DNA from: Parapedobacter pyrenivorans
GTDB taxonomy: Bacteria > Bacteroidota > Bacteroidia > Sphingobacteriales > Sphingobacteriaceae
Length of the DNA stretch: 64,000 nucleotides
NCBI RefSeq assembly: GCF_014636865.1
Contig: NZ_BMER01000002.1
Span: 184,292 to 248,291, forward strand
Direction: 5' to 3'
Numbering within the stretch: the first letter of the stretch is position 1; each line of letters opens with the position of its first letter. The position numbers and the translations under genes are program-made. Of the stretch, positions 1-64,000 are shown one piece after another. Under the pieces are notes generated by a model, which worked only from the letters and a program-made list of their open reading frames with translations, was not told the origin of the DNA and did no database searches.

Positions 1-3000
1 AGCCGAACCATACACCTTGCCTTGCTCGGGGTTTGACGTGATCGTCAACGTAGCCGGGGTAATTGCAAAGTCCGCTCCCGTATAGACTATTGTATAATTA
101 TCCACCGCATCCAATGTGCCCTGCGTAATCGCATACGAACCCACGTCTTCACCCGGGGCACGCTCCAATGCGCCCGTCAGGATCGATTCATCATCGCTTA
201 GTGCAAAACCCGTGGCCTCAAAAGTTAACACTGGATCGCCCGAGCCGTAAATCTTGCCCTGCCCGGCATCGGCAATGATTGCCAGCGTAGCCGGAGTAAC
301 AGCAAAGTCTGCTCCCGTGTAGGCTATCGTATAGTTAGCCCCTGCATCCACCGTGCTCTGCGTAATCGCATACGAACCCACGTCTTCACCCGGGGCACGC
401 TCCAATGCGCCCGTCAGGATCGATTCATCATCGCTTAGTTCAAAGCCCGTGGCCTCAAAGGTCAGCGCCGGATCGCCCGAGCCGTAAATCTTGCCCTGCC
501 CGGCATCGGCAATGATTGCCAGCGTAGCCGGAGTAACAGCAAAGTCTGCTCCCGTGTAGGCTATCGTATAGTTACCCCCTGCATCCACCGTGCCCTGCGT
601 AATCGCATACGAACCCACGTCTTCACCCAGGGCACGCTCCAATGCGCCCGTCAGGATCGATTCGTCATCGCTTAGTGCAAAACCCGTGGCCTCAAAGGTC
701 AGCGCCGGATCGCCCGAGCCGTAAATCTTGCCCTGCCCGGCATCGGCAATGATTGCCAGCGTAGCCGGAGTAACAGCAAAGTCTGCTCCCGTGTAGGCTA
801 TCGTGTAGTTATCCCCTGCATCCATCGTGCCCTGCGTGATCGCATACGAACCCACGTCTTCACCCAGGGCACGCTCCAATGCGCCCGTCAGGATCGATTC
901 ATCATCGCTTAGTTCAAAGCCCGTGGCCTCAAAGGTCAGCGCAGGATTGGCCGAACCGTACATCTTGCCCTGCCTCGCATCGGCAATGATTGCCAGCGTC
1001 GCCGGGGTAATCACAAAGTCCGCAGCAGTATACGCTATCGTGTAGTTATCCCCCGCATTCAAATCGCCTTGCGTGATTGCGTAGGCATTTACATCCTCGC
1101 CCGGGGCGCGTTCCAACGTGCCCGTCAAGATCGACTCGTCATCGCTCAGTGCAAAGCCGGTGGCCGAATAGGTCAGTTCCGGATCGGCCGAACCGTACAC
1201 CTTACTTTGGCCTGCATCCACTGTTACGGTCAGTGTCTTCGACGTAATCGCAAAGGCATTGTTGTTGGTATCAAACGTGATATCGTAGTTGTCTGCCTTG
1301 GTGCCTTCAAAAGTAATGTTAATATCGTAGGTACCGACGTCCTCGCCTGCCTCGCGGGAAGCACTTGATATAATGTCCGCAAAGCCGTCCCCGTCTACCA
1401 GTTCGCTTCCCGCCGCCAGCGCATAACCATACTCCGTTGGATCGGCTGCACCATACACTTTCGCCTGATCGGCTACCGGTACGATGGCGATCGCTTTCTT
1501 GGCGATCATCACGGTAAACGTAGCCATATCGCTTTCATAATTGTCGGTTTCGGGCAATGTCACTTCCACTTCCACGGTGCCTACGCCAATACCCTGTAAC
1601 ATCGGGAACCCGCTGATATCCACCAATTCTTCACCTTCGGTAATATCAAACGTAATATCCAGCGCATTCCCATCCCAATCGCCCAACTCAAAGGTAAGTT
1701 GCTCGGCATCCCCGTAGGTCCGATTCAGCGTGCTGCCGTTTATTGCGGTTTCCCCGCCCAACGCCACAGACCAAGATGGCATGTCTTTATCCACCGTGAG
1801 GGCTACAGACGCTTTTAATTCCTGCGTGTTGGTAAACCAAGGGTTGTCCGTGGCTCCCGGCATAATCAGCGGCACTTCAAACTCATATGTGCCCGCCACG
1901 TTGCCGTCGTAGCCGCCGCCAGCGGGGTCGACCAGCACCCAATTATCGGTATCGGAGTCGACCTCTACCTGTTCTACGCTTCCGTCAGTCAGCGTCACCT
2001 CCACAGTAAAGGCTGTCGGGATCGTCACTTGGTCCAGCGCCGTTCCAAAAGCGGCCGTTATTGCAATCGGTGCGTCTTGATCCACTTCATTTACATCTTC
2101 ATAGGCGGATTCAAACGCGCCAATGTCGATGCGACTTCCCTGTACGCGTGCTGTACGTGCCAAATCCTCCGCCGCATCCGGTCCTCCGGGGAATACCGAC
2201 AGTTCCGTAGCTGGATCACCGGCGTTTACCGCAGTACTGCCGGCTACTAGGCCATAATCGTTGGTAGCTACGTTTACAAACATCGCTTCTCCCGCGCCAA
2301 TCCGGTTATATCCGCTCAATGCTTCGTCAACTTGGTCAATAACATTGTTCCATATGACGCTATTACGCAGTATGATTGAGCCACCCCCTGCCCGCGAAAC
2401 TCCAACGGCACCACCCGTATTATCCGCCAATGTCACATTGGTGAGGTGTAAATCGCCCCACGTTCCCATGTGGATTCCGGATCCGCCTACGACAGCTCCT
2501 ACATGATTGCCTGCAACAAGTGCATTCCTCAAGTGAACGACTCCCGCCAATGCATAGATTCCACCACCGAAAATTGTTGCCTCATTGTCCATCAAGGACA
2601 CGGAAGTCAACACCAACGGCGGGCCATCCGCCCATTGCACCGCTGCCCCGCCGCCGTAGTCGGCCTGGTTGTGCCTGAGCGTTACGTTCCGCACCGTTGG
2701 ATAAGCATAACCGAAAACCATTCCACCGCCCTGATTGCGATCTATAGCGTAGCCCTCGTCAACGAAATCAAGCTCGGAATCATCGTCCGCTTTGCCGCCC
2801 GTAATGGTAAAACCATCAAGCACCGTATTTTCATCCAAGTGTTCCCCGCCGGAAACACCAAGGGCTAGTACTACATGATACGCGTTGCTGCCAACAATGG
2901 TGCCATCGGTATGGTCGTTATTATCCAAGTCGCCCGACAGCACTGTGCCTTTATCAACTCCCGAAGCCGGGTTTGGTAATAACCGGTCATCGTCGATTCC

Positions 3001-5808
3001 CACTATGGCATTGTCCGGGTCAAACCCACCATAAAGTTGCACGTTATTGATTAGCTTAAAGCCCTTGTCGCGCACATCGCCGCTAGCCACCACTTCATAA
3101 AGCGGTTTATACGTTCCTTTGGCTACCCAAATCTGAAGCGGATCTGTCGCCGTCCAATTCATACTATTTTCCTCCGCCCATTTCAGCGCGTCGGCCAGTT
3201 CGGGAATGGCGTTTTCCCAACTGTCGCCCGTATTGTTCCCGCCCGAAACCTGTTTATCCACGTACAAAATATTGTCATCATCTGCTGAGATCGGCAACGT
3301 ATTGACGGCGATTGTGGCAGAAGCCACACCGATCAGCCCGTCGCTGATTGCCCGCACGCGGTAGTAGTAGGTAAGTCCAGGTATCAAACCAGTCACCGTC
3401 TCTGAAAGGCTGGCATCCATATCTTTGCCCTCGTATCCCTCCACAAATGCGGTAAACTGGTCGTCTGTTGCTACATCCAGCAAGTAACTATCGACAGCGT
3501 CATTGGCCGGTGCTGACCAGTTGGCTGTAAATCGATTGGTTCCGACCTCGGAAGCTGCCGCCGCAACGGGTATTAACATCGCATAGCTCGCTACCCAATT
3601 GGCTTCCGTGCCCGTCAGCTCAAAGAGATTCAGTTGCCCATCAAAACCATTTGCTGAGGCATCATAGCTCCTGGTCAACCCCACATTGTCACCTTCCGGT
3701 ATTCCCTGGTCGAACTTATAATAAAGCACCAGGCCGGGAGATACTGGCGCTGGCGCGCTGGTCATGCCGGCAACGATCTGCTCCTTCGTCCGAATAGCAC
3801 TCCAAATCTTCAGCTCGTCGATATCGCCCCGGAACGGTTGGTTCAACGTGCTAAACGCACCGATTCGGGTTGTTGAGGCATTGTTCGACGCGATACTAAC
3901 CGCGCCACCGCCACCGGCCTCTTCACCATTGATGTAAAAAGTAGCTTCGCCGGCATTGCCGCTACCGCTATATGCGAAAGTCATGGCGATGTGATTCCAT
4001 TTCCCTGCTTCTACCTTGGCCGCTGTTCCTTTTCCGGTGCCGGTCCCCTCCAGGTACACCCGTCCATCACCCAGTAAAAACAGGGCATAACCCGTACTCG
4101 GTGTACCCGCAGGCTTATGACCGAATATGGTCGGATTGTCTGTAAAGTTGTCCGGCTTTATCCAAGCTTCGATCGTAAACGAGGAGGTACCGCCAAAATC
4201 TGTAGCCAACGTGGCTGCTGAGCTGAGCTGTACGGATTGATTCCCGTTAAACGATAACGCGTTGCCGGGAAGCGCCATTGTCGGTGTCGTGAATTCGATT
4301 TCATTGCCGTACGTGGTTCCGCGGCTGTTGATGGCATATGCCCTTACGAAAATCGGCCTACCTGCCGGCAGTCCAACGGCATTGCTGAAGATGCCGGTAC
4401 CGCCAGCAGCAGCCGGCACTCTCCGATCAATCACTGTCGGCTCACCGGTTAAATTCCAAACAATGCCACGCTCGGTCACTGTGGTTCCGCCATCATCGCT
4501 TACATTACCGCCCAGTGTGGCACTCGTTGCAGCGATGGAAGACGCTGCGGAGGTCGTTACTGTGGCTGCTAACGTCACATTACTTGCGGTGATGCCATTC
4601 CCCGTAAGATCAGCCGTTACCACCGCCGCATCGGCGCCTGCAGCCCAGTCTTCCGCCGCGGCTAAGTTGTAGGTCGTACCGTCATCCGCTGACGTACCGT
4701 TTTTACTCAGCAGTTCAAGCACGCCGGCTATATCTGTAGCGCTCAGCACCAGCGTAAACGACGTACCGTTGCTGATTTCTTCATTTGGCGTATCCGTTAG
4801 CGTATACGTAGCTCCGCCTTCGCCAGTAAATGTAAACTTGCTGGCCACGATATCGTTGTTGGCGCCTGCCAGCGACAAAAATCCAGTACCGGTTACCACC
4901 AGTGTTCCCATACTCGCATCGTAGTTGGCGGCAATGATAGCGGGTACCGCTACGTTACCCACGGAAATCCCGTTGCCGTTTAGGTCTGCCACGTTCGTTG
5001 ACGGATCCGCCCCAGCCAACCAGCCTTCGGCGGCCGCGAGGTTATATGTGGTACCCCCTGTGGAGCTTGTTCCATTTTTATTAAACAGTTGCGTTACGGC
5101 CTCACGATCCGTACTGTTCAATACGACCGTAAACGACGTCACGTCAGTGATTTCAACGTGGTCGCTGGTCAATGCATACGTCGCACCACCCTCCCCCGTT
5201 ACCGTCAGCTTGGAGACATCGATATCATTGTTGCTCCCACTGAAGGCCACGAATTCCGTACCGGTCACCACCAGTGTGCCGGCTGCCGCGTTGTAGGTGG
5301 CCGAAGTGATGGCAGGCAGCGTGATATCGCTCGCCAAGGCACTCAACTGCTGTATAGTCGTCGACGTTTCAAAATCGTGTTCTACAAATCGCTCACTTTC
5401 ATTCACCACTGTTTGAGGAATCAGGGTAAATGGCCCATCTTCCTCGGGCGCATAAATCAGCTTTAAGTTTGCGGCAGGTTCGCCGTTCAGCATGGCATCC
5501 GCATACGGGAAGCGCAGTGTGCCTGTATAAGTAATTGGTACATCAAATGTATACACCTGATTTACCGAGGGGATGCTGGCATAGTCTACCGGATCGTTAC
5601 TCCGCTGCAACACATTATCCGTAAATGTCACTTCAGCCTCAGGGTTAAATGTGAGGCCCTGTACGGAAAAAAGCGTGTTCGGTTTGATGACCACTTCGCT
5701 GTTGATTACCGTAAATTGCGCTTTCGCCGGCATACTCCCGAGTATGCACCAGCCCAACGCGACGAATAGCTTAACGTTGAGCCACGCCAAGGGATAACTA
5801 CGTTTCAT
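1..5808 (-). CDS. Giant secreted multidomain protein with MBG repeats (C-terminus beyond the window)
   Basis: The reading frame is open from an ATG at 5808 to the window edge, at least 1936 residues. The N-terminus has a signal peptide ending near residue 27 (GSMPAKAQF). Two related repeats of about 110 residues follow (about 145-400, each with a LVVTGT..F core and an NGTS..TYNLAAAE segment). Next come a LamG/concanavalin-like domain (about 511-700), a fibronectin-III-like domain (about 740-840) and a right-handed beta-helix region (about 850-1235) ending with the characteristic RIDIGAFE motif. An Ig-like linker and a run of MBG domains from about 1454 to the edge complete what is visible, each MBG with KIYG..DP, FEATGF and GSYAIT signatures. 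This architecture is typical of Bacteroidota surface or secreted adhesins. A type IX secretion tail would be expected outside the window but is not seen. The S74 fibre gene lies 21 bp upstream, so the two are probably co-transcribed. Confidence 0.9.
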   Translation of the reverse strand, partial: MKRSYPLAWLNVKLFVALGWCILGSMPAKAQFTVINSEVVIKPNTLFSVQGLTFNPEAEVTFTDNVLQRSNDPVDYASIPSVNQVYTFDVPITYTGTLRFPYADAMLNGEPAANLKLIYAPEEDGPFTLIPQTVVNESERFVEHDFETSTTIQQLSALASDITLPAITSATYNAAAGTLVVTGTEFVAFSGSNNDIDVSKLTVTGEGGATYALTSDHVEITDVTSFTVVLNSTDREAVTQLFNKNGTSSTGGTTYNLAAAEGWLAGADPSTNVADLNGNGISVGNVAVPAIIAANYDASMGTLVVTGTGFLSLAGANNDIVASKFTFTGEGGATYTLTDTPNEEISNGTSFTLVLSATDIAGVLELLSKNGTSADDGTTYNLAAAEDWAAGADAAVVTADLTGNGITASNVTLAATVTTSAASSIAATSATLGGNVSDDGGTTVTERGIVWNLTGEPTVIDRRVPAAAGGTGIFSNAVGLPAGRPIFVRAYAINSRGTTYGNEIEFTTPTMALPGNALSFNGNQSVQLSSAATLATDFGGTSSFTIEAWIKPDNFTDNPTIFGHKPAGTPSTGYALFLLGDGRVYLEGTGTGKGTAAKVEAGKWNHIAMTFAYSGSGNAGEATFYINGEEAGGGGAVSIASNNASTTRIGAFSTLNQPFRGDIDELKIWSAIRTKEQIVAGMTSAPAPVSPGLVLYYKFDQGIPEGDNVGLTRSYDASANGFDGQLNLFELTGTEANWVASYAMLIPVAAAASEVGTNRFTANWSAPANDAVDSYLLDVATDDQFTAFVEGYEGKDMDASLSETVTGLIPGLTYYYRVRAISDGLIGVASATIAVNTLPISADDDNILYVDKQVSGGNNTGDSWENAIPELADALKWAEENSMNWTATDPLQIWVAKGTYKPLYEVVASGDVRDKGFKLINNVQLYGGFDPDNAIVGIDDDRLLPNPASGVDKGTVLSGDLDNNDHTDGTIVGSNAYHVVLALGVSGGEHLDENTVLDGFTITGGKADDDSELDFVDEGYAIDRNQGGGMVFGYAYPTVRNVTLRHNQADYGGGAAVQWADGPPLVLTSVSLMDNEATIFGGGIYALAGVVHLRNALVAGNHVGAVVGGSGIHMGTWGDLHLTNVTLADNTGGAVGVSRAGGGSIILRNSVIWNNVIDQVDEALSGYNRIGAGEAMFVNVATNDYGLVAGSTAVNAGDPATELSVFPGGPDAAEDLARTARVQGSRIDIGAFESAYEDVNEVDQDAPIAITAAFGTALDQVTIPTAFTVEVTLTDGSVEQVEVDSDTDNWVLVDPAGGGYDGNVAGTYEFEVPLIMPGATDNPWFTNTQELKASVALTVDKDMPSWSVALGGETAINGSTLNRTYGDAEQLTFELGDWDGNALDITFDITEGEELVDISGFPMLQGIGVGTVEVEVTLPETDNYESDMATFTVMIAKKAIAIVPVADQAKVYGAADPTEYGYALAAGSELVDGDGFADIISSASREAGEDVGTYDINITFEGTKADNYDITFDTNNNAFAITSKTLTVTVDAGQSKVYGSADPELTYSATGFALSDDESILTGTLERAPGEDVNAYAITQGDLNAGDNYTIAYTAADFVITPATLAIIADARQGKMYGSANPALTFEATGFELSDDESILTGALERALGEDVGSYAITQGTMDAGDNYTIAYTGADFAVTPATLAIIADAGQGKIYGSGDPALTFEATGFALSDDESILTGALERALGEDVGSYAITQGTVDAGGNYTIAYTGADFAVTPATLAIIADAGQGKIYGSGDPALTFEATGFELSDDESILTGALERAPGEDVGSYAITQSTVDAGANYTIAYTGADFAVTPATLAIIADAGQGKIYGSGDPVLTFEATGFALSDDESILTGALERAPGEDVGSYAITQGTLDAVDNYTIVYTGADFAITPATLTITSNPEQGKVYGSA
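7..1191 (-). repeat. Five tandem 237-bp units encoding 79-residue MBG domains
   Basis: The aligned start points fall at 7, 244, 481, 718 and 955, exactly 237 bp apart, so each unit keeps the reading frame. The three middle units differ at only a few positions. The first unit has diverged over about its first 120 bp. A sixth, more divergent domain of 258 bp (1192-1449) begins the series in the protein direction. Near-identity at DNA level indicates recent duplication or gene conversion inside the adhesin gene. Confidence 0.95.
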
Positions 5809-5829
5809 GCGTATGTTTGTATGTTTAGG

Positions 5830-7023
5830 TTATTCGGCAGGTATCTGCGTATTTTTCGCCGCTTCTGCAACTCGCTGTTCCAGTGCGGTCATCCGCTCCA
5901 GCACGGTCGCCAATTGCGCTTTCAACTGGTCGTTTTCCGCTTTGAGTGTAGCCGTCCTTTTTTCCAGTGCCTGAATGGCTGCCATGTTGATACCATCGAT
6001 ATCGACCGTGTTGATGGTCGTGTCGTTCTTAACACCATCCAACTGAAACGCCGCATGGAAATCCTGGGCAACCGGGCCGATGTGTTGCTGCTCGGCCGAC
6101 TGACTTTTGTAGTTCCACCGTGTAACGGGAATCATCGCCACTTTCTGCAAAACCGATTCAACATCGATTTCCTGAAAATTTTCCTTTTTATTGCGGTCGC
6201 TCACGCTAGTCCAGGATCCGCCGCCAGCGGCAAGTTCCACACCCATCGGGGATGCAATTTTTTGATAAGTCGTAAAGAGCTTGAATCCACCGACGAACCG
6301 CATGGTCATTTGATTATTTGCTGTCGCAAACGAACTATCCGATGAAAATCCGGCGCCACCACAGCTCAGCACCATGGATCCCTGGCGATTCGCCGTGCGC
6401 GCATTTTTTCCAATAGCTGTGGAGAACTGCCCGCTGGCACTATTCTGCAGGCCAATGGCTACGCCAAAGTTTCCATTGGCAATGGATGGGCCTAGCACAA
6501 TTGATGCCAACCCGCCAGCTATCGAGGACGGGCCCATCGCCAGTGCGTCATCGTTCGTCGCCTGCGCGCCCGATCCGATTGCTACCGCCCCGACGCCCGA
6601 AGCCGTACCATTAAATGCAAAGGCGCGGTCGCCACTGGCCGTACCATTATTTCCAAATGCTACGGACTCATTGCCTGATGCCGTTGTAGTCAGTCCCAGG
6701 GCAACGGAATTTTCACCCGAAGCGCGGGTGTTGTTTCCCGCGGCAAACGAGTAGTTGCCCACGTTGGCGGCATCCCAATACGTACTGCCGAAACTACCCA
6801 CATATCCAGTCCGGAACGCCGCCTTTTCGGGATACCACATCATGCGTCGACCCTCGCCGCTGATCGGCGCTTTGGTGGAGGATTCTACGTCGTCAACCTT
6901 GGTAAATGCCACAGCGCTGTCGGCCACATGAAACCCCGTTTGCGGATTAGCGATACCGATACCTACCTGGGCATTCGCATACAGGCAGCTGCTGGCCGCC
7001 AAAAAGAGTAAAATTTTTTTCAT
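5830..7023 (-). CDS. YadA-head-like fibre protein with C-terminal S74 intramolecular chaperone
   Basis: The 397-residue protein starts with a signal peptide (about 1-18, ending YANA). Residues about 90-215 carry repeated YadA/Hia-type left-handed beta-roll motifs of the form SVALG, SVAFG, AVAIG and ALAMG separated by A.SG turns. Residues about 275-350 match the S74 endosialidase-chaperone family, with SDRNKKEN near 275 and HIGPVAQDF near 314. The tail (about 351-390) is a heptad-rich coiled coil. Known S74 domains trimerise a beta-helical fibre and in many cases cut themselves off at a Ser-Asp; S275-D276 is the likely equivalent. The product is probably a trimeric surface or secreted fibre. 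It is the first gene of a two-gene unit with the giant MBG protein. Confidence 0.85.
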   Translation of the reverse strand: MKKILLFLAASSCLYANAQVGIGIANPQTGFHVADSAVAFTKVDDVESSTKAPISGEGRRMMWYPEKAAFRTGYVGSFGSTYWDAANVGNYSFAAGNNTRASGENSVALGLTTTASGNESVAFGNNGTASGDRAFAFNGTASGVGAVAIGSGAQATNDDALAMGPSSIAGGLASIVLGPSIANGNFGVAIGLQNSASGQFSTAIGKNARTANRQGSMVLSCGGAGFSSDSSFATANNQMTMRFVGGFKLFTTYQKIASPMGVELAAGGGSWTSVSDRNKKENFQEIDVESVLQKVAMIPVTRWNYKSQSAEQQHIGPVAQDFHAAFQLDGVKNDTTINTVDIDGINMAAIQALEKRTATLKAENDQLKAQLATVLERMTALEQRVAEAAKNTQIPAE

Positions 7024-7416
7024 GATGTTGTTTTAGTATCTACGCGGTAAGGTTGTAAACGTCAATAATTGCGTTAAGCAAAGAGACCTGGTAGATGGTT
7101 ACTTATGTTAGTTTCTGTCTTCAATCCGAAGCATATGTTTTTCCGGTACGGCAAAAGTAATATGCCCAACGTAAAAAAAGAAGTTTTCATTAGCTTTTTT
7201 CTTCGTACACTCAAGCAGCCTGCCGATGTTTTAATTGAAGGTTGCTCGCCGGGCAGCTGCTCCTTGAATAATTCGCGGGTAACGATTACACGTGTGAACC
7301 GGGATACTTAAATTGGGCAGATCATTTAAACCATGTTACGGCCGTAACCGTACAGCCGTAACAAAGGAGTACCTCGTGAATTTTCACAACAAGGACACAC
7401 TTATCCGTGTTGCAGT
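7024..7416. other. Intergenic region, fibre gene to small-gene cassette
   Basis: No convincing gene. A perfect 9-bp stem (7334-7342 with 7355-7363, TGTTACGGC / GCCGTAACA) lies just beyond the end of the small cassette and may end its transcript, though a T-run is weak. The rest should hold the promoter of the fibre/MBG unit, but no clear TAnnTTTG box stands out. Confidence 0.4.
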
Positions 7417-7617
7417 TTATCGCTGGCGCCGCCGCCCCAGGCGTTGCAATAAGTAGCTTACAGCGAAACTCACCACCGCGCCGAAGGCAGCCAGCACAGC
7501 CGTTTTCAGCACATCGTGCAACCCCAGTTGGCCAACGATGCTCAGCAACGTTCCGCCCCCCGTACCGATCCCCAACCGGTGATCAATCCGCATCCTCCCC
7601 TCCTTTCTTTGCACCAT
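7417..7617 (-). CDS. Small membrane protein, holin-like in shape
   Basis: A 66-residue product, or 58 residues if the second ATG at 7593 is used, which would reduce the overlap with the upstream gene from 35 to 11 bp. After a glycine-rich N-terminal part there is one hydrophobic segment (about 37-58, LKTAVLAAFGAVVSFAVSYLL). It is followed at once by a strongly basic tail, QRLGRRRQR. A short hydrophobic helix with a basic C-terminus is seen in small phage holins and in many unrelated membrane peptides, so function is not established. It is the last gene of the minus-strand cassette that includes DUF5675 and DUF6266 genes. Confidence 0.5.
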   Translation of the reverse strand: MVQRKEGRMRIDHRLGIGTGGGTLLSIVGQLGLHDVLKTAVLAAFGAVVSFAVSYLLQRLGRRRQR

Positions 7618-7804
7618 TCTCCACGGCTTCCAGCACGCCCAGGGCTAGTGCCAAATAGCGAGCAACCATCACCACTTTGGGCGGCAGCTTCAATGGCGCG
7701 GCTAGGATAAAATGACTGGCCACGGCCAGCGTTTCTTTGATTTGTTCGTATACAGTCGGCTTCTCCGTTACGGGAAGCTCAACGGCTTTTTTGTCTTTCT
7801 TCAT
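7583..7804 (-). CDS. Small hypothetical protein of the DUF6266/DUF5675 cassette
   Basis: A 73-residue product with a lysine-rich start (MKKDKKAVELP) and a weakly hydrophobic middle (about 32-57, including PPKVVMVARYLALALGVLEAV). The C-terminus is acidic (EDAD). I do not recognise a family. The ATG is preceded by an A-rich stretch typical of Bacteroidota starts. It overlaps the following small membrane gene, which suggests translational coupling. It is separated from the DUF5675 gene by about 250 bp that hold the palindromic repeats. Confidence 0.55.
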   Translation of the reverse strand: MKKDKKAVELPVTEKPTVYEQIKETLAVASHFILAAPLKLPPKVVMVARYLALALGVLEAVENGAKKGGEDAD

Positions 7805-7843
7805 TTTTTTGTTTTTTGTAATGTGATAAAATTTGTACGTGGT

Positions 7844-7920
7844 GCAATTAGCAATCCCAACGAAACTGCAACGCTCCCTTCGGTCACGCCGCTAGGTTTC
7901 TTTTGGGTTTGCTAAATTGC
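7844..7920 (-). repeat. Short palindromic repeat, family A, copy 1
   Basis: A 77-bp element whose ends pair with each other (GCAATTAGCAA... with ...TTGCTAAATTGC). Its reverse complement aligns over the full length with 10177-10254 (about 79 % identity by hand). It lies in opposite orientation to that copy and outside the family B copies. Confidence 0.75.
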
Positions 7921-7937
7921 TTTGGTTGGGGAAATAA

Positions 7938-8000
7938 GACTGCTGCAGAGCCAGCCTAGGAGATCCTAGCGCAGCGACGGAGATCCAGATGGCGAGCAGC
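7938..8000 (+). repeat. Short palindromic repeat, family B, partial copy 1
   Basis: These 63 bp are identical to 8026-8088, 88 bp further on. This copy lacks the closing arm present in the next copy. Both contain CTAGGA-GA-TCCTAG, which can fold into a tight hairpin. Confidence 0.8.
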
Positions 8001-8019
8001 CGCTTCCCTCCCAAAACTT

Positions 8020-8098
8020 GTTTTCGACTGCTGCAGAGCCAGCCTAGGAGATCCTAGCGCAGCGACGGAGATCCAGATGGCGAGCAGCAGTCGAAAAC
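8020..8098 (+). repeat. Short palindromic repeat, family B, complete copy 2
   Basis: A 79-bp element bounded by a perfect 15-bp inverted repeat (8020-8034 and 8084-8098, GTTTTCGACTGCTGC). On the minus strand it reads into the end of the DUF5675 gene and provides that gene's last 14 codons and stop. It aligns in reverse orientation with 10061-10139, same length, 58 of 79 positions identical by hand count. Confidence 0.85.
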
Positions 8099-8530
8099 TA
8101 CCAACCTATCGTATCCTTCCCTTACTTGCTCCACCAGCAACGGATACACCTGTTTGTATGCCGCGGCCGAGTGCAGCACACGGTAGTCGCCATCGATCAG
8201 CTGCCAGTACGACCCAGTAAGCAGGCAACCCGCTGTATCGGTGTGGTAGTTACCAATGTGGAAGAATACCAAGCTGAAGTTTGGGATATCACGCACTTCC
8301 ACCATACCTTGGTGCATAGATGTATGGCGATTGCCATAGCGCGCATTCATACCCGCCGTGGTATTCAAACCCAGTGTATATTCGCCCGCCGGGATGGCCG
8401 TCCGCGCCGGAACCTTGCAGTCCCGAACCTTATCTTCCAGGATGTAGCAACCAAACAGACCGCGGATATACAAGTGGCCGAGGGTACTGTTCTTCCCCGT
8501 AGCCACGCGAATCAGTTTTATCTCACTCAT
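8054..8530 (-). CDS. DUF5675 family protein
   Basis: A 158-residue product from the ATG at 8530; a GTG three codons upstream is less likely. The sequence matches the Bacteroidota/phage DUF5675 pattern: an N-terminal ILED segment (about 30-33), an IPAGEYTLGL core (about 46-55) and a C-terminal FFHIGNYHTDTAGCLL segment. The last has H91 and C102 arranged as in cysteine peptidases or L,D-transpeptidases (H...GC). A cell-wall role is therefore possible but not shown. The last 14 residues (from about 145) are encoded inside the palindromic repeat at 8020-8098, so the natural C-terminus may have been altered by repeat insertion. It follows the second DUF6266 gene by 13 bp. Confidence 0.8.
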   Translation of the reverse strand: MSEIKLIRVATGKNSTLGHLYIRGLFGCYILEDKVRDCKVPARTAIPAGEYTLGLNTTAGMNARYGNRHTSMHQGMVEVRDIPNFSLVFFHIGNYHTDTAGCLLTGSYWQLIDGDYRVLHSAAAYKQVYPLLVEQVREGYDRLVVFDCCSPSGSPSLR

Positions 8531-8543
8531 CACCAGCACCCCA

Positions 8544-9101
8544 TTAAAACGCTCCCAGGTAGCAGCTATTCGACCATTTCCGTTCGTGGCGGTCGTGCGC
8601 CATCAGGTAGAGATGCACCGGCCTATCTTGCAGCAGTGGCGGCAATTCAAGCGTTACACTGCCATCCTCGCGCAGTCGTTTCTCGTCATTGATGCCAGCC
8701 ACGCGTAGTTCGGGATGATATGCGCAGAGGATGAGTTGATCGTCCCAGGCTTCATTCACCCCTACGGGGTTGCCTCCCAGCGAGACTGCCTCAACGGTGA
8801 TCGTACGCCCCTGGCGTGTCACTGCGGTGCGGATGGGGTTGCGCAACACCCCTTCACTGAGCCGTACCATTGCAGGATCGACGTACTGGTCGGGATAATT
8901 TCCGGCTACCGCACGGAGCAGCACATACGACATCGCCCGGCCGAACGGTGTTTTACCTTTCATGCGGGTGGCAAATCCCCGGTGGATCAGTTTGCGTACC
9001 GGCGTCAAAAATTCGCTAGCCACCTTAAAGCGCTGTTGGATGGCCAGTCGGCCGTCTACCTCGTTGCTTTTCTTGCCTTTGCTATTGGATATTACGTTCA
9101 T
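8544..9101 (-). CDS. DUF6266-like protein, second copy
   Basis: The upstream frame opens with a GTG at 9152, but the ATG at 9101 is preferred. The GTG start would lie inside the terminator hairpin, and the ATG gives an N-terminus (MNVISNSKGKK) of similar length to its neighbour. The 185-residue product shares with the adjacent protein an N-terminal QQ.KF.....FL.P segment, a SRAI/YVLLRAV.G.YPD motif, the pattern VRL(I)AEG, and a C-terminal beta-rich part ending (C/S)YLG. It is a diverged tandem paralogue. The family has no established function and neither copy has a signal peptide. Confidence 0.7.
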   Translation of the reverse strand: MNVISNSKGKKSNEVDGRLAIQQRFKVASEFLTPVRKLIHRGFATRMKGKTPFGRAMSYVLLRAVAGNYPDQYVDPAMVRLSEGVLRNPIRTAVTRQGRTITVEAVSLGGNPVGVNEAWDDQLILCAYHPELRVAGINDEKRLREDGSVTLELPPLLQDRPVHLYLMAHDRHERKWSNSCYLGAF

Positions 9102-9129
9102 GATTTTCTCGTTTACCTGTTCATCAACT

Positions 9130-9172
9130 AAAAGGAGCAATCCGCCCACCACGGTAGGCGGGATCGCTCCTC
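9130..9172 (-). terminator. Rho-independent terminator between the two DUF6266 genes
   Basis: On the minus strand a GC-rich stem (GGAGCGATCCCGCC pairing with GGGCGGATTGCTCC) is followed directly by TTTT. It would end or attenuate transcripts leaving the first DUF6266 gene. Confidence 0.7.
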
Positions 9173-9183
9173 TGTTTACGACG

Positions 9184-9825
9184 TTACACCAACGCTACCT
9201 CCCCGAGGTATACACTCCGCGACACGTTGCGGCCTTTCCGGTCGGCGGTAAAGAGCCATACATGGCCTTCGTCCGTCTGGAAATGATTAGGCAATACAAT
9301 TTCTACCGTTCCATCAGCACGCTGGGGCGGCGTGGGCGCGGTGAGGAACTGGTCGATACCCGGATGGTACAGCACGATGTACATCCGGTCGTCCGGCTGT
9401 TGCGCATAAATGCCGTTCTCCACGGTATTCCACGTCACCGTCAGTACACCCGCTGCTGCACTGGCGGATTCGCCGCCGCCACCGCTGTACCCTTCCGCAA
9501 TACGGACCTGGCTGTAATCCAGCATGTAATCTGGATAGTCGCCGGTGATTGCGCGGCTGAGGTTGCTCTGAAACGCCACGTTCATCGGCGTATGCGTATC
9601 CGTTTTGCGCTGGCCGTACCCAACCCGGATAAACACCTTCAGCGGCAGGAGGAAGCGCATCAACAGCGTGAATTTGGCTTGCTGCATCAGCTGTTCTTCC
9701 GTAGCCGGCTTGGTGCGTTTCTTATACAGCCCTTTGATGTAGTCGATGCTCTTCCAGCTGCTGCCGATCACACTACCTGCTTTTCCTTTGAAGCCTCCGT
9801 TGGCTCCTCTTCTGATTACTCCCAT
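9184..9825 (-). CDS. DUF6266 family protein
   Basis: A 213-residue protein with the N-terminal signature I associate with DUF6266 (GGF.GK.GSVIGS.WK..DYI followed by ATEEQL..QAKF.L...FL.PL). The middle contains a YPDY segment and the C-terminal half is beta-strand rich, ending VSRSVYLGEV. The family is widespread in Bacteroidota and of unknown role; I saw no signal peptide, membrane helix or catalytic motif. It heads the minus-strand cassette, with a possible TAnnTTTG box (TATGTTTG at 9958-9965, minus strand) about 130 bp upstream. A terminator hairpin separates it from its paralogue. Confidence 0.75.
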   Translation of the reverse strand: MGVIRRGANGGFKGKAGSVIGSSWKSIDYIKGLYKKRTKPATEEQLMQQAKFTLLMRFLLPLKVFIRVGYGQRKTDTHTPMNVAFQSNLSRAITGDYPDYMLDYSQVRIAEGYSGGGGESASAAAGVLTVTWNTVENGIYAQQPDDRMYIVLYHPGIDQFLTAPTPPQRADGTVEIVLPNHFQTDEGHVWLFTADRKGRNVSRSVYLGEVALV

Positions 9826-9957
9826 TTTTCTAAATCCTTTCTTTTAAATTTTTACTAATTTTTTATCGTTCACCCGTCTGCCTGATCAGTTGCTTACGTG
9901 CTCACGGTTTACTCCATTTGCAATGCCACAATACCGGTATGCGTTGCTTCATGGAGG

Positions 9958-9965
9958 CAAACATA
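9958..9965 (-). promoter_or_regulatory. Possible -7 box for the DUF6266 cassette
   Basis: The minus strand reads TATGTTTG, matching the Bacteroidota TAnnTTTG element. No well-spaced TTTG -33 element is obvious, and the implied leader is about 125 nt long. Confidence 0.35.
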
Positions 9966-10060
9966 GGGCACTGCAAATCAAAAAAATAGCACTTGAATAC
10001 GGTTGACGGGGATGTGACGGGGTGTTATCGGGAAATTGACGGGGATGTGAAGGGGATGTA

Positions 10061-10139
10061 GTTTTAGTCTGTTGCTCCACGACTGGATCCACGGCGCTTC
10101 GCTGGCGTCTCCTAGGCCGTGTCTGCAACGGACGTAAAC
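10061..10139 (-). repeat. Short palindromic repeat, family B, copy 3 (inverted)
   Basis: A 79-bp element beginning GTTTTAGTCTGTTGC and ending ACGTAAAC. It matches the reverse complement of 8020-8098 at 58 of 79 positions with no gaps, and shares the central TCTCCTAGG. It closes the DUF6266/DUF5675 core on the other side. Confidence 0.75.
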
Positions 10140-10176
10140 TGATTGGGAGAGTGGAAATTTCCCTTCCACCTCCAAA

Positions 10177-10254
10177 GCAGCTTAGAAAGCCTAGAAGAAA
10201 CCTAGTGCCGTGACTGCAGGGAGCGTTACAGTTTCGCTGGGCTTTTCTAACTGC
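10177..10254 (+). repeat. Short palindromic repeat, family A, copy 2 (inverted)
   Basis: A 78-bp element aligning with the reverse complement of 7844-7920. Conserved blocks include GAAACCTAG, CCGTGAC or GCGTGAC, and GGGAGCGT followed by CAGTTTCG. Its ends are complementary to each other. Confidence 0.75.
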
Positions 10255-10256
10255 GA

Positions 10257-10291
10257 CCCCATCCTAGGCCGTATCTGCAATGGGCTAAAAC
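10257..10291 (-). repeat. Short palindromic repeat, family B, half copy 4
   Basis: About 35 bp (TCCTAGGCCGTATCTGCA...TAAAAC) match the right half of copy 3 in the same orientation. The copy ends exactly at the stop codon of the truncated PIN-domain gene. Confidence 0.6.
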
Positions 10292-10457
10292 TACCAAATC
10301 ACCCTTAACGGGTATTTGGCTATGTTTGCATCAGTAGAAATGATTTCCATTTCTCCGTCGATTGCGGTAGCGGCAATCAACCGATCGAACGGATCTCTAT
10401 GAATGAGCTCAAGGTTTTCAAATTGGGATAAATTCGACAATTGAATAGGTAAGATGA
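10291..10457 (-). pseudogene. C-terminal remnant of a PIN-domain (VapC-like) toxin
   Basis: About 55 codons downstream of the antitoxin read as the C-terminal third of a type II PIN toxin. They contain the hallmark HRDPFDRLIAATA, followed by a SxDANIAKYP segment and the terminal VIW before a TAG at 10291. The N-terminal part with the first acidic residues of the PIN active site is missing and no start codon is visible. The remnant frame runs directly into the antitoxin stop region, so a deletion at the gene junction is likely. The stop codon lies at the edge of repeat copy B4. No active nuclease is expected. Confidence 0.75.
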
Positions 10458-10652
10458 TTACATTATTAACGGGTCATCAAAATCCTCGGCCATCTTAAGC
10501 TTCCCCTTTAGCAGTCCCGCCTTCCTCGGAGAAACTCTTTTAGCGACCACTGACTGCCTTTTACTTAATATAAAATCAATAAAATCTTCTACCTCCTGCT
10601 GATAGGCCGGAGGTATTTTTTTTATTTTCTCAACAAGTTGAACATGTCCCAT
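10458..10652 (-). CDS. Orphan antitoxin of the DUF2281 type
   Basis: The 64-residue product begins MGHVQLVEKIKKIPPAYQQEV, followed by a VEDFIDFILSK helix. It ends with a basic patch and an acidic tail, KLKMAEDFDDPLIM. This layout is that of small DUF2281-type antitoxins paired with PIN toxins: N-terminal oligomerisation part and C-terminal toxin-wrapping helix. Here the toxin gene just downstream is reduced to its C-terminal third, so the antitoxin is probably without its native partner. It might still repress its own promoter. Confidence 0.7.
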   Translation of the reverse strand: MGHVQLVEKIKKIPPAYQQEVEDFIDFILSKRQSVVAKRVSPRKAGLLKGKLKMAEDFDDPLIM

Positions 10653-11021
10653 AGTCTTTGACTAATACAAATCAAAGATAATAAAAATAGCACTAACGTC
10701 ATTGGCTTTTTCCATACAAGCCGAGCCCCCAAGAGGTGGCAAAAACGACACCGATCCGAATCCGGTTCTGCTGAATGATCCTCTTAACTCCCTACTTTCT
10801 CCTGCCTATTTCCCGCCATCTGCTATGCGCCAGCTAAGGCTCAGCTAACCCGTGGCTATGAAATTGATAGCCACCGCACGGCCACCGCATAGCCGGAGCT
10901 TACATTACGGCAGGAGAATGGCGGGAGAAGTTCAAAAGAAAGGCAGGAGAAAGTGGCCACCTTTTCACTACCTTTGGCGGCTTGTACTATTCGGTAAACA
11001 CTGCACACAATCGTTTCAAAC
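10653..11021. other. Intergenic region with a 161-bp inverted-repeat element
   Basis: No gene seen. It contains the inverted-repeat element described separately and should hold the divergent promoters of the antitoxin and of the gene at 11022. Confidence 0.4.
10794..10954. repeat. Element with perfect 13-bp inverted ends
   Basis: ACTTTCTCCTGCC at 10794-10806 is repeated in inverse orientation at 10942-10954. Flanking bases are also partly complementary (CCCGCC motifs inside both arms). It has no coding capacity and may be a small non-autonomous element or a long hairpin. Confidence 0.5.
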
Positions 11022-11585
11022 ATGAAGGTAAAAAGCAACCCACTACTTTATATTTTATTAGGCTGGAATGTCCTGCTAACTGCTTTTCTGGCATATACTT
11101 ACGTCTATCCTGACAAGACCACGGCAACGGAGCGACTGGATATCGTTGATAAAAACAACAGCCCTTTGTTGAGCATTTCCAATGCCGACCATTTCCCGGA
11201 TCCCATCATCGATGGCAAAACCCATAAGCGCGCCGTATCGCCCAGCGGGATGGTTTTCTTCAATGAAGATGGCAATGAGGTGGGTGGCATGGCATTTTCA
11301 AAACGAGATTCCGCTTCTTTGAATGCGTTCGTATTTGACTACTCCAACGCCGACGCGATTGGCATGCTTGTGCAGGAAGATAGCGGCACCGGTGCACATC
11401 GTGCGGCTATCCAAATCAACGACAAGGGCAAAAAGCTTGGCGAAGGTGCACATCGTATTTCGTTGCAGAATGAAAACGGCACTGCCGGTCTTTTTATCAT
11501 GGATAGAAAAGGCAATATCGTCATTGAGCTCTCGGTAGACTCGCTGGGCAAACCGAATTTGTTGCTACCGCAGGCAACGCGGTAA
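11022..11585 (+). CDS. Membrane-anchored hypothetical protein
   Basis: The 187-residue protein has one N-terminal hydrophobic helix (about 8-27, LYILLGWNVLLTAFLAYTYV) and an extracytoplasmic remainder. The outer part has repeated beta-type motifs: RLDIVDKNNSPLLSISN, GMVFFNEDGNEVGGMAF, RAAIQINDKGKK, HRISLQNENG and LFIMDRKGNIVIEL. Each is an (I/L)xxxDxxGN-type hairpin, suggesting a small beta-solenoid or propeller-like fold. I do not recognise the family. It stands alone between the antitoxin locus and the convergent catabolic operon. Confidence 0.7.
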   Translation: MKVKSNPLLYILLGWNVLLTAFLAYTYVYPDKTTATERLDIVDKNNSPLLSISNADHFPDPIIDGKTHKRAVSPSGMVFFNEDGNEVGGMAFSKRDSASLNAFVFDYSNADAIGMLVQEDSGTGAHRAAIQINDKGKKLGEGAHRISLQNENGTAGLFIMDRKGNIVIELSVDSLGKPNLLLPQATR

Positions 11586-11703
11586 CTTTTTCAATCATCA
11601 ATTTACCTTTAAGAACCCATAGGCAAAAGCCTCCCTTGGTACCTTGGCCACGACCGCCTGGCTGATAGCGACGACGGCCCCTGAACCATCATATCCAAGC
11701 TCT

Positions 11704-13197
11704 TTATTTGATCATTGATTCGACAAAAGCCGTATACGCATGGAATTTCGACCGGTAATAAACCACCATCGCCTCATCAGGAATATACGCTTCGCCGGCA
11801 GCAACCATCTGCCCGCAAGCCGCATGATAATCAGGGTACAATTCAATTCCGACGGCAGCGGCTATTGCCGCCCCCAAACAGCCCGTTTCCGCAACGTGTA
11901 CACACTCCAACCGCGTCTGCAAAACGCTCGAAAGCAATTGGGAGAAAACGGGGCTACGCGCACCACCTCCGGTAAACCGTGCACTGTGAACTCCCTTACC
12001 GGTCGAACGAAGCCGTTGCACATGAGCCAAGTGGCTGAATGCAATCCCTTCATACACCGCCTGTAACATATCGTCTTTCGTATGCGAACCGGAAAGGTTG
12101 TAAAACCCCGAACGGATAATCCCGTTTAGGTTATTACCGTGCAAAAAGGGCAGGAACAACACGTCCGAGTCCACTCGCCCCCGATCCGCCAGTCTTTGAT
12201 CGCAATAAGCAAAAACGGATGTGCCTTTGCGATTGCATTTCTTTTTCGCTCTGTTCATAAATTGATTGACAAACCATTCCAGGTTTGTCATTGCAGTCGG
12301 ACTGGCTTCCATGGCGATTTGCAACGTAGGGTCTGCAAACAGGGAAACCATGGCCAATTCTTCGGCTTGAATTTGCGCGTCAGACAGCAAGCAGTTAACG
12401 CTCCACGATCCGGAGATGACCGTTGCCGAACCGGGTTGGATTGAGCCGCAGCCTACCATGTTGGCAACCAGATCAATCATTCCGGCAACCACGGGTATTC
12501 CCTCGGGTAATCCCGTTTGGCGCGATGCCGCTGCGGTAGTCCTGCCGATCACCGTCTTGCTTTGCCGGGGTTCAGGAAGTGCCGTTTCTATGCCGGATAG
12601 TCCAAACAGGTCGAACAATTCTGTGTTCAGCTTGCGATCTTCAATGGCCATTAGATTCGTAACCGAAAGGTCTGAATAATCTGTCGAAACCACTCCCGTT
12701 AAACAATAGTTCAGGTAATCTTTGCAGAAAAACACCGTTCTGAGGCACATATAGGTCGGCAAATCATATCGGCGCAACCAAGCTAACAGCGAATTCGTCT
12801 GGCCCGGCCAGCAATATTGCCTTGAAAATAAAAACGCAGCTGCGGACACCCCGTCGTCATTCCACCGTTGGCAAATCCCCTCCGCCCTGAAGTCCAGCGA
12901 CTGGATGCCCACCAGCGGTTTGCCATCGCCATCCAAGCCATAAAGACCATTTCCATGGCCGCAAACACCCACAGCCAAAATGGCGGATGAAGCAACGCCC
13001 GCAGCTTGAATGGCTGCACGGATCACACCAGACACACCCATCCATAATTCATTGAGATCGTATTCGTAATAGCCCGGTTTGGGCAGCCTGGCTTTCACAC
13101 GGCCGGAAGCGGTGCCAACGGATCGCCCTGTCAGGGAAAAGAGGGTCGCCTTACATACGGTGTTACCGCAATCTATCCCCAATAAATACGATTCCAT
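11704..13197 (-). CDS. FGGY-family carbohydrate kinase
   Basis: The 497-residue length is typical of the family. The ATP-binding start GIDCGNTVCKATLF (about 7-20), a GVCGHGNGLYG segment (about 97-107) and the C-terminal GGGARSPVFSQLLSSVLQ adenosine-site motif mark an FGGY kinase (xylulokinase, L-xylulose kinase, erythritol kinase group). These enzymes phosphorylate a ketose or polyol with ATP in the cytosol. The exact substrate cannot be read from sequence. It is the last gene of the long catabolic operon. Placement with a GlpD-like dehydrogenase recalls the EryA/EryB pair of erythritol catabolism, while the neighbouring aldolase suggests the product is finally cleaved to DHAP plus an aldehyde. 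Confidence 0.85.
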   Translation of the reverse strand: MESYLLGIDCGNTVCKATLFSLTGRSVGTASGRVKARLPKPGYYEYDLNELWMGVSGVIRAAIQAAGVASSAILAVGVCGHGNGLYGLDGDGKPLVGIQSLDFRAEGICQRWNDDGVSAAAFLFSRQYCWPGQTNSLLAWLRRYDLPTYMCLRTVFFCKDYLNYCLTGVVSTDYSDLSVTNLMAIEDRKLNTELFDLFGLSGIETALPEPRQSKTVIGRTTAAASRQTGLPEGIPVVAGMIDLVANMVGCGSIQPGSATVISGSWSVNCLLSDAQIQAEELAMVSLFADPTLQIAMEASPTAMTNLEWFVNQFMNRAKKKCNRKGTSVFAYCDQRLADRGRVDSDVLFLPFLHGNNLNGIIRSGFYNLSGSHTKDDMLQAVYEGIAFSHLAHVQRLRSTGKGVHSARFTGGGARSPVFSQLLSSVLQTRLECVHVAETGCLGAAIAAAVGIELYPDYHAACGQMVAAGEAYIPDEAMVVYYRSKFHAYTAFVESMIK

Positions 13198-13213
13198 GCA
13201 TTTACTTTTTAGG

Positions 13214-14392
13214 TTACCAGCAGCTCAAATACAATTGCTCAATTTCCGTCGTTGTCGGTACTACCGGATTGTTTTGCGGACTTCCGGATGCCAGGGCATC
13301 AGCCGCCATTTTACTAACCGACTGCTCGAACGTGGCCCGTGATACGCCGACGCAATCGCGTAATCGCGGAACGTTTAGCTGCCGGTTCATCGCTTCCAAC
13401 GCGTAAACCAAGGCATCGGCCGCCTCCACATCGGTCAATTCCGACGCGATGAGGCCCATGGTCCGTGCCGCGGTCGCGTAGCGCGCCTCGCAACCCGCTA
13501 CTGAAAACCGGGTGACCGTGGGCAGCAAGATTGCATTGGACAGGCCGTGGGCCAAATGATACACGGCACCCAATGGACGGCTCATGCCATGAACGAGGCA
13601 GACACTGCTGTTGGAGAAAGCCAATCCGCCCTGGCATGCTGCGATGGCCATGCCTTCACGTGCAGCCTCATCAGTAGGACATGTATAGGCCCTAAGTAGG
13701 TGCTGGCCTACAAGTCCGATACAAGATAGCGCAATCGGGTCCGAAAAGGGATTCCGTCTTTTTGACACATAGGCTTCCAATCCATGCGTGAGTGTATCTA
13801 CACCGACATACGCCGTAAGTTGGGGCGGCATCGTCATCGATAACCGGTAGTCTACCACCGCGATATCCGGCAAAAGGGCATTGTCAAAGAGCATCATCTT
13901 AACCTGCCGGAGTTCATCGGTGATTACGGCCACCCGTGTTGCCTCGCTCCCTGTACCGGCGGTGGTGGGCACGGCGATCAGTGGCATGCCGGCGTTCGGA
14001 ATCTGGTGATACCCGGCATAGCGGGTCAATGGCCCATCGTTGGTTGCCAATACCGAAATGGCCTTTGCCGCGTCGATGGGGCTGCCCCCGCCCAATGCGA
14101 CGATCGCATCACAGGAATGCTGCCGCAACAGCGCCAGCCCTTCCAACACACTGCCCATTGTAGGGTCGGGAGAAATGCGATGGAAAACGACACTCTTGAT
14201 GCCGGCTTCCGAAAGGCTGCTGATCGCCTCGCGGACCAGCCCCTGCTCCAAAAGGTATCCGTCGGTTACGATCAACACACAGGTACCCTTCAACCCGATG
14301 ACCAGCTCGGGAAGCTTCCCGAATGTCCCGCCGCCGACAATGATTTGCCGGGGGGCGTTAAAGTCATACGCCGTTACGATCGGTTGTTCCAT
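13214..14392 (-). CDS. Iron-containing alcohol dehydrogenase
   Basis: A 392-residue group III alcohol dehydrogenase. The frame is open further upstream, but the start is placed at the ATG of 14392, which overlaps the stop of the preceding gene as TAATG; an ATG at 14398 is equally possible. Cofactor motif GGGSPID and the metal ligands D (PDIAVVD), H (DTLTHGLEAY), H (LVHGMSRPLG) and H (YHLAHGLSNAILLP) are all present. Relatives reduce or oxidise short aldehydes and alcohols (lactaldehyde reductase FucO, 1,3-propanediol dehydrogenase, maleylacetate reductase). Here it probably handles the aldehyde released by the aldolase, or oxidises a polyol. Confidence 0.87.
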   Translation of the reverse strand: MEQPIVTAYDFNAPRQIIVGGGTFGKLPELVIGLKGTCVLIVTDGYLLEQGLVREAISSLSEAGIKSVVFHRISPDPTMGSVLEGLALLRQHSCDAIVALGGGSPIDAAKAISVLATNDGPLTRYAGYHQIPNAGMPLIAVPTTAGTGSEATRVAVITDELRQVKMMLFDNALLPDIAVVDYRLSMTMPPQLTAYVGVDTLTHGLEAYVSKRRNPFSDPIALSCIGLVGQHLLRAYTCPTDEAAREGMAIAACQGGLAFSNSSVCLVHGMSRPLGAVYHLAHGLSNAILLPTVTRFSVAGCEARYATAARTMGLIASELTDVEAADALVYALEAMNRQLNVPRLRDCVGVSRATFEQSVSKMAADALASGSPQNNPVVPTTTEIEQLYLSCW

Positions 14393-15891
14393 TACCATCC
14401 ATTTATCCGTTCGTAGTTCGTATCCCATCGGGAAAGCAATACCTTCTGGCGGGTATAGAACAGTATTCCTTCGGTTCCCTGAAGATGTAGATCGCCGTAA
14501 AACGACTGGTTCCAGCCCGAAAACGGGAAAATAGCCATCGGCGCCGGAACACCCACGTTCACGCCGATCATCCCGCATTTCATTTCCCGCGCAAATTTCC
14601 GTGCTGCTCCGCCGTTGCTGGTATAGATTGTTGCGCCGTTCCCAAAAGGCAATTTGTTTGCTAAACGAATGGATTCATCCAGCGTACTCGTGTGTACGAT
14701 CGACAATACCGGACCGAAGACCTCCCGATGGAACACCTCCATATCCGGGCTTACTTCATCCAACAACGTAGGCAGTAAGAAAAAACCATCGGTGTCTTGA
14801 TGGGTGCGTCCATCGCTCATCGCTTTGGCTCCCTGCGAAACGGCATGTTGAATCGTGTCGGATATCCGATCTCTTGCCTGCCCGTCGATGACCGGCCCCA
14901 TTTGCACGTCCAGTTGGCCAGTTGTATCGCCAACGAGTAGCTGATCAACAGCCTCCTTCAATTGCTGCAGAAATGCAGCGTCGGTTCCGTTCGGAATCAT
15001 CAGCGTCGAACCAGCCATGCACCGCTGACCGCTACATCCAAATGCTGCCCCAACCACTGCCCGGACCGCCGAATCAAAATCGGCATCAGGCATCACGATG
15101 TGGACATTTTTAGCACCCCCACCCGCCTGTACACGCTTACCGCGGCTGGTACCCAATTGATATACCCGCAAGGCAATTTCAGACGAGCCCACGAAACTGA
15201 TGGCAGCGACATCCGGATGTACGCATAATGCTTCCACCACCTCACGCCCTCCGTGTACGACATTGAATACGCCGGCAGGAAGACCCGCTTTCACCAATAA
15301 ATCAGCTAGGTACAAGGCTGTTAACGGTACCTTCTCGCTTGGTTTCAATACAAACGTATTTCCACAGGCAATCGCCAGCGGAAACATCCACATGGCCACC
15401 ATAGCCGGAAAATTAAACGGGCTGATTCCTACGCACACGCCCAACGGCTCGCGCATCGTCAATCCGTCAATTTCGGCCGCAAGCTGACCCAGGTTCTCTC
15501 CTTTGGTCAGGTGTGCAATGCCGCAAGCAAACTCAACCACTTCAAATCCACGCCGGATATCGCCCCGTGCTTCCTCCATCGTCTTTCCATTCTCCAGGGT
15601 GATCAGCCAAGCAATGTGTTCCATATGCTGGGCAAGCAGCTCCCGGTAGTGAAACAGGGTATCGGCCCGCTTGGGAGCGGGAACAGCTGCCCACGATGGG
15701 AACGCGTCCTTGGCCGCTTTCACGGCCCGGTCCACATCCTCTGCAATGCCGGAGGGCGTATGCGCGATGACCTGTCCCTTGGATGGATTATACACCGGTG
15801 TGGTGTCGTTACCCCCGCTGCCTGTCCACTGATTGCCGATCAGCAATGGCACATGATTAAAACGGCCGATAAAATCAGTTGCCTTTTCCAT
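14392..15891 (-). CDS. mmsA: CoA-type aldehyde dehydrogenase, methylmalonate-semialdehyde dehydrogenase family
   Basis: The 499-residue product has the family pattern: N-terminal GRFNHVPLLIGNQWTGS, ISPFNFPAMVAMWMFP, FVGSSEIA, and the catalytic cysteine in FGCSGQRCMAGST. A GGGAKNVHIVMPDAD segment is characteristic of MmsA/IolA enzymes, which make acyl-CoA from a semialdehyde with NAD and CoA. In this operon it could convert malonic or methylmalonic semialdehyde, or another small aldehyde, to an acyl-CoA. It overlaps the aldolase gene by 17 bp and the alcohol dehydrogenase by 1 bp, a sign of tight translational coupling. Confidence 0.85.
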   Translation of the reverse strand: MEKATDFIGRFNHVPLLIGNQWTGSGGNDTTPVYNPSKGQVIAHTPSGIAEDVDRAVKAAKDAFPSWAAVPAPKRADTLFHYRELLAQHMEHIAWLITLENGKTMEEARGDIRRGFEVVEFACGIAHLTKGENLGQLAAEIDGLTMREPLGVCVGISPFNFPAMVAMWMFPLAIACGNTFVLKPSEKVPLTALYLADLLVKAGLPAGVFNVVHGGREVVEALCVHPDVAAISFVGSSEIALRVYQLGTSRGKRVQAGGGAKNVHIVMPDADFDSAVRAVVGAAFGCSGQRCMAGSTLMIPNGTDAAFLQQLKEAVDQLLVGDTTGQLDVQMGPVIDGQARDRISDTIQHAVSQGAKAMSDGRTHQDTDGFFLLPTLLDEVSPDMEVFHREVFGPVLSIVHTSTLDESIRLANKLPFGNGATIYTSNGGAARKFAREMKCGMIGVNVGVPAPMAIFPFSGWNQSFYGDLHLQGTEGILFYTRQKVLLSRWDTNYERINGW

Positions 15892-16732
15892 CGGTCGAAT
15901 AGATTTGCCAGGCCGCTTCCGGAGTAGCCCCGTTATGGATCATCTGCATAAATGCCTTCACGATTTGTGACGGGTTGGGATGTTGGTAAATATTCCTGCC
16001 GTATACCAGCCCCATGGCCCCTTGTTGTAAATACCCGTAACTTTTTGTAAACAGATCCTTTAAATCCGCTTTGCCGCCGCCGCGCACCAACACCGGGCAC
16101 CGGGCGGCTTCCACCACTTCGTGATAATCTTCCACATGGTCGGTCGGATCGGCCTTGATAACATCCGCGCCCAGCTCCCGTGCCTGCCTCACCAAAGGAA
16201 CCACCAGCTTTTTATTGCCATCCACTTGGTATCCGCCGCGGCTGTCGTTTCCCTTCATCACCAGGGGTTCGATCATCATCGGCATTCCATAGCGATCACA
16301 TACCCCGCGGAGCCGGCCGATGTTCCGCAGGCTTGCCCGGTGAAGCGCGGGCTCGCCCGGCACCAACAGCAAATTGACCACGATGCAGGATGCATCCATG
16401 CGTAAAGCCTCCAATATCGGTTCCTCTTCGTTCTGCAGCTCGCTAAACATCACCTTGTGGGTCTGGGCATTATACGGATTTCCGTAGTCGGCCCGCATTA
16501 CCAATGCCGGTTTTGATTTACCGGGTGTGCGTTGCAGGATATCGCTCTGCCCATAGTTGGTCTGTACGGCGTCTGGACCGGCGTTGACCAAACTCCGGAC
16601 AACCGATTCCATATTTTCCAGTCCGTCTAAAAAATCATACTCATTGAAAACACCGTGATCTACGGCCACATCCAAGCATTTGCCGGATTCGTTAAACATC
16701 CGATTTAATCGGACCTTTGTTGATTGATACAT
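15875..16732 (-). CDS. Class I aldolase of the DeoC/LsrF/FbaB type
   Basis: The 285-residue TIM-barrel protein shows the family signature CLDVAVDHGVFN near the start. The Schiff-base lysine lies in ADVIKADPTD, preceded by the conserved MIEPLVMKG strand. A phosphate-binding VRGGGK and a GLVYGRNIYQHPNP segment follow. Relatives cleave ketose-phosphates (fructose-bisphosphate, tagatose-bisphosphate, sulfofructose-phosphate) to DHAP and an aldehyde, or act as the LsrF thiolase. With the adjacent kinase, GlpD-like dehydrogenase and two aldehyde-processing enzymes, an aldolase role on a ketose-1-phosphate is the simplest reading. Substrate unknown. Confidence 0.8.
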   Translation of the reverse strand: MYQSTKVRLNRMFNESGKCLDVAVDHGVFNEYDFLDGLENMESVVRSLVNAGPDAVQTNYGQSDILQRTPGKSKPALVMRADYGNPYNAQTHKVMFSELQNEEEPILEALRMDASCIVVNLLLVPGEPALHRASLRNIGRLRGVCDRYGMPMMIEPLVMKGNDSRGGYQVDGNKKLVVPLVRQARELGADVIKADPTDHVEDYHEVVEAARCPVLVRGGGKADLKDLFTKSYGYLQQGAMGLVYGRNIYQHPNPSQIVKAFMQMIHNGATPEAAWQIYSTDGKGN

Positions 16733-16734
16733 AA

Positions 16735-18465
16735 TTAGTTACTATTAACTTGATGTTTTTGCTGTAAAATGGTTATTGTTCGTGTTATTTCTTGCGCCTC
16801 GATGCCTGGCATCCCCTTTACGCTTGCAAAAATTGTGGCCAGTTCTTCCAACAGCGGGCGGCTTACGGCGCCAGTAAAGGCCATCACCGTGCGGCGAAGG
16901 ATGAGGTCATCCAAGTGTACCACGTATTCGAATCGAATCAGGAACTCGATTTCACGGCACGTATAGTCGGGCAGAGCGCGCAGCGGCCTGTCTTCGTCCG
17001 CACCGCAAAAATCACAGACTGCTTCGGCCGTGGTACCGTAGCGTGCTAGAAGCTCTTCCAGGCGTTGATCGGCAAGCGCAGGATGTAACCGCTTCATCTT
17101 CGCCAACCATGCATCCTTAGCCAAATCGGTCGTTGGAAAACCCTTACCACCGCCGATCGGCGTTTGCTCGCTGTCGGCAATCACGGGTACGTTTAAGTAA
17201 GCCGCGATCTGTGAAGCGGCAATAGCTGAAAAAGCACGGAAGGTCGTCCATTTGCCCCCAACCAGTGAATAAACCGGAAACCGACGTTTACCGGCGGGTG
17301 GTAACGTCTGGATGGTATGATCGCGGGATATCTGCGCCGTTACTGTGGCGCCCGAATGCGGCAGTGGACGCACGCCGGTAAACCGGAATACGATTTCCGA
17401 AGGCTTAATATCGATGGAAGGGAATACCTGTTTAACAGACTCCAGCATATATTCCACCTCCCACTGTTCGCAGACCACCTTATCAGGGTGGTCTATACGC
17501 ACATCGGTAGATCCCACCAACACGTTGCCATGTATCGGGAAAAGAATGCAAATCCGTCCCTCCGCATTTTCATAAAAGAGCATCTGGCCCTGTGTGGCCT
17601 CATAAAGCTCCCGGTTGTTGATAACCAGGTGCGAGCCCTTCGTACCGCCGACGAACGACGTTTTGCCTTCCATTGCCAAGTTGGTTTGGTCAATCCACGC
17701 ACCCGTTGCATTGACCACCACTTCCGGTTTCACCTCAAAGGCTTCGCCCGTAAGATGGTCTTGCAGCACAACCCCACCGTTTGGTGTCAGCTGCGCAAGA
17801 CTGCAGTAATTCAGAAAGGCGCACTGCGGGTTTATCTCCAACGCGTCATTGACCAACTCTACGCAGAGGCGTTCCGGATACGATATCCAGGCATCGTAAT
17901 ACGTTGCGGTGGCCACGACAGCCGGGTTAAGCGCTGGCCGATGCCGCAGCGACTCGGCTTTGGACCACAGCCGATGTTTCGGCATCATCCGGTGGCGACG
18001 CGTATACCAATCGTACGCCGTTAATCCGATTTTGACCAACAGCGCCCCCCGGTTTACCGACTTCCCTTTTAAGCCCAAAAAAACCTTCATGGCATTAAAA
18101 ATGCCCGATGTCCGATGAAAAATGGGTATTGTCGTGGCCAACGGCTTCACATAGTGCGGCGCGTTCCGTAGCAGCAGATTTCGCTCTTTCAGACTTTCCC
18201 GTACCAAGCGTGTCTCTCGGTTTTCGAGGTAGCGCAGCCCCCCATGGATCATTCGCGAAGGTGCCGAACTGGCGCCCGCAGCGATATCCGACTTATCTAC
18301 CAAAAGCGCATCGATGCCCTGGAGCGCAAGCTCGCGCAGCAACCCCGCTCCATTGATTCCCGCGCCAAGGATCAATACCGGTATTTCGGGCTGGCTTTGA
18401 AAACGGGCAATGGTTTCCGATCGTGACCTTGTCATATCCATCCACCTATTTTTTCTGGACGCCAT
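16735..18465 (-). CDS. FAD-dependent glycerol-3-phosphate dehydrogenase family protein
   Basis: The 576-residue product begins its FAD domain with VLILGAGINGAGLLRELALQG (about 31-51), followed by the GlpD motif PSRMIHGGLRYLE. A C-terminal helical domain of the family follows from about 430. GlpD feeds electrons from sn-glycerol-3-phosphate into the quinone pool and yields DHAP; EryB-type relatives oxidise erythritol phosphate. Position between an FGGY kinase and an aldolase suggests an alditol-phosphate substrate. The start at 18465 overlaps the beta-helix gene by 20 bp; ATGs at 18441 and 18435 avoid the overlap and are plausible alternatives. Confidence 0.82.
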   Translation of the reverse strand: MASRKNRWMDMTRSRSETIARFQSQPEIPVLILGAGINGAGLLRELALQGIDALLVDKSDIAAGASSAPSRMIHGGLRYLENRETRLVRESLKERNLLLRNAPHYVKPLATTIPIFHRTSGIFNAMKVFLGLKGKSVNRGALLVKIGLTAYDWYTRRHRMMPKHRLWSKAESLRHRPALNPAVVATATYYDAWISYPERLCVELVNDALEINPQCAFLNYCSLAQLTPNGGVVLQDHLTGEAFEVKPEVVVNATGAWIDQTNLAMEGKTSFVGGTKGSHLVINNRELYEATQGQMLFYENAEGRICILFPIHGNVLVGSTDVRIDHPDKVVCEQWEVEYMLESVKQVFPSIDIKPSEIVFRFTGVRPLPHSGATVTAQISRDHTIQTLPPAGKRRFPVYSLVGGKWTTFRAFSAIAASQIAAYLNVPVIADSEQTPIGGGKGFPTTDLAKDAWLAKMKRLHPALADQRLEELLARYGTTAEAVCDFCGADEDRPLRALPDYTCREIEFLIRFEYVVHLDDLILRRTVMAFTGAVSRPLLEELATIFASVKGMPGIEAQEITRTITILQQKHQVNSN

Positions 18466-20260
18466 AAAGCCGCGGGAACGGCGGCCTCACCAACCTTACC
18501 TCGGCATATTTACCGTATTTATAAGCCGGATTGGTATGAATGGGCTGCACCCGGTATTCTCCGCCATTGTTATAAATGGTCATGGTCGGGATGGCATTTT
18601 TATGCAGTTTAATGGCGTGGGCTTCGTTCGGGTTATCCAAGGCATCGAAATAGTTGCCGGTGACGGTCATATTCGCCCCGCCTTCATCCACATAGATACC
18701 TGACGTGATGGTGAATCCACCGCCGATCTGGTGCACAAAATTATCGTGGATGACGGTACCCGGCTGGTTGCCTACCAAATAAATCCCCGCACCATCTGAG
18801 AGGTAACGCATCCCTTTGGAGATATCGTTCCAAGCAATGGTATTGTGGTGGCAATGGGTCGCGACCAATGTGGTATCCGTTCCCCAATACCATCCCACGT
18901 TGATTCCCGCATAGGGAAAATTGGTAATCCGATTATGATCTATCCGATTATTGTGTGCATAACCGATCCATATGCCGACGGCCCCGCGATCCGTCGTACC
19001 GAAATTATCCAGCACATTGTTCCGGATGAGGTTGTGGTGCGATACGAGGGCTGCATCTTCAAAGTCCAGGTGCAACGGATGCCCCTTGCCCAGGTATGCA
19101 CGGCGGTATCCGATTTGGATCACATTACTGCCAACGTCTTCAAATCGATTATCCTCAATAGCATTAAAAGCACACCCGTCGCCAAGCGAAATGGCGCCCT
19201 CACCCAGGTTGCGGAAGGTGCAATCGGTGATCCGGCTATTCGCAACCCATGCCAGCGAAAGCGCAGCCGGGGGAGCATACACGGAATCCGTCCGCCCTGT
19301 ACCCCAGAAACCAGCCTGCAATCCTTTCCGTTCGACGGCCGTCATGTCCCATTCGGTGCCCTCAAACGTAATCCCGTCGATTGAAAAATCACTGATCCGC
19401 TGGTTGGCCGACCCCGACAGGCGAAACAGCTGGGTTAACGCTGGATATTCGAAGACCTGATCGTCCGGCTTTTCTTTGGAAAAATAATACAGCAACCGCC
19501 TTTCGCGGTCCAGGTACCATTCGCCTTCGGTATCTAAAAACGCCATTGCATTTTCGAAATGTACACGATCCCGTTTACCGATCTTGGTGTAGCTCGCTTC
19601 GGTACCGGGATAGGTGACCGTCACGACGCGTTGTTTTTTACCATCGAAACGTTCGATGTACTGGCGGTTCCAATGCCACATGCCTGTGGCATGCAGTTCA
19701 GCCCCTTTGATCTTTTCGAAGGCGGCGGGTAGCTTGCCTTGGAAGTACAGTTCATGCTTCCCGAAATTAATCGAATCCGGCTCCAACCATTCACCTGCAT
19801 TGGGATACCGCGATCGGGTTGCCCGTTTGCCATTTACGAATAGTTGATTGAAAACACCTTCCACAGCGCATTTCCAGAGGTTATCCCCCGCGGCCTGCCA
19901 CTTCCCTTCCATCAACCGATTGCCGGAAATAATAACTTGCTGCCCATAGGCTGCTTTGAGTGCCACGTGCTTCCATTTTGCGATGGGCGATGTGCCGTCC
20001 AGCATGATCGGTGCTGTTAGCCGATACGTTCCGCCAGCCAGTTGCAGGGTGGCGGAATCTGCGACCGGATGCTTCTCCAGAACTCGGATGGCGGCTTCGA
20101 GCGTTGCAACGGGATGTTGCGCAGAGCCACCTGCTGCATCACTCCCCTCCGGGGCAACGCAGATCACCGTTTGGCCCTTTACCGCGTAACTCATTAACAC
20201 ACCCGCTGCCAGCAATGCGATGCGCGCGTGTACCAAAATTTGCTTGAATTGATTCATCAT
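18446..20260 (-). CDS. Secreted right-handed parallel beta-helix protein, possible glycoside hydrolase
   Basis: A 604-residue exported protein: signal peptide to about residue 30 (VLMSYAVKGQ), then the common start of such enzymes (ICVAPEGSDAAGGSAQHPVATLEAAIRVL). A beta-rich insert (about 110-260) follows, then a long parallel beta-helix with repeated N..I..N.F / G..I.LGD turns (about 280-560). The layout and length resemble surface or periplasmic beta-helix hydrolases of Bacteroidota glycan loci such as GH141, but I cannot assign a CAZy family by eye. It would release the sugar that the rest of the operon imports and degrades. It sits between the symporter and the GlpD-like gene. Confidence 0.7.
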   Translation of the reverse strand: MMNQFKQILVHARIALLAAGVLMSYAVKGQTVICVAPEGSDAAGGSAQHPVATLEAAIRVLEKHPVADSATLQLAGGTYRLTAPIMLDGTSPIAKWKHVALKAAYGQQVIISGNRLMEGKWQAAGDNLWKCAVEGVFNQLFVNGKRATRSRYPNAGEWLEPDSINFGKHELYFQGKLPAAFEKIKGAELHATGMWHWNRQYIERFDGKKQRVVTVTYPGTEASYTKIGKRDRVHFENAMAFLDTEGEWYLDRERRLLYYFSKEKPDDQVFEYPALTQLFRLSGSANQRISDFSIDGITFEGTEWDMTAVERKGLQAGFWGTGRTDSVYAPPAALSLAWVANSRITDCTFRNLGEGAISLGDGCAFNAIEDNRFEDVGSNVIQIGYRRAYLGKGHPLHLDFEDAALVSHHNLIRNNVLDNFGTTDRGAVGIWIGYAHNNRIDHNRITNFPYAGINVGWYWGTDTTLVATHCHHNTIAWNDISKGMRYLSDGAGIYLVGNQPGTVIHDNFVHQIGGGFTITSGIYVDEGGANMTVTGNYFDALDNPNEAHAIKLHKNAIPTMTIYNNGGEYRVQPIHTNPAYKYGKYAEVRLVRPPFPRLYGVQKK

Positions 20261-20274
20261 CTCAATCGGTTTAA

Positions 20275-21828
20275 TTAGTTAAAATAGCTATACAGCGCGA
20301 TCATGATCACCGCTAAGATTCCCCAACCCCACTTCAGCGATCGTGAAAACGGATTTTCGCTCCATTGCGTCTTTTCAAATATGGGCCGCGGCTTCCCGTC
20401 CGTATCGGGATACCGGTAGGAGAGCACAATCAACAACACACTGAGTGCGGCGAACAGGTAAAAGGAAATCAGGAAAAAATTCGGATAGAATTCCCGGCTT
20501 GGGTATTGCGACAAGTAAAGGATGCTGATCAGGATGCAGGGAATATTCCCGGCAATGAGCGTATACAATGCCGCCTTTGAAGAAATCTTTTTCCAGAAGA
20601 TGCCCCAGATAAATACCGCCACCAACGAGGGGCACAAAAAGGAGAATATGGCATTGACCTTCTCAAACAGGTTAAAGCCTTCCACCCGGTCCAGTCCGAT
20701 GGCTATCAACATGGCCAGCACAGCCAGTGTAGCCATCACCATGCGGCCCTGCGCCAGTGTAGGAGGTGCATCGGACCTGGTGAAATTAGGCAAGATGTCC
20801 AATGCGAAAATGGTGCTCCCTGAATTATACATGGCCGTAAGTGATCCAACCAACGCGGCAATCAACACCCCGATCGCCAGCCCCACAAGGCCATGCGGCA
20901 GGTATTGATAAATTAAGCGCAATAAGGCATCATCCGGGTTTTCGAGATCCTGCAACAGCACTTTCGCCAGAATACCCGGCAAAATAAACAGCACCGGAAT
21001 CAGTAATTTCAAATAGCCGAGGAACAATATCCCCTTATTACCCTCTTCGAGGTTTTTGCTGCCCAGTGTGGTCTGTACAATGTTCTGATTGGCACACCAG
21101 TACCAAATGGACATGATGGGGTAACCGAAAACAATGGCTTGCCACGGGTAATTCGGGTCGTCCGATGGACGCAGCAATTTCCAATAATCCGCATCCAGTT
21201 TTTGGGTGAAGAGACTCCAGTCCGATACATCGGCCAGGGCAACGTAGCCAATGAACACACACACGAAAACCATGACCACCGATTGGAACGAATCCGTGAT
21301 TGCCACGGCTTTGAGTCCACCGGTAACGGTAAAACTCATCGCAAATGCCGTCATCAGTATTACACATTGCCAAATGGGAAAACCAATCAGTTGGCTGACG
21401 AGCATGGACCCGGCATAGAGGACCGACCCTGCTCCAATGGAAATCTGCAGGAACACGATCCAGGAGAGGGCTTTCCTGCAGGATTCATCATACCGCCTCA
21501 GCATGAATTGCGGCATCGTCTGAATGTTGTGCCGTAAGTAATACGGCAAAAACACCAAGCTAAGCAACAGGATGTAAATCCAGGCCAACCATTGGAAATT
21601 ACAGGCCACCATTCCGTACGTGTAAGCCAGCCCACAGGTACTGATGATGTTAAGCGGACTCACGTTGGTACCGAAGATGGAAAGCCCCACGGTTTTCCAT
21701 GTCAATGACTTGCCCGCCAAAAACAGGTCGCTGCTCTTTTTCTGCTTGTGTGTAAAACTGACGTAGAGCCCTACCGCCAGCAGTGCGACCAGGTAAAACA
21801 CAACGATGGTGATATCGAGGTTATTCAT
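20275..21828 (-). CDS. Sodium:solute symporter family (SSS) transporter
   Basis: A 517-residue inner-membrane protein with 13-14 hydrophobic helices. It has the SSS/SGLT features: LAGKSLTWKTVGLSIFGTNVSP in the first loop, FTVTGGLKAVAITDSFQSVVM in helix 4-5 and a long C-terminal run of helices ending in IMIALYSYFN. Members import sugars, sialic acids, polyols or carboxylates with sodium. It overlaps the end of the FAD oxidoreductase gene by 8 bp. It is probably the cytoplasmic-membrane uptake step for the operon's substrate, downstream of the SusC/D outer-membrane import. Confidence 0.88.
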   Translation of the reverse strand: MNNLDITIVVFYLVALLAVGLYVSFTHKQKKSSDLFLAGKSLTWKTVGLSIFGTNVSPLNIISTCGLAYTYGMVACNFQWLAWIYILLLSLVFLPYYLRHNIQTMPQFMLRRYDESCRKALSWIVFLQISIGAGSVLYAGSMLVSQLIGFPIWQCVILMTAFAMSFTVTGGLKAVAITDSFQSVVMVFVCVFIGYVALADVSDWSLFTQKLDADYWKLLRPSDDPNYPWQAIVFGYPIMSIWYWCANQNIVQTTLGSKNLEEGNKGILFLGYLKLLIPVLFILPGILAKVLLQDLENPDDALLRLIYQYLPHGLVGLAIGVLIAALVGSLTAMYNSGSTIFALDILPNFTRSDAPPTLAQGRMVMATLAVLAMLIAIGLDRVEGFNLFEKVNAIFSFLCPSLVAVFIWGIFWKKISSKAALYTLIAGNIPCILISILYLSQYPSREFYPNFFLISFYLFAALSVLLIVLSYRYPDTDGKPRPIFEKTQWSENPFSRSLKWGWGILAVIMIALYSYFN

Positions 21829-23308
21829 GGGTCAGGTAATTTTTTAAGTGGTCATCCATCGGGTACGTGAGCTGAACATGCTGCTGTTTCAGGCTCTCCC
21901 GCAGTTTGGCCGGGTCAAGTTCGGAGAAATCGCTATCCTGCTCGCTCGCCAACCCAGCAGCCGTTCCGGCGGCCTGGCCCAGTTGCATCATGGTCCGGGT
22001 AAGCCGGCAACTCGAAGCCGCCAGTGAGCTGAATCCCGCCGCCCGCGATGCAATCAACAGGTTCCGGAAGCCATTAGGAATCAGTGACCGGAAAGGAACC
22101 CCATACGGTTGGTCCAACTCCACACAGCCCGCGCGCCCGGTCGTCGAGCCATGGGTGTCCATCGGATGATCGGCAATCGCTATGCTATCCGGGTGGTCCT
22201 GACCGGTAAGCCCCTTTAGCAGGTCGTGCTGGGTAAGCTGGTATGTGGCGATGATGCGGCGCCCCTCACGCACGCCCAACCGGGGGGCTATCCATTTAAT
22301 TACAGAGTTCCGGTATGGCGGATAGGTTTCCGTGAGGTAACGGAAGTGCGCGAGCACCCGCCTCCGGCATTCGGCATACGCCGTTTCGTAACGTTCAAAA
22401 CCGGCAAATTCCACGCCCTCCATCGTGGGGAGCATATTCACATTCAAGTCACCGTTGGGGTATTGCACAATACTGGCCAACGGAAAATCAGCAGCCCACC
22501 AACATTGGTCCGGTACCGCATCCAATTCAGCAGCCGACACCGGCAGCTCTCCGTTTCCGGCGTCCCCTATCCGGTAGATCAGCGACACGCCGTTTAACCG
22601 CTGCGTGGGCTGCAGCGGGGCATCCGGTTCGCCATACACGTCGCGGCTTTCCTGCCCCACGCATAATTGCGCTCCCGCGGCTGCACAGAGGTATGCATTA
22701 TCCGTCGCATCGATAAAATATCGGGCGTGAACCAACGTTCCATCGTCCAGCTCAACCGCGCGCAGCCGACCGTTACCATCATCGATGACCCGCTTAAACG
22801 TGGTACCCAGCCTAACCGATATGCACCCCGGTTCTGCCAGCAACTCACCCAATACTTCCTGATACGCATCGGGGTCAAACGGCACGCCATGCCAGTTTGC
22901 GCGTACAAACGCCTCGTTGTCAATACCCGTTTCCGAGCCGTGCCGAAGCAAGGTGTCTATGTACCGCAAGCTGGGGTCTATGGTCAGCTCCGCTCCCGGA
23001 TGCAACGGCTGCTCCCCCCGCTTCAGCTGCCATTTCCGATGGATATTGAATCGATAGATTCCCACACCATCCGCTTTTGTTTTTAATCGCTTATAGATCT
23101 CAAAGGGTATCCCCGTACCGCCAACGCCCATTTCCCACACGTTTACGCCACCCAGCGAAGCGTTGCCACCCAATCCGTGTTGTTTCTCTACCAACAACAC
23201 CGTTATGCCCAACCGGCCCGCAGCGATTGCCGCGGCAACCCCGCCGCTTCCCGCGCCGATGATCACCAGGTCTACGTTAAGATGCTCCTTTTGAGATGTC
23301 TTCATCAT
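21821..23308 (-). CDS. FAD-dependent oxidoreductase (FAD_oxidored family)
   Basis: The 495-residue protein has the dinucleotide fold VIIGAGSGGVAAAIAAGRLG (about 15-34). It also has the family block GLGGNASLGGVNVWEMGVGGTG, DGTLVHARYFIDATDNAYLCAAAGA and a C-terminal NLLIASRAAGFSSLAASSCRLTRT motif. Proteins of this group are frequent in glycan-degradation loci of Bacteroidota and Planctomycetes, where they are annotated as FAD-dependent oxidoreductases without a proven substrate. It starts with MMKTSQKEH and no signal peptide, so it is probably cytoplasmic. Direct neighbours are two SDR dehydrogenases and the symporter. Confidence 0.83.
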   Translation of the reverse strand: MMKTSQKEHLNVDLVIIGAGSGGVAAAIAAGRLGITVLLVEKQHGLGGNASLGGVNVWEMGVGGTGIPFEIYKRLKTKADGVGIYRFNIHRKWQLKRGEQPLHPGAELTIDPSLRYIDTLLRHGSETGIDNEAFVRANWHGVPFDPDAYQEVLGELLAEPGCISVRLGTTFKRVIDDGNGRLRAVELDDGTLVHARYFIDATDNAYLCAAAGAQLCVGQESRDVYGEPDAPLQPTQRLNGVSLIYRIGDAGNGELPVSAAELDAVPDQCWWAADFPLASIVQYPNGDLNVNMLPTMEGVEFAGFERYETAYAECRRRVLAHFRYLTETYPPYRNSVIKWIAPRLGVREGRRIIATYQLTQHDLLKGLTGQDHPDSIAIADHPMDTHGSTTGRAGCVELDQPYGVPFRSLIPNGFRNLLIASRAAGFSSLAASSCRLTRTMMQLGQAAGTAAGLASEQDSDFSELDPAKLRESLKQQHVQLTYPMDDHLKNYLTHE

Positions 23309-23314
23309 GCCTAT

Positions 23315-24043
23315 TTAATACGGTTCAATTTGTTGGATAAGCGGTAAGACCGTGAGTTCGGGAACGACCAAATTTGCATCCAGCGAACAGATTTGTACCA
23401 CCAACTTCCCGATTTGCTCCGGACTGATCATCCGTGCGGCAACTTCCGGCAGGGGATGTTCCAATTGCGCATTCCGATTGAAATCGGTGGCACCCCATGA
23501 GGGGATCAGTGCGGTGGCGCGCACATTAAAAGGTCGCATTTCCACATATAACGAGCGGGTAAACTGGTCGAGCCCCGCCTTTGCCGCCGCATAGATCCCC
23601 CAGCCGGTCCACGCCTGTTGTGCGCAGATGGAAGATATGTTAATGATGGTACCCGATTGTTGCGCTTTCATCACCGCAGCCGCACGTCTGCTACCCATCA
23701 TGGCCGAAATCAGGTTTACGTTAATTACCTCCGCCATTGCTTCATCGCTAAATTCGGTAATCGGCGCTATTTTCAATGCACCACCGGCATTATTCACCAA
23801 AATATCCAACTGTCCGGCATCCGCCACGATGTGATCGATCACCCGATCCCAGTCGGCCGGATTGGTTGCATCCGCCTGCAAGGGAGTGGCCCCGATTTCA
23901 GCCGCCGTTTCTTCCAGTTTTTGAATATTCCTGGCTGTTATCCACACCCTACACCCACTGGCAGCCAACGCTTTTGCTATACCTACACCAAATCCCGAGG
24001 ATGCCCCTGTAACCAATGCTACCTTATTCGTTAGTTCGCTCAT
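23315..24043 (-). CDS. SDR-family oxidoreductase
   Basis: A 242-residue short-chain dehydrogenase with the NAD(P) motif TGASSGFGVGIAKAL (about 14-28), NNAGG (about 87-91), a catalytic serine in NISSICAQQ and the YAAAK pair. The R.W arrangement after the second strand (VWITARN) would tolerate NADP. It likely oxidises a hydroxyl of the imported sugar or a sugar acid. It is followed after 6 bp by the FAD oxidoreductase gene and preceded by a second SDR gene, with 42 bp between. Confidence 0.85.
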   Translation of the reverse strand: MSELTNKVALVTGASSGFGVGIAKALAASGCRVWITARNIQKLEETAAEIGATPLQADATNPADWDRVIDHIVADAGQLDILVNNAGGALKIAPITEFSDEAMAEVINVNLISAMMGSRRAAAVMKAQQSGTIINISSICAQQAWTGWGIYAAAKAGLDQFTRSLYVEMRPFNVRATALIPSWGATDFNRNAQLEHPLPEVAARMISPEQIGKLVVQICSLDANLVVPELTVLPLIQQIEPY

Positions 24044-24085
24044 TCTAATTGTTATCTAATATGTAATTATCGTTTAAAAAAATCA

Positions 24086-24847
24086 CTAACTGAGTGTCTT
24101 ACCCCCATTTACCGCAATCCGTTGTCCGGTAATAAATCCGCTGCGGTCGCTCGCCAAAAATGCGACGGCATCCCCTACCTCAATCGGCTTACCCATGCGG
24201 TTCAGTGGCAAACCGGCACAATAAGCCTCCAATTCCGATTGGGGTGTCCCTTCGTGCCGTTTCACCGGTATCCAGCCGGGGGCCACCAGATTCACGGTAA
24301 TCCCATGAACCCCCAATTCAGTCGCCCAAGACCGGGTGACGCCCAACATCGCCGCCTTCGCAGCCACATAGTGGCTGAATTCAGCGTTTCCAAGTTCCAC
24401 CACCTCACTTCCGATATTAATAACCCGCCCAAAACCCGCACTTTTCATCTGCGGCAACACCCGTTGCAGCAGCAGGAACGGAGCCTTCAGGAAAAAATCA
24501 AGCTGGGCCTGGTAATCGTCCCACTGCTGGCGTTCGATTGGAATAAACGGCTGCGGACCGGTCGCGTTGTTTACCAAAACCGTTGGGGCACCCATGCGCA
24601 GGCTGACGGCCTCAACTAATGCATTCACCCCGTACGCATCGGTCACATCCGCCTGAAATGCCTCCGCCCTTCCTCCCGCCGCCATGATGTGCTCAACGAC
24701 GGCCTCGGCACCACTTCGGTCGCGATGGTAATTTACCGCCACCGCCAGCCCGGTATCAGCCAGTCGTGCAGCAATGGCAGCGCCCAGCCCTTTCGAAGCA
24801 CCCGTTACCAAGGCAATGCGGTTTACCTGTTCGCTATTTTGATGCAT
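24086..24847 (-). CDS. SDR-family oxidoreductase
   Basis: A 253-residue short-chain dehydrogenase with TGASKGLGAAIAARL (about 15-29), NNATG in place of NNAGG, NIGSEVVELG around the catalytic serine and SHYVAAKAAMLG with the YxxxK pair. The C-terminal AVNGGKTLS is typical of 3-oxoacyl-ACP reductase-like SDRs. The AVNYHRD sequence after the second strand suggests NADPH preference. It overlaps the isomerase gene stop by 1 bp (TAATG). Two different SDRs side by side suggest sequential oxidation and reduction, for example epimerisation of the substrate. Confidence 0.85.
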   Translation of the reverse strand: MHQNSEQVNRIALVTGASKGLGAAIAARLADTGLAVAVNYHRDRSGAEAVVEHIMAAGGRAEAFQADVTDAYGVNALVEAVSLRMGAPTVLVNNATGPQPFIPIERQQWDDYQAQLDFFLKAPFLLLQRVLPQMKSAGFGRVINIGSEVVELGNAEFSHYVAAKAAMLGVTRSWATELGVHGITVNLVAPGWIPVKRHEGTPQSELEAYCAGLPLNRMGKPIEVGDAVAFLASDRSGFITGQRIAVNGGKTLS

Positions 24848-25719
24848 TATTTCAGTTTAATTCGATAGCCAAGTTGTTCCAAATGCGTCAAACTCCGCCT
24901 GATCCCATCTTCCAGATCGCTAAGCGGTTCGTATTCGATCAGGTAAATCCCGTCAAATGCAATCTTGGGCAGCAGCGAGCCGTAGTCAAGCGTGCCGTCG
25001 CCTATCGCTCCGGCCACCCATCCACCGTCGCACGCTACCCAGTCTTTCAGGTGGCAGTAGTTGATACGCTCGTTGATGATGGACACCCAGCAATCCGGTT
25101 CTCCGGGCCAAACAGCTTTTATGTTTCCGGGATCGTAGTTAAAACCGATATTAGCTGGAAGATCCCGCACCAGTCGCTCTAGGTAATGCGGATCCGTACT
25201 GACGGTATTTTCATGGAGGGCCACCCCGCCCTTCCAGGTGATCTTTCCATGCGTTTCGATACTGATCGCAATCCCCTGTTCCATGCACCGTTCATTCACG
25301 ACCTTAAATGCATCGACAACCTGTTCATACAGCCGGGCAGTCACTTCCTTTGCCGGTGTAAACCCGGCAAACAGGCGGAGATGCGATACGCCGAACAGGC
25401 GGGCGATGTCGATCACGGCCAGCACATGCGCCACCATCCGCCGGTGCGCCTGCGGGTCGGCAAGTGAAAAATCGTTCTCGGCGGTTGCAAAGGAAAGCTT
25501 GATGCCTGCCGCCGTTGCCGCGGCTATGGCTTCGGCCGCCTGTTGCTGATCGGTGTTCATGGGGAAGGTTGCCGCAAACTCATCGCCGATACCGATCTCC
25601 AACGTACGGAATCCATTGGCTGCGCAACTATCCAGGTGGGTCACAAACGCACGTTCGCGAAACCCCCACCAGCCGCAACCCACCGCTATTGTTTTTTGAC
25701 CTGTTGTCAATCCCATCAT
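24847..25719 (-). CDS. Sugar phosphate isomerase/epimerase-like TIM-barrel protein
   Basis: The 290-residue product has the AP-endonuclease-2 type barrel found in xylose isomerase-like and IolE/IolI/Hyi enzymes. Metal-binding residues are visible as ISIETHGK (about 151-158), NIGFNYDPGNI, INYCHLKDW and YLIEYEP near the end. Such enzymes isomerise, epimerise or dehydrate sugars and keto-sugars with a divalent metal. It follows SusD by 10 bp and lies at the head of the enzyme part of the operon. The chemistry fits with the two SDRs downstream, but the substrate is unknown. Confidence 0.82.
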   Translation of the reverse strand: MMGLTTGQKTIAVGCGWWGFRERAFVTHLDSCAANGFRTLEIGIGDEFAATFPMNTDQQQAAEAIAAATAAGIKLSFATAENDFSLADPQAHRRMVAHVLAVIDIARLFGVSHLRLFAGFTPAKEVTARLYEQVVDAFKVVNERCMEQGIAISIETHGKITWKGGVALHENTVSTDPHYLERLVRDLPANIGFNYDPGNIKAVWPGEPDCWVSIINERINYCHLKDWVACDGGWVAGAIGDGTLDYGSLLPKIAFDGIYLIEYEPLSDLEDGIRRSLTHLEQLGYRIKLK

Positions 25720-25729
25720 CGATTACCGT

Positions 25730-27193
25730 TTAATAATCATCGTTTTGGGTCAACGCCGGATTGGCCTGCCGCTCCAACAGCGGAATCGGGAATAATTCAT
25801 GTTTCGCCTCCGCGTTCCGGCCACTTTCCCTCATCACATCCACGAAGCGCCCGGTACGCAGCAAATCCCACCGGTGATGCCCTTCAAAACAAAGTTCCAT
25901 CCGGCGCTCGGCCCACACCGCCGCCCGGAAATCTTCTTTTGATAGCCCTTCGAGATTGGGCAGTTCTGCCAATTCCTCCGCTTCGTCCATCCCATTCGCG
26001 TTTTCATCCCTTGCGCGCTTACGGACGGCATTGATAGCCTCGTAAGCCGCATCGGTAGGGCCGGATAATTCGTTTTCGGCCTCCGCAAACAGCAACAGCA
26101 CATCGGCATACCTCAAGACAATCCAATTGGCATCTCCGCCCACGTTAATGCCGAAGGTGGGATCCCAATACTTCATCGGTACAGGCCCGGCCTGTGCAGT
26201 ACCCGAAACCGTAATTTCCGGATAGTATGCGCTTGGGAATTCAGCCACCATGGAAATCCGTTTCCGGTAATGATCCGGCACGGCATCATAGAACGCCCGC
26301 TCGGTGGCGACGGCTGTACCTGCGATGGCACCGTTCAGCAAGATGTTCGGGTTGCGGGACGCAAACGAAGACGTCAGCGAACTCCCACCCCCCCGTGAAT
26401 TTCCAGAAGTGTACTGCACGGAAAACAGGTGTTCCTTACCGTTTTCATTGGCCAGCTTAAATACGTCTGCAAAATTGGCAAACAAAGCATACGTTTCACC
26501 GTCAATAATTGCTTTCGCCGTTTCGCGGGCCCGCTGCCAATCGCCCTGAGTAAGGTAGACCTTCGCCAACAGGCCATTTGCCGCCCCGCTCGTTGCACGG
26601 CCCACGTCAGAACCGCTGTAAGATGGCGGCAACGCAGCGGCTGCCGCCTGTAGATCGCTGATGATCAACGCATAGACGTCTGCCAAATCCGCACGTGGAA
26701 TGTCGTTGTTTGCGGTGTTTTCCGTCGGCTCCGTCATCAACGGCACGTCACCAAATCCGCGGGCGAGCTCGAAATAAAACAATGCACGCAGAAACTTGGC
26801 TTCCCCTACATACCGATCGCGGAGTTGTTCATTAATCTCCATCGTGGGTACCCACTTAACGACGTTGTTCGCGTAGTTGATCCCGCGGTACATGATCGTC
26901 CAGAAATCGCGGAATACCGGATCGGCGGCCGTATAGTCCATTACATCCAGGCCGCCTGTCAGCTCTCCCCTGTTGGCCACTTCCGTGGATACGTCGCCAA
27001 AATACCATGCATTCCCATTATAATAGCCGCTCAATGCCGAATAAACGGCATTCACACCCGCAAGGGCATCGGCCTGTGTTTGAAAAAAACCATCGCTTCC
27101 AATGGCGGATCGAGGCTGTTCATCCAGGAACTTTTCACATCCCATGGTTAGCAGCCCCATGATGATCAAACTGCTATAAATCGAAGTTTTCAT
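25730..27193 (-). CDS. susD: SusD/RagB-family outer-membrane lipoprotein
   Basis: A 487-residue surface lipoprotein: signal peptide with lipobox LTMGC, lipidated at Cys19. The SusD fold follows, with YNGNAWYFGD, TEVANRG, MYRGINYANNVV, GEAKFLRALFYFELARGFGDVPL and a C-terminal AERRMELCFEGHHRWDLLRTGRF block. These proteins cap SusC and bind the glycan at the cell surface. It is 22 bp downstream of its SusC partner. The terminal NPALTQNDDY is usual for the family. Confidence 0.93.
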   Translation of the reverse strand: MKTSIYSSLIIMGLLTMGCEKFLDEQPRSAIGSDGFFQTQADALAGVNAVYSALSGYYNGNAWYFGDVSTEVANRGELTGGLDVMDYTAADPVFRDFWTIMYRGINYANNVVKWVPTMEINEQLRDRYVGEAKFLRALFYFELARGFGDVPLMTEPTENTANNDIPRADLADVYALIISDLQAAAAALPPSYSGSDVGRATSGAANGLLAKVYLTQGDWQRARETAKAIIDGETYALFANFADVFKLANENGKEHLFSVQYTSGNSRGGGSSLTSSFASRNPNILLNGAIAGTAVATERAFYDAVPDHYRKRISMVAEFPSAYYPEITVSGTAQAGPVPMKYWDPTFGINVGGDANWIVLRYADVLLLFAEAENELSGPTDAAYEAINAVRKRARDENANGMDEAEELAELPNLEGLSKEDFRAAVWAERRMELCFEGHHRWDLLRTGRFVDVMRESGRNAEAKHELFPIPLLERQANPALTQNDDY

Positions 27194-27215
27194 TGCGCTT
27201 ATCGATTAAAATTAG

Positions 27216-30200
27216 TTAAAACCCAACCTGTATACCCACGCGGAACATCCGCGCCCGCGGGTATGCATTCATATCTACCCCAAATACCGTATTGTTGTCG
27301 CCGAGCGAGTTGACTTCCGGATCATACCCGGTATAATTTGTCCAGGTATAGAGGTTTTCGCCCGCAACATACACCCTTGCCGTACGCAGCTTACTATTCG
27401 CCAGCGGAAGGGTATACCCGAGGGTCGCGTTGCTTAACCGCACGAACGATCCATCTTCCAGGTAATTCGTACCTACCCGGTTCGGAAACGTGCCCTGCCG
27501 TCCATCGGGGCGATCAATCTTTGCAATGCGGTTGCTGGTACCCGGGCCATCCCACGCTCCGTTGTAAATCGCCAATCCGTTCATGCCATTCACCTGGGTG
27601 GTCAGGTCGATCAAGTTGAGGTTGAGCACATCGTTGCCCTGTACCCCGTTGAGGAATACACTGAGATCAAACCCTTTATACGCCAAATTGGTGTTGAATC
27701 CAAATACATAGTCGGGATGCGGGTTGCCGATAATGGTTTCGTCCAGCCCTTCTTCGAACTTACCATTTCCATCGATGTCCCTAAAGTTTTCGAATCCGGG
27801 GCCTGAATTGCCATTTCCAGCCATATGACCCGCATCAAATTCAGCCTGGGTTTGCCAGAGCCCGTCAAAGATATTTCCCCAAAACATACCAATGGGTTGA
27901 TCCACCATCACAACGGTTCCCGCGCCGCCATTCCGCTGAATCATATACGAGCTGATGGAAGAGCCGAAAAAGCGATCCGCATCGGCCAATTGCAACACTT
28001 TATTCCGGTTGAAGGAAATGTTAGCGGATGCATCCCACCGGAAATCGCCCTCACTGATCACACCCGTTATACCGAGCTCGATGCCTTTATTCTGCACGCT
28101 GCCGATATTCTGCAACATGGACGTAAACCCACCCTGCCGGGGTATTTCTACGCTAAAGAGCAGATCACTTGTCTTTTTGTGGTAATAGTCGGCTACCAAG
28201 CTCAGGCGGTTATTCCAGAACCCGATGTCAAGCCCCACGTCAATCTGCCGGGTACTTTCCCATTTCATGTCCTCGTTCACAAGCGCTTCCGGCACAATGG
28301 ATGTGACGAATTGACCGCCGAACGAATACGGGCTCCCCAGTCCGTATGTTTGTAAGTTGCGATAAAGCGGGATCGACTGATTGCCGGTTACCCCGATGCT
28401 GGAACGTAATTTCAGCTCGCTAAGCCAGGCAACGGATTCCAAAAACTCCTCGTTTTTGATATTCCAGGCAACCGCCGCCGAAGGGAAGAAACCGAAGCGG
28501 TTATTCTTTCCGAACCGGCTGGATCCATCGTACCTTGCCGAAACCGTGAGGAGGTATCGGCTATCCAAATCATAATTCACCCGGCCAAGAAAGGAAACCA
28601 TCGACCACCGGGAATATCCGGTAGCCGGATACTGTGGATCCTCGCCGAGGCCCAGGTTGTAAAAACCGAGCACATCGGTAAAAAAGTCATACGAAGTAGC
28701 CGAGAGCGATTCCTCCGATTCACGTTGCATGGTAAATCCACCCAATACCTCCAGGTTATGCCGGTCGTCAATTGATTTTTTGTAGGTCAGCGTATTCTCG
28801 TTTACCCAGTTAAACAGTTCGGAAGAGGAAACGCCGCCGCTGCCCCCGGTAGTCCGTGAATTGACAAAGTACGACGGCAGGTAGCTTCTGCTCCGCCCAT
28901 TGGTGAGGTAGGTGCCAAACGTCGTTTTGGCAACAAGCCCCTCGGCCAGTTCATATTGCGCATAAAAATTGCCCAGCAACCGCATCCGCGTATTCAGCGC
29001 TTCCGCTTTTTCAGCCATTTCTACCGGATTCTGGATGGCCGGATTGGCGTAGATGCCTTGGGTTGTCCACAACCGGTCTTGCGAGCTATACGTACCGTCT
29101 TCGTACTTCACCGGCTGCACCGGATCCGCCTGCAGCGCCGCATAGATCACACCAGAATTGCCATGACCGGATGTACTGTGCTGGATGGGGCGATCCTTGT
29201 TATACCCAAAGGACACATTTGCGCCAATCTTCAACTTTTCCGAGATGGAATGATCTAAGTTCAGGGCCACATTCCCTTTTTGAAATTTGGAGAAAATGAC
29301 AATACCATCCTGATCGAAGTAATTTCCGGATAGTGCAAACCGCGTTTTTTCATTTCCACCCCGTACCGCTAAGTTGTGGCTGTGCATCGGCGCGGTTTGA
29401 AAAATCGCGTCCTGCCAATCCGTGCCATCGCCCATCTGCGCAATTTCTTCTTCCGAATAGGCCCGGCTGACCAAACTACCGTTCCGGAACCTGCTCCAAA
29501 ACGTCCGCGCCAACGTTGCATAGTCCTTCGCCTTTAGCAAGTCAAGCTTTTTCGTTACGCTTTGGCTGCCGTAATACGCATCGTAGGTAATTTGGGTAGT
29601 ACCCTGAATGCCTTTTTTAGTCGTGATCAATACCACCCCGTTTGCACCCCGCGCGCCATATATCGCCGTTGCGGAGGCATCCTTAAGCACGGTGATGGAC
29701 TCGACGTCATTCGGGTTCATGAATTCACTCGATCCGCCCATCGGAAAACCGTCAATTACATATAATGGGCTATTTCCATATTGAATGGAGTTACTCCCGC
29801 GGATTCGGATACGCATGCCACCGGCCGGCGCTCCCGTGGTTGACGTTACCTGTACCCCCGGTATCCTTCCCTGCAACCCCTGTTCTACCCGATCGACCGG
29901 CCGCTGTGTAATTTCTTTGGCGCCCACAATCGATACCGACCCGGTAAGGTCGGCTTTTCGTTGGGTGCCGTAGCCCACCACAACTACCTCGTCCAATTCC
30001 GTTTCTGACGGAACGAGCGATATGTCAAGCCTTCCGCCCTCCGCTGCAACCTCCTGGCTGATGTACCCTACGTTGGTAAATATGAGCACCGCAGCCTGGT
30101 CTGGAACCGTTATGCTAAACTTACCGCCCGCATCGGTTGTTACCGATTGGCCTGTTCCTTTGACATTGACGCTCACACCCGCGAGCGTGCCGGAAGTCTG

Positions 30201-30329
30201 TGCATCACGTACGGTACCTTGTACCGTTTGCTGCATCCTTTCGACAGCATGGCACACTTGACTAAAGCATACCGCCAAAGGCAGCATCACCATCATCAGC
30301 ATGGCCTTCATGAATTTCTTTTGTCCCAT
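27216..30329 (-). CDS. susC: SusC/RagA-family TonB-linked outer-membrane transporter
   Basis: The 1037-residue protein has a signal peptide (about 1-28). A carboxypeptidase-regulatory-like domain (about 35-115) and the family signature LDEVVVVGYGTQRKADLTGSV come next. A plug domain contains GLQGRIPGVQV, RIRGSNSIQYGNSPLYVIDGFP and ATAIYGARGANGVVLITTKKG, and the large beta-barrel ends ARMFRVGIQVGF. It imports oligosaccharides across the outer membrane using TonB energy. It is the first gene of a 13-gene operon reaching 11704, preceded by a good Bacteroidota promoter and by IclR- and AraC-type regulator genes. Confidence 0.95.
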   Translation of the reverse strand: MGQKKFMKAMLMMVMLPLAVCFSQVCHAVERMQQTVQGTVRDAQTSGTLAGVSVNVKGTGQSVTTDAGGKFSITVPDQAAVLIFTNVGYISQEVAAEGGRLDISLVPSETELDEVVVVGYGTQRKADLTGSVSIVGAKEITQRPVDRVEQGLQGRIPGVQVTSTTGAPAGGMRIRIRGSNSIQYGNSPLYVIDGFPMGGSSEFMNPNDVESITVLKDASATAIYGARGANGVVLITTKKGIQGTTQITYDAYYGSQSVTKKLDLLKAKDYATLARTFWSRFRNGSLVSRAYSEEEIAQMGDGTDWQDAIFQTAPMHSHNLAVRGGNEKTRFALSGNYFDQDGIVIFSKFQKGNVALNLDHSISEKLKIGANVSFGYNKDRPIQHSTSGHGNSGVIYAALQADPVQPVKYEDGTYSSQDRLWTTQGIYANPAIQNPVEMAEKAEALNTRMRLLGNFYAQYELAEGLVAKTTFGTYLTNGRSRSYLPSYFVNSRTTGGSGGVSSSELFNWVNENTLTYKKSIDDRHNLEVLGGFTMQRESEESLSATSYDFFTDVLGFYNLGLGEDPQYPATGYSRWSMVSFLGRVNYDLDSRYLLTVSARYDGSSRFGKNNRFGFFPSAAVAWNIKNEEFLESVAWLSELKLRSSIGVTGNQSIPLYRNLQTYGLGSPYSFGGQFVTSIVPEALVNEDMKWESTRQIDVGLDIGFWNNRLSLVADYYHKKTSDLLFSVEIPRQGGFTSMLQNIGSVQNKGIELGITGVISEGDFRWDASANISFNRNKVLQLADADRFFGSSISSYMIQRNGGAGTVVMVDQPIGMFWGNIFDGLWQTQAEFDAGHMAGNGNSGPGFENFRDIDGNGKFEEGLDETIIGNPHPDYVFGFNTNLAYKGFDLSVFLNGVQGNDVLNLNLIDLTTQVNGMNGLAIYNGAWDGPGTSNRIAKIDRPDGRQGTFPNRVGTNYLEDGSFVRLSNATLGYTLPLANSKLRTARVYVAGENLYTWTNYTGYDPEVNSLGDNNTVFGVDMNAYPRARMFRVGIQVGF

Positions 30330-30358
30330 AATTTCGTTTATAATTTAGCTTATGGTTT

Positions 30359-30388
30359 CAAATGTAGAAACTAATTTTATATATCAAA
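30359..30388 (-). promoter_or_regulatory. Bacteroidota promoter of catabolic operon 1
   Basis: On the minus strand TTTG (30388-30385) is followed after 18 nt by TACATTTG (30366-30359), a full match to the TTTG / TAnnTTTG consensus. Transcription would start near 30354, giving a short leader of about 25 nt before the susC ATG at 30329. Confidence 0.7.
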
Positions 30389-30479
30389 CAAAAAAATTTA
30401 AAAAAAGCAGTCGCCGGGGAAGCACGTTTGTGTGCTGCCAGCGAAAAATCTTATTTAGAAACGAATAGTGAAGTAACTG

Positions 30480-31280
30480 TTATTTAGCGAAGTACCCCAA
30501 CCGTTGGGAGATGCGTAGCGCCTGTTCTTTGACTACTTTCCCCACATGTTCGAATTGTGTAACCGGAAGGCGGTCCGATGGGCCAGTAATCCAGATTGCA
30601 GCGACGGGGTATGAATTGCCGTTAAAAATCGGCGCTCCGATACAGTGCATCCCTTCCACCTCTTCGCCACCATCGATGGCGTACCCCGTTTCCTTTACCC
30701 TTTTTAATTCATCCAAGAAAACGTCCAGCTTGGTGATGGTTTTGTTTGTATATTTTTTGAATTCGATACGCGAACAGATCGGCTGTTGTACTTTTTCCGG
30801 CAGGAACGCTAAAATCGCCTTGCTGGGAACCGCGGTATGGAGTGGAAACCGGGTACCCACGTCGATCCAGAATTTAAAGGAGTGCAGACCGGGCACCTGC
30901 TCCAGCACCACCCCTTCGTCCGCCAAAATAATCCCGATCAGCACGGTTTCCTTTGTCGTATTCCGCAGGTCGCGCAATACATCCAACGATTTCTCCAGTA
31001 GGTTTTGCTCGGTTACCGCCGCGTAGCCCACGGACAGGAGTTTGCCGGAAAGATTAAAAGCCTTTGAGTTTTCATCCCTCGTCAAATACCCGTAATGAAG
31101 AAGCGTCATGGCGATGCGGAAGGTGCTGTTTTTCGAAATACCGAGCTGGTTGCTGATCTCCGTGATTCCCATCCCGGCGGGCGAGCTGGAAAGCAGCTCG
31201 ATCATATAGAGGGCACGTTCCAAATTCGGAACGTGGTATTTCGAATTGTTATTATGATCTCCTTCTTCTTCAACTGACAT
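30480..31280 (-). CDS. IclR-family transcriptional regulator
   Basis: The product is 266 residues from the ATG at 31280; the frame opens 18 codons earlier, but MSVEEEGDHNNNSK is the more usual N-terminus. The winged HTH (about 20-85) contains ERALYMIELLSSSPAGMGITEISNQLGISKNSTFRIAMTLL. The effector domain contains ETVLIGIILADEGVVLEQVPG and IDGGEEVEGMHCIGAPIFNG. IclR proteins bind small metabolites and usually repress nearby catabolic genes. It lies 150 bp upstream of susC on the same strand and is the obvious candidate regulator of that operon. Confidence 0.9.
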   Translation of the reverse strand: MSVEEEGDHNNNSKYHVPNLERALYMIELLSSSPAGMGITEISNQLGISKNSTFRIAMTLLHYGYLTRDENSKAFNLSGKLLSVGYAAVTEQNLLEKSLDVLRDLRNTTKETVLIGIILADEGVVLEQVPGLHSFKFWIDVGTRFPLHTAVPSKAILAFLPEKVQQPICSRIEFKKYTNKTITKLDVFLDELKRVKETGYAIDGGEEVEGMHCIGAPIFNGNSYPVAAIWITGPSDRLPVTQFEHVGKVVKEQALRISQRLGYFAK

Positions 31281-31488
31281 ATGCGCGATTGGATTAAAAC
31301 GCCCAATGATAAGACATTGTGCTGTAAAAATCAAATATTTCCCCGAGGCCGTGCCTGCAAACTACAACGACCCGCCTATTTCCAGCCATTCGCCGCATCC
31401 AGCATGTGCAGGTCTTGCATTACGGCCGAACGATGAAAGAAAGCCAAAAAAAGGGTTACGATATGCGTTAAGGATAGCGACAGGCGCT

Positions 31489-32364
31489 TTAAGCATTAAA
31501 CGTGTATCGCCGTTTATACGCTACCGGTGTACACCCAACAAAACGCTTAAAATGGCGGAAAAAGTTTGAACGATTACTGAAACCACATTCGAAACAGATG
31601 GCTTCGGTGGTATGCTGCCGGCTTTCAATCAGCATCCGTTTGGCGTGGCTTATCCGCACCTCGATCAGGAAGTCCTTGAAGGTCTTTTTGGTCATCATCT
31701 TGAAATACCGACAGAAGGAAGTCACGCTCAGGTGCGCGACCGATGCGATTTCCTGAAGTGAAATGTCTTCCCGATACCTCGCCAGTATGTAATGATACAC
31801 CTCATTGATGCGCGCAGATTCCTCATGGTTTACGTGGCGGGTAGTCCATCCCGTTGCGATTTGGGTCAATTCGCTACTGTTAGCCAGGATGTGTATCATG
31901 TTCATGATCAACACCAACCGATCTAACCCTTCTGCCGATACCGACTTTTGCATCAGCGCTACCAGCTTCTGCTTGGTATCCCCATAAACCACATACCCGT
32001 GCTTCGCACGCTCAAACAACGAGTGAACGGCCGTCACTTCCCGTTTCATCATAAAATCCTTGCCCATAAAATCAGGAAGGAATTGTACCACGATCGCCTC
32101 GGCGGTGATATTCGGATTGCCCAAGAAATACTTCGGGCTACATCGCCACATATGCGGCAAGTTCTCCCCAAGCAGCAATAACTCCCCTGCATCAAAGCTA
32201 CTAATGTTGTCGCCGACAAAGCGCATCCCTTCACCGCGGATGATATAATGCAGCTCAATCTCTGGATGATAATGCCAAACCGTACCCAAATTCGGTAGCG
32301 TATGCTGCCTGCATAAGTAAGGGAATTCCGCATTGCGCGGTACGAGGTGAAAGTGCGGTTTCAT
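31489..32364 (-). CDS. AraC-family transcriptional regulator
   Basis: A 291-residue protein with an N-terminal cupin ligand-binding domain (LGTVWHYHPEIELHYIIRGEG, GELLLLGENLPHMWR). The C-terminal pair of HTH motifs (about 190-290) contains ISLQEIASVAHLSVTSFCRYFK and ICFECGFSNRSNFFRHFKRFVGCTPVAYKRRY. These regulators typically activate sugar-utilisation genes when an inducer binds. It is divergent from the second SusC gene at 32648 and upstream of the IclR gene, so it could control either glycan locus. Confidence 0.92.
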   Translation of the reverse strand: MKPHFHLVPRNAEFPYLCRQHTLPNLGTVWHYHPEIELHYIIRGEGMRFVGDNISSFDAGELLLLGENLPHMWRCSPKYFLGNPNITAEAIVVQFLPDFMGKDFMMKREVTAVHSLFERAKHGYVVYGDTKQKLVALMQKSVSAEGLDRLVLIMNMIHILANSSELTQIATGWTTRHVNHEESARINEVYHYILARYREDISLQEIASVAHLSVTSFCRYFKMMTKKTFKDFLIEVRISHAKRMLIESRQHTTEAICFECGFSNRSNFFRHFKRFVGCTPVAYKRRYTFNA

Positions 32365-32647
32365 AACTTAATGAAAAATCGGATTGACACAATGATATGG
32401 AAAAGTGTATACATATACAAACGCCAAGTTTTTAAGCCCCTAAACCTATAAAACTACAACACATTGTTTTACAACAAATTATAATATAAAATTAACAGAT
32501 TCATTTCATAAGGCATCTACCAAGATGATAAATCCGTATACACAGTTGCTAATCGGGTGAACAAGAGTATGCCCCTTTCGGAAGATATTTGCAACCGTGT
32601 TAACCAATTGTTAAGCAATTTAAGTATATAACCAATTACTAACAGTT
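32365..32647. other. Divergent regulatory region between araC-type and second susC gene
   Basis: A 283-bp AT-rich gap that must hold the promoters of both divergent genes. A GATATTTG at about 32585-32592 is one base from the TAnnTTTG consensus and could serve susC, but no proper -33 partner is seen. Confidence 0.4.
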
Positions 32648-35617
32648 ATGAAAAAAAAGCTATTGTTCTTCTATTTGGCTACCGTCATTCCCTCGGTTGT
32701 TGTCTCGCAACAGCCATCCCGCACGGTCGCAGGCACAGTGACCGGCCCGGAGGGTCTGGTGGCCGGTGTTTCGGTAACGGCAAAGGTAGCCGGTAGCCAG
32801 GTTGCCACCAGCTTTTCGGGCACCTACTCCATCATCGCCGACCCTCAGGATACCCTTGTTTTCAACAGCATCGGCTATGAAACCCAAGCGGTACCCGTTG
32901 CGGGCCGCACCACCGTTGATGTTAGCCTCACGCCCAGCACGTCATCACTGGATGAGGTGGTTGTGGTGGGCTACGGTACACAAACCCGGCGTAATGTAAC
33001 CGGAGCGGTCGCTAAGGTCGATATGAAACAAACGGAAAACCTGCCGAATACCAATGTGTCACAGGCACTCCGTGGCCGTGTAGCTGGAGTCCAGTTTATC
33101 GACAATGGCAGACCGGGGCAAGGGGGATCTATTTTGATTCGGGGGCAACGGTCGCTTAGTGGAGGTAATAACCCGCTCATTATTGTCGACGGAATTCAGT
33201 TTAACGGCAGCATCAATTACCTAAGTCCCAGCGATATTCAATCGATGGAAATTTTAAAGGATGCGAGTGCCGCTGCCATTTACGGTTCGCGCGCGGCTAA
33301 TGGGGTAATCCTGGTCACTACGAAAAAAGGCACCTCAGACAAGCCCTCAATCACCCTGAATGCAAACTACGGTCTGTCAGAATGGTCCAAACGAGTACGC
33401 CTACTCAGTCCGGAGCGTTATCTTGAAAAAACACTCCAAATGAGGAAAATTCTTGGCCTGGATGCGGATCCAAGCAAAATTCGCGAGTATTTAGCGCCAT
33501 CGGAGCAGCTAAATTATGATGCAGGAAAAACAACCGATCCCTGGGATGCGATATCCCAACAAGGTAAGCTCGCCAATTACGATGTCAGTATATCAGGAAG
33601 AACATCCAATAGTAACTATTACACCTCGGCGTCCATTGCAGACGATCATGGACTCATCTATGGCGATTTTCACAAACGACATTCTGTTCGAGTCAACATA
33701 GAGACACAGCTAACGAAATGGTTGCAGACCGGTATCAACGCTAGCTACCTAAGGCGGGATCTTTCAGGAGTTAATGCTTCCATAGGTCAAGCAGCGGTGG
33801 CAAGTCCTTATGGTACTTATTATTATGAAGACGGCGAACCCACTTTAAATACTGTTGAAGGAGAAAGTAATTCCGGTAACCCGATGCGGTCCGCGTTGCT
33901 GACCCGTAATGAAGAAATTTATAACAATTTATTTTCTAATTTTTACTTTCGAATAGCTGTTCCTTTTATCAAAGGCCTCGAATACCGGTTGAACTATTCG
34001 CCTAATTACAGATGGGACCACAACTATAACTTCTTTCGCCAGGATAAACACATTTCACAAAACACTACGACGGCCAATAAATTTTTTCGTCAAGACTTTG
34101 ATTGGGTGTACGAGAATATCCTGACGTATACCCGTAAAATAGGCGAGCGCCATAGCCTTGACGCCACACTCATGTATGGAAGGAACCATCGGGGTGTGGA
34201 AGACACGAGAGCGAACGCAAACCAACTGTCTATGGATGCACTGGGCTGGAACAGTCTTGAACTCGGGTCACTGTTGACAAACACTTCCAGTGCGTCCCAG
34301 GAAGATGGTGTGTCATCCATGTTCCGCCTCAATTATGGATTTAAGGATCGTTACTTCGCTACATTCACGATGCGCCGCGATGGAAGTTCGGTCTTTTCAG
34401 AAAGCCATAAGTACGCCATCTTTCCTTCTTTCTCAGCAGCATGGGTTGTATCCGATGAAAATTTCCTCGCCGACCACGATTTTGTTGATTTCATTAAATA
34501 CCGAATGTCATACGGATCGGTAGGCAATCAGGCAATCAGTCGCTATCAATCACTCAGTCTCACCTCAACGTCACGATACGTATTTGGAGACGCAAGTCCG
34601 AGTTTTGTTGGAATTTTTCCGTCCTCGATGGGCAATTCCGAGCTCAAATGGGAAACTACTTATACGTTGAATGCGGCATTAGATTTTGAATTGTTCAGCC
34701 AGCGACTTTCCGGGACCATTGAATGGTACAAAATGAACACCCATGATCTATTAGTTCAGCGAAGCCTTCCAACAATGAGCGGTTTCAATTCAATATGGAC
34801 AAACCTTGGAGAAATACAGAACCAAGGCGTGGAATTGTCATTGAACACTGAAAACATTCGTACGGACGCATTTTCGTGGTCGACAAACATCACATTCTCA
34901 AAAAATTCCAACAAGATCATCAGCTTATATGGTTCAGATACCGATAACGATGGTAAAGAGGACGACGACCTAGGAAACAGATGGTTCATCGGCCACCCGA
35001 TTGATGTATTTTATGATTTCGTATCCGACGGAATCTACCAAACCGATGATAATATTCCCGCCAACTATAAACCTGGTGATAGGCGATTCCAGGATTTAAA
35101 CGATGATAACAAATTGGATGCCAGCAACGATCGCATGGTTGTCGGAGTCGGTCAGCCAAAATATCGACTAGGATTGGGCAACAACATCAGCTATAAGAAC
35201 TTTACATTTTCTATTTTTCTCAATTCCATGCTGGAGTGGGTCGGCGAATTCAGGAAAGCGGATCCCAATTCCAACTTCGGTGGAAATTACCCTGCACGGC
35301 AATTAAATCAGTTTGATAATGGTTGGTGGACAGCGGAGAACAAATCAAATACAGCACCATCACTTGGCTATAACAACCCGCTTCAGTCGAGCTTCTATTT
35401 CAACCGGGATTTTATTAGAATACAGGACATCAGTTTAGCTTATAGCTTACCTGAAAATCTATTGTCTCGGATTCATTTAAAGGGGCTTACACTTTCCGCT
35501 AGTGCCAAAAATTTAAAAACGTTCACAAAATGGCCCGGTTCGGACCCAGAATCCGGAGAAGCAATCGGTTTTCCCATGCCTAGAACTATCTCGTTAGGAT
35601 GTAATATTGTTTTATAG
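32648..35617 (+). CDS. susC: SusC/RagA-family TonB-linked outer-membrane transporter (locus 2)
   Basis: The 989-residue protein has a signal peptide (about 1-20, VVSQQ). A carboxypeptidase-regulatory-like domain (about 25-100) and LDEVVVVGYGTQTRRNVTGAV follow. The plug has ALRGRVAGVQF, ILIRGQRSLSGGNNPLIIVDGIQF and AAAIYGSRAANGVILVTTKKG, and the barrel ends PRTISLGCNIVL. It imports the glycan product handled by locus 2. Base composition changes within the gene. The first about 700 bp are GC-rich like the neighbourhood, while the barrel-coding rest is visibly more AT-rich, which suggests recombination at the substrate-determining part. Confidence 0.95.
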   Translation: MKKKLLFFYLATVIPSVVVSQQPSRTVAGTVTGPEGLVAGVSVTAKVAGSQVATSFSGTYSIIADPQDTLVFNSIGYETQAVPVAGRTTVDVSLTPSTSSLDEVVVVGYGTQTRRNVTGAVAKVDMKQTENLPNTNVSQALRGRVAGVQFIDNGRPGQGGSILIRGQRSLSGGNNPLIIVDGIQFNGSINYLSPSDIQSMEILKDASAAAIYGSRAANGVILVTTKKGTSDKPSITLNANYGLSEWSKRVRLLSPERYLEKTLQMRKILGLDADPSKIREYLAPSEQLNYDAGKTTDPWDAISQQGKLANYDVSISGRTSNSNYYTSASIADDHGLIYGDFHKRHSVRVNIETQLTKWLQTGINASYLRRDLSGVNASIGQAAVASPYGTYYYEDGEPTLNTVEGESNSGNPMRSALLTRNEEIYNNLFSNFYFRIAVPFIKGLEYRLNYSPNYRWDHNYNFFRQDKHISQNTTTANKFFRQDFDWVYENILTYTRKIGERHSLDATLMYGRNHRGVEDTRANANQLSMDALGWNSLELGSLLTNTSSASQEDGVSSMFRLNYGFKDRYFATFTMRRDGSSVFSESHKYAIFPSFSAAWVVSDENFLADHDFVDFIKYRMSYGSVGNQAISRYQSLSLTSTSRYVFGDASPSFVGIFPSSMGNSELKWETTYTLNAALDFELFSQRLSGTIEWYKMNTHDLLVQRSLPTMSGFNSIWTNLGEIQNQGVELSLNTENIRTDAFSWSTNITFSKNSNKIISLYGSDTDNDGKEDDDLGNRWFIGHPIDVFYDFVSDGIYQTDDNIPANYKPGDRRFQDLNDDNKLDASNDRMVVGVGQPKYRLGLGNNISYKNFTFSIFLNSMLEWVGEFRKADPNSNFGGNYPARQLNQFDNGWWTAENKSNTAPSLGYNNPLQSSFYFNRDFIRIQDISLAYSLPENLLSRIHLKGLTLSASAKNLKTFTKWPGSDPESGEAIGFPMPRTISLGCNIVL

Positions 35618-35630
35618 CAAATAAAGAAAC

Positions 35631-37274
35631 ATGAAAAATTTACTGTTTTCAACCACTTTTATAATGATGAACGTTTGCTGCTTCCTATCGTGTAAGCAGA
35701 TGAGCCTAGAAGAAGAGCCACTATCAGCGGTTAGTGTTACCCAAGCATTGAGTTCGAAATCCGGCTTCGATATGGCGATTACTGCGTTGCATCAAGCAGC
35801 GCGAGATGAGTTAACTAAGGTCGATTTAGATTTATTTTTCGACATGAATATTGGTACCGACGTTGCAACCACCGGACAGGAGCCTGCAGTTAATTTCCGA
35901 AACTATCAAACTTACCTTACCCCCAATAACAGTCGTTTTGCAACATATTGGAACTGGGCGTACCAAGAAATGATCATGCGAGCAAATACGATTATCGCAC
36001 ATGCCCAAAGTGCAGAGAATGCATCAATTTGGAACGACGAAAAAGAAAGGAACCAAATAGTTGCGGAGGCTCGATTCTTTCGGGCATATGCTTATAATCT
36101 CTTAGCTAATCTCTATGGCGGGGTACCGTTGGTGGATACTGTATACAATGCCCCAAAAACTGATTTTATCAGAGCAGATCGGAATACCATCTACCAGTTT
36201 GCTAAAACAGATTTAGAATTTGCAAGTCAATGGCTACCGGAATTGGTTGACGGAAACAAAGAAGGGCGCATCGTAAAAGCCGCTGCTGACCATTTACTTA
36301 CTGAGGTTGAAATTAGTCTAGGCGACTTCGAGGCTTCAATAGCAGCAGCATCAAACGTAATCAACTCCGGCCACTACCAATTAATGACCGAGCGGTTTGG
36401 GCGACACACAAACGAGCCAGGAGATGTTTATTCTGATTTATTCAGGACCGGAAACCAAAGCAGAAGTTCCGGCAATTTGGAATCAATTTACGTCTGGCAA
36501 TTTGAAGATCAAACACCAGGTGGGTATGGATCTGGAAATCGAGGAAATCACAATCTTCGCGGGTGGGGTCCTTTTTTGGTGATGCTAAAAGACCCTAATG
36601 GGCAAAACGGAATGGATGTTGTCGACTCGATTGGCAGAGGTGTGGGATGGGTAAGGCCAACGAATTATTTCCTTTATGACCTCTGGAAAGAAGACTGGAA
36701 TTCGGATATTAGGAATTCCACAAATAATATCAGACGTGTTCACTATTATAATAACCCGGCTTCATCTTATTTTGGAAAGCCCGTTGAACAAAGGTTTTCG
36801 CTGGAAGATACGATGCAGAACTGCTATCCAACTATTCGCAAAATTGAAGGTCAACTTGTATACGATTGGGCATCCAACGGTGGTAGAGCTGGTCAAACCG
36901 TATCTGATTTTATGGTTTTCCGGCTGGCAGCAACCTATTTATTGAGAGCAGAAGCGTACTTAAGAAATGGTGACAGTTTTAGCGCAACCCAGGATATTAA
37001 TAAAATACGGGAGCGCGCGGGTGCTACGCTAATTGACGAAAGTATAATTTCTTTGGATTTTATTCTTGATGAACGTGCCAGGGAACTAATTGTTGAAGAG
37101 CCAAGACGTAGAACACTGATGCGCATGGGAAAATTGGTTGAACGGACAAAGAAATACAACATACGTCCGAGCACAGTAAATACAATTCAAGATTATCATG
37201 AGCTTTGGCCCATCCCTCAATCGGCAATTGATGCAAATATATCAGCAAAACTCGAACAAAATCCGGGCTACTAA
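35631..37274 (+). CDS. susD: SusD/RagB-family outer-membrane lipoprotein (locus 2)
   Basis: A 547-residue lipoprotein with lipobox CFLSC, lipidated at Cys21. SusD-fold segments include FATYWNWAYQEMIMRANTIIAHA, EARFFRAYAYNLLANLYGGVPLVD and the C-terminal DERARELIVEEPRRRTLMRMGKL, and it ends ISAKLEQNPGY. It is 13 bp downstream of its SusC partner and 30 bp upstream of the first BNR propeller gene. The gene is AT-rich compared with the rest of the window (hand-counted samples 37-40 % GC), in line with acquisition together with the susC barrel region. Confidence 0.93.
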   Translation: MKNLLFSTTFIMMNVCCFLSCKQMSLEEEPLSAVSVTQALSSKSGFDMAITALHQAARDELTKVDLDLFFDMNIGTDVATTGQEPAVNFRNYQTYLTPNNSRFATYWNWAYQEMIMRANTIIAHAQSAENASIWNDEKERNQIVAEARFFRAYAYNLLANLYGGVPLVDTVYNAPKTDFIRADRNTIYQFAKTDLEFASQWLPELVDGNKEGRIVKAAADHLLTEVEISLGDFEASIAAASNVINSGHYQLMTERFGRHTNEPGDVYSDLFRTGNQSRSSGNLESIYVWQFEDQTPGGYGSGNRGNHNLRGWGPFLVMLKDPNGQNGMDVVDSIGRGVGWVRPTNYFLYDLWKEDWNSDIRNSTNNIRRVHYYNNPASSYFGKPVEQRFSLEDTMQNCYPTIRKIEGQLVYDWASNGGRAGQTVSDFMVFRLAATYLLRAEAYLRNGDSFSATQDINKIRERAGATLIDESIISLDFILDERARELIVEEPRRRTLMRMGKLVERTKKYNIRPSTVNTIQDYHELWPIPQSAIDANISAKLEQNPGY

Positions 37275-37304
37275 CTTAATTTATCAAATTCTAAGCATAC
37301 TATT

Positions 37305-38522
37305 ATGAAGTATCCATTTAAAAAACACCTGTTGCTAATCAGTTTCTCACTAATTAGTCTCGGAGTCAGTGCACAGCAGCCCATAGACTGGGCAATGGAA
37401 CTGCCCGAACTAAACACCGACCCACTGCCAGCATACAGTTATGAAAATCTTGATTACGGCATGACAATTGGTATTGAGCAAACTCCACAGGGTAGAATAT
37501 GGGCTTGTTGGGTCGGAGGCGGCGACAATGCAGATGCTTTTTTTGTATTGAATTATAGCGATAATAAAGGTAAATCCTGGAGTGATCCGAAGTTGGTAAT
37601 AGACACCCATTCGCCATCTTTGCCTTATAAGAGACGAACCATAGTGGGCAACCTTTGGCTGGATCCTAGCGGCCGACTATGGTTGTTTTTCGATCAATCC
37701 CTGACACATTTCGATGGCCGGAATGGCACTTGGTATACTATCTGCGAAAACCCCGACAGTGAAAAACCATCATGGAGCGCTCCCATTCGGATATGGCATG
37801 GATGCTCGCTCAATAAGCCTATGATTATGAAAGATGGTACCTGGTTATTGAACATTTCTCTTTGGGATGCAAATAAAATTGATAAAGATTTTAAAGATAA
37901 GTATCCAGAACTCGATTCACTTCGAATGGCTAATGTATTTGCCTCTACCGATAGTGGAAAAACATGGACGAGAAGAGGTGGCATTCGCTATCCCAAGCCA
38001 TCCTTTGATGAGCACCATATTATAGAACGTAACGATGGGTCGCTCTGGATGACCGCTCGCACCGAGGACGGGATATGGCAAAGTGTTTCAACGGACCAAG
38101 GCAAAAATTGGTCTGAACCGACCAAATATATGAATCATGTTACTTCACGGCATTTTATTCGACGCTTAAAATCGGGCCGTCTGCTATTGATCCGACATGG
38201 GGAAATCGATGAACGCACGAAATTCCGTTCAAAACTAAGTGCTTATCTTTCGGAGGATGACGGACGATCCTGGAAGGGAGGATTGATGTTGGATGAGCGC
38301 AGGGGCATTTCCTACCCAGACGGATTTCAACATGAGGATGGAACCATTTACATTTCCTATGACCGGAACCGGGATTGGGACGGCGAAATCCTCATGGCAC
38401 GATTTACCGAGGAAGACGTTTTAGCAAGTGTCTTTCAGGGCGATGGATCGGCAGCCAAACTATTAATCAGTAAACCGTTGGGACTAGACAAATTACCTCC
38501 ACCATCCGAATCCGCCAAGTAA
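37305..38522 (+). CDS. Exported BNR/Asp-box beta-propeller enzyme, sialidase-like (first copy)
   Basis: A 405-residue protein with a signal peptide to about residue 23 (SLGVSAQ). Four Asp-boxes of the form S.D.G..W occur at about 85, 214, 262 and 316, defining a six- or seven-bladed BNR propeller. A conserved block GNLWLDPSGRLWLFFDQSLTHFDGR is shared with the second copy at 41480. The [FY]RIP motif of classical GH33 sialidases is not visible. A sialidase function is therefore doubtful; other BNR propellers include uronate lyases such as L-rhamnose-glucuronate lyases. It probably acts in the periplasm or at the surface on the glycan bound by SusC/D. Confidence 0.75.
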   Translation: MKYPFKKHLLLISFSLISLGVSAQQPIDWAMELPELNTDPLPAYSYENLDYGMTIGIEQTPQGRIWACWVGGGDNADAFFVLNYSDNKGKSWSDPKLVIDTHSPSLPYKRRTIVGNLWLDPSGRLWLFFDQSLTHFDGRNGTWYTICENPDSEKPSWSAPIRIWHGCSLNKPMIMKDGTWLLNISLWDANKIDKDFKDKYPELDSLRMANVFASTDSGKTWTRRGGIRYPKPSFDEHHIIERNDGSLWMTARTEDGIWQSVSTDQGKNWSEPTKYMNHVTSRHFIRRLKSGRLLLIRHGEIDERTKFRSKLSAYLSEDDGRSWKGGLMLDERRGISYPDGFQHEDGTIYISYDRNRDWDGEILMARFTEEDVLASVFQGDGSAAKLLISKPLGLDKLPPPSESAK

Positions 38523-38549
38523 AATCATTCAGTAGCTTTCACTTTATTT

Positions 38550-39620
38550 ATGTTCTTTAGACTTTTAAGCACCTTAGCAGTGGTAGCCCCTATAGGCGTA
38601 TTGCTTGCAATATTATTCAGTTACAACATGCTTGCGCCTCCCTTGATCATTCTAACCTTCATCGCCCTCGCGATTATCTTCCAGCGCTATCCGAAACTCA
38701 AAGGTTTCAGCTATACGATGGTGATTCTGGCCTGTTTTGCAGCAGCCGTCAGCTATCCCCAGTATTTCACCCGTTGGGGCGATTTTGACGTATCTACATT
38801 GATTACCCCATCCATTCAGCTCATCATGTTCGGCATGGGCACTACCATGAGCTTGAGAGACTTTACGGGTTTGCTTAAAATGCCTGCCCCTGTGATGATC
38901 GGGATTGGCTGTCAGTTTACCATCATGCCCCTTCTCGGGTATACCATTGCGATGCTAAGCGGATTGCCCAATGAGATTTCTGCTGGTATTATCCTCATCG
39001 GATGCGTACCCAGCGGCATGGCATCAAACGTGATCGCCTACTTGGCCAAGGCAAATGTGGCTTTGTCTGTCACCATTACGTCTATAGCCACCATGTTGGG
39101 GCCACTTTTTACTCCGTTACTCATGAAGACCCTTGCTGGCGAATTCATCGAAATCGACACGTGGAAAATGATGTGGGACATTCTGAAGATGGTCATTTTG
39201 CCCATCGGCATCGGCTTGCTGTTCAACGGGTTGTTTCATGGCAAAACGCCATGGCTTGATGTCGCTATGCCCTACGTATCCATGTTCGGAATTGCATTCT
39301 CCATTGTTGTTATCGCGGCTGCAGGCCGCGACAACCTTCTTACGGTAGGCCCACTGCTCGTGCTGCTGATCCTCATCCATAATATGTTCGGATACACCCT
39401 AGGCTACTGGGCAGGACGCCTATTCGGGCTCGGAGAGCGCGATTGCCGAACCATTGCCATTGAAGTAGGCATGCAAAATGGCGGCCTTGCTTCCGGGCTC
39501 TCCAAGGAGATGGGCCGTATCGCAACGCTCGGGCTCGCAGCCGCCATCTTCGGGCCGCTAATGAATATCTCCGGATCTATACTCGCGTCATGGTGGCACC
39601 GCAAAACTCCAAAGAATTAA
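38550..39620 (+). CDS. Bile acid:sodium symporter (BASS) family transporter
   Basis: A 356-residue integral membrane protein with about ten hydrophobic helices. The family core is recognisable in MFGMGTTMSLRDFTGLLKMP, the cross-over region GIILIGCVPSGMASNVIAYLAKANVALSVTITSIATMLGPLFTPLL, and EVGMQNGGLASGL. BASS members import bile acids or small keto- and dicarboxylates with sodium. In a glycan locus with an HpcH/HpaI aldolase, a keto-sugar acid is a sensible cargo. GC content rises again from about 38640, so this gene belongs to the older GC-rich background. Its stop overlaps the next ATG as TAATG. Confidence 0.88.
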   Translation: MFFRLLSTLAVVAPIGVLLAILFSYNMLAPPLIILTFIALAIIFQRYPKLKGFSYTMVILACFAAAVSYPQYFTRWGDFDVSTLITPSIQLIMFGMGTTMSLRDFTGLLKMPAPVMIGIGCQFTIMPLLGYTIAMLSGLPNEISAGIILIGCVPSGMASNVIAYLAKANVALSVTITSIATMLGPLFTPLLMKTLAGEFIEIDTWKMMWDILKMVILPIGIGLLFNGLFHGKTPWLDVAMPYVSMFGIAFSIVVIAAAGRDNLLTVGPLLVLLILIHNMFGYTLGYWAGRLFGLGERDCRTIAIEVGMQNGGLASGLSKEMGRIATLGLAAAIFGPLMNISGSILASWWHRKTPKN

Positions 39621-40705
39621 TGGCAGGACGCAGGAATATCTATTATTGGAAATCGGACCGTGCTTTTACATCCGAGAATACAAGAACTACGGCTGGATCG
39701 CCGCTGGCCGAAATCGTCATTCAGGTTAGTGATTACCTCAATCGCTTTTTCCAGAGAGGGCTCGTCAATGTCGAGCCGGCCCATGGCCAGGGCAACCACA
39801 TCACGTTTGTGGCGCATTATGCCGATAGCGACTACTTCGTCCGGCTAGAGGACGGCCCCGAAGGCGATAATTACATGACCGTGGAATCGGGCGTGATGAA
39901 AATGGTGAGGGATTTGGACATCCCCTGTCCAGTGATCTATCATACCGATGTATCACGAACTTCGGTTCCGTTCGCCATCCAGGTGATGGAGCTCATCGGC
40001 GGTCGCGACCTGAGCCACTACAGTGGGTCGGATAGGCTTGATGTGATGCGCACCGCCTTTGAAATCGGTGGTTATATCGCGCGGTGGCAGGCCATCACGC
40101 CAGCCAATTTCGGCTTGTTCAACGTAGAGACCTTTATGAGTAATGGCAGTCTCGAGGGCTTTCACGATAAGTACAGCGACTATTTTGGATTGAACCTGGA
40201 GAGCCACCTGGATTACCTCGTTCGCGCATCTTTCCTCACCCAGACCAAGCAGCGGCAAATCCTGGAACTGGTAGCAGCACATGATTCGCTCCTCCACATC
40301 GGCAAAGGATGCCTGGTGCACAAAGATTTAGCGTTTTGGAACATCCTTGGCGACGGAACGCACATCCGCGCGTTTATCGACTGGAACGATTCCATCAGCG
40401 GCGACCCCGTGGATGACCTTTCCCTGCTGGCCTGTTTCCAATCGGGCGAAGTGGTCACCTCAGCCATCAACGGGTATGCGCAAGTGCGGCCGCTACCGGA
40501 CCATTTCGAAGAAAGACTCTGGCTACACCTGCTGCGCAACATGATCTTCAAAGCCGTCATCCGCGTACGCGGCAACTACTTTGATATGCCGGGTAATTTC
40601 TTTATGAACAATGGCCATACCAATGATTTGAAACAAATCACCCTATCGCGTATCAACAGTGCGTGTGAGGGCCTACACACCAAGAAAAGCATTTTGAGCT
40701 TATGA
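39620..40705 (+). CDS. Aminoglycoside-phosphotransferase-fold small-molecule kinase
   Basis: The start is placed at the ATG of 39620, which shares one base with the upstream stop; an ATG at 39590 would overlap by 31 bp. The 361-residue product has the APH catalytic loop as CLVHKDLAFWNILGD and the metal-binding IDWND followed by GDPVDDLSLL. It also has an N-lobe VMELIGGRDLSHY hinge. The family phosphorylates antibiotics but also metabolites (choline, homoserine, methylthioribose, fructosamine). Context with a transporter before and an aldolase after argues for a catabolic metabolite kinase, not antibiotic resistance. It overlaps the aldolase by 4 bp (ATGA). Confidence 0.83.
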   Translation: MAGRRNIYYWKSDRAFTSENTRTTAGSPLAEIVIQVSDYLNRFFQRGLVNVEPAHGQGNHITFVAHYADSDYFVRLEDGPEGDNYMTVESGVMKMVRDLDIPCPVIYHTDVSRTSVPFAIQVMELIGGRDLSHYSGSDRLDVMRTAFEIGGYIARWQAITPANFGLFNVETFMSNGSLEGFHDKYSDYFGLNLESHLDYLVRASFLTQTKQRQILELVAAHDSLLHIGKGCLVHKDLAFWNILGDGTHIRAFIDWNDSISGDPVDDLSLLACFQSGEVVTSAINGYAQVRPLPDHFEERLWLHLLRNMIFKAVIRVRGNYFDMPGNFFMNNGHTNDLKQITLSRINSACEGLHTKKSILSL

Positions 40706-41445
40706 AAGAGACAAGCATACGACAAAGCCCCTTTTCCCTCGGAACGTGGGTAAGCACCGGGTCGCCCGTGGTGGCCGAGCTGGCCACCCAATACCCGCTT
40801 GATTGGCTACTCCTCGATTTCGAACATGGCAACACGTCGGAAGCCAGCCTACCGGAAATCCTCCGGGGGATCTCCCACCGGACGGCGTCGATTATCGTCC
40901 GGATACCGGAATTCTCGCCTTCGGCCATAGGCAGGGCCCTGGATTGGGGTGCAGACGGCATCATGATGCCCCATGTCCGTACCGCCGATGAAGCGATCCG
41001 TTGTGTTCAGGCGATGCGGTATCCACCGACCGGCCACCGCGGCTATTCCTCATCCGTGCGGTCTTATGGTTACGGCACAACCCCACCTGGCGACCTCGCC
41101 ACGGTAAATCCATTATTCTTCGCCCAGATTGAAGATTTGTCCGGCATTAACCACATCGACGCGATAGCGGCGGTGGATGGAGTAGATGTCCTTTTCGTGG
41201 GCCCCGCAGATCTGAAGCTGGCATTAGCCGCGGAGGCGAAGCCCAATAAACCCACCTTCGAGGATGCGCTCCAGCAGGTGGCCGCCGCCGCGACCAAGCA
41301 TGGTAAACAAGCGGGAATCCTGCTACGGGATCACGCGCAGCTACCCGTGATGCAATCGTTGGGGTATTCGTGTATCGCCGTAGACTCCGATATTGCGCTG
41401 TTGCGGCAGGGATATGAACGGCTGATGCGCGATGCAGGCCGGTAG
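40702..41445 (+). CDS. HpcH/HpaI-family 2-keto-3-deoxy acid aldolase
   Basis: A 247-residue class II pyruvate aldolase. Key residues of the family are all present: H42 in DFEHG, R67 in IIVRIPEF, metal ligands E144 (AQIEDL) and D170 (VGPADL), and the MMPHVRTADEA segment. The R.GYSSSVRS.GYG sequence resembles RhmA/GarL enzymes that cleave 2-keto-3-deoxy-rhamnonate or -glucarate to pyruvate plus an aldehyde. It is translationally coupled to the APH-fold kinase gene. The pair suggests that an acidic sugar from the glycan is phosphorylated and then split, or handled in parallel branches. Confidence 0.9.
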   Translation: MKETSIRQSPFSLGTWVSTGSPVVAELATQYPLDWLLLDFEHGNTSEASLPEILRGISHRTASIIVRIPEFSPSAIGRALDWGADGIMMPHVRTADEAIRCVQAMRYPPTGHRGYSSSVRSYGYGTTPPGDLATVNPLFFAQIEDLSGINHIDAIAAVDGVDVLFVGPADLKLALAAEAKPNKPTFEDALQQVAAAATKHGKQAGILLRDHAQLPVMQSLGYSCIAVDSDIALLRQGYERLMRDAGR

Positions 41446-41479
41446 CTTTTTTTAACCCATAAAAACACACAAACTAATC

Positions 41480-42763
41480 ATGAAAAGACTGCACATCGCT
41501 TTAATTGCCACACTTTTTGCGCTGCCTGTCCTGGCGCAAAACACGAAAGAGCTACCCGATAAGGCCACGCGCGAACGGGAAGCCCGTTTTCAGCAGATGA
41601 GCCCTGAGGAGATTAAGCGTTACGAAAACCAGGTGATGCGCCAGGCCGCGGATTTAGCACTGATACCGCCCAAGATCAATACGTCACCATCGCCCGAATA
41701 CGACTACGACACGCAGGATTACGTCATGTCGCTGACCATGGAGCGCACGGCCAACGGGCGTATCTGGCTCGCTTGGATCGGCGAGTGTGATTGCCCCAGC
41801 TCCTACCTGTTGGCGGCTACCAGTGATGACGATGGCCAAACCTGGTCGCAACCCCGTCTGGTCATTGACGGCCGTTCCTCATCCATCCCTATTCCGCGTA
41901 CCGTGATCATCGGAAATTTCTGGACCGATCCATCAGGAAAGCTCTGGTTGTTTTTCGATCAGACCATGAACCATTTCGACGGCCGGGGCGGCCTCTGGGC
42001 GATTACCAGCGAAAATCCGGACGACGAAAATCCAGTCTGGTCTGAACCCAAACGCATTTCGCACGGTGCGATGTTAAATAAGCCAACGGTACTCGCTACC
42101 GGTGAATGGGTGTTGCCGTCCTATCTGTTGCAAAACGATGGTTTCGGCCCGTTCAATGGCGATTTTCCGGAACTGGATCCCTATCGCGGGGTCAATGTGC
42201 TGGTCTCCACCGATCAGGGAGAAAACTGGGAACTGCGTGGCATCCGGACATTCCCGAACCCCGACTGGCTTGAAGCGATGATCATCGAGAAAAACGACGG
42301 GCAATTGTGGTTGACTGCACGAACCAAAAAGGGAATTATGGAATCCTACTCATCTGATAAGGGTTTTACCTGGTCCGAGCCTGATTTTACCGCGTCAAAC
42401 ATCCAACATCCCAGTTCGCGGTTTTTCATCCGGCGACTAGCGTCCGGTCGCATCCTGCTCATTAAAAACGGCAAGGAGTTGCATTCGCATGAAGGCCGCC
42501 ATTATTTCAGTGCCTGGCTTTCCGAAGATGACGGCCAAACCTGGAAAGGCGGCCTGGTCATCGATGATCGCGAAAAGCTCACTTATCCCGACGGGTTTCA
42601 AGCACCTGATGGTACCATCTATATCACCTACGACCACAACCGTGGGCCCGGTGATATCGCCTTGGCAAAATTCACCGAGGCAGATATCCTTGCAGGTCAG
42701 CTCGTCAGTCCAAAATCCCAATTGAAAATGATAGCCGTCAAACCGCAGAAGGTAAAAAAATAA
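41480..42763 (+). CDS. Exported BNR/Asp-box beta-propeller enzyme, sialidase-like (second copy)
   Basis: A 427-residue protein with a signal peptide (FALPVLAQ, cleavage near 20) followed by a charged helical segment (about 25-60) absent from the first copy. Asp-boxes occur as TSDDDGQTW, STDQGENW, SSDKGFTW and SEDDGQTW. It shares IGNFWTDPSGKLWLFFDQTMNHFDGR, RFFIRRLASGRILLIKNGK and LTYPDGFQAPDGTIYITYDHNR with the first copy, so they are paralogues. As there, no FRIP motif is seen. The gene is GC-rich, unlike its AT-rich paralogue, so the two copies have different histories. Confidence 0.77.
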   Translation: MKRLHIALIATLFALPVLAQNTKELPDKATREREARFQQMSPEEIKRYENQVMRQAADLALIPPKINTSPSPEYDYDTQDYVMSLTMERTANGRIWLAWIGECDCPSSYLLAATSDDDGQTWSQPRLVIDGRSSSIPIPRTVIIGNFWTDPSGKLWLFFDQTMNHFDGRGGLWAITSENPDDENPVWSEPKRISHGAMLNKPTVLATGEWVLPSYLLQNDGFGPFNGDFPELDPYRGVNVLVSTDQGENWELRGIRTFPNPDWLEAMIIEKNDGQLWLTARTKKGIMESYSSDKGFTWSEPDFTASNIQHPSSRFFIRRLASGRILLIKNGKELHSHEGRHYFSAWLSEDDGQTWKGGLVIDDREKLTYPDGFQAPDGTIYITYDHNRGPGDIALAKFTEADILAGQLVSPKSQLKMIAVKPQKVKK

Positions 42764-42779
42764 TTGCCGATGCCATTCC

Positions 42780-43097
42780 TCACTCCCGCCCGCGGTACTC
42801 CCGCCGCAGGCGCTCCACGTCGCGGTCGCGGAAGTACTTCTTGCGCTCTATAAACTTGGCTACCGTGATCTCGCCGCGGCGTTGGCAGCGCAGCAGCGTG
42901 CTTTGGCTGATGCCTATGCGGTCCATCGCCTGCTCGGCGGAGCAATATTCAATTTCGGCTTGCTGTTTCTCGAGGATGTAATTCAGGATTTCCTGTTGGT
43001 CAGCGCGGATTTGTTTCAATTCGGGATACAGTATACCGATAATGCGGCCGCAAACGCAAACCTTTCCGCCTGCGTTCGGAGTTGATCCATGTTTCAT
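42780..43097 (-). CDS. Small helix-turn-helix DNA-binding protein
   Basis: A 105-residue protein with a helical N-terminal part (ELKQIRADQQEILNYILEKQQAE). A MerR/excisionase-type HTH follows (about 54-100): SAEQAMDRIGISQSTLLRCQRRGEI, then VAKFIERKKYFRDRDVERLRR. Proteins of this shape are common in Bacteroidota, often on mobile elements, where they act as excisionase-like or regulatory factors. It converges on the second BNR gene (17 bp between stops) and precedes nothing obvious on its own strand. Its target is unknown. Confidence 0.72.
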   Translation of the reverse strand: MKHGSTPNAGGKVCVCGRIIGILYPELKQIRADQQEILNYILEKQQAEIEYCSAEQAMDRIGISQSTLLRCQRRGEITVAKFIERKKYFRDRDVERLRREYRGRE

Positions 43098-43134
43098 AGG
43101 TTAGTTTCTTAGGTTCGCGTTCGTTGGTTGCCGT

Positions 43135-43896
43135 TTACCACTTGGTCTCTTTCACCCACGCCCAAAACTGCGGGTAGTTGTCCTTTTCACCAAGCGGCAA
43201 ACATGCTTCAAAATAATTCATTTTTAACTCATCTCCCCGCACCTCCTTGATGTAGTCATAAGCCACCGCAAAAGAGCGATGCACCCGCACGAAATGCTCA
43301 CGCGGCAATTGGCCGAGTGCGCGTTTCAGCGTTTTTCCCACAATCAAGTGATCATTTTCTCCAAGCCAAAGTTTACATTCGTTACCCATCGCCTCCAGGT
43401 AAATAATTTCGGCATAGTCAACCCGTTTTAAGACGCTACCTCCCTCTTGCTTCACCAAAAACATTTCATCTCCACCCGTAAGCACCGCCCGCGACGGGGT
43501 TACCATCAGGCTTCGCTTTATCCCATCCATGCTTTCTACAAACCGGGGGAATGAAAATGGCTTGAGCAGGAAATCGGTTATACGATGTTCATAGCCATCC
43601 AGTGCATAATCGCGGTGCGCGCTACACACCACTACGTGAATTGGCGGCATACCCGGCACTTCGCCACGGATACGTTCGCGAACCAACGCTAAGAAATCCA
43701 ATCCTTTGAGGCCGGGCATTTCCATATCGATAAACAAGACATCCACCCGCGCACGTTTTACATACAAATATGCTTTATTTGGATCGGTGCCGGAATAACC
43801 GATAAGCAACCCCGTGTACATCCGTACATACGATTCCAGTAATTCGACTATAGCGCGGTCATCATCTACAATGACGACATGTAGGTTTGTATTCAT
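43135..43896 (-). CDS. LytTR-family response regulator
   Basis: A 253-residue regulator. The receiver domain (about 5-125) has the acidic pocket VDDD, the phospho-acceptor D57 in LFIDMEMPG and K112 in FLLKPF. The LytTR DNA-binding domain (about 148-245) contains YLEAMGNECKLWL, TLKRALGQLP and FVRVHRSFAVAYDYI. It lies 16 bp downstream of the membrane histidine kinase gene on the same strand, forming a LytS/LytTR-type two-component system. Likely targets are neighbouring promoters, such as that of the peptide/acyltransferase genes. Confidence 0.92.
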   Translation of the reverse strand: MNTNLHVVIVDDDRAIVELLESYVRMYTGLLIGYSGTDPNKAYLYVKRARVDVLFIDMEMPGLKGLDFLALVRERIRGEVPGMPPIHVVVCSAHRDYALDGYEHRITDFLLKPFSFPRFVESMDGIKRSLMVTPSRAVLTGGDEMFLVKQEGGSVLKRVDYAEIIYLEAMGNECKLWLGENDHLIVGKTLKRALGQLPREHFVRVHRSFAVAYDYIKEVRGDELKMNYFEACLPLGEKDNYPQFWAWVKETKW

Positions 43897-43912
43897 GATT
43901 GCTAATATTAAT

Positions 43913-44971
43913 TTAAATATACACGGTCAGTTCCAACCGGTATTGACCGTCTTGTTCGCTGTGGTCCAGTGTAAACCGGCCGTCCAGCGTCAGTTCCAGC
44001 CGTTGCCTCACCGCATATAAACCATAGCCACCCTTCGTTTGCTGGTGCGTTGGTTTGGCTGCTACCCTGTTACAGGTTTCAAATCGATAACCACTAGAGG
44101 AGACGTGCAACCGCATGGTAGCTGGCTCCATTTCGTCATCCGTAACACCGTGTTTCAAGATATTCTCATAGCCCGAAATGAACGTGAACGGCGGTACCTT
44201 AAGCCCCTTCATATTCTCTTCTGCATGGAGTACTACTTGTGGCCTGCCCGGTTCTCCCACGCCATCCAGTGCCATCATTTCGCGCAGGCGTTGCATTTCC
44301 CTTTCTACCCTTACCAGCCGAGGCTTTTGCACCGCATACTCATCCAAGGCGTAATTGACCAAGCCATCTACACGCCGCACCATCTCCACTGCATGGTTCG
44401 GCACCCCCTGCAATATCCGGTAGCAGCGTTGCAACGCGTTGCCCAGGAAATGGAGCGCTATACGTCCTCCTTTTGGTTGGGATGTAGCCGCCATTAAGGC
44501 GCTTTGTAGCCTAGCTGCTTCTTTTAACATATTCTTATTGGTGAGCGCCAACCTTAGCACTTTCTCAAACAGGAAAATGCCGACTCCGTAACTGGTGTAA
44601 CGCAGGTAAAACGGGAGCACATTGCGCACAAAGCGCGAGTGGGAATATACTGCTCCGTCTACATGGATCGCTACACCTGCACGGTTTTCTAACCATTCGA
44701 TATAGCCATAGCCTGCAATCAGCCCCACGACATAAAACAACACCAGCCAAACAGCTGCCTTATGCCAGTTTCCAGCTCGGGAAATCCACCAGCATATCCA
44801 ACGGGTAAAATAAACGACAATCATACACAACGGCATAATCACCAGTATCTTAGCCACACCCGTGTCGTTGTATTTTGTCGTATTATGGAGCACCATGGCT
44901 ACCGAGTAGGCCAGCCATACAACCGCATGCACTGCAACTGTATTACGTATGTTTTTTCCGACATTTTTCAT
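43913..44971 (-). CDS. LytS-type membrane sensor histidine kinase
   Basis: A 352-residue protein with four hydrophobic segments (about 12-28, 41-62, 71-94 and 122-142) and a cytoplasmic kinase region. The His-box reads LHFLGNALQRC with H174; most relatives have PHFLFNSLN, so the Pro and Phe are replaced. The ATP-binding N-box is ISGYENILKHG (usually VENAIKHG). The G-box GGYGLYAVRQRL (314-325) is well kept. It is probably active but divergent. It is translated just before the LytTR regulator. The signal is unknown, with short extracytoplasmic loops. Confidence 0.83.
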   Translation of the reverse strand: MKNVGKNIRNTVAVHAVVWLAYSVAMVLHNTTKYNDTGVAKILVIMPLCMIVVYFTRWICWWISRAGNWHKAAVWLVLFYVVGLIAGYGYIEWLENRAGVAIHVDGAVYSHSRFVRNVLPFYLRYTSYGVGIFLFEKVLRLALTNKNMLKEAARLQSALMAATSQPKGGRIALHFLGNALQRCYRILQGVPNHAVEMVRRVDGLVNYALDEYAVQKPRLVRVEREMQRLREMMALDGVGEPGRPQVVLHAEENMKGLKVPPFTFISGYENILKHGVTDDEMEPATMRLHVSSSGYRFETCNRVAAKPTHQQTKGGYGLYAVRQRLELTLDGRFTLDHSEQDGQYRLELTVYI

Positions 44972-45114
44972 ATAGATCTATTGTTTCTCAAGGCGATGAA
45001 TAATCGGTTAATTCATCAACGTATGCCCCATCATCGACTGGAGCGGACCGGCAAAAACGACCCGATTTGTCTTATGTAGGCGCTAATGATGAAGGTTATG
45101 TCTGGCCAAAGATA

Positions 45115-46143
45115 TTAAATACAGAAGAAAATGTCTGCATGACGCTTGAGTTCATCATGCAAACGCCTTGGTATACGATACGTGGCGAACGTGGGCGTGT
45201 GCAAGACGAAGTAATGTTCACGTATCTGAAAGGGCATAAATTCGTTGATGGCTTCTGGCTGCAACCCGGTCGGCAATTTGGTCTGGGAGGGAGGATCCAG
45301 TAGCAAATCGTGATGTACATATAGCCACCCTTCCCATTGCGGGGCACGTGCCAACAACAGTGCTTCCAATACTCCATAGGAGGTGGCCATACACCGTTTT
45401 ACGTATGCCTCGCGCACCTCGCCTTTCGCTGCCTCCACCTTTGCTCCTTCCAGCCACCGCACGCCGTTGCCCGCACGGTAACACGCCAGCGGATACACCG
45501 GGACACCGGTGAGGTGCGCTATAAACGCCACTCCAACTTTGGCTGCCATAGGTCTGCCCATGAAATCAAGCACCAATCGGGGTGCTGTACCACGCGGCAG
45601 CGGTACGCCTGTATTTCCATCAAGGTAAGCGACCAGTACCATACCTTGGTTAAACACGGTCCGCATGCGAAAGAGGCTTCGCGGGTCGGATGCGTCAATG
45701 CAAACAAACGATTTTTCATCCGGCGCAACGCCCGTAATTTGACGGTACAGTTGGCGGTACCGAAGTTCCTGCCGTTGCAGCACATCGGCTGAAAGCAATA
45801 ACGCAAACGGGATCCGGTGCTGCATCAGCCATCCGCACACCAACGGATAAGGCCCTGTGTGGAATGTAGCCACTATCGCAGGAAAAGGCACGCCACCGCG
45901 CCAACTTAACGGCGCTGGCATTTCACCAAGACGACGGGCAGCGAGCAGGCTGTCGGCGTTTTCTGCGCGAAGAAGCTGTGTTTCTTCAAAACTAGCCGCA
46001 TGGAATGCGACAGGAACATTGGGCATCAGGTAGCGCATATTGGCACTGTAAAATGCAAATGAGCGCCACGCCAATGAGTCGGCAGCCCATTCCGGTATTC
46101 GCTGCAGCGGCTCAGCCTTTGTGATAGGTCTGTTATTCATCAT
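45115..46143 (-). CDS. HtrB/LpxL-like acyltransferase homologue
   Basis: A 342-residue protein with a fold-level resemblance to lysophospholipid/lipid A acyltransferases: VPFPAIVATFHTGPYPLVCGWL (H95), VAYLDGNTGVPLPRG, and AKVGVAFIAHLTGVPVYPL. The usual HX4(D/E) catalytic motif reads HTGPYP, without the acidic residue, and there is no N-terminal membrane anchor. It may therefore use different chemistry or a different acceptor. Upstream on the same strand, separated by a 97-bp gap with a strong stem-loop, is a 43-residue cysteine-containing peptide gene. Downstream is the LytS/LytTR pair. A link to peptide modification is speculative. Confidence 0.6.
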   Translation of the reverse strand: MMNNRPITKAEPLQRIPEWAADSLAWRSFAFYSANMRYLMPNVPVAFHAASFEETQLLRAENADSLLAARRLGEMPAPLSWRGGVPFPAIVATFHTGPYPLVCGWLMQHRIPFALLLSADVLQRQELRYRQLYRQITGVAPDEKSFVCIDASDPRSLFRMRTVFNQGMVLVAYLDGNTGVPLPRGTAPRLVLDFMGRPMAAKVGVAFIAHLTGVPVYPLACYRAGNGVRWLEGAKVEAAKGEVREAYVKRCMATSYGVLEALLLARAPQWEGWLYVHHDLLLDPPSQTKLPTGLQPEAINEFMPFQIREHYFVLHTPTFATYRIPRRLHDELKRHADIFFCI

Positions 46144-46184
46144 GTCAGATCAGTTGTTTCTTCAGGGCGTTGTGGTAGTCCTTT

Positions 46185-46234
46185 AGGCAACCGTTGGGGC
46201 CGCAGCACGAGGCCGCGGCCCAACAACGTTGCCT
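46185..46234 (-). terminator. Strong GC-rich stem-loop between peptide and acyltransferase genes
   Basis: On the minus strand AGGCAAC.TTGTTGGGCCGC pairs with GCGGCCCCAACGGTTGCCT around a short loop. No T-run follows, so it may be an attenuator or a stabilising 3' end for the short peptide mRNA and not a full terminator. Confidence 0.6.
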
Positions 46235-46240
46235 CCTGGA

Positions 46241-46372
46241 TTAGAGCCAGTCGATTTCGCACTTATCCTCTTTGTCGGGGAGCTCTGTATATTTACATAG
46301 CTCCCCGATATCCAGCGGTTGCTGGAGGCTAGCACACAGTGCTTCGAGCAATTCGTTTACGGCAGTTTCCAT
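46241..46372 (-). CDS. Small three-cysteine peptide, possible modified-peptide precursor
   Basis: A 43-residue ORF too short for most gene callers. It starts METAVNELLEALCASLQQ, continues LDIGELCKYTELPDKEDK and ends CEIDWL. The ATG is preceded after 4 nt by a perfect AAGGAG, unusual in this genome and a good sign of translation. The N-terminal half is a likely amphipathic helix; cysteines lie at 13, 26 and 38, and the C-terminal half is acidic. No signal peptide is present. It is followed by a strong stem-loop and then the acyltransferase-like gene. The leader-plus-core look and neighbouring enzyme make it a candidate ribosomal natural-product or signalling peptide; I recognise no family. Confidence 0.6.
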   Translation of the reverse strand: METAVNELLEALCASLQQPLDIGELCKYTELPDKEDKCEIDWL

Positions 46373-46704
46373 AACGCTCCTTAAATTAAAAAGTAAAACC
46401 ATCTGCCCGTTTTCCGGCTACGGGCTTCGTCCGACTTCTTATTTGGCCATCGAAGATTTGGTGATCACGTTGGCGAAAAAATGGCTTTTACAACCGAAAA
46501 GCAACAAAACGGTTCGATAGTAGCTCTGGGCATCCGAAACAGCAGAAAGGCACCAAAACCAGTGCTTCACACGCTGTGATGCGCTGTTCACACTTTTGAA
46601 TACCCTATTGGAACGATAATTTGGCATCTTTTGGACGTAATAGCGATCTTTACACCGCATTAAACCACTGGCCAATCCCACTGAAGCGGAAGCCGCATCC
46701 TATT
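46373..46704. other. Divergent promoter region, peptide gene and Crp-like gene
   Basis: A 332-bp region between divergent starts. A hairpin (GCCCGT 46405-46410 with ACGGGC 46420-46425) lies in the probable 5' leader of the peptide mRNA. No clear TAnnTTTG box was found. ORFs in this gap look random. Confidence 0.4.
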
Positions 46705-47316
46705 ATGAAACCGATCAACATGCCCGAACACTACACCGCCATCCACGACACGTTGCTGCCGTTTTTCGACATACCAGAAGAACGCCGAGCGCAGGTAGCC
46801 AACGAGCTATTCCCCCGAGCACGGATTTATCATACCACCAGATACCAATTGCTTGAAGATCCTGGAGTAGCCGAAGACGGCCAGTTTATGTTGGTATTGC
46901 AGGGCTTGGCAGACAGTTACTACCGATGCGGGTTTACCGGCAAGCTTTGGGGCCGCCATGTGTACTACCGGCGCGATCCCATCTTCGCGCCGGAAAGTTA
47001 CTGCCGAGGCGAAGCCCGTACGGACTACATCCGGGCGTTGGAGCCCTCTACCGTGCTGAGTATATCTTACACGAGCCTCCGCGCATTAGCAGAGCGGCAC
47101 AGCGAAGTAAAAGCCAAGCTACAACTGCTCAGGGTCCGCAACACCCAGCACCTGCTGGATTACAACCTGCGCAATACCTTGCCAGCCGATGCCCGCATCC
47201 GGGCATTTTTGGAAAAGCACCCCACCCTGCCCCACCGCACCACGGCCAGCGTGTGCGCGATGCACAACCACATGAGCCGGTATTGGTATTCGAAAACAAT
47301 TAAAGAAATGACGTAA
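46705..47316 (+). CDS. Crp/Fnr-like cyclic-nucleotide-binding-domain regulator
   Basis: The product is 203 residues from the ATG at 46705 (MKPINMPEHYTAIHDTLLPFF); an earlier in-frame start gives an unlikely N-terminus. The middle has the jelly-roll pattern of cNMP-binding domains (AQVANELFPRARIYHTTRYQLL, QFMLVLQGLADSYYR). A dimerisation helix follows (LAERHSEVKAKLQLLRVRNTQHLLDY), then a short C-terminal HTH-like part (ARIRAFLEKHPTLPHRTTASVCAMHNHMSRYWYSKTIKE). Ligand residues of true CRP are not evident. Divergent from the peptide gene, it is a candidate regulator of it. Confidence 0.7.
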   Translation: MKPINMPEHYTAIHDTLLPFFDIPEERRAQVANELFPRARIYHTTRYQLLEDPGVAEDGQFMLVLQGLADSYYRCGFTGKLWGRHVYYRRDPIFAPESYCRGEARTDYIRALEPSTVLSISYTSLRALAERHSEVKAKLQLLRVRNTQHLLDYNLRNTLPADARIRAFLEKHPTLPHRTTASVCAMHNHMSRYWYSKTIKEMT

Positions 47317-47338
47317 TAAGGCTAGGTTTTAGCACGAC

Positions 47339-48478
47339 CTACAACGGGTCTTCATATTTCGCAAGTACATTGAAGGAGCGTGTCTTCCAAGGAATGTCTA
47401 AAAAGCCCAATGAACTGAATCGATTAGTTATCGGTGAGAAATATTTACGCATTTTCCGCTTACCATATGTATTCGTAAGCTCGGCCCATTCTTCGGGCTG
47501 CAGGCATATCAAACTTTTTAGTAGCCTGTGCCGCGAAGCCAAGCGGCACAGGCGCAGTTCGTAATCCGGCGTCAATACATTTGCCATTACTTTCACCACT
47601 TCATCCATGTCAGCAAAGCATACTGGTATGGAAAAGCTTTCATGGCGATTTCTAAAAACTAGGCTGGCCTTCCCACTTCCGTCTTCATTCTCAGCGTTGG
47701 TTAAAATCAGCTTATCTTCAGTAAGGGAAAAATTGAGAACCAACACCATCGCTTGCAGTGAATAATACGGATAAATAGGGATGGCTGCCACATTTCCGAG
47801 ATAATAGCGGTATTTCCTAAACGCTTTGGGCGGAGTTTCTAGATAGGCCCTTAACTCCTCCCGCCATGTCTTATCGTACCCCAAATTTAGACTCTGCTGG
47901 CATATAATCTCGGAGTGAAATGCATAGTTGATTTGTATCACGTGGTTTTGCACCGCAGTTTGCCAAGCACCACCGCGCTTGGGTCCAGAATCTGGCCTTT
48001 CGGGGGCAATGCTGTACTCAAGCAGCCATAACAAGCCGTAAAATAACCCCAACGCAGGGAAGAATGCCCACACCCATCGCTTTGCAGCAAGCATGGGCCA
48101 GGAGGGCTCGACAGGCGTAGGATCAAAAAAATTAATCGGGCCGATAATCAGGTTATAGAAAATAAGCGCCGCGATTCCTGCCGGGATAAGCAGCTCATGT
48201 TGAATCAAATCTTGCCACGGCCTTTTCCAATACGTGCGCTGCATGAAGTTTCGAAATACAAACTCGGCCGCCACGATGAGGCCCACAAGTACCACGGTCC
48301 CGAATCCGACGAATTGAGTAGCCGTAATTTTCATGGGTGGATACACCAGCCAGACAACAGCGGACGATACCATGAATAACGAGCAACAGGTTAATAAACG
48401 TAACGGGAATTTAGGATAGGTCAATCCGTTATGTGCTTTGAACACCCAATAATTGCTAGGTCTAGCTATTTTAATCAT
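47339..48478 (-). CDS. Four-helix membrane protein of unknown function
   Basis: A 379-residue protein with four predicted transmembrane segments (about 26-47, 54-74, 95-113 and 137-154), then a roughly 220-residue soluble part. The membrane part resembles that of Bacteroidota LytTR-type membrane regulators. However, the soluble part (GYDKTWREELRAYLETPPKAFRKYRYYLGN and a C-terminal KRKMRKYFSPITNRFSSLGFL) does not show a clear LytTR or kinase motif. I do not recognise the family. It converges on the Crp-like gene with 22 bp between stops and is divergent from the MauE-like gene. Confidence 0.65.
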   Translation of the reverse strand: MIKIARPSNYWVFKAHNGLTYPKFPLRLLTCCSLFMVSSAVVWLVYPPMKITATQFVGFGTVVLVGLIVAAEFVFRNFMQRTYWKRPWQDLIQHELLIPAGIAALIFYNLIIGPINFFDPTPVEPSWPMLAAKRWVWAFFPALGLFYGLLWLLEYSIAPERPDSGPKRGGAWQTAVQNHVIQINYAFHSEIICQQSLNLGYDKTWREELRAYLETPPKAFRKYRYYLGNVAAIPIYPYYSLQAMVLVLNFSLTEDKLILTNAENEDGSGKASLVFRNRHESFSIPVCFADMDEVVKVMANVLTPDYELRLCRLASRHRLLKSLICLQPEEWAELTNTYGKRKMRKYFSPITNRFSSLGFLDIPWKTRSFNVLAKYEDPL

Positions 48479-48642
48479 GAGGTAAGATGCTTTTGGTTTA
48501 TAAATGATAAGCTAATTTACAAAAAAGAAGTTGGGTTGGCAAATATAATGACGATTAAGTACCTAACGTTGCCAACAAGTTGCCAAAAAAACTGGCAACT
48601 CATTGCTAACGGTTGGCTGGTTTTGCTGCCTACCTTCGGGTT

Positions 48643-49152
48643 ATGGCAACAACGAAATCCGATAGTTTAGTAGCAAAAGGCTTTCTATTTCGGTCCCGCT
48701 GGAAACAAAAACCGGATAGCCGCACCTTTGCCATCGAAGCTATTTCTATTTTACTGATGCTTCTTTTTGGCCTCACCGCCATCGATAAAGCCCGGCAGTT
48801 TGAACGCTTTTACGCCGAGCTGGGCAAGTCGCCGTTTTTGATGGCCTACCAGGGCTGGGTGGCATGGGGCACGCCCATTGTGGAGGGAATCGTGGTTTTC
48901 TTGTTGATTTTCGGCGGTACCCTACAATTATGGGGGCTCTATGCATCGGTTTTCTTGATGAGCCTCTTTACCGGCTACATCTACCTGTTGCTCAACTACA
49001 GCTATTATACGCCATGCCTTTGCTCGGCAGCGCTTGAAAGCCTCACTTGGGAACAGCATCTGGTATTTAATCTCCTATTCCTGGCATTGGCGATGGCCGC
49101 TACGGCCTCGAAAGAACGACAACGACAAACCCACAAAAACAATAAGCCATGA
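48643..49152 (+). CDS. MauE/DoxX-family redox-associated membrane protein
   Basis: A 169-residue protein from the ATG at 48643 (MATTKSDSLVAKG); an upstream TTG at 48613 is less likely. Four hydrophobic helices are visible. The family's paired-cysteine site lies in SYYTPCLCSAALESLTWEQHLVFNLLFL, which fits the Bacteroidota MauE-like pattern PC.C followed by L.W..H..FN. MauE works with MauD in forming disulfides or maturing methylamine dehydrogenase. Here it is followed by a DUF6520-like Cys-containing secreted peptide and, across a convergent border, by TlpA, suggesting a periplasmic redox unit. Confidence 0.83.
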   Translation: MATTKSDSLVAKGFLFRSRWKQKPDSRTFAIEAISILLMLLFGLTAIDKARQFERFYAELGKSPFLMAYQGWVAWGTPIVEGIVVFLLIFGGTLQLWGLYASVFLMSLFTGYIYLLLNYSYYTPCLCSAALESLTWEQHLVFNLLFLALAMAATASKERQRQTHKNNKP

Positions 49153-49280
49153 AAACGAATCAATCACCCATTTGGAACCACCCGCCTTAGCTGGTCGGAT
49201 GTAAACGTCAGCGAGCAGGATTGCTCTTTCGCTAAAAGCGAAAACACATTATTCAATCATTCATTTTAAACATTTACGTT

Positions 49281-49604
49281 ATGACAACGGTAAATAAAAT
49301 AAAAACAATAAGCAAGATAGGAACATTGGTACTTGCCGCAGGCGTGTATATGTTCTTCGGTTCCAATCAATCGGGCGTTGAAGTGAAGAAAGACCTTCGC
49401 GACCATGTCGCCCCGGCAGAAACCCTTTTCAGGACAGCCGACTATCCCCAGGGTCCGGATATTCCGGAAAATCAGCGGGAAAACACGAAAGCTGAATTGG
49501 AATCTACGGTTTGTCCCCCGGGCGCAACACTTTGTGCTGTAGCAATCGATCCGGAAGACCCTTCAAATGTGATTCTTTGGGAAGGCAATTCCAGCAAATT
49601 CTAA
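49281..49604 (+). CDS. DUF6520-like small exported cysteine protein
   Basis: A 107-residue protein with an N-terminal hydrophobic helix (about 12-27, IGTLVLAAGVYMFFGS). A proline- and acid-rich middle follows, then a C-terminal CPPGATLCAVAIDPEDPSNV with a C-x6-C pair. This is the shape of the DUF6520 peptides that follow MauE-like genes in Bacteroidota; their function is unknown. The 128 bp before it hold a 13-codon ORF that overlaps the mauE stop (ATG at 49149), perhaps a leader or remnant. The cysteine pair may be a substrate of the MauE/TlpA redox proteins nearby. Confidence 0.72.
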   Translation: MTTVNKIKTISKIGTLVLAAGVYMFFGSNQSGVEVKKDLRDHVAPAETLFRTADYPQGPDIPENQRENTKAELESTVCPPGATLCAVAIDPEDPSNVILWEGNSSKF

Positions 49605-49684
49605 TCAGCAACACGAACACACAGCAACTCCGGGCGTTGGCAACCCGGAGTTCCTGTGTTTCGTTCATCCACCTATCCAATACC

Positions 49685-50707
49685 ATGGCGACTTTCCTGA
49701 AGATTGCTTTTGCAGTGCTAGTGGGCATTCTCCTTAATGTCTTCATTTTCATTAAGGCCAACCTGCCTAACTTTGAAGACAATGGTTTTGTCCGATCATT
49801 TTTGCCACAATCTGTCAGCATCACAGAGCCTTTTGACGTGCCTTCCAAATCCGTGGCCATTGCAGGTCAGTTTGGCGGCAAGTTATACCTTACCACGGAT
49901 GATCCCGCAACGCTTGTAGCAGTCGACATGCAAACCCGCCAAGCAAAAGTAGTCAACATCCAACGATTGGGAGATTGGCTGGCCACCGAAAAAGTTCCGG
50001 CCGGGCATACCGCGCTGATCGATTCCCCTTACTACTATGTTTTTGCCTTTAATGCTCCGGGCATCTATGTATACAACTTGGCAAGGGCGCTACCGGAAGC
50101 AACTTATACCGCAGATGCGGTATTTACTACTGGCATATCGCTGTCTGCTACCCGCTTCGTGCTGCGCCAGTATTCCCCCACTGAAAAAGCATTCCGGTTT
50201 TCCCGTATCAGCCACCACGGTGAGACTCGTTGGGAGCAAGGCGTTTCTTTGCCCTCCTCCGATATGGGGCTGAGCAGCGACGGCCGCCTGATGCACGACG
50301 ATCAAACCGGGCTGCTCGTTTACGAACATTATTACAACAACCGGATCCTTGTAGCCGACACTGCATTGAACGAGGTGCATTCGTTTAGTTTACTGGATAC
50401 CGTTGCGCCCAAGCTTCGGCTTGACCCAACCGCACCACGTATAATGACCAATTCCGCAGCCTGCTTACATCGTGGGCTACTGTATCTCTGTTCGAATCTC
50501 CGCGCCGATAACGAACCCTACAAGGAGTATATCAAGCATATCCCCGTCGATATATTTGATGTACAAACAGGCGGGTACCGCGGTAGTTTCTATCTTCCTG
50601 CATTGGATGGCAAGCTGATCAAAAGCATGGCTATCGTAAAGGACCGACTGATCGCCCTCTACTTCAACGACCAAATCGCGTCGTTCACGATACCAGCACT
50701 CCAATAG
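49685..50707 (+). CDS. Membrane-anchored beta-propeller-like protein
   Basis: The product is 340 residues from the ATG at 49685; the frame opens further upstream, but MATFLKIAFAVLVGILLNVFIFI is an obvious signal anchor. The rest is beta-rich with blade-like repeats: GGKLYLTTDDPATLVAVDMQTRQAKVV, SPYYYVFAFNAPGIYVYNLARA, NRILVADTALNEVHSFSLLD and YIKHIPVDIFDVQTGGYRGSFYLP. The C-terminal KDRLIALYFNDQIASFTIPAL closes the propeller. Similar propellers often follow DUF6520/MauE genes in Bacteroidota. It ends 4 bp from the convergent TlpA gene. No catalytic motif is visible. Confidence 0.72.
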   Translation: MATFLKIAFAVLVGILLNVFIFIKANLPNFEDNGFVRSFLPQSVSITEPFDVPSKSVAIAGQFGGKLYLTTDDPATLVAVDMQTRQAKVVNIQRLGDWLATEKVPAGHTALIDSPYYYVFAFNAPGIYVYNLARALPEATYTADAVFTTGISLSATRFVLRQYSPTEKAFRFSRISHHGETRWEQGVSLPSSDMGLSSDGRLMHDDQTGLLVYEHYYNNRILVADTALNEVHSFSLLDTVAPKLRLDPTAPRIMTNSAACLHRGLLYLCSNLRADNEPYKEYIKHIPVDIFDVQTGGYRGSFYLPALDGKLIKSMAIVKDRLIALYFNDQIASFTIPALQ

Positions 50708-50710
50708 CAA

Positions 50711-52120
50711 TCAGTCATGGATAAGCAGCATATCCACCAACCTGATCTCCGGTTCGAGGTATAAACCGTACTTAGCCAATTCCGTACGCAGTACATCCAT
50801 ATCCAATTCATTGTTTATCAAATAACCACTCTTTGGGTCTCTTTTCGGCGAATCCGTAAAATCCAGTTGCATACTGACATTGAAATCTATGTTAGTGCCG
50901 TCCTCAATCGGTGGTGCGCTTATAAACATGGCCAGCACCTTCAGCAATTCGCCGATCGGTTTCCCGTTTATCTGGATATGGTAGCCGTCGAATGGCAGCC
51001 CTTGGCTTAGCGGTTCAAGCTCATTTACGTTCGCATCCAATAGCATCCGTGCGTTCTCCCGCACCCTCAACACATAGCACAGCCGTTCCCTTTTTACAAT
51101 CTCCCCTTTTATGGGCAGCGCCTTATTCAGGTCGGTGAGTATGCGCTCCCGTACTTGATCATCGGGTACACCCGGGCCAAACTCCGCATGGTAGGTATAC
51201 GCATTTTCTTTCCAATAGGCGGCATGGCTTGGATAATCCAGGTAAGGAAACTTTATAGGGCCGTAACTGTAATTGTTTTCATCGGCATATAAGCGATAGG
51301 TCAATGTATCCGCAATATCGACGATGATGCGTTGGTGGTTCGCATTGCCGAGCAAGGTATTCGTTACGTTGAAGAGATTAAATACCCTTACAAATAAGTG
51401 AAGCGGCGTACATTCCATATGCAGGCTACGAATGCTTCCATCATCATGTCTTTTGATCCGGCTCAACGCACTCCCACCCCTTTTGAGGTATGAGGACCAT
51501 AGCAGACTGGAGTCGACGGTCTCCTCGGCTCCATTTGCTAATTGTTCGTCTGTTTGCTGAAAAGAGGCAATGCCGTCTTCCTTCAGCTCCCACTCGATTT
51601 TATCGCCACTAAGCATCGCCGCAATACGCTCCTCGGTGATTGCTGCACCGTGGGTTATTCCTTCAACCCTGCCCGCTGGGTTGACGATGACCACATGCGG
51701 GATGTACGCGTGGGGAAAAGCCTTTTGCAACACCGTATCCCCAATGGCGAAGGGGATACGGATGTTTTGGTGCTTCGTGATTTCAGACCGCCCGAGCAGT
51801 GCCCGCACGTTTTGCTCGATATCTTTCGTTACGGCAATGATCTGCAATTGGTCCGCATACTTATCTTGCAGGGATTGCAATTTCGGCAATGCGTTGATGC
51901 AAGGTTGGCAGTAAGTTTCCCAAAAATCAAGCATCACGTACTTACCACGCAAGTCGTGTAGCGACGCCTGCCTATCCGGAAAATTCATCAGGTAAGTACC
52001 CAGCGGCAAATCCGGCACGGTGTCGCCCAGGGTATATGTCCGATCAACCTGAGCGTGCTGGCCCATCACGCCCGATAGGGAGACGAACGTTAGCACAGTC
52101 ACTATTGCAATTTTAGCCAT
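50711..52120 (-). CDS. TlpA-family periplasmic thiol-disulfide oxidoreductase with long C-terminal extension
   Basis: The product is 469 residues from the ATG at 52120, which gives a clean signal peptide (MAKIAIVTVLTFVSLSGVMG); an ATG at 52153, 2 nt after the SusD stop, is possible. The thioredoxin domain (about 28-175) has LRGKYVMLDFWETYCQPC with C71 and C74 and a cis-proline in AYIPHVVIVNP. The tryptophan before the first cysteine is replaced by tyrosine. The remaining about 290 residues are an unassigned extension. TlpA proteins reduce disulfides in exported proteins. It is the third gene of a SusC-SusD-TlpA unit. Confidence 0.85.
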   Translation of the reverse strand: MAKIAIVTVLTFVSLSGVMGQHAQVDRTYTLGDTVPDLPLGTYLMNFPDRQASLHDLRGKYVMLDFWETYCQPCINALPKLQSLQDKYADQLQIIAVTKDIEQNVRALLGRSEITKHQNIRIPFAIGDTVLQKAFPHAYIPHVVIVNPAGRVEGITHGAAITEERIAAMLSGDKIEWELKEDGIASFQQTDEQLANGAEETVDSSLLWSSYLKRGGSALSRIKRHDDGSIRSLHMECTPLHLFVRVFNLFNVTNTLLGNANHQRIIVDIADTLTYRLYADENNYSYGPIKFPYLDYPSHAAYWKENAYTYHAEFGPGVPDDQVRERILTDLNKALPIKGEIVKRERLCYVLRVRENARMLLDANVNELEPLSQGLPFDGYHIQINGKPIGELLKVLAMFISAPPIEDGTNIDFNVSMQLDFTDSPKRDPKSGYLINNELDMDVLRTELAKYGLYLEPEIRLVDMLLIHD

Positions 52121-52155
52121 GTTGCTTTTTATTAACTGATTCTTTAAACACATTA

Positions 52156-53508
52156 TCAATACCCGTCATTCTGCGGTTCCAAATTTGGATTTCGCTGCCG
52201 CTCCGCCAAAGGCAACGGCCACAACAAATCCGCGGGTTTCCAGCCGGGCTTCAACGGAGACAAGACTTCTGCCGCTGTTCCCGACCGTTTCAAGTCCAAC
52301 CAACGAAGCCCCCACTCCGCAAATAGCTCGATGCGCCTTTCGCGAGCGATGGCCGCCAACAACGCTTCACCGCGCCCATCAAATTCACCCAAGCCTGCCC
52401 GATGCCGCACGGCATTCACATCGGCAAGCGCTCCCGCTTCATCATCCAGCATCGCACGAGCCTCAGCGCGGATTAGGTATTGCTCGGCCACGCGAAATAC
52501 CACCAATGCTTCCGTGGCCGGGCTGTTACCGGAGGCAACCTTATATTTGTAAGGATAAGGGTAGGAAACGCCATCCACTTCATTGGTTCCGAGCCACACC
52601 ACCGTGCGCTGATCTCCCGGCTCATCATCGTCCAGCAATTGGGGTGCGACGTAGTACGTGGGAATCAGTTCCGGCTGACCGGGGATATACGTCGGTGCCT
52701 GAGCGGGCAAGTTGAATGGAATCAATTGCCAGATCGTACCCCGGCTTCCCATGGAAAAGGCCGCTTCGGGATCCTCCAACACATACGCCGGGTCGTTAAT
52801 CACATTTGTCGCAGCATCGGCCGCCTGCTGCCAATCACCAGCAAGCCAATAAACACGCGCCAGCAGCGCCTGTACCACACGCCTATTGATGCGCGCCCGG
52901 TCTGCAGACGGATAGGCATCGGAAAGCAACGCTTCCGCCTCCCTCAGGTCGGCAAGGATAGCGGCTTGAACGCTCGCGCTAGGCGTACGCCCGATCCGTT
53001 GGTTTACGCGATGGTCGGCACCATCAACCAGTGGTACATCCCCCCAAAGATTAGTGAGGTAGAAATAACAGAAGGCACGAATAGCCAATACCTCGCCCCG
53101 CAATTGATCGTGGAGGTCAGCAGCTATGCTGGTGGCATCAGCCAATCCCTCCAGCGCTGCATTACATCGATAAATGCTACGGTAGAAGGCCGTCCATAGG
53201 TTCTGTATCATTCCGTTCGACTCGTCGAGGCTGTTTTCGAAGAACTGCCGATAACCGTTATCACCGCCGGCATACACCAATTGGTCTGAAGAAAGCTCCG
53301 TAGCGATACCCAAGTTGCCCAACTGCCCACTGGCCTCGATGACCCCGTAGTATATCCCCGATATCACCGCCGTTGCACTCTGGTCGGAAGTGTAGACATT
53401 ACCGCGTACCAATTGGTCTTTCGGTGCGGGTATTTCAAGGAAGCTACAGGCACTGGGCAATAACATGAGCGCCAATGCCAACATATAGAAATGTTTTATT
53501 GATTTCAT
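52156..53508 (-). CDS. susD: SusD/RagB-family outer-membrane lipoprotein (locus 3)
   Basis: A 450-residue lipoprotein with lipobox LLPSAC (Cys21) and the SusD segments YTSDQSATAVISGIYYGV, LWTAFYRSIYRCNAAL, RGEVLAIRAFCYFYLTNLWGDVPLVD and a C-terminal ARERRIELFAEWGLRWLDLKRSG. It lies 14 bp after its SusC partner. In this arrangement (SusC, SusD, TlpA, with MauE and DUF6520 close by) the pair may import peptides or metal- or redox-related ligands instead of a glycan, since no carbohydrate enzyme is nearby. Confidence 0.92.
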   Translation of the reverse strand: MKSIKHFYMLALALMLLPSACSFLEIPAPKDQLVRGNVYTSDQSATAVISGIYYGVIEASGQLGNLGIATELSSDQLVYAGGDNGYRQFFENSLDESNGMIQNLWTAFYRSIYRCNAALEGLADATSIAADLHDQLRGEVLAIRAFCYFYLTNLWGDVPLVDGADHRVNQRIGRTPSASVQAAILADLREAEALLSDAYPSADRARINRRVVQALLARVYWLAGDWQQAADAATNVINDPAYVLEDPEAAFSMGSRGTIWQLIPFNLPAQAPTYIPGQPELIPTYYVAPQLLDDDEPGDQRTVVWLGTNEVDGVSYPYPYKYKVASGNSPATEALVVFRVAEQYLIRAEARAMLDDEAGALADVNAVRHRAGLGEFDGRGEALLAAIARERRIELFAEWGLRWLDLKRSGTAAEVLSPLKPGWKPADLLWPLPLAERQRNPNLEPQNDGY

Positions 53509-53522
53509 ATCTCGTAAGTTGA

Positions 53523-56500
53523 TTATAAGGTAATTTGGATTCCCATCGTAACCATACGCAGGGGCGGCAATATGTTTGCGTTTCCGGTCTCGGGGTCATT
53601 GCCCACATAACGGGTAAGCGTGAGCAGGTTTTGTCCCTGCGCATATATCCGGCATCGGTTCAAATGCCAGTTGCCCACCGCAAGGCCGGTCAGCTGATAA
53701 GCCAGCGACACGTTTTTGAGCCGGATGAATGACGCATCGGTATACGCGTCTGTAGAAGCCCGGTATCGCAAGAAAGCCATCGCCGCATCTCCACCCGTTG
53801 CATAGCGCTGTGTACTCGATATGTCACCGGGCTGCTGCCACCTATCCACCACCAACGCGGGTACATTGTAACGGTGTCCGGGCGCGTTGATCAGTGTTGC
53901 CAGCCCATTCACCTTTTTCTGCTTCACGAACTGAACGAATATGCTGGCCTCAAATCCCCGATAGGTAAGCGTATGGTTCCAACCGCCGTAATATCTCGGC
54001 GTGATATCGTAAAACACCGTCTGACCAGTCTCCATGTCAACCGTATGCAAACCCGTCGCCGGATCGACACCCGTATACAACCACAGGCGCACAATGTCAA
54101 GCGGTTTGCCGACCTCATATCGCGATGCGTTATTGGATTCTGCCAAACCGGGGTATTCCAACAACTTATTCCGCGATAGGGTCAAATTGAACTCCGAAGA
54201 CCACGAAAAATCCGGACGCTGGATGGGTACCGTGTGCAACTCAAACTCCCACCCCGTATTCTGCACCAACGCAGGCAGGTTGCGTGTGATGTTTGAAAAA
54301 CCAACCTGCGTGGGCAGGGCATCCTGTAGCAGTTGGTTGCCACTGCGGTTGCGAAACCAAGCTACCGAAGCAAGGAGGCGGTCGTTTACGAAACCCAGAT
54401 CGAGCGCCGCCTCCAGTTTGCGATTCGTCTCCCACGCATAGTCCGCATTGAACAGCCGATTGGGGTACAGCCCTGCGATTCCCTGGTACGGATTGGTGGT
54501 GCCATAGGTATCGAGGTACTGGTAGTTGCCGATGTTGTCGTTGCCGGTAATCCCGTAGCTCCCCCGCACCTTGCCGAAGCTTAAAAGCCCATCGGTATTT
54601 TCAAACCAACTTTCCTTAGTAAATATCCACGCTGCACCAACCGCGCCAAAGTTTGCATATTGCCGGCCCGTACCGAAGCGGGAGGAACCATCGCGCCGTG
54701 CAGTGAAATTGAGCAAGTACTTGTCAGCGCGGTTGTAGTTGATCCGGCCAAAAAACGACTGGTACCGGTAAAGATCGTGGCTGGCGCTATTCACCAGCGA
54801 TGCCGCACCGTTGATCGTACCCAACAGCGCTTCATTGGAATAATCACTGGCCTGCACAGCCGATAGGTCATTAATGGATTCCCTTAAGGTTGCACCGACA
54901 AGGGCTTGGATGCGATCGGCATCCGATAACGCTATAGCATAGGACAATTGCGGTTCAATAATCCAGGACTTGGCGTTCGCATCGCTGAAAGCTGATGCTC
55001 CCCAGTTCCGGTTTGCGGCAGAAGGGCCGTAGTAGGCGTTGGGTGTAATCCGTTCGGCCGATATCCTCGAAACCGTATAGCCTGTGTTGGCTTTCAATTG
55101 CAGACCAAATCCAATGTCATATTGAACATTTAGATTGGAAATCAAGTTTTGTGTCAGACTGGTGTTTTTCTGATCGAGATAACGCAAGGGATTGACGAAT
55201 GAAGAACCGTTATCGCTCCACATCAATTTACCGGATGCGTCGTAAGCTGGTTGTACAGGAGGGGTATATATTTGCCCTGTCAAATCACTGGTGATTAGGT
55301 TGTTCTTCCCGCCGCTGTACCCCACGCTCACATTGGCTTGCAGCCGATCATCGGCAGACCGATGGTTGATGTTAAGCTGGGCAGCGCCACGTCGGTCTGC
55401 CAGGTCATCACCGGGGAATACGGTAGTTTCGCGCCGGTACGAACCTGCAAGACGGAATTGCGTACCCTCACTCCCACCGGATAGCGCCACCTGCACATCG
55501 CCCAGCTTGGCCGTGTTGCCGATCATCAGCTTCTTCCAATCCACGTAGCGCGTGGTATCCCACAACAGCAGATCCGGTGCATTCGCCGGTGTCGGCTCCA
55601 CGCCGTCATTGCGGAAAGCTTCGCGTCGCATTTCGAGGTACTGCTGGGTGTTCATCAGCTCCATCGTGCGCGTTACCCTACCCATGCCGGTGTATAGATT
55701 CACGTCCACGCTCGTCCTTCCGGCTTTACCACGCTTCGTGGTAATGAGGATTACGCCGTTGGCCCCGCGGCTGCCATAAATAGCCGTGGCATCAGCATCC
55801 TTGAGCACCTCGATACTTTCGATATCTGCCGGATTGATGCTGTTGAAGGGGCTAATATCGCCCGCTGCCCCACGCGTCTGGGATTGGGTGAGGCTGCTGC
55901 TCAACCACGGCACACCATCTATGATGTACATCGGCTCGTTGCCCTGCTGGATGGAGTTGCGGCCACGGATACGGACGTTTACGGTGCTGCCGGGCAAGCC
56001 GTTAGTCTGGTTGATTTCCAGCCCGGGTATACGGCCCGCCAAGGCGAGCAACGGATTGCCGACAGGCTGTTTTGCAATCGTCTGGGAAGTGACACGGCCC
56101 ACACTCCCCGTATTGAGCCGTCTGCTGGTGGTACCATAAGCGATGACCACGGTTTCATCCAATGTATTATCCGCAGTTTCCATCGACACGTCGACGGACG
56201 CTCGACCGTTTATCGCCTCTTTGCGTTCCTTATAGCCCACAAAGGAAAAGACCAAGATGTCACCGGCCTGCGCGGAGATGCGGTACTCCCCTAGCCTATC
56301 CGTGATCGCATGGATGCGTGTGCGTCCGTTAGTAACGGTAGCGCCCACTATCGCCCGGCCATCAGCAGCGGAGGTCACCGTGCCGGATACGGTAAGGGAC
56401 TTCTCGACAGCAATCGGGATTTCGCTTCGCTCCGGCTGCGCGCGGGCATACAAACACATAGTCGTTAGAAAAAATGCCACCATCAACCCCAAAGCGAGGC

Positions 56501-56702
56501 CCAGCCCGCTACGGGCTCGGGCCATCGCATGGGTACAAACACATGATTCTTCATTTCTTTTTGCAGGCAGCAAGCTGTGTGGCTGTTGCCCTTCCATTCC
56601 GGAATTCCCTCCAGTTTGGCTTGGCAATTTGGTCGTACCAAGATTTCGTTGGTTGGCTATCAAAAGGGTATAGCTATCCCCTAAGCGTAAATTTTGCTTC
56701 AT
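53523..56702 (-). CDS. susC: SusC/RagA-family TonB-linked outer-membrane transporter (locus 3)
   Basis: A frame of 1059 codons from the ATG at 56702. The hydrophobic signal segment begins only near residue 66 (LGLALGLMVAFFLTTMCLYARAQ), so the true start may be the ATG at 56597 or 56525. A carboxypeptidase-regulatory-like domain (about 100-180) and LDETVVIAYGTTSRRLNTGSV follow. The plug has ALAGRIPGLEI, VRIRGRNSIQQGNEPMYIIDGVPW and ATAIYGSRGANGVILITTKRG, and the barrel ends LRMVTMGIQITL. No STN domain and no anti-sigma/sigma pair are seen, unlike many TonB-dependent systems with TlpA. It leads the SusC-SusD-TlpA unit. Confidence 0.93.
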   Translation of the reverse strand: MKQNLRLGDSYTLLIANQRNLGTTKLPSQTGGNSGMEGQQPHSLLPAKRNEESCVCTHAMARARSGLGLALGLMVAFFLTTMCLYARAQPERSEIPIAVEKSLTVSGTVTSAADGRAIVGATVTNGRTRIHAITDRLGEYRISAQAGDILVFSFVGYKERKEAINGRASVDVSMETADNTLDETVVIAYGTTSRRLNTGSVGRVTSQTIAKQPVGNPLLALAGRIPGLEINQTNGLPGSTVNVRIRGRNSIQQGNEPMYIIDGVPWLSSSLTQSQTRGAAGDISPFNSINPADIESIEVLKDADATAIYGSRGANGVILITTKRGKAGRTSVDVNLYTGMGRVTRTMELMNTQQYLEMRREAFRNDGVEPTPANAPDLLLWDTTRYVDWKKLMIGNTAKLGDVQVALSGGSEGTQFRLAGSYRRETTVFPGDDLADRRGAAQLNINHRSADDRLQANVSVGYSGGKNNLITSDLTGQIYTPPVQPAYDASGKLMWSDNGSSFVNPLRYLDQKNTSLTQNLISNLNVQYDIGFGLQLKANTGYTVSRISAERITPNAYYGPSAANRNWGASAFSDANAKSWIIEPQLSYAIALSDADRIQALVGATLRESINDLSAVQASDYSNEALLGTINGAASLVNSASHDLYRYQSFFGRINYNRADKYLLNFTARRDGSSRFGTGRQYANFGAVGAAWIFTKESWFENTDGLLSFGKVRGSYGITGNDNIGNYQYLDTYGTTNPYQGIAGLYPNRLFNADYAWETNRKLEAALDLGFVNDRLLASVAWFRNRSGNQLLQDALPTQVGFSNITRNLPALVQNTGWEFELHTVPIQRPDFSWSSEFNLTLSRNKLLEYPGLAESNNASRYEVGKPLDIVRLWLYTGVDPATGLHTVDMETGQTVFYDITPRYYGGWNHTLTYRGFEASIFVQFVKQKKVNGLATLINAPGHRYNVPALVVDRWQQPGDISSTQRYATGGDAAMAFLRYRASTDAYTDASFIRLKNVSLAYQLTGLAVGNWHLNRCRIYAQGQNLLTLTRYVGNDPETGNANILPPLRMVTMGIQITL

Positions 56703-57333
56703 TATATTATTTGATTTTAGGTGTAAGAAGAATGAACTAATTCAGGTTTCTTTAATCCCGTCAAACCGGGTTTTTCGCGATGCTTTTAAAGAGGTTACTC
56801 GTAGAAATTCCCCACGGTTTGGACACAAAACTGTCAGCTCTCCTATTATGGAAAGGATGGCAGAACTTAGGTTCAATGATTTTTTTTGTTGGTTTCATTG
56901 GTTTTGAAAATCGATATCAAAACCTCGCAAAGGAATCAAACTCCCGAAGGAGCCAGACCGCCTTTGATTGTAACCACACGAAGGACCGCGTAGGATCGGT
57001 GCTCACAATAGTTGCCTATTGGTATTGCTACTTCCCCGAAGGGTTGCACCCGGGAGCTAAATCGCAAGCGGCCTGGTACCCCATGATTGCTCATGGGGGT
57101 ATCACCAGTGCTCACTTACCCTCTAACTCCCCTTTTGAATTTCCTACGTTCGTGCGTGGTCGTGAGGCTCGTTAAGTGAGCATCATTAACTTCTAAATGA
57201 TGCTACAAAATTAACTTCTTTATTTCGTCATTTTGTCAATTTCTAAATTACCTATACATTCACACAACAAACCTACGCAAATAGTCGTTTATTTCAAAAT
57301 ATTTTTCAACAAACGACTGTAAAGCATCGGAAA
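56703..57333. other. 631-bp intergenic region upstream of susC 3 with RNA-like structure
   Basis: No credible gene; a 131-codon ORF on the plus strand (56780-57175) has no recognisable features. The segment 57080-57205 has several strong stems (see separate entry). The part next to 56702 should hold the susC promoter. Confidence 0.4.
57080..57205 (+). ncRNA. Candidate structured RNA or multi-hairpin element
   Basis: Three stems follow each other. ACCCCATGA pairs with TCATGGGGGT near 57080-57102. TGCTCACTTA (57109-57118) pairs with TAAGTGAGCA (57173-57182). AGCATCATT (57179-57187) pairs perfectly with AATGATGCT (57196-57204). The last two stems share bases, so they would be alternatives, as in a switch. 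No known RNA family was recognised. Confidence 0.3.
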
Positions 57334-57882
57334 TTGCCCCCTCTATCTTCAAAGTGTACATTTAGGCTTTCGAAAGCAATTAATACCTTGAAAGTAGAAG
57401 CTCCTGATAATAACCTCGGACCTTATTTAGCTAAGAAACTAAAAGGCCAAAAGGAAGACAGCACCGATATCGCAAAGGCGACAGGTATACATGTTGAAAC
57501 AGTTCGTAAAATGCGTAACGGCATTACGAAATCCATCCCTGCCATCGAATCCTTCAAAATAGCACTTTTTGTCGGAGACCCGATTGAAGTCTATTTGAAG
57601 GAAGTTTATCTAGATCTTAAGCTAAAAAACACTGATAAACCGACTTCGAAAAACATTAAGTCCGACACCTCGCCCACTGGAAATTTGATTTTTTCCCTGG
57701 AAGATTACAACCTTGACATCTTGGCTCATCGAACCGGAATCAAGCGCGACCGGCTATCCCGATTAACAAAACTTGGTATTGACCGTATAGAAACCTACGA
57801 ACTCGCTCTTATAGAGATGGCCGCAGATAAGGAAACAGGTGAGTTGTTTAAGGTGCTTTTCAAAGCGGTCAAATTAAGCTGA
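57334..57882 (+). CDS. Helix-turn-helix protein with two HTH-like segments
   Basis: The 182-codon frame has no in-frame ATG near its start; a TTG at 57334 or at 57388 (LKVEAPDNN) is needed. Residues about 40-75 (EDSTDIAKATGIHVETVRKMRNG) look like an XRE/Cro-type HTH, with a basic TVRKMRNG recognition helix. A second similar segment (about 125-150, YNLDILAHRTGIKRDRLSRLTKLG) follows after a charged linker. It is probably a DNA-binding regulator. The gene is AT-rich like the following ones and ends in a good terminator. It lies upstream, on the same strand, of the kinase/nuclease pair, but about 1.3 kb away with an opposite gene between. Confidence 0.6.
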   Translation: MPPLSSKCTFRLSKAINTLKVEAPDNNLGPYLAKKLKGQKEDSTDIAKATGIHVETVRKMRNGITKSIPAIESFKIALFVGDPIEVYLKEVYLDLKLKNTDKPTSKNIKSDTSPTGNLIFSLEDYNLDILAHRTGIKRDRLSRLTKLGIDRIETYELALIEMAADKETGELFKVLFKAVKLS

Positions 57883-57919
57883 TAATAGAGCTCATATTTC
57901 CGTCGGGGCTACAATAAAC

Positions 57920-57949
57920 GCACCAGTCACGTACGATTGGTGCTTTTTT
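57920..57949 (+). terminator. Rho-independent terminator after the HTH gene
   Basis: GCACCA (57920-57925) pairs with TGGTGC (57938-57943), with extra partial pairing inside, followed by six T. It lies 38 bp after the stop of the HTH gene. Confidence 0.75.
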
Positions 57950-58151
57950 GTAAGATAGAACAGAAACGGACAATTTTGTGTGTATATAACCAGAAAGAAA
58001 TGTAAAAAAATGCTCTGGCGTGAACTATACAAGAGTTGTACAAATGAATCTGAGATCAACCAATGAACGACGAAACACTCGATAGAATAAAAACGGATAT
58101 CTATCTCCTTAAAGCCAAAATTTTTGGCTCAAGAAGATAGTGGGATTTAAA

Positions 58152-58811
58152 TCATTGCCATAGTTCATCGATTCCGTGTCTTAACCGGAAATCCGGGTCT
58201 CTCATATGACCGTTATAAAAAGTTGGCATGACTTCGGGTTTGTCATAACCTATATTTCCTGCAATACAAGGAAGCGTTATTTTTACTGAGGCATATCTCA
58301 TAGGCTTCTTTGCCTTTGCTGGATAATCAAATGTCACGGCGATCAGTACATGAGTTTCCATTGGCTTTATATCAACCTCAGTAAGCCAGTCCAGTTCCTT
58401 TTGATCCATTCCCATCATTCTCATATTATCAAATGCCCGATTCTCAGCATATGCAATTGCCACCTCATGGATGCCTGCCCATATTTTCCCTGACAATTGG
58501 TCATCGATCAAAATAGGCGAATAAACGCCTTCAGCCAGAATATCGACGGAAGGAAGTCCTGAAGGCAGATTCTCCAAGGTTTTAAGGCGTTGCTCGACGA
58601 AAAGTGTTGGAGTGTTCATGATGATGATTTCCGCATCCTGTAGATTACTCAAGGGACATTTTTTGTCAGCAAGTAGCGCGGCACGTGAAGCATAGCCAAA
58701 ATAAGCCGCCACAAGTTCATGTGCATGGGACGATTTCAATTGGATACCATAATTGTTTTGGGTGAAGGTGCGCAAAGAATCTGCGCATGCTTTTGTAATG
58801 TCAAGCTTCAT
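58152..58811 (-). CDS. Hypothetical protein with a short glyoxalase-associated-like N-terminal domain
   Basis: A 219-residue soluble protein. Residues about 8-50 (ADSLRTFTQNNYGIQLKSSHAHELVAAYFGYASRAAL) resemble the small helical domain found next to glyoxalase-superfamily proteins, where a LSHSQALE..A...GY..W pattern is usual. The rest (about 65-219) has no recognisable motif and no glyoxalase metal site. It is alone on the minus strand between the HTH protein and the kinase/nuclease pair. Base composition is AT-rich like those genes. Function unknown. Confidence 0.6.
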   Translation of the reverse strand: MKLDITKACADSLRTFTQNNYGIQLKSSHAHELVAAYFGYASRAALLADKKCPLSNLQDAEIIIMNTPTLFVEQRLKTLENLPSGLPSVDILAEGVYSPILIDDQLSGKIWAGIHEVAIAYAENRAFDNMRMMGMDQKELDWLTEVDIKPMETHVLIAVTFDYPAKAKKPMRYASVKITLPCIAGNIGYDKPEVMPTFYNGHMRDPDFRLRHGIDELWQ

Positions 58812-59171
58812 AGCAATAAGTGTTATTTGCTGGGCTTTTTAGTCGTCGTGAGTGTTTAAGGACAACCATGCCAGCAGTTTAACAAAATTTGCTGTTTGAC
58901 TTGTCAATTATTGATTTTAACCTCGCGTTTCAGCCACTCACAACTGGGGCGCTTGATTCCTTTCTCGAAAGTAAGAATAATAATTTGAAAAACACCTAAG
59001 ATAATTTAAAAAATCTCCTATCAAGGCCTGAGATCATGATTTCAAACTTGTAGAGGTAGTTTTTTGTACATAACCAACACCGCTATGCTCATACAGGTCT
59101 GAGGGCTGGATTACAAATTGGTTAATTTGTTAACAGTAAGGTATCTTTGCACAGAAATTGAGTTAAAAAAA
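58812..59171. other. Divergent intergenic region before the kinase gene
   Basis: A 360-bp AT-rich gap with no gene seen. Its right end carries the kinase promoter (separate entry); the left end should carry the promoter of the minus-strand gene. Confidence 0.4.
59118..59149 (+). promoter_or_regulatory. Bacteroidota promoter of the kinase/nuclease pair
   Basis: TTGG (59118-59121) and TATCTTTG (59142-59149) are 20 nt apart; the second matches TAnnTTTG exactly. Transcription would begin near 59155, about 17 nt before the kinase ATG. Confidence 0.6.
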
Positions 59172-60269
59172 ATGAATAACAATACCTTACCTAAAGTTTT
59201 ATCTGATGATGACTTGCTGATACTACTAGAAACTTTCAAAAACGGACTGGTTTCTCGCGCAACCGGAGGTGACTATGATGAAGAGGAATACCAAAGGACA
59301 AGGAAAATAATTTTGGCAAACCCAAGATTAGAAAAGCTAATTCCTAAATTTTTGAAAACCTGCAGAACGATTAGAGATTTTTGGCAATGGGCAAAAAGTG
59401 TATCTTCCACATATGATGGGCGTAGGCAAATCCTTGCAGATGAACTCAATCCAATGCTTGATGCGATTGAATACGAATCTGGGGAGGGTGCATTGGAATT
59501 TAACAGAAACTACGAAGAGAAAAGAATTATAGGTACAGGAGGATTTGGCGTAGTTTACGAATATGAGCATCGTTTGCTGAAAATGCCCTTCGCCGTTAAG
59601 ATATTCGCACCTGCTTTCTATGAAGGCGCTACTGATCAGAAAGAGTTAGAACGTTTTTTTCAAGAATCAAGAATTTTATTTAAACTCAACCATCCGAATA
59701 TTATTAGGATATATGATGCTGGCCTAATCGGTAAACGTCCGTTCATCAGAATGGAATATTTTGATGGTAAAAACTTAAACAAAGTCATCACAGAGTTTGG
59801 GGCACAAACCGAGGAGAAGAGTATCGTCGCTATGAAGCATATAGTTAGTGCCATCGGATATGCACATACCTGCGGGATTATTCATAGGGATTTAAAGCCA
59901 AGTAAAATCATGGCTGCGAAGCCCAATCAATTTCGTGTAATAGATTTTGGCCTAGGGATATTCATTGAAAATGAACTGCATTCAAGACTTACCAAAACAG
60001 GTGTGCAAACTATAAGTGGATATTATAATGCTCCCGAACTTGTCGCGAATCCAAAACTTATCGATAAAAGATCCGACATTTATTCTTTAGGCGCAATTTG
60101 GTATACCTTACTAACCGGACAGCCGCCAGCGGGAAGCGATTTTATGTCTACATTAATGGCGTTAGGAATATCTGAAAAAACAATAAATGTAATTAAAAAG
60201 TGTCTTAACCCATTAGAGACAAGGTATGCCGATTGTAATGAATTGCTCACAGACCTGCAGTCTCTATAG
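59172..60269 (+). CDS. Serine/threonine protein kinase with N-terminal conflict-system-like domain
   Basis: The product is 365 residues from the ATG at 59172; a TTG start at 59118 lies inside the promoter and is rejected. Residues 1-105 form a helical module with LVSRATGGDYDEEEYQR and FLKTCRTIRDFWQWAKSVSSTY. From memory this resembles modules that recur in prokaryotic conflict proteins. The kinase domain (about 117-365) has the G-loop GTGGFGVVYE (121-130), AVKIF (K143), HRD (238-240), DFG (258-260) and APE (287-289). The Asn that normally follows HRDLKPS is K245. No membrane helix is present. The GIY-YIG gene follows after 30 bp, so the two are one transcription unit. Confidence 0.85.
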   Translation: MNNNTLPKVLSDDDLLILLETFKNGLVSRATGGDYDEEEYQRTRKIILANPRLEKLIPKFLKTCRTIRDFWQWAKSVSSTYDGRRQILADELNPMLDAIEYESGEGALEFNRNYEEKRIIGTGGFGVVYEYEHRLLKMPFAVKIFAPAFYEGATDQKELERFFQESRILFKLNHPNIIRIYDAGLIGKRPFIRMEYFDGKNLNKVITEFGAQTEEKSIVAMKHIVSAIGYAHTCGIIHRDLKPSKIMAAKPNQFRVIDFGLGIFIENELHSRLTKTGVQTISGYYNAPELVANPKLIDKRSDIYSLGAIWYTLLTGQPPAGSDFMSTLMALGISEKTINVIKKCLNPLETRYADCNELLTDLQSL

Positions 60270-60299
60270 CTTGCTTTCGAGTAATTAATTCAATCTTCT

Positions 60300-61364
60300 A
60301 TGGGATATATTAAGTACATCAGCGAAGAAAATGTAAAAAAGCTTTTGGGCCGACGATTTCCTCTTGGATTAAAGCGCGTAATTAATTTGCTTGACCAGTA
60401 CCTAAACCATCTTGATGATAACGGAGATCCCTTACCTGGCGAATTATTGTTTCATAACATTTCCAAAAAAAGAAATCGGGATGTCAGTGAATTCGCAAAG
60501 GTCGATGCCGATATGGTTTTGGAGTTGAATAGCCTCAGTAAAAAATTAACTATTGATCTTCGTGATTACCGAGTTCATCCCCAATTTGCGAGGGATTACA
60601 AAGAGAGACGCGTTGTATTACATATTCTTATTAAGGATGTCGACAAAACAACGTGGGCAATACACCTTCCGTTACAAAGTCTGATGGTTGGCTTTGGAGA
60701 CCCAATGCTTGGCTATCACTGCTATGGTCACGGGATATCTTTCCTTGACGACAACGGGCAACCCAAAGAAGAAAATGAGGTGTTCTATTGTGGGATTACA
60801 AAGCGAGGGTGGCTAACACGTATGACGGAGCATTTTCGGGACATTAAAGGGAACAGCAACAAAACATTCCATAAACTTTGGCGTGAATATCTCGGCGATA
60901 CCAATGTCCTGTTAAATTCCGAATTGATTGCTTTAAATCATAGTTACGAAGCAGCTATGGGTTGGGAAGAATGGATCGTAGAAAAATATATGGCTAAAAA
61001 TAGATCGCTAAATATGATACCAGGAGGATTTGCGGGGCGAGGGGCATATTCCTGTCAAAATAAAATTTCCGATTTAGCGGGTGAAAATTCTATTGCCCTT
61101 GGTCAATCTTCGTTTCTATATTTTGCTAATCAATCACGTCATGGAATTAAAAATCCCATGATAGAAAAGCTTTGGCAAGATGATAAATATTATGCGAAGG
61201 TTATTGGAAATAGAGAAAATACCTTTTCATTCAATGAGGTCATAAAGATAAGACAGATGGCAGATAAAGGGTACGATGCAAAACAAATAGGAAGACATTT
61301 AGGTATCACTGCTTTGAAACGTATAACAAATCTACTTAGTGGAAAGACTTACAAAAGGATGTAG
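60300..61364 (+). CDS. GIY-YIG nuclease-like protein with C-terminal HTH
   Basis: A 354-residue protein. Residues about 155-245 carry the nuclease hallmarks: FYCGITKRGWLTRMTEHF (YIG-equivalent 163-165, R174, H178), a catalytic-type glutamate in GWEEWIVEKY (E223/E224) and the closing LNMIPGG (N238, GG 242-243). The first GIY strand is degenerate (ENEVF). Residues about 285-352 (WQDDKYYAKVIGNR, EVIKIRQMADKGYDAKQIGRHLGI, LLSGKTYKRM) look like the NUMOD/HTH tail of homing-type endonucleases. The N-terminal 150 residues are unassigned. It is paired with the kinase, and the nuclease is the likely effector or, alternatively, a free-standing mobile-element nuclease. Confidence 0.75.
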   Translation: MGYIKYISEENVKKLLGRRFPLGLKRVINLLDQYLNHLDDNGDPLPGELLFHNISKKRNRDVSEFAKVDADMVLELNSLSKKLTIDLRDYRVHPQFARDYKERRVVLHILIKDVDKTTWAIHLPLQSLMVGFGDPMLGYHCYGHGISFLDDNGQPKEENEVFYCGITKRGWLTRMTEHFRDIKGNSNKTFHKLWREYLGDTNVLLNSELIALNHSYEAAMGWEEWIVEKYMAKNRSLNMIPGGFAGRGAYSCQNKISDLAGENSIALGQSSFLYFANQSRHGIKNPMIEKLWQDDKYYAKVIGNRENTFSFNEVIKIRQMADKGYDAKQIGRHLGITALKRITNLLSGKTYKRM

Positions 61365-61874
61365 TTCCTGCTTTTTTTGAAATGAACTTTTGAGAAGCAT
61401 TTACAGTTTTATTCAGAAATTATCATTAAACCCCATGACGCACCCCAACCTGAAAAGAAGTTAAATCATTCATATTTTACCATTCAGTAAGCAGATATTT
61501 AGCAATAAAAGGCTTAGGTTTTAACCGTCCAATTATGTGGGTTTCACAAGCCCGTATAAGCATCGCTCCATCGGAAATATAAGCGACGATTCGACATAAG
61601 TTACCGATCCGCCGTGATATACCAGTTTTCTAAAATGAAATCAGCCATTATTGGTTATCGATGTGATTGCCTTGCCGGCGCAGGATTGCTTTGATCGTTT
61701 CCGATTACACATTCGGCTCGAAGATAGGTAATTGTAACTGTGTTTCCACGCTAAGAGCCTCTCTCTGGAAACTTTTCCTCCTATCGCCTTCTCTTTTTGA
61801 ATTAATGGTAAAATAACGGAGATTTGTGACGGGCCATACACCATTCGGCGCCAGTTATCAAACTAACTAAACAA
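61365..61874. other. 510-bp intergenic region without genes
   Basis: Nothing convincing was found on either strand. A small GGGTTTCACAAGCCC hairpin near 61550 is the only structure noticed. This marks the right edge of the AT-rich kinase/nuclease stretch. Confidence 0.4.
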
Positions 61875-62411
61875 ATGGAAGAACATTACTTAAGGTATCC
61901 GATCGGGCAATTTGACAAGCCTCCCGTTATAACAAAACCTGTAATCGAAAACTGGATAGAAACCATCGGTTCCTTCCCCGAACTGCTAAGCCTTGAAGTG
62001 GCTTTATTGGCTGACGAGCAACTTGATACCCCGTACCGGGAAGGAGGCTGGACCATCAGGCAGGTCGTTCATCATTGTGCCGATAGCCACATGAACGCAT
62101 TCGTTCGTTTTAAACTTGCCCTAACCGAAGATAATCCGATAATCAAACCGTATAATGAAGCGTTGTGGGCTGAATTGAATGATAGCACATCGCTGCCGGT
62201 GGCATCGTCACTATTTATCTTGAAAGGCCTTCATCATCGGTGGTATAGTTTATTAAAAAACCTCGACCAGGAAGCGCTTAAACGGAAATATACCCACCCT
62301 GAGCATGGGCAAGAGTTTACATTGGAAGAAACTATAGGCATGTATGCCTGGCATTGCAGCCATCATTTGGCGCATGTAAAATCCGCAAAGCGAAAAGAGC
62401 TCTGGGGTTGA
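61875..62411 (+). CDS. bstA: DinB-superfamily protein, YfiT/BstA-type bacillithiol transferase
   Basis: A 178-residue protein with the highly conserved YfiT pattern: YPIGQF, EGGWTIRQVVHHCADSHMNAFVRFKLALTE (metal ligand in HH.ADSH), IKPYNEALWAELND, HHRWYSLL and YAWHCSHHLAHVK with the other histidines. Members are zinc- or nickel-dependent four-helix-bundle enzymes; BstA of Bacillus adds bacillithiol to electrophiles. It is a stand-alone gene, most likely cytoplasmic detoxification. A terminator-like hairpin follows about 80 bp downstream. Confidence 0.87.
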   Translation: MEEHYLRYPIGQFDKPPVITKPVIENWIETIGSFPELLSLEVALLADEQLDTPYREGGWTIRQVVHHCADSHMNAFVRFKLALTEDNPIIKPYNEALWAELNDSTSLPVASSLFILKGLHHRWYSLLKNLDQEALKRKYTHPEHGQEFTLEETIGMYAWHCSHHLAHVKSAKRKELWG

Positions 62412-62491
62412 TTTGATGACCCGAAATAAATGTTAACTTTGCGTCCTACACGACAGACATTACGTCTGCGGATCCGAAAACTGCTACTCAG

Positions 62492-62519
62492 TCCCCGCCA
62501 ATGGCGGGGATTGTTGTTG
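62492..62519 (+). terminator. Terminator-like hairpin after the DinB gene
   Basis: TCCCCGCC (62492-62499) pairs with GGCGGGGA (62503-62510) around an AAT loop, followed by TTGTTGTT. A reasonable rho-independent terminator with an interrupted T-run. Confidence 0.55.
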
Positions 62520-62680
62520 AAGCATCGTAATACTAAATAGAAACCCAACCATTCGCCACGCTTAAGATTTACGGCATTATGAATAGCCCATTTTACCACA
62601 TGGACGGCCCCGGAACGCAACACCGAGGTATTTTAGTAATCGATTTATCCCGTTAAGCCATTAAAGAACATCAAAAAGTA

Positions 62681-62713
62681 ACCCCGGCTCTTTTATGTAA
62701 AAAGGGCCGGGGT
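62681..62713. terminator. Hairpin ACCCCGGC...GCCGGGGT with T/A flanks
   Basis: ACCCCGGCTCTTTT pairs with AAAAAGGGCCGGGGT around ATGT with one mismatched region. It could end transcription in either direction, but no gene ends close by. Confidence 0.4.
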
Positions 62714-62877
62714 CAAACCATTCCCTATGAAAGAAATGCTGCCTCCAAGGGGATTGGAGGACTTAAAACCTAAACCTATTTCGAATATCGGCATTGTAAT
62801 TTAACCATGCAAGCAATTAGTTGACAAAAGTCGTTTGGGTTTCGGAATTGCCTCAACGAAAAAACTTTCTCTCTTAA

Positions 62878-62910
62878 TTTGATAGGCTAATATTTTTAGT
62901 ATTATATTTG
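62878..62910 (+). promoter_or_regulatory. Bacteroidota promoter directly before a small gene
   Basis: TTTG (62878-62881) and TATATTTG (62903-62910) are 21 nt apart and match the consensus. The ATG at 62916 lies only 5 nt after the box, so the transcript would be leaderless or nearly so. Confidence 0.6.
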
Positions 62911-62915
62911 CTTTC

Positions 62916-63230
62916 ATGATTCGGCATATTGGAAAGAAAACAGAATCGATACCCAAGGCTGTAAAGCAGCTGATGCTTGACGCGTGGAATAAACAGCAGT
63001 GGATTTATGACCGGCTTGACGATAAGTGGTATACGCCGGAGGAATTTAAAACCGAGTGGACGGTGCTGGTTACCGCCTATAATTTGGAACGCTTCGTAGC
63101 CCGGTCGCCGGAGCTTGGTATCGCCGAGTCGTTGGAAACCTTGCGCCGCGCGCTGGAGCGCGCGGAGGAGTTTCATAAAAAGTTGCAGGGGTATTATGAG
63201 GTGGGGTTGAGGAGGAAAATAGGCAAGTGA
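62916..63230 (+). CDS. Small hypothetical protein
   Basis: A 104-residue, charged, mostly helical protein. Notable segments are KQLMLDAWNKQQWIYDRLDDKWYTPEEFKTEW and a C-terminal helix LGIAESLETLRRALERAEEFHKKLQGYYE. The family is not recognised. Its composition is more GC-rich at the 3' end. A strong TTTG/TAnnTTTG promoter lies immediately before it, with the -7 box only 5 nt from the ATG. It stands alone, with 276 bp to the next listed gene. Confidence 0.65.
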   Translation: MIRHIGKKTESIPKAVKQLMLDAWNKQQWIYDRLDDKWYTPEEFKTEWTVLVTAYNLERFVARSPELGIAESLETLRRALERAEEFHKKLQGYYEVGLRRKIGK

Positions 63231-63506
63231 GGAAATAGCGAGACTTATCTATTTTGCTATTCCATTAATCGAATTTGAAATCTTTAATCTCGTTTTGTAT
63301 CTTAGCCACAAGCAATTAACCAATGTGACCAATTCTCTGTATCGTGAAACACAATAATGCTTTAGAATACTTTTACTCCTGCACGTCCATTTGCAATATT
63401 CAGTTCCCGGGGAATAATGAAGTAACGCCATCTAAATCCACGTCGAATATGATAGCAGTCGTCTCAAAGAGCGTGGACAATATTTATAATTAGCCTTAGC
63501 TGATAA

Positions 63507-63809
63507 ATGGCAAAGCAGAACATATCACAAGCGGATCCGGATAAATCTTTAGAATTCCTAAAGTTTATCAGCAATCATTACGGAAAAATACTGGGCGGTC
63601 TTAGCATTATTGGTGCAATATTTACAGGCGGGTATCATCTTGGCTATAAAGTGGCATCAATCGAAATGGAAATGAAAATAAATGCCATAACCAATGAAAA
63701 AAACAAGGAGATAAATGAAGTCATAAGCCAGTACATTGACAAAAGACTTGAACAGATAGAAAATATCCAAGTTGAAATTAGAAAGGAGACAGTAAGCAAT
63801 GAAAAATAA
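63507..63809 (+). CDS. Small membrane protein with coiled-coil tail
   Basis: A 100-residue protein with a hydrophobic segment (about 28-47, ILGGLSIIGAIFTGGYHLGYKV). A charged coiled-coil region follows (EMEMKINAITNEKNKEINEVISQYIDKRLEQIENIQVEIRKE). No family recognised. It overlaps the next gene by 11 bp, and that gene also encodes an N-terminal helix and a coiled coil, so the two probably form a membrane complex. Confidence 0.65.
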   Translation: MAKQNISQADPDKSLEFLKFISNHYGKILGGLSIIGAIFTGGYHLGYKVASIEMEMKINAITNEKNKEINEVISQYIDKRLEQIENIQVEIRKETVSNEK

Positions 63810-64000
63810 TCTCTTGACCTTAACGCTACTGCTGTCATCTTTGATTATCATTGGTTTGACATCATACTTCGTATCGGTTATCAACAAACTACAAAACCAG
63901 ATAGACGATCAAAATCAAATACTAAGCAGCTATGCAGAGATAGACACGAGGCTTAAAAAGGGGGAAAACGACTTGGTACAAACCTTAAACGAGTTCTTGT
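63799..64000 (+). CDS. Membrane-anchored coiled-coil protein, cut by the window edge
   Basis: An ATG at 63799 opens a frame to the window end, 67 codons. The N-terminus is a transmembrane segment (about 4-26, LLTLTLLLSSLIIIGLTSYFVSV). A heptad-like hydrophilic helix follows (INKLQNQIDDQNQILSSYAEIDTRLKKGE). It overlaps the upstream gene by 11 bp. The C-terminus lies outside the window, so no further assignment is possible. Confidence 0.6.
   Translation, partial: MKNNLLTLTLLLSSLIIIGLTSYFVSVINKLQNQIDDQNQILSSYAEIDTRLKKGENDLVQTLNEFL

Follow-up and report, generated by a model that had tools for sequence, protein, structure and literature searches.

A recurrent cassette of a cysteine peptide gene, an acyltransferase homologue and a two-component system in Sphingobacteriaceae: a candidate peptide pheromone circuit

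Introduction

In the genome of Parapedobacter pyrenivorans (Bacteroidota, Sphingobacteriaceae), a gene for a 43-residue peptide with three cysteines lies next to a gene for a homologue of lipid acyltransferases, and genes for a histidine kinase and a response regulator follow. What might these genes do together? We studied a 64,000-nucleotide stretch around them (assembly GCF_014636865.1, contig NZ_BMER01000002.1, positions 184,292 to 248,291), referred to below as the window. A first-pass annotation, made from the letters and their open reading frames, had proposed that the peptide may be a precursor modified, perhaps acylated, by the enzyme and that the two-component system may sense or control it. 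Dedicated kinase receptors for peptide pheromones have been described mainly in Gram-positive bacteria, and we know of no peptide-modifying member of the LpxL/PatA enzyme superfamily. A circuit of the proposed kind would, if confirmed, be an undescribed form of bacterial chemical communication.

Results

Organization of the locus

The peptide gene occupies positions 46244–46372 of the minus strand, with its stop codon at 46241–46243. Its product, METAVNELLEALCASLQQPLDIGELCKYTELPDKEDKCEIDWL, is read from the ATG at 46372 and ends in a C-terminal core of the conserved type, KCEIDWL. The sequence AAGGAG stands 4 nt before this ATG, just as the first-pass annotation had claimed. The same frame also contains an ATG at 46402, which would give 53 residues; the one with the Shine-Dalgarno sequence is the likelier start. 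A strong Shine-Dalgarno is no feature of the family, because AAGGAG or AGGAGG precedes an in-frame ATG in only 3 of 110 candidate peptides, that of the window included. The peptide has no Pfam or NCBIfam name, in agreement with the annotation, and its sole Pfam listing (HTH_5, E 0.08) is far below the cut-off. PHROGs gave no match for the window enzyme or the peptide.

The 97-nt spacer between the peptide and enzyme genes holds the strong stem-loop that had been noted after the peptide frame: it folds at −40.9 kcal/mol (z −4.2), and the stem-loop itself (46186–46233, minus strand) is a probable partial terminator or attenuator. The window gave no Rfam match at gathering cut-offs. The enzyme gene, a homologue of LpxL/PatA-superfamily acyltransferases and the proposed peptide-modifying enzyme, follows at 45115–46143 on the minus strand; the motif HTGPYP is found at the expected place in it, and H95, D175 and W270 are conserved residues. 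On the same strand lie a membrane histidine kinase of the LytS/PF06580 type (43913–44971; PF06580 E 0.002, below the cut-off), in which a simple hydropathy scan finds three hydrophobic segments, and a LytTR-type response regulator (43135–43896; PF00072 6e-17 and PF04397 3e-10, both above the cut-off). The annotated LytS/LytTR pair is thus supported by Pfam for the regulator and weakly for the kinase. After the regulator comes a small MerR/HTH_17-like DNA-binding protein (42780–43097, minus strand; match below the cut-off), a recurrent neighbour. On the other side, a divergent Crp-like regulator is encoded at 46621–47316 of the plus strand (cNMP_binding E 0.0059, below the cut-off).

Recurrence of the cassette

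When whole genomes of the family were searched with the enzyme, 57 of the 301 sampled had it, and the genome of the window carries five copies. A profile built from 39 relatives matched 78 of 400 genomes sampled across the order, all 78 from the same family; phylum-wide, it matched 7 of 395 sampled genomes, five of them outside the family. Scanning genome contigs with the window enzyme turned up a single relative, in Prevotella. The window enzyme had no match among plasmids, nor did the L095 enzyme among viral contigs in one scan.

Gene order was compared in 109 regions, namely the window and 108 regions fetched around the matches of the family search and checked by eye against the list of those matches, with one enzyme counted per region. 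In 99 of them the kinase gene comes immediately after the enzyme gene, and the full order of enzyme, kinase and regulator is found in 95. Four of the 14 exceptions (L047, L059, L079, L128) have the kinase with no regulator counted directly after it. Among these, L128 has a regulator and a kinase frame in two pieces, and L059 was counted as lacking the regulator. The seed set of the regulator profile included at least one transposase (that of L059), which was kept in. In two more regions (L083, L122) the kinase and regulator lie about 2 kb further on. The remaining eight (L068, L095, L096, L101, L104, L109, L120, L133) have no kinase within the stretch. A peptide of the usual type is present in six of these eight; L133 has none, and the candidate in L101 looks spurious.

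The peptide ORF, the stem-loop and the genes for the acyltransferase homologue, the kinase and the LytTR regulator recur together as one cassette. The arrangement is not due to chance, since it is repeated at some 100 loci, many of which are relatives of each other, and since the peptide pattern described below exceeds its frequency in shuffles, on the other strand and before other ORFs. No description of the cassette was found among the matches listed from the open-access literature, subscription papers being mostly outside this coverage.

Separately, L068, L095, L096, L104, L109 and L120 stand as peptide–enzyme units whose stretches hold no kinase. L096 has three enzyme genes, two of which read as short frames, and these three frames share one contig of one genome with one frame of L095.

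A hypervariable peptide with a conserved C-terminal cysteine

At most loci, a short ORF starting with ATG precedes the enzyme and is hypervariable except for its C-terminal end. This end is usually made up of a Lys or Arg followed by a Cys, with five or six residues, most of them hydrophobic or acidic, between the Cys and the stop codon. A strict pattern, defined as an ORF ending in [KR]C-x4-7-stop upstream of the enzyme, was found at 75 of 108 loci. Control searches gave 3 of 108 for the other strand, 0–7 of 108 for 20 dinucleotide shuffles and 10 of 324 for stretches before other ORFs. For a loose pattern the counts were 97 of 108 loci, 33 of 108 on the other strand, 18–31 of 108 in shuffles and 85 of 324 before other ORFs. 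A Cys is required by either pattern, and the test was therefore repeated with each of the twenty residues: Cys was found at 50 of 76 non-redundant loci as against 1.7 in shuffles, and every other residue at 8 or fewer. For these counts one enzyme per region was used and enzymes shorter than 255 residues were dropped; in the twenty-residue test, upstream regions sharing many 12-mers were also removed.

A scored scan, in which the Cys was again demanded, gave a candidate peptide for 110 of 125 enzyme genes, with six distant loci (L032, L182–L186) excluded from the count. Three candidates (L101, L122, L197) were judged spurious by eye. Among the 15 genes left unscored, six have a peptide when inspected by eye (L055, L100, L106, L108, L121, L128), and five of these six lack an ATG that would give 20 residues. 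In the 107 retained peptides, Lys or Arg precedes the Cys in 91 and the tail after it is five or six residues long, also in 91. The peptide is thus kept next to homologous enzymes, which is what the first-pass annotation had suggested looking for.

The same annotation had noted three cysteines. All three are present in the window peptide; only the third falls within the conserved core, and a single Cys is found in 89 of 110 candidate precursors, so that the conserved feature is one Cys. The five cassettes in the window genome end in KCEIDWL, KCGFTPL, KCDPWIF, PCDEFIL and SCETPIIRIFT.

Over 18 close pairs, with each locus used at most once, pN/pS was 0.28 (pS 0.295, pN 0.083), and close peptide pairs thus show purifying selection. 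Only intact ORFs of equal length were paired, some from the same subfamily, and such a choice is blind to the frameshifts and stops that the first-pass annotation had named as evidence against its idea.

An acyltransferase homologue with an invariant His and Asp

The assignment of the enzyme as an acyltransferase is weak. The match of the window enzyme to Lip_A_acyltrans (PF03279) has E 0.025 and 14.2 bits against a gathering cut-off of 22.3, and 6 of 39 relatives match this model at E 1e-3. A profile of the enzyme aligned with solved PatA structures at E of about 1e-4 over an 87-column stretch.

With enzymes below 255 residues dropped, H95 is found in 107 of 108 relatives (the remaining one has a gap) and D175 and W270 in all 108; the three are also invariant in 51 sequences that include the distant L032, L184 and L185. 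The acid of the HX4(D/E) motif is lost in 105 of 107 enzymes. The commonest residue in its place is Arg (53 of 107), and the presence of Glu in the other two enzymes rules out that the acid is absent everywhere. The first-pass annotation had taken its loss as that of a catalytic residue. For PatA, the HX4D aspartate is reported to be structural, the D131A variant retains 37% of activity, and the catalytic relay is His126–Glu200 (PMC4792965). D175 is probably the relay acid, standing where Glu200 of PatA would be expected; the profile alignments to PatA begin just after D175, and the equivalence is inferred. With its invariant His and Asp kept, the enzyme does not look crippled and is probably active. 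AlphaFold models made without an alignment had a mean pLDDT of 33 for the window enzyme and 42 for the kinase and were set aside as too poor.

Stem-loop, direct repeats and palindrome

Spacers shorter than 30 nt (17 of 110) were set aside before folding. The folding z-score is below −2 in 74 of the remaining 93 loci, with a median of −3.1, and the stem-loop after the precursor gene can thus be regarded as a regular part of the cassette.

For repeats and palindromes, upstream regions sharing many 12-mers were removed. Direct repeats upstream of the peptide gene, counted when at least 8 of 9 bases match, occur at a spacing of 21 in 31 of 85 non-redundant regions and at a spacing of 20 in 15 of 85. 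Other spacings from 12 to 60 (20–23 excluded) gave a mean of 2.7 with a standard deviation of 1.6. LytTR regulators such as AgrA bind direct repeats of about this 21-bp spacing. In the window, the repeat GTGTGAA-N14-GTGTGAA (spacing 21; 46566–46593, minus strand) is the proposed response-regulator site and the sole exact match in the 5.9-Mb genome. Repeat pairs at a spacing of 20 or 21 were seen at the other four cassettes too, with different units, under a lenient criterion that had no control of its own. This pattern favours locus-specific autoregulation.

A second element, the palindrome GTGATCAC, lies at 46461–46468 in the divergent promoter region of the window. Of 83 non-redundant regions preceding peptide genes, 15 contain it, compared with 0.35 expected. 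We considered it as the site of the divergent Crp-like regulator. The palindrome is present at 4 of 32 loci with a Crp-like regulator (the window having been assigned to these by hand), 13 of 39 with an AraC-type regulator and 7 of 40 with neither, and these counts do not support the idea.

Distant homologues in RiPP-like surroundings

Four distant homologues of the enzyme have RiPP-type neighbours. In L184 and L185 the enzyme homologue lies beside a radical SAM/SPASM protein and an M50-type protease; the radical SAM proteins match many RiPP-maturase models, and among the listed equivalogs none reaches its curated cut-off. In L186 the neighbours are a SagD-type YcaO protein, a nitroreductase and a weak M50 match, and in L032, from Prevotella, an arginase-family protein. 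We consider the RiPP-type neighbours of these four homologues the best sign that the family may modify peptides. Small Cys-containing ORFs, potential precursors, were found near the enzyme in L185 and L186.

No kinase lies in the stretches around L182 and L183, the two f10 homologues. Within 700 bases upstream of the L183 enzyme there are two identical tandem frames that contain Cys, MKKQFTIKPAQVV...GACCSSFDLSKMVATR, which are possible precursors in another family; no clear precursor was seen near the enzyme of L182. As for the arginase-family protein of L032 (1744–2955), it has an N-terminal extension and is possibly a peptide arginase.

Kinase conservation and co-variation of the peptide tail

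A His stands in the phospho-acceptor place in 99 of 99 aligned kinase homologues. Co-variation between the peptide tail and its possible partners was analysed in 84 loci, all with a peptide score of at least 7 and with a single enzyme and a single kinase of at least 300 residues in the region. Tail distance correlates with enzyme distance beyond what kinase and sensor distance explain (partial r 0.16; none of 500 permutations as high). Given kinase distance, the tail correlates weakly with the sensor (partial r 0.09; 1 of 500 permutations). Examined as a sign of receptor–ligand co-evolution, this signal disappeared once enzyme distance was controlled as well (r 0.03; 84 of 500). As the tail co-varies with the enzyme and the sensor signal vanishes, the analysis favours an enzyme–substrate link more than it shows a receptor–ligand one.

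Together with the retention of the peptide beside homologous enzymes, this lends partial support to the earlier proposal of an enzyme-modified precursor. Two corrections apply: the enzyme should not be taken as crippled, and one Cys is conserved rather than three.

Discussion

A candidate modified-peptide pheromone circuit

We regard it as reasonably probable that the cassette is a self-contained modified-peptide pheromone circuit, one that would work like ComQXPA or Agr, belong to neither and use an unrelated precursor and enzyme. The small gene would encode a leader–core precursor, its core being the last six or seven residues from the one conserved Cys, usually K/R-Cys-x5. The LpxL/PatA-like enzyme would modify this core, most likely by transferring a fatty acyl chain onto the Cys, either as S-acylation or, if the peptide is cleaved before the Cys, as N-acylation. 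Our confidence in fatty acylation as the chemistry is lower than in the circuit as a whole. The modified product would leave the cell by a general route and act as the ligand sensed by the adjacent membrane kinase, which would phosphorylate the LytTR regulator. This protein would bind the direct repeats upstream of the peptide gene, leading to autoinduction. Finally, the stem-loop after the peptide gene would reduce transcription of the enzyme and kinase relative to that of the precursor.

The gene order, the Cys peptide, the stem-loop, the repeats and the RiPP-type context of the distant homologues, from which we infer these steps, can all be read in the genomes. The cassette showed neither a recognisable peptidase nor an exporter, and cleavage and secretion are therefore left unexplained. 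The weak co-variation of tail and sensor, the enzyme genes with no scored peptide, the regions in which no kinase follows the enzyme, the lack of a kinase around L182 and L183 and the weak acyltransferase assignment also speak against the circuit. If the proposal is true, both a communication system and a RiPP chemistry are open to direct test; the predicted cores are mostly six to seven residues long, and thus synthetic candidate ligands could be made at once.

Comparison with known systems and alternative readings

A close analogy in logic is offered by ComQXPA of Bacillus, in which ComX is isoprenylated on one Trp by ComQ. In both systems a short, hypervariable precursor keeps one modifiable residue close to its C-terminus, and a dedicated enzyme, a membrane kinase and a response regulator share the cassette. 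Here, however, the residue is Cys, the enzyme is LpxL/PatA-like, the hosts are Bacteroidota, a stem-loop follows the precursor gene, and the window kinase adjoins a LytTR regulator instead of the LuxR-type one of ComQXPA. Position −6 carries Cys at 44 of 76 loci, compared with 4.6 in shuffles, and Trp at 4 of 76, compared with 2.2 (maximum 4). The enzyme relatives matched no isoprenyl transferase model and matched Lip_A_acyltrans/PatA-type models instead.

Agr and Fsr share with the present cassette the Cys-first cores rich in hydrophobic residues and the pairing of a kinase with a LytTR regulator (PF04397 above the cut-off). Their direct-repeat targets are about 21 bp apart, and repeats of spacing 20 or 21, putative regulator sites, are enriched here. 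They differ in that our enzyme belongs to another superfamily and our kinase is of the LytS/PF06580 type.

This likeness raises the possibility of a pheromone cassette whose Cys peptide receives something other than a fatty acyl group, for example an Agr-like thiolactone from the Cys to the C-terminal residue, or another ring. The tails CDFVIL and CDEFIL do resemble the AIP ring sequence, CDFIM, and end hydrophobic at the stop codon; the regulator is LytTR, as in Agr, and the HX4 acid typical of acyltransferases is lost in 105 of 107 enzymes. On the other hand, proteins of the LpxL/PatA fold are known to transfer acyl groups from thioesters and are not known to activate a free carboxylate. In AgrD, further residues follow the ring; in the cassette nothing cleavable follows the core, since in 91 of the 107 peptides retained the stop codon comes five or six residues behind the Cys. 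AgrB (PF04647) had no match at E 1e-3 in the whole window genome, a result with a weak control (one sub-cut-off match in 14 control genomes). We consider such a product unlikely.

Like PatA and LpxL/LpxM (PF03279), the enzyme has a conserved His after a hydrophobic strand, and its profile similarity to PatA extends over 87 columns. It departs from them in the loss of the HX4(D/E) acid (105 of 107) and in having a peptide gene as its recurrent genomic partner. In this last respect the pair of a small ORF and an enzyme homologue resembles RiPP precursors adjacent to their modifying enzymes, a likeness known here at the level of sequence. The enzymes that acylate selidamides are GNAT-like, and to our knowledge neither selidamides and nostolysamides nor DybA-type RiPPs have a dedicated LpxL-like enzyme together with a kinase. 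Nostolysamides are described as ribosomal peptides acylated on Lys. DybA-type RiPPs of Bacteroidota are reported to carry acyl chains on an N-terminal Cys (PMC12636315); DybA is lipidated by the general lipoprotein pathway, which differs from the dedicated enzyme proposed here.

RiPP-like surroundings also fit a modified peptide that serves as an antimicrobial or as a metal or redox ligand, with the kinase pair as a regulator of self-sensing or immunity. Ordinary RiPP-type genes accompany the distant enzyme homologues, six regions combine peptide and enzyme but show no kinase within the stretch, and bacteriocin clusters commonly have two-component autoregulation. Yet the cassette showed no recognisable gene for immunity or export, with annotation covering part of the neighbour clusters, and up to five copies per genome with tiny variable tails and locus-specific repeats would better fit private signalling channels. 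To us this function seems improbable.

It is very unlikely that the ORF is a regulatory leader (an upstream ORF or attenuator) or a small subunit of a lipid-modifying enzyme in an envelope-stress operon: the stem-loop after the ORF, as in attenuators, and the resemblance of the enzyme to lipid acyltransferases would agree with it, but a K/R-Cys core conserved at the C-terminus of an otherwise hypervariable ORF (pN/pS 0.28), the RiPP-type neighbours of the distant homologues and five copies with different tails in one genome argue against it.

Neighbouring genes and possible targets

Under the pheromone circuit, the LytTR regulator might also drive the divergent regulator and the adjoining SusC/SusD–MauE module. 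Among the 109 regions, SusD/SusC-like gene clusters occur in 74, a MauE-like cluster in 40 and Crp-like or AraC-type regulator clusters in 78; for these labels one representative per cluster was scanned, and each was above the cut-off. In the window, all of them lie near the cassette, with a weakly matching Crp-like gene: a MauE-like membrane protein at 48613–49152 (plus strand; PF07291 1.5e-24), SusD at 52156–53508 and a SusC-like receptor at 53523–56702, the latter two together spanning 52156–56702 of the minus strand.

The circuit may control this SusC/SusD surface module, and the cassette may then show what switches on some SusC/SusD surface loci. A broader reading is a class of ribosomal lipopeptide pheromones of Bacteroidota, in which a dedicated LpxL/PatA-type enzyme would acylate the one Cys that opens the C-terminal core of tiny, hypervariable precursors, with several private autoinducing channels per cell (five in this genome) and cognate LytS/LytTR pairs in control of SusC/SusD-type loci. 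We put this forward tentatively, as possible but somewhat short of probable.

Beside SusC/SusD, the stretch at 48613–52159 holds the MauE-like gene, a 107-residue ORF, a 398-residue ORF with no family match and a thioredoxin-like gene of the TlpA type. The 107-residue ORF (49281–49604, plus strand) has a hydrophobic N-terminus and two Cys in its sequence and likewise matches no family. Parts of this module recur beside the cassette. In 31 of 109 regions a DUF6266 cluster follows the cassette on its downstream side (representative in L034, 9859–10584), and a DUF6266 protein is also encoded elsewhere in the window, at 9184–9825 (E 3e-37).
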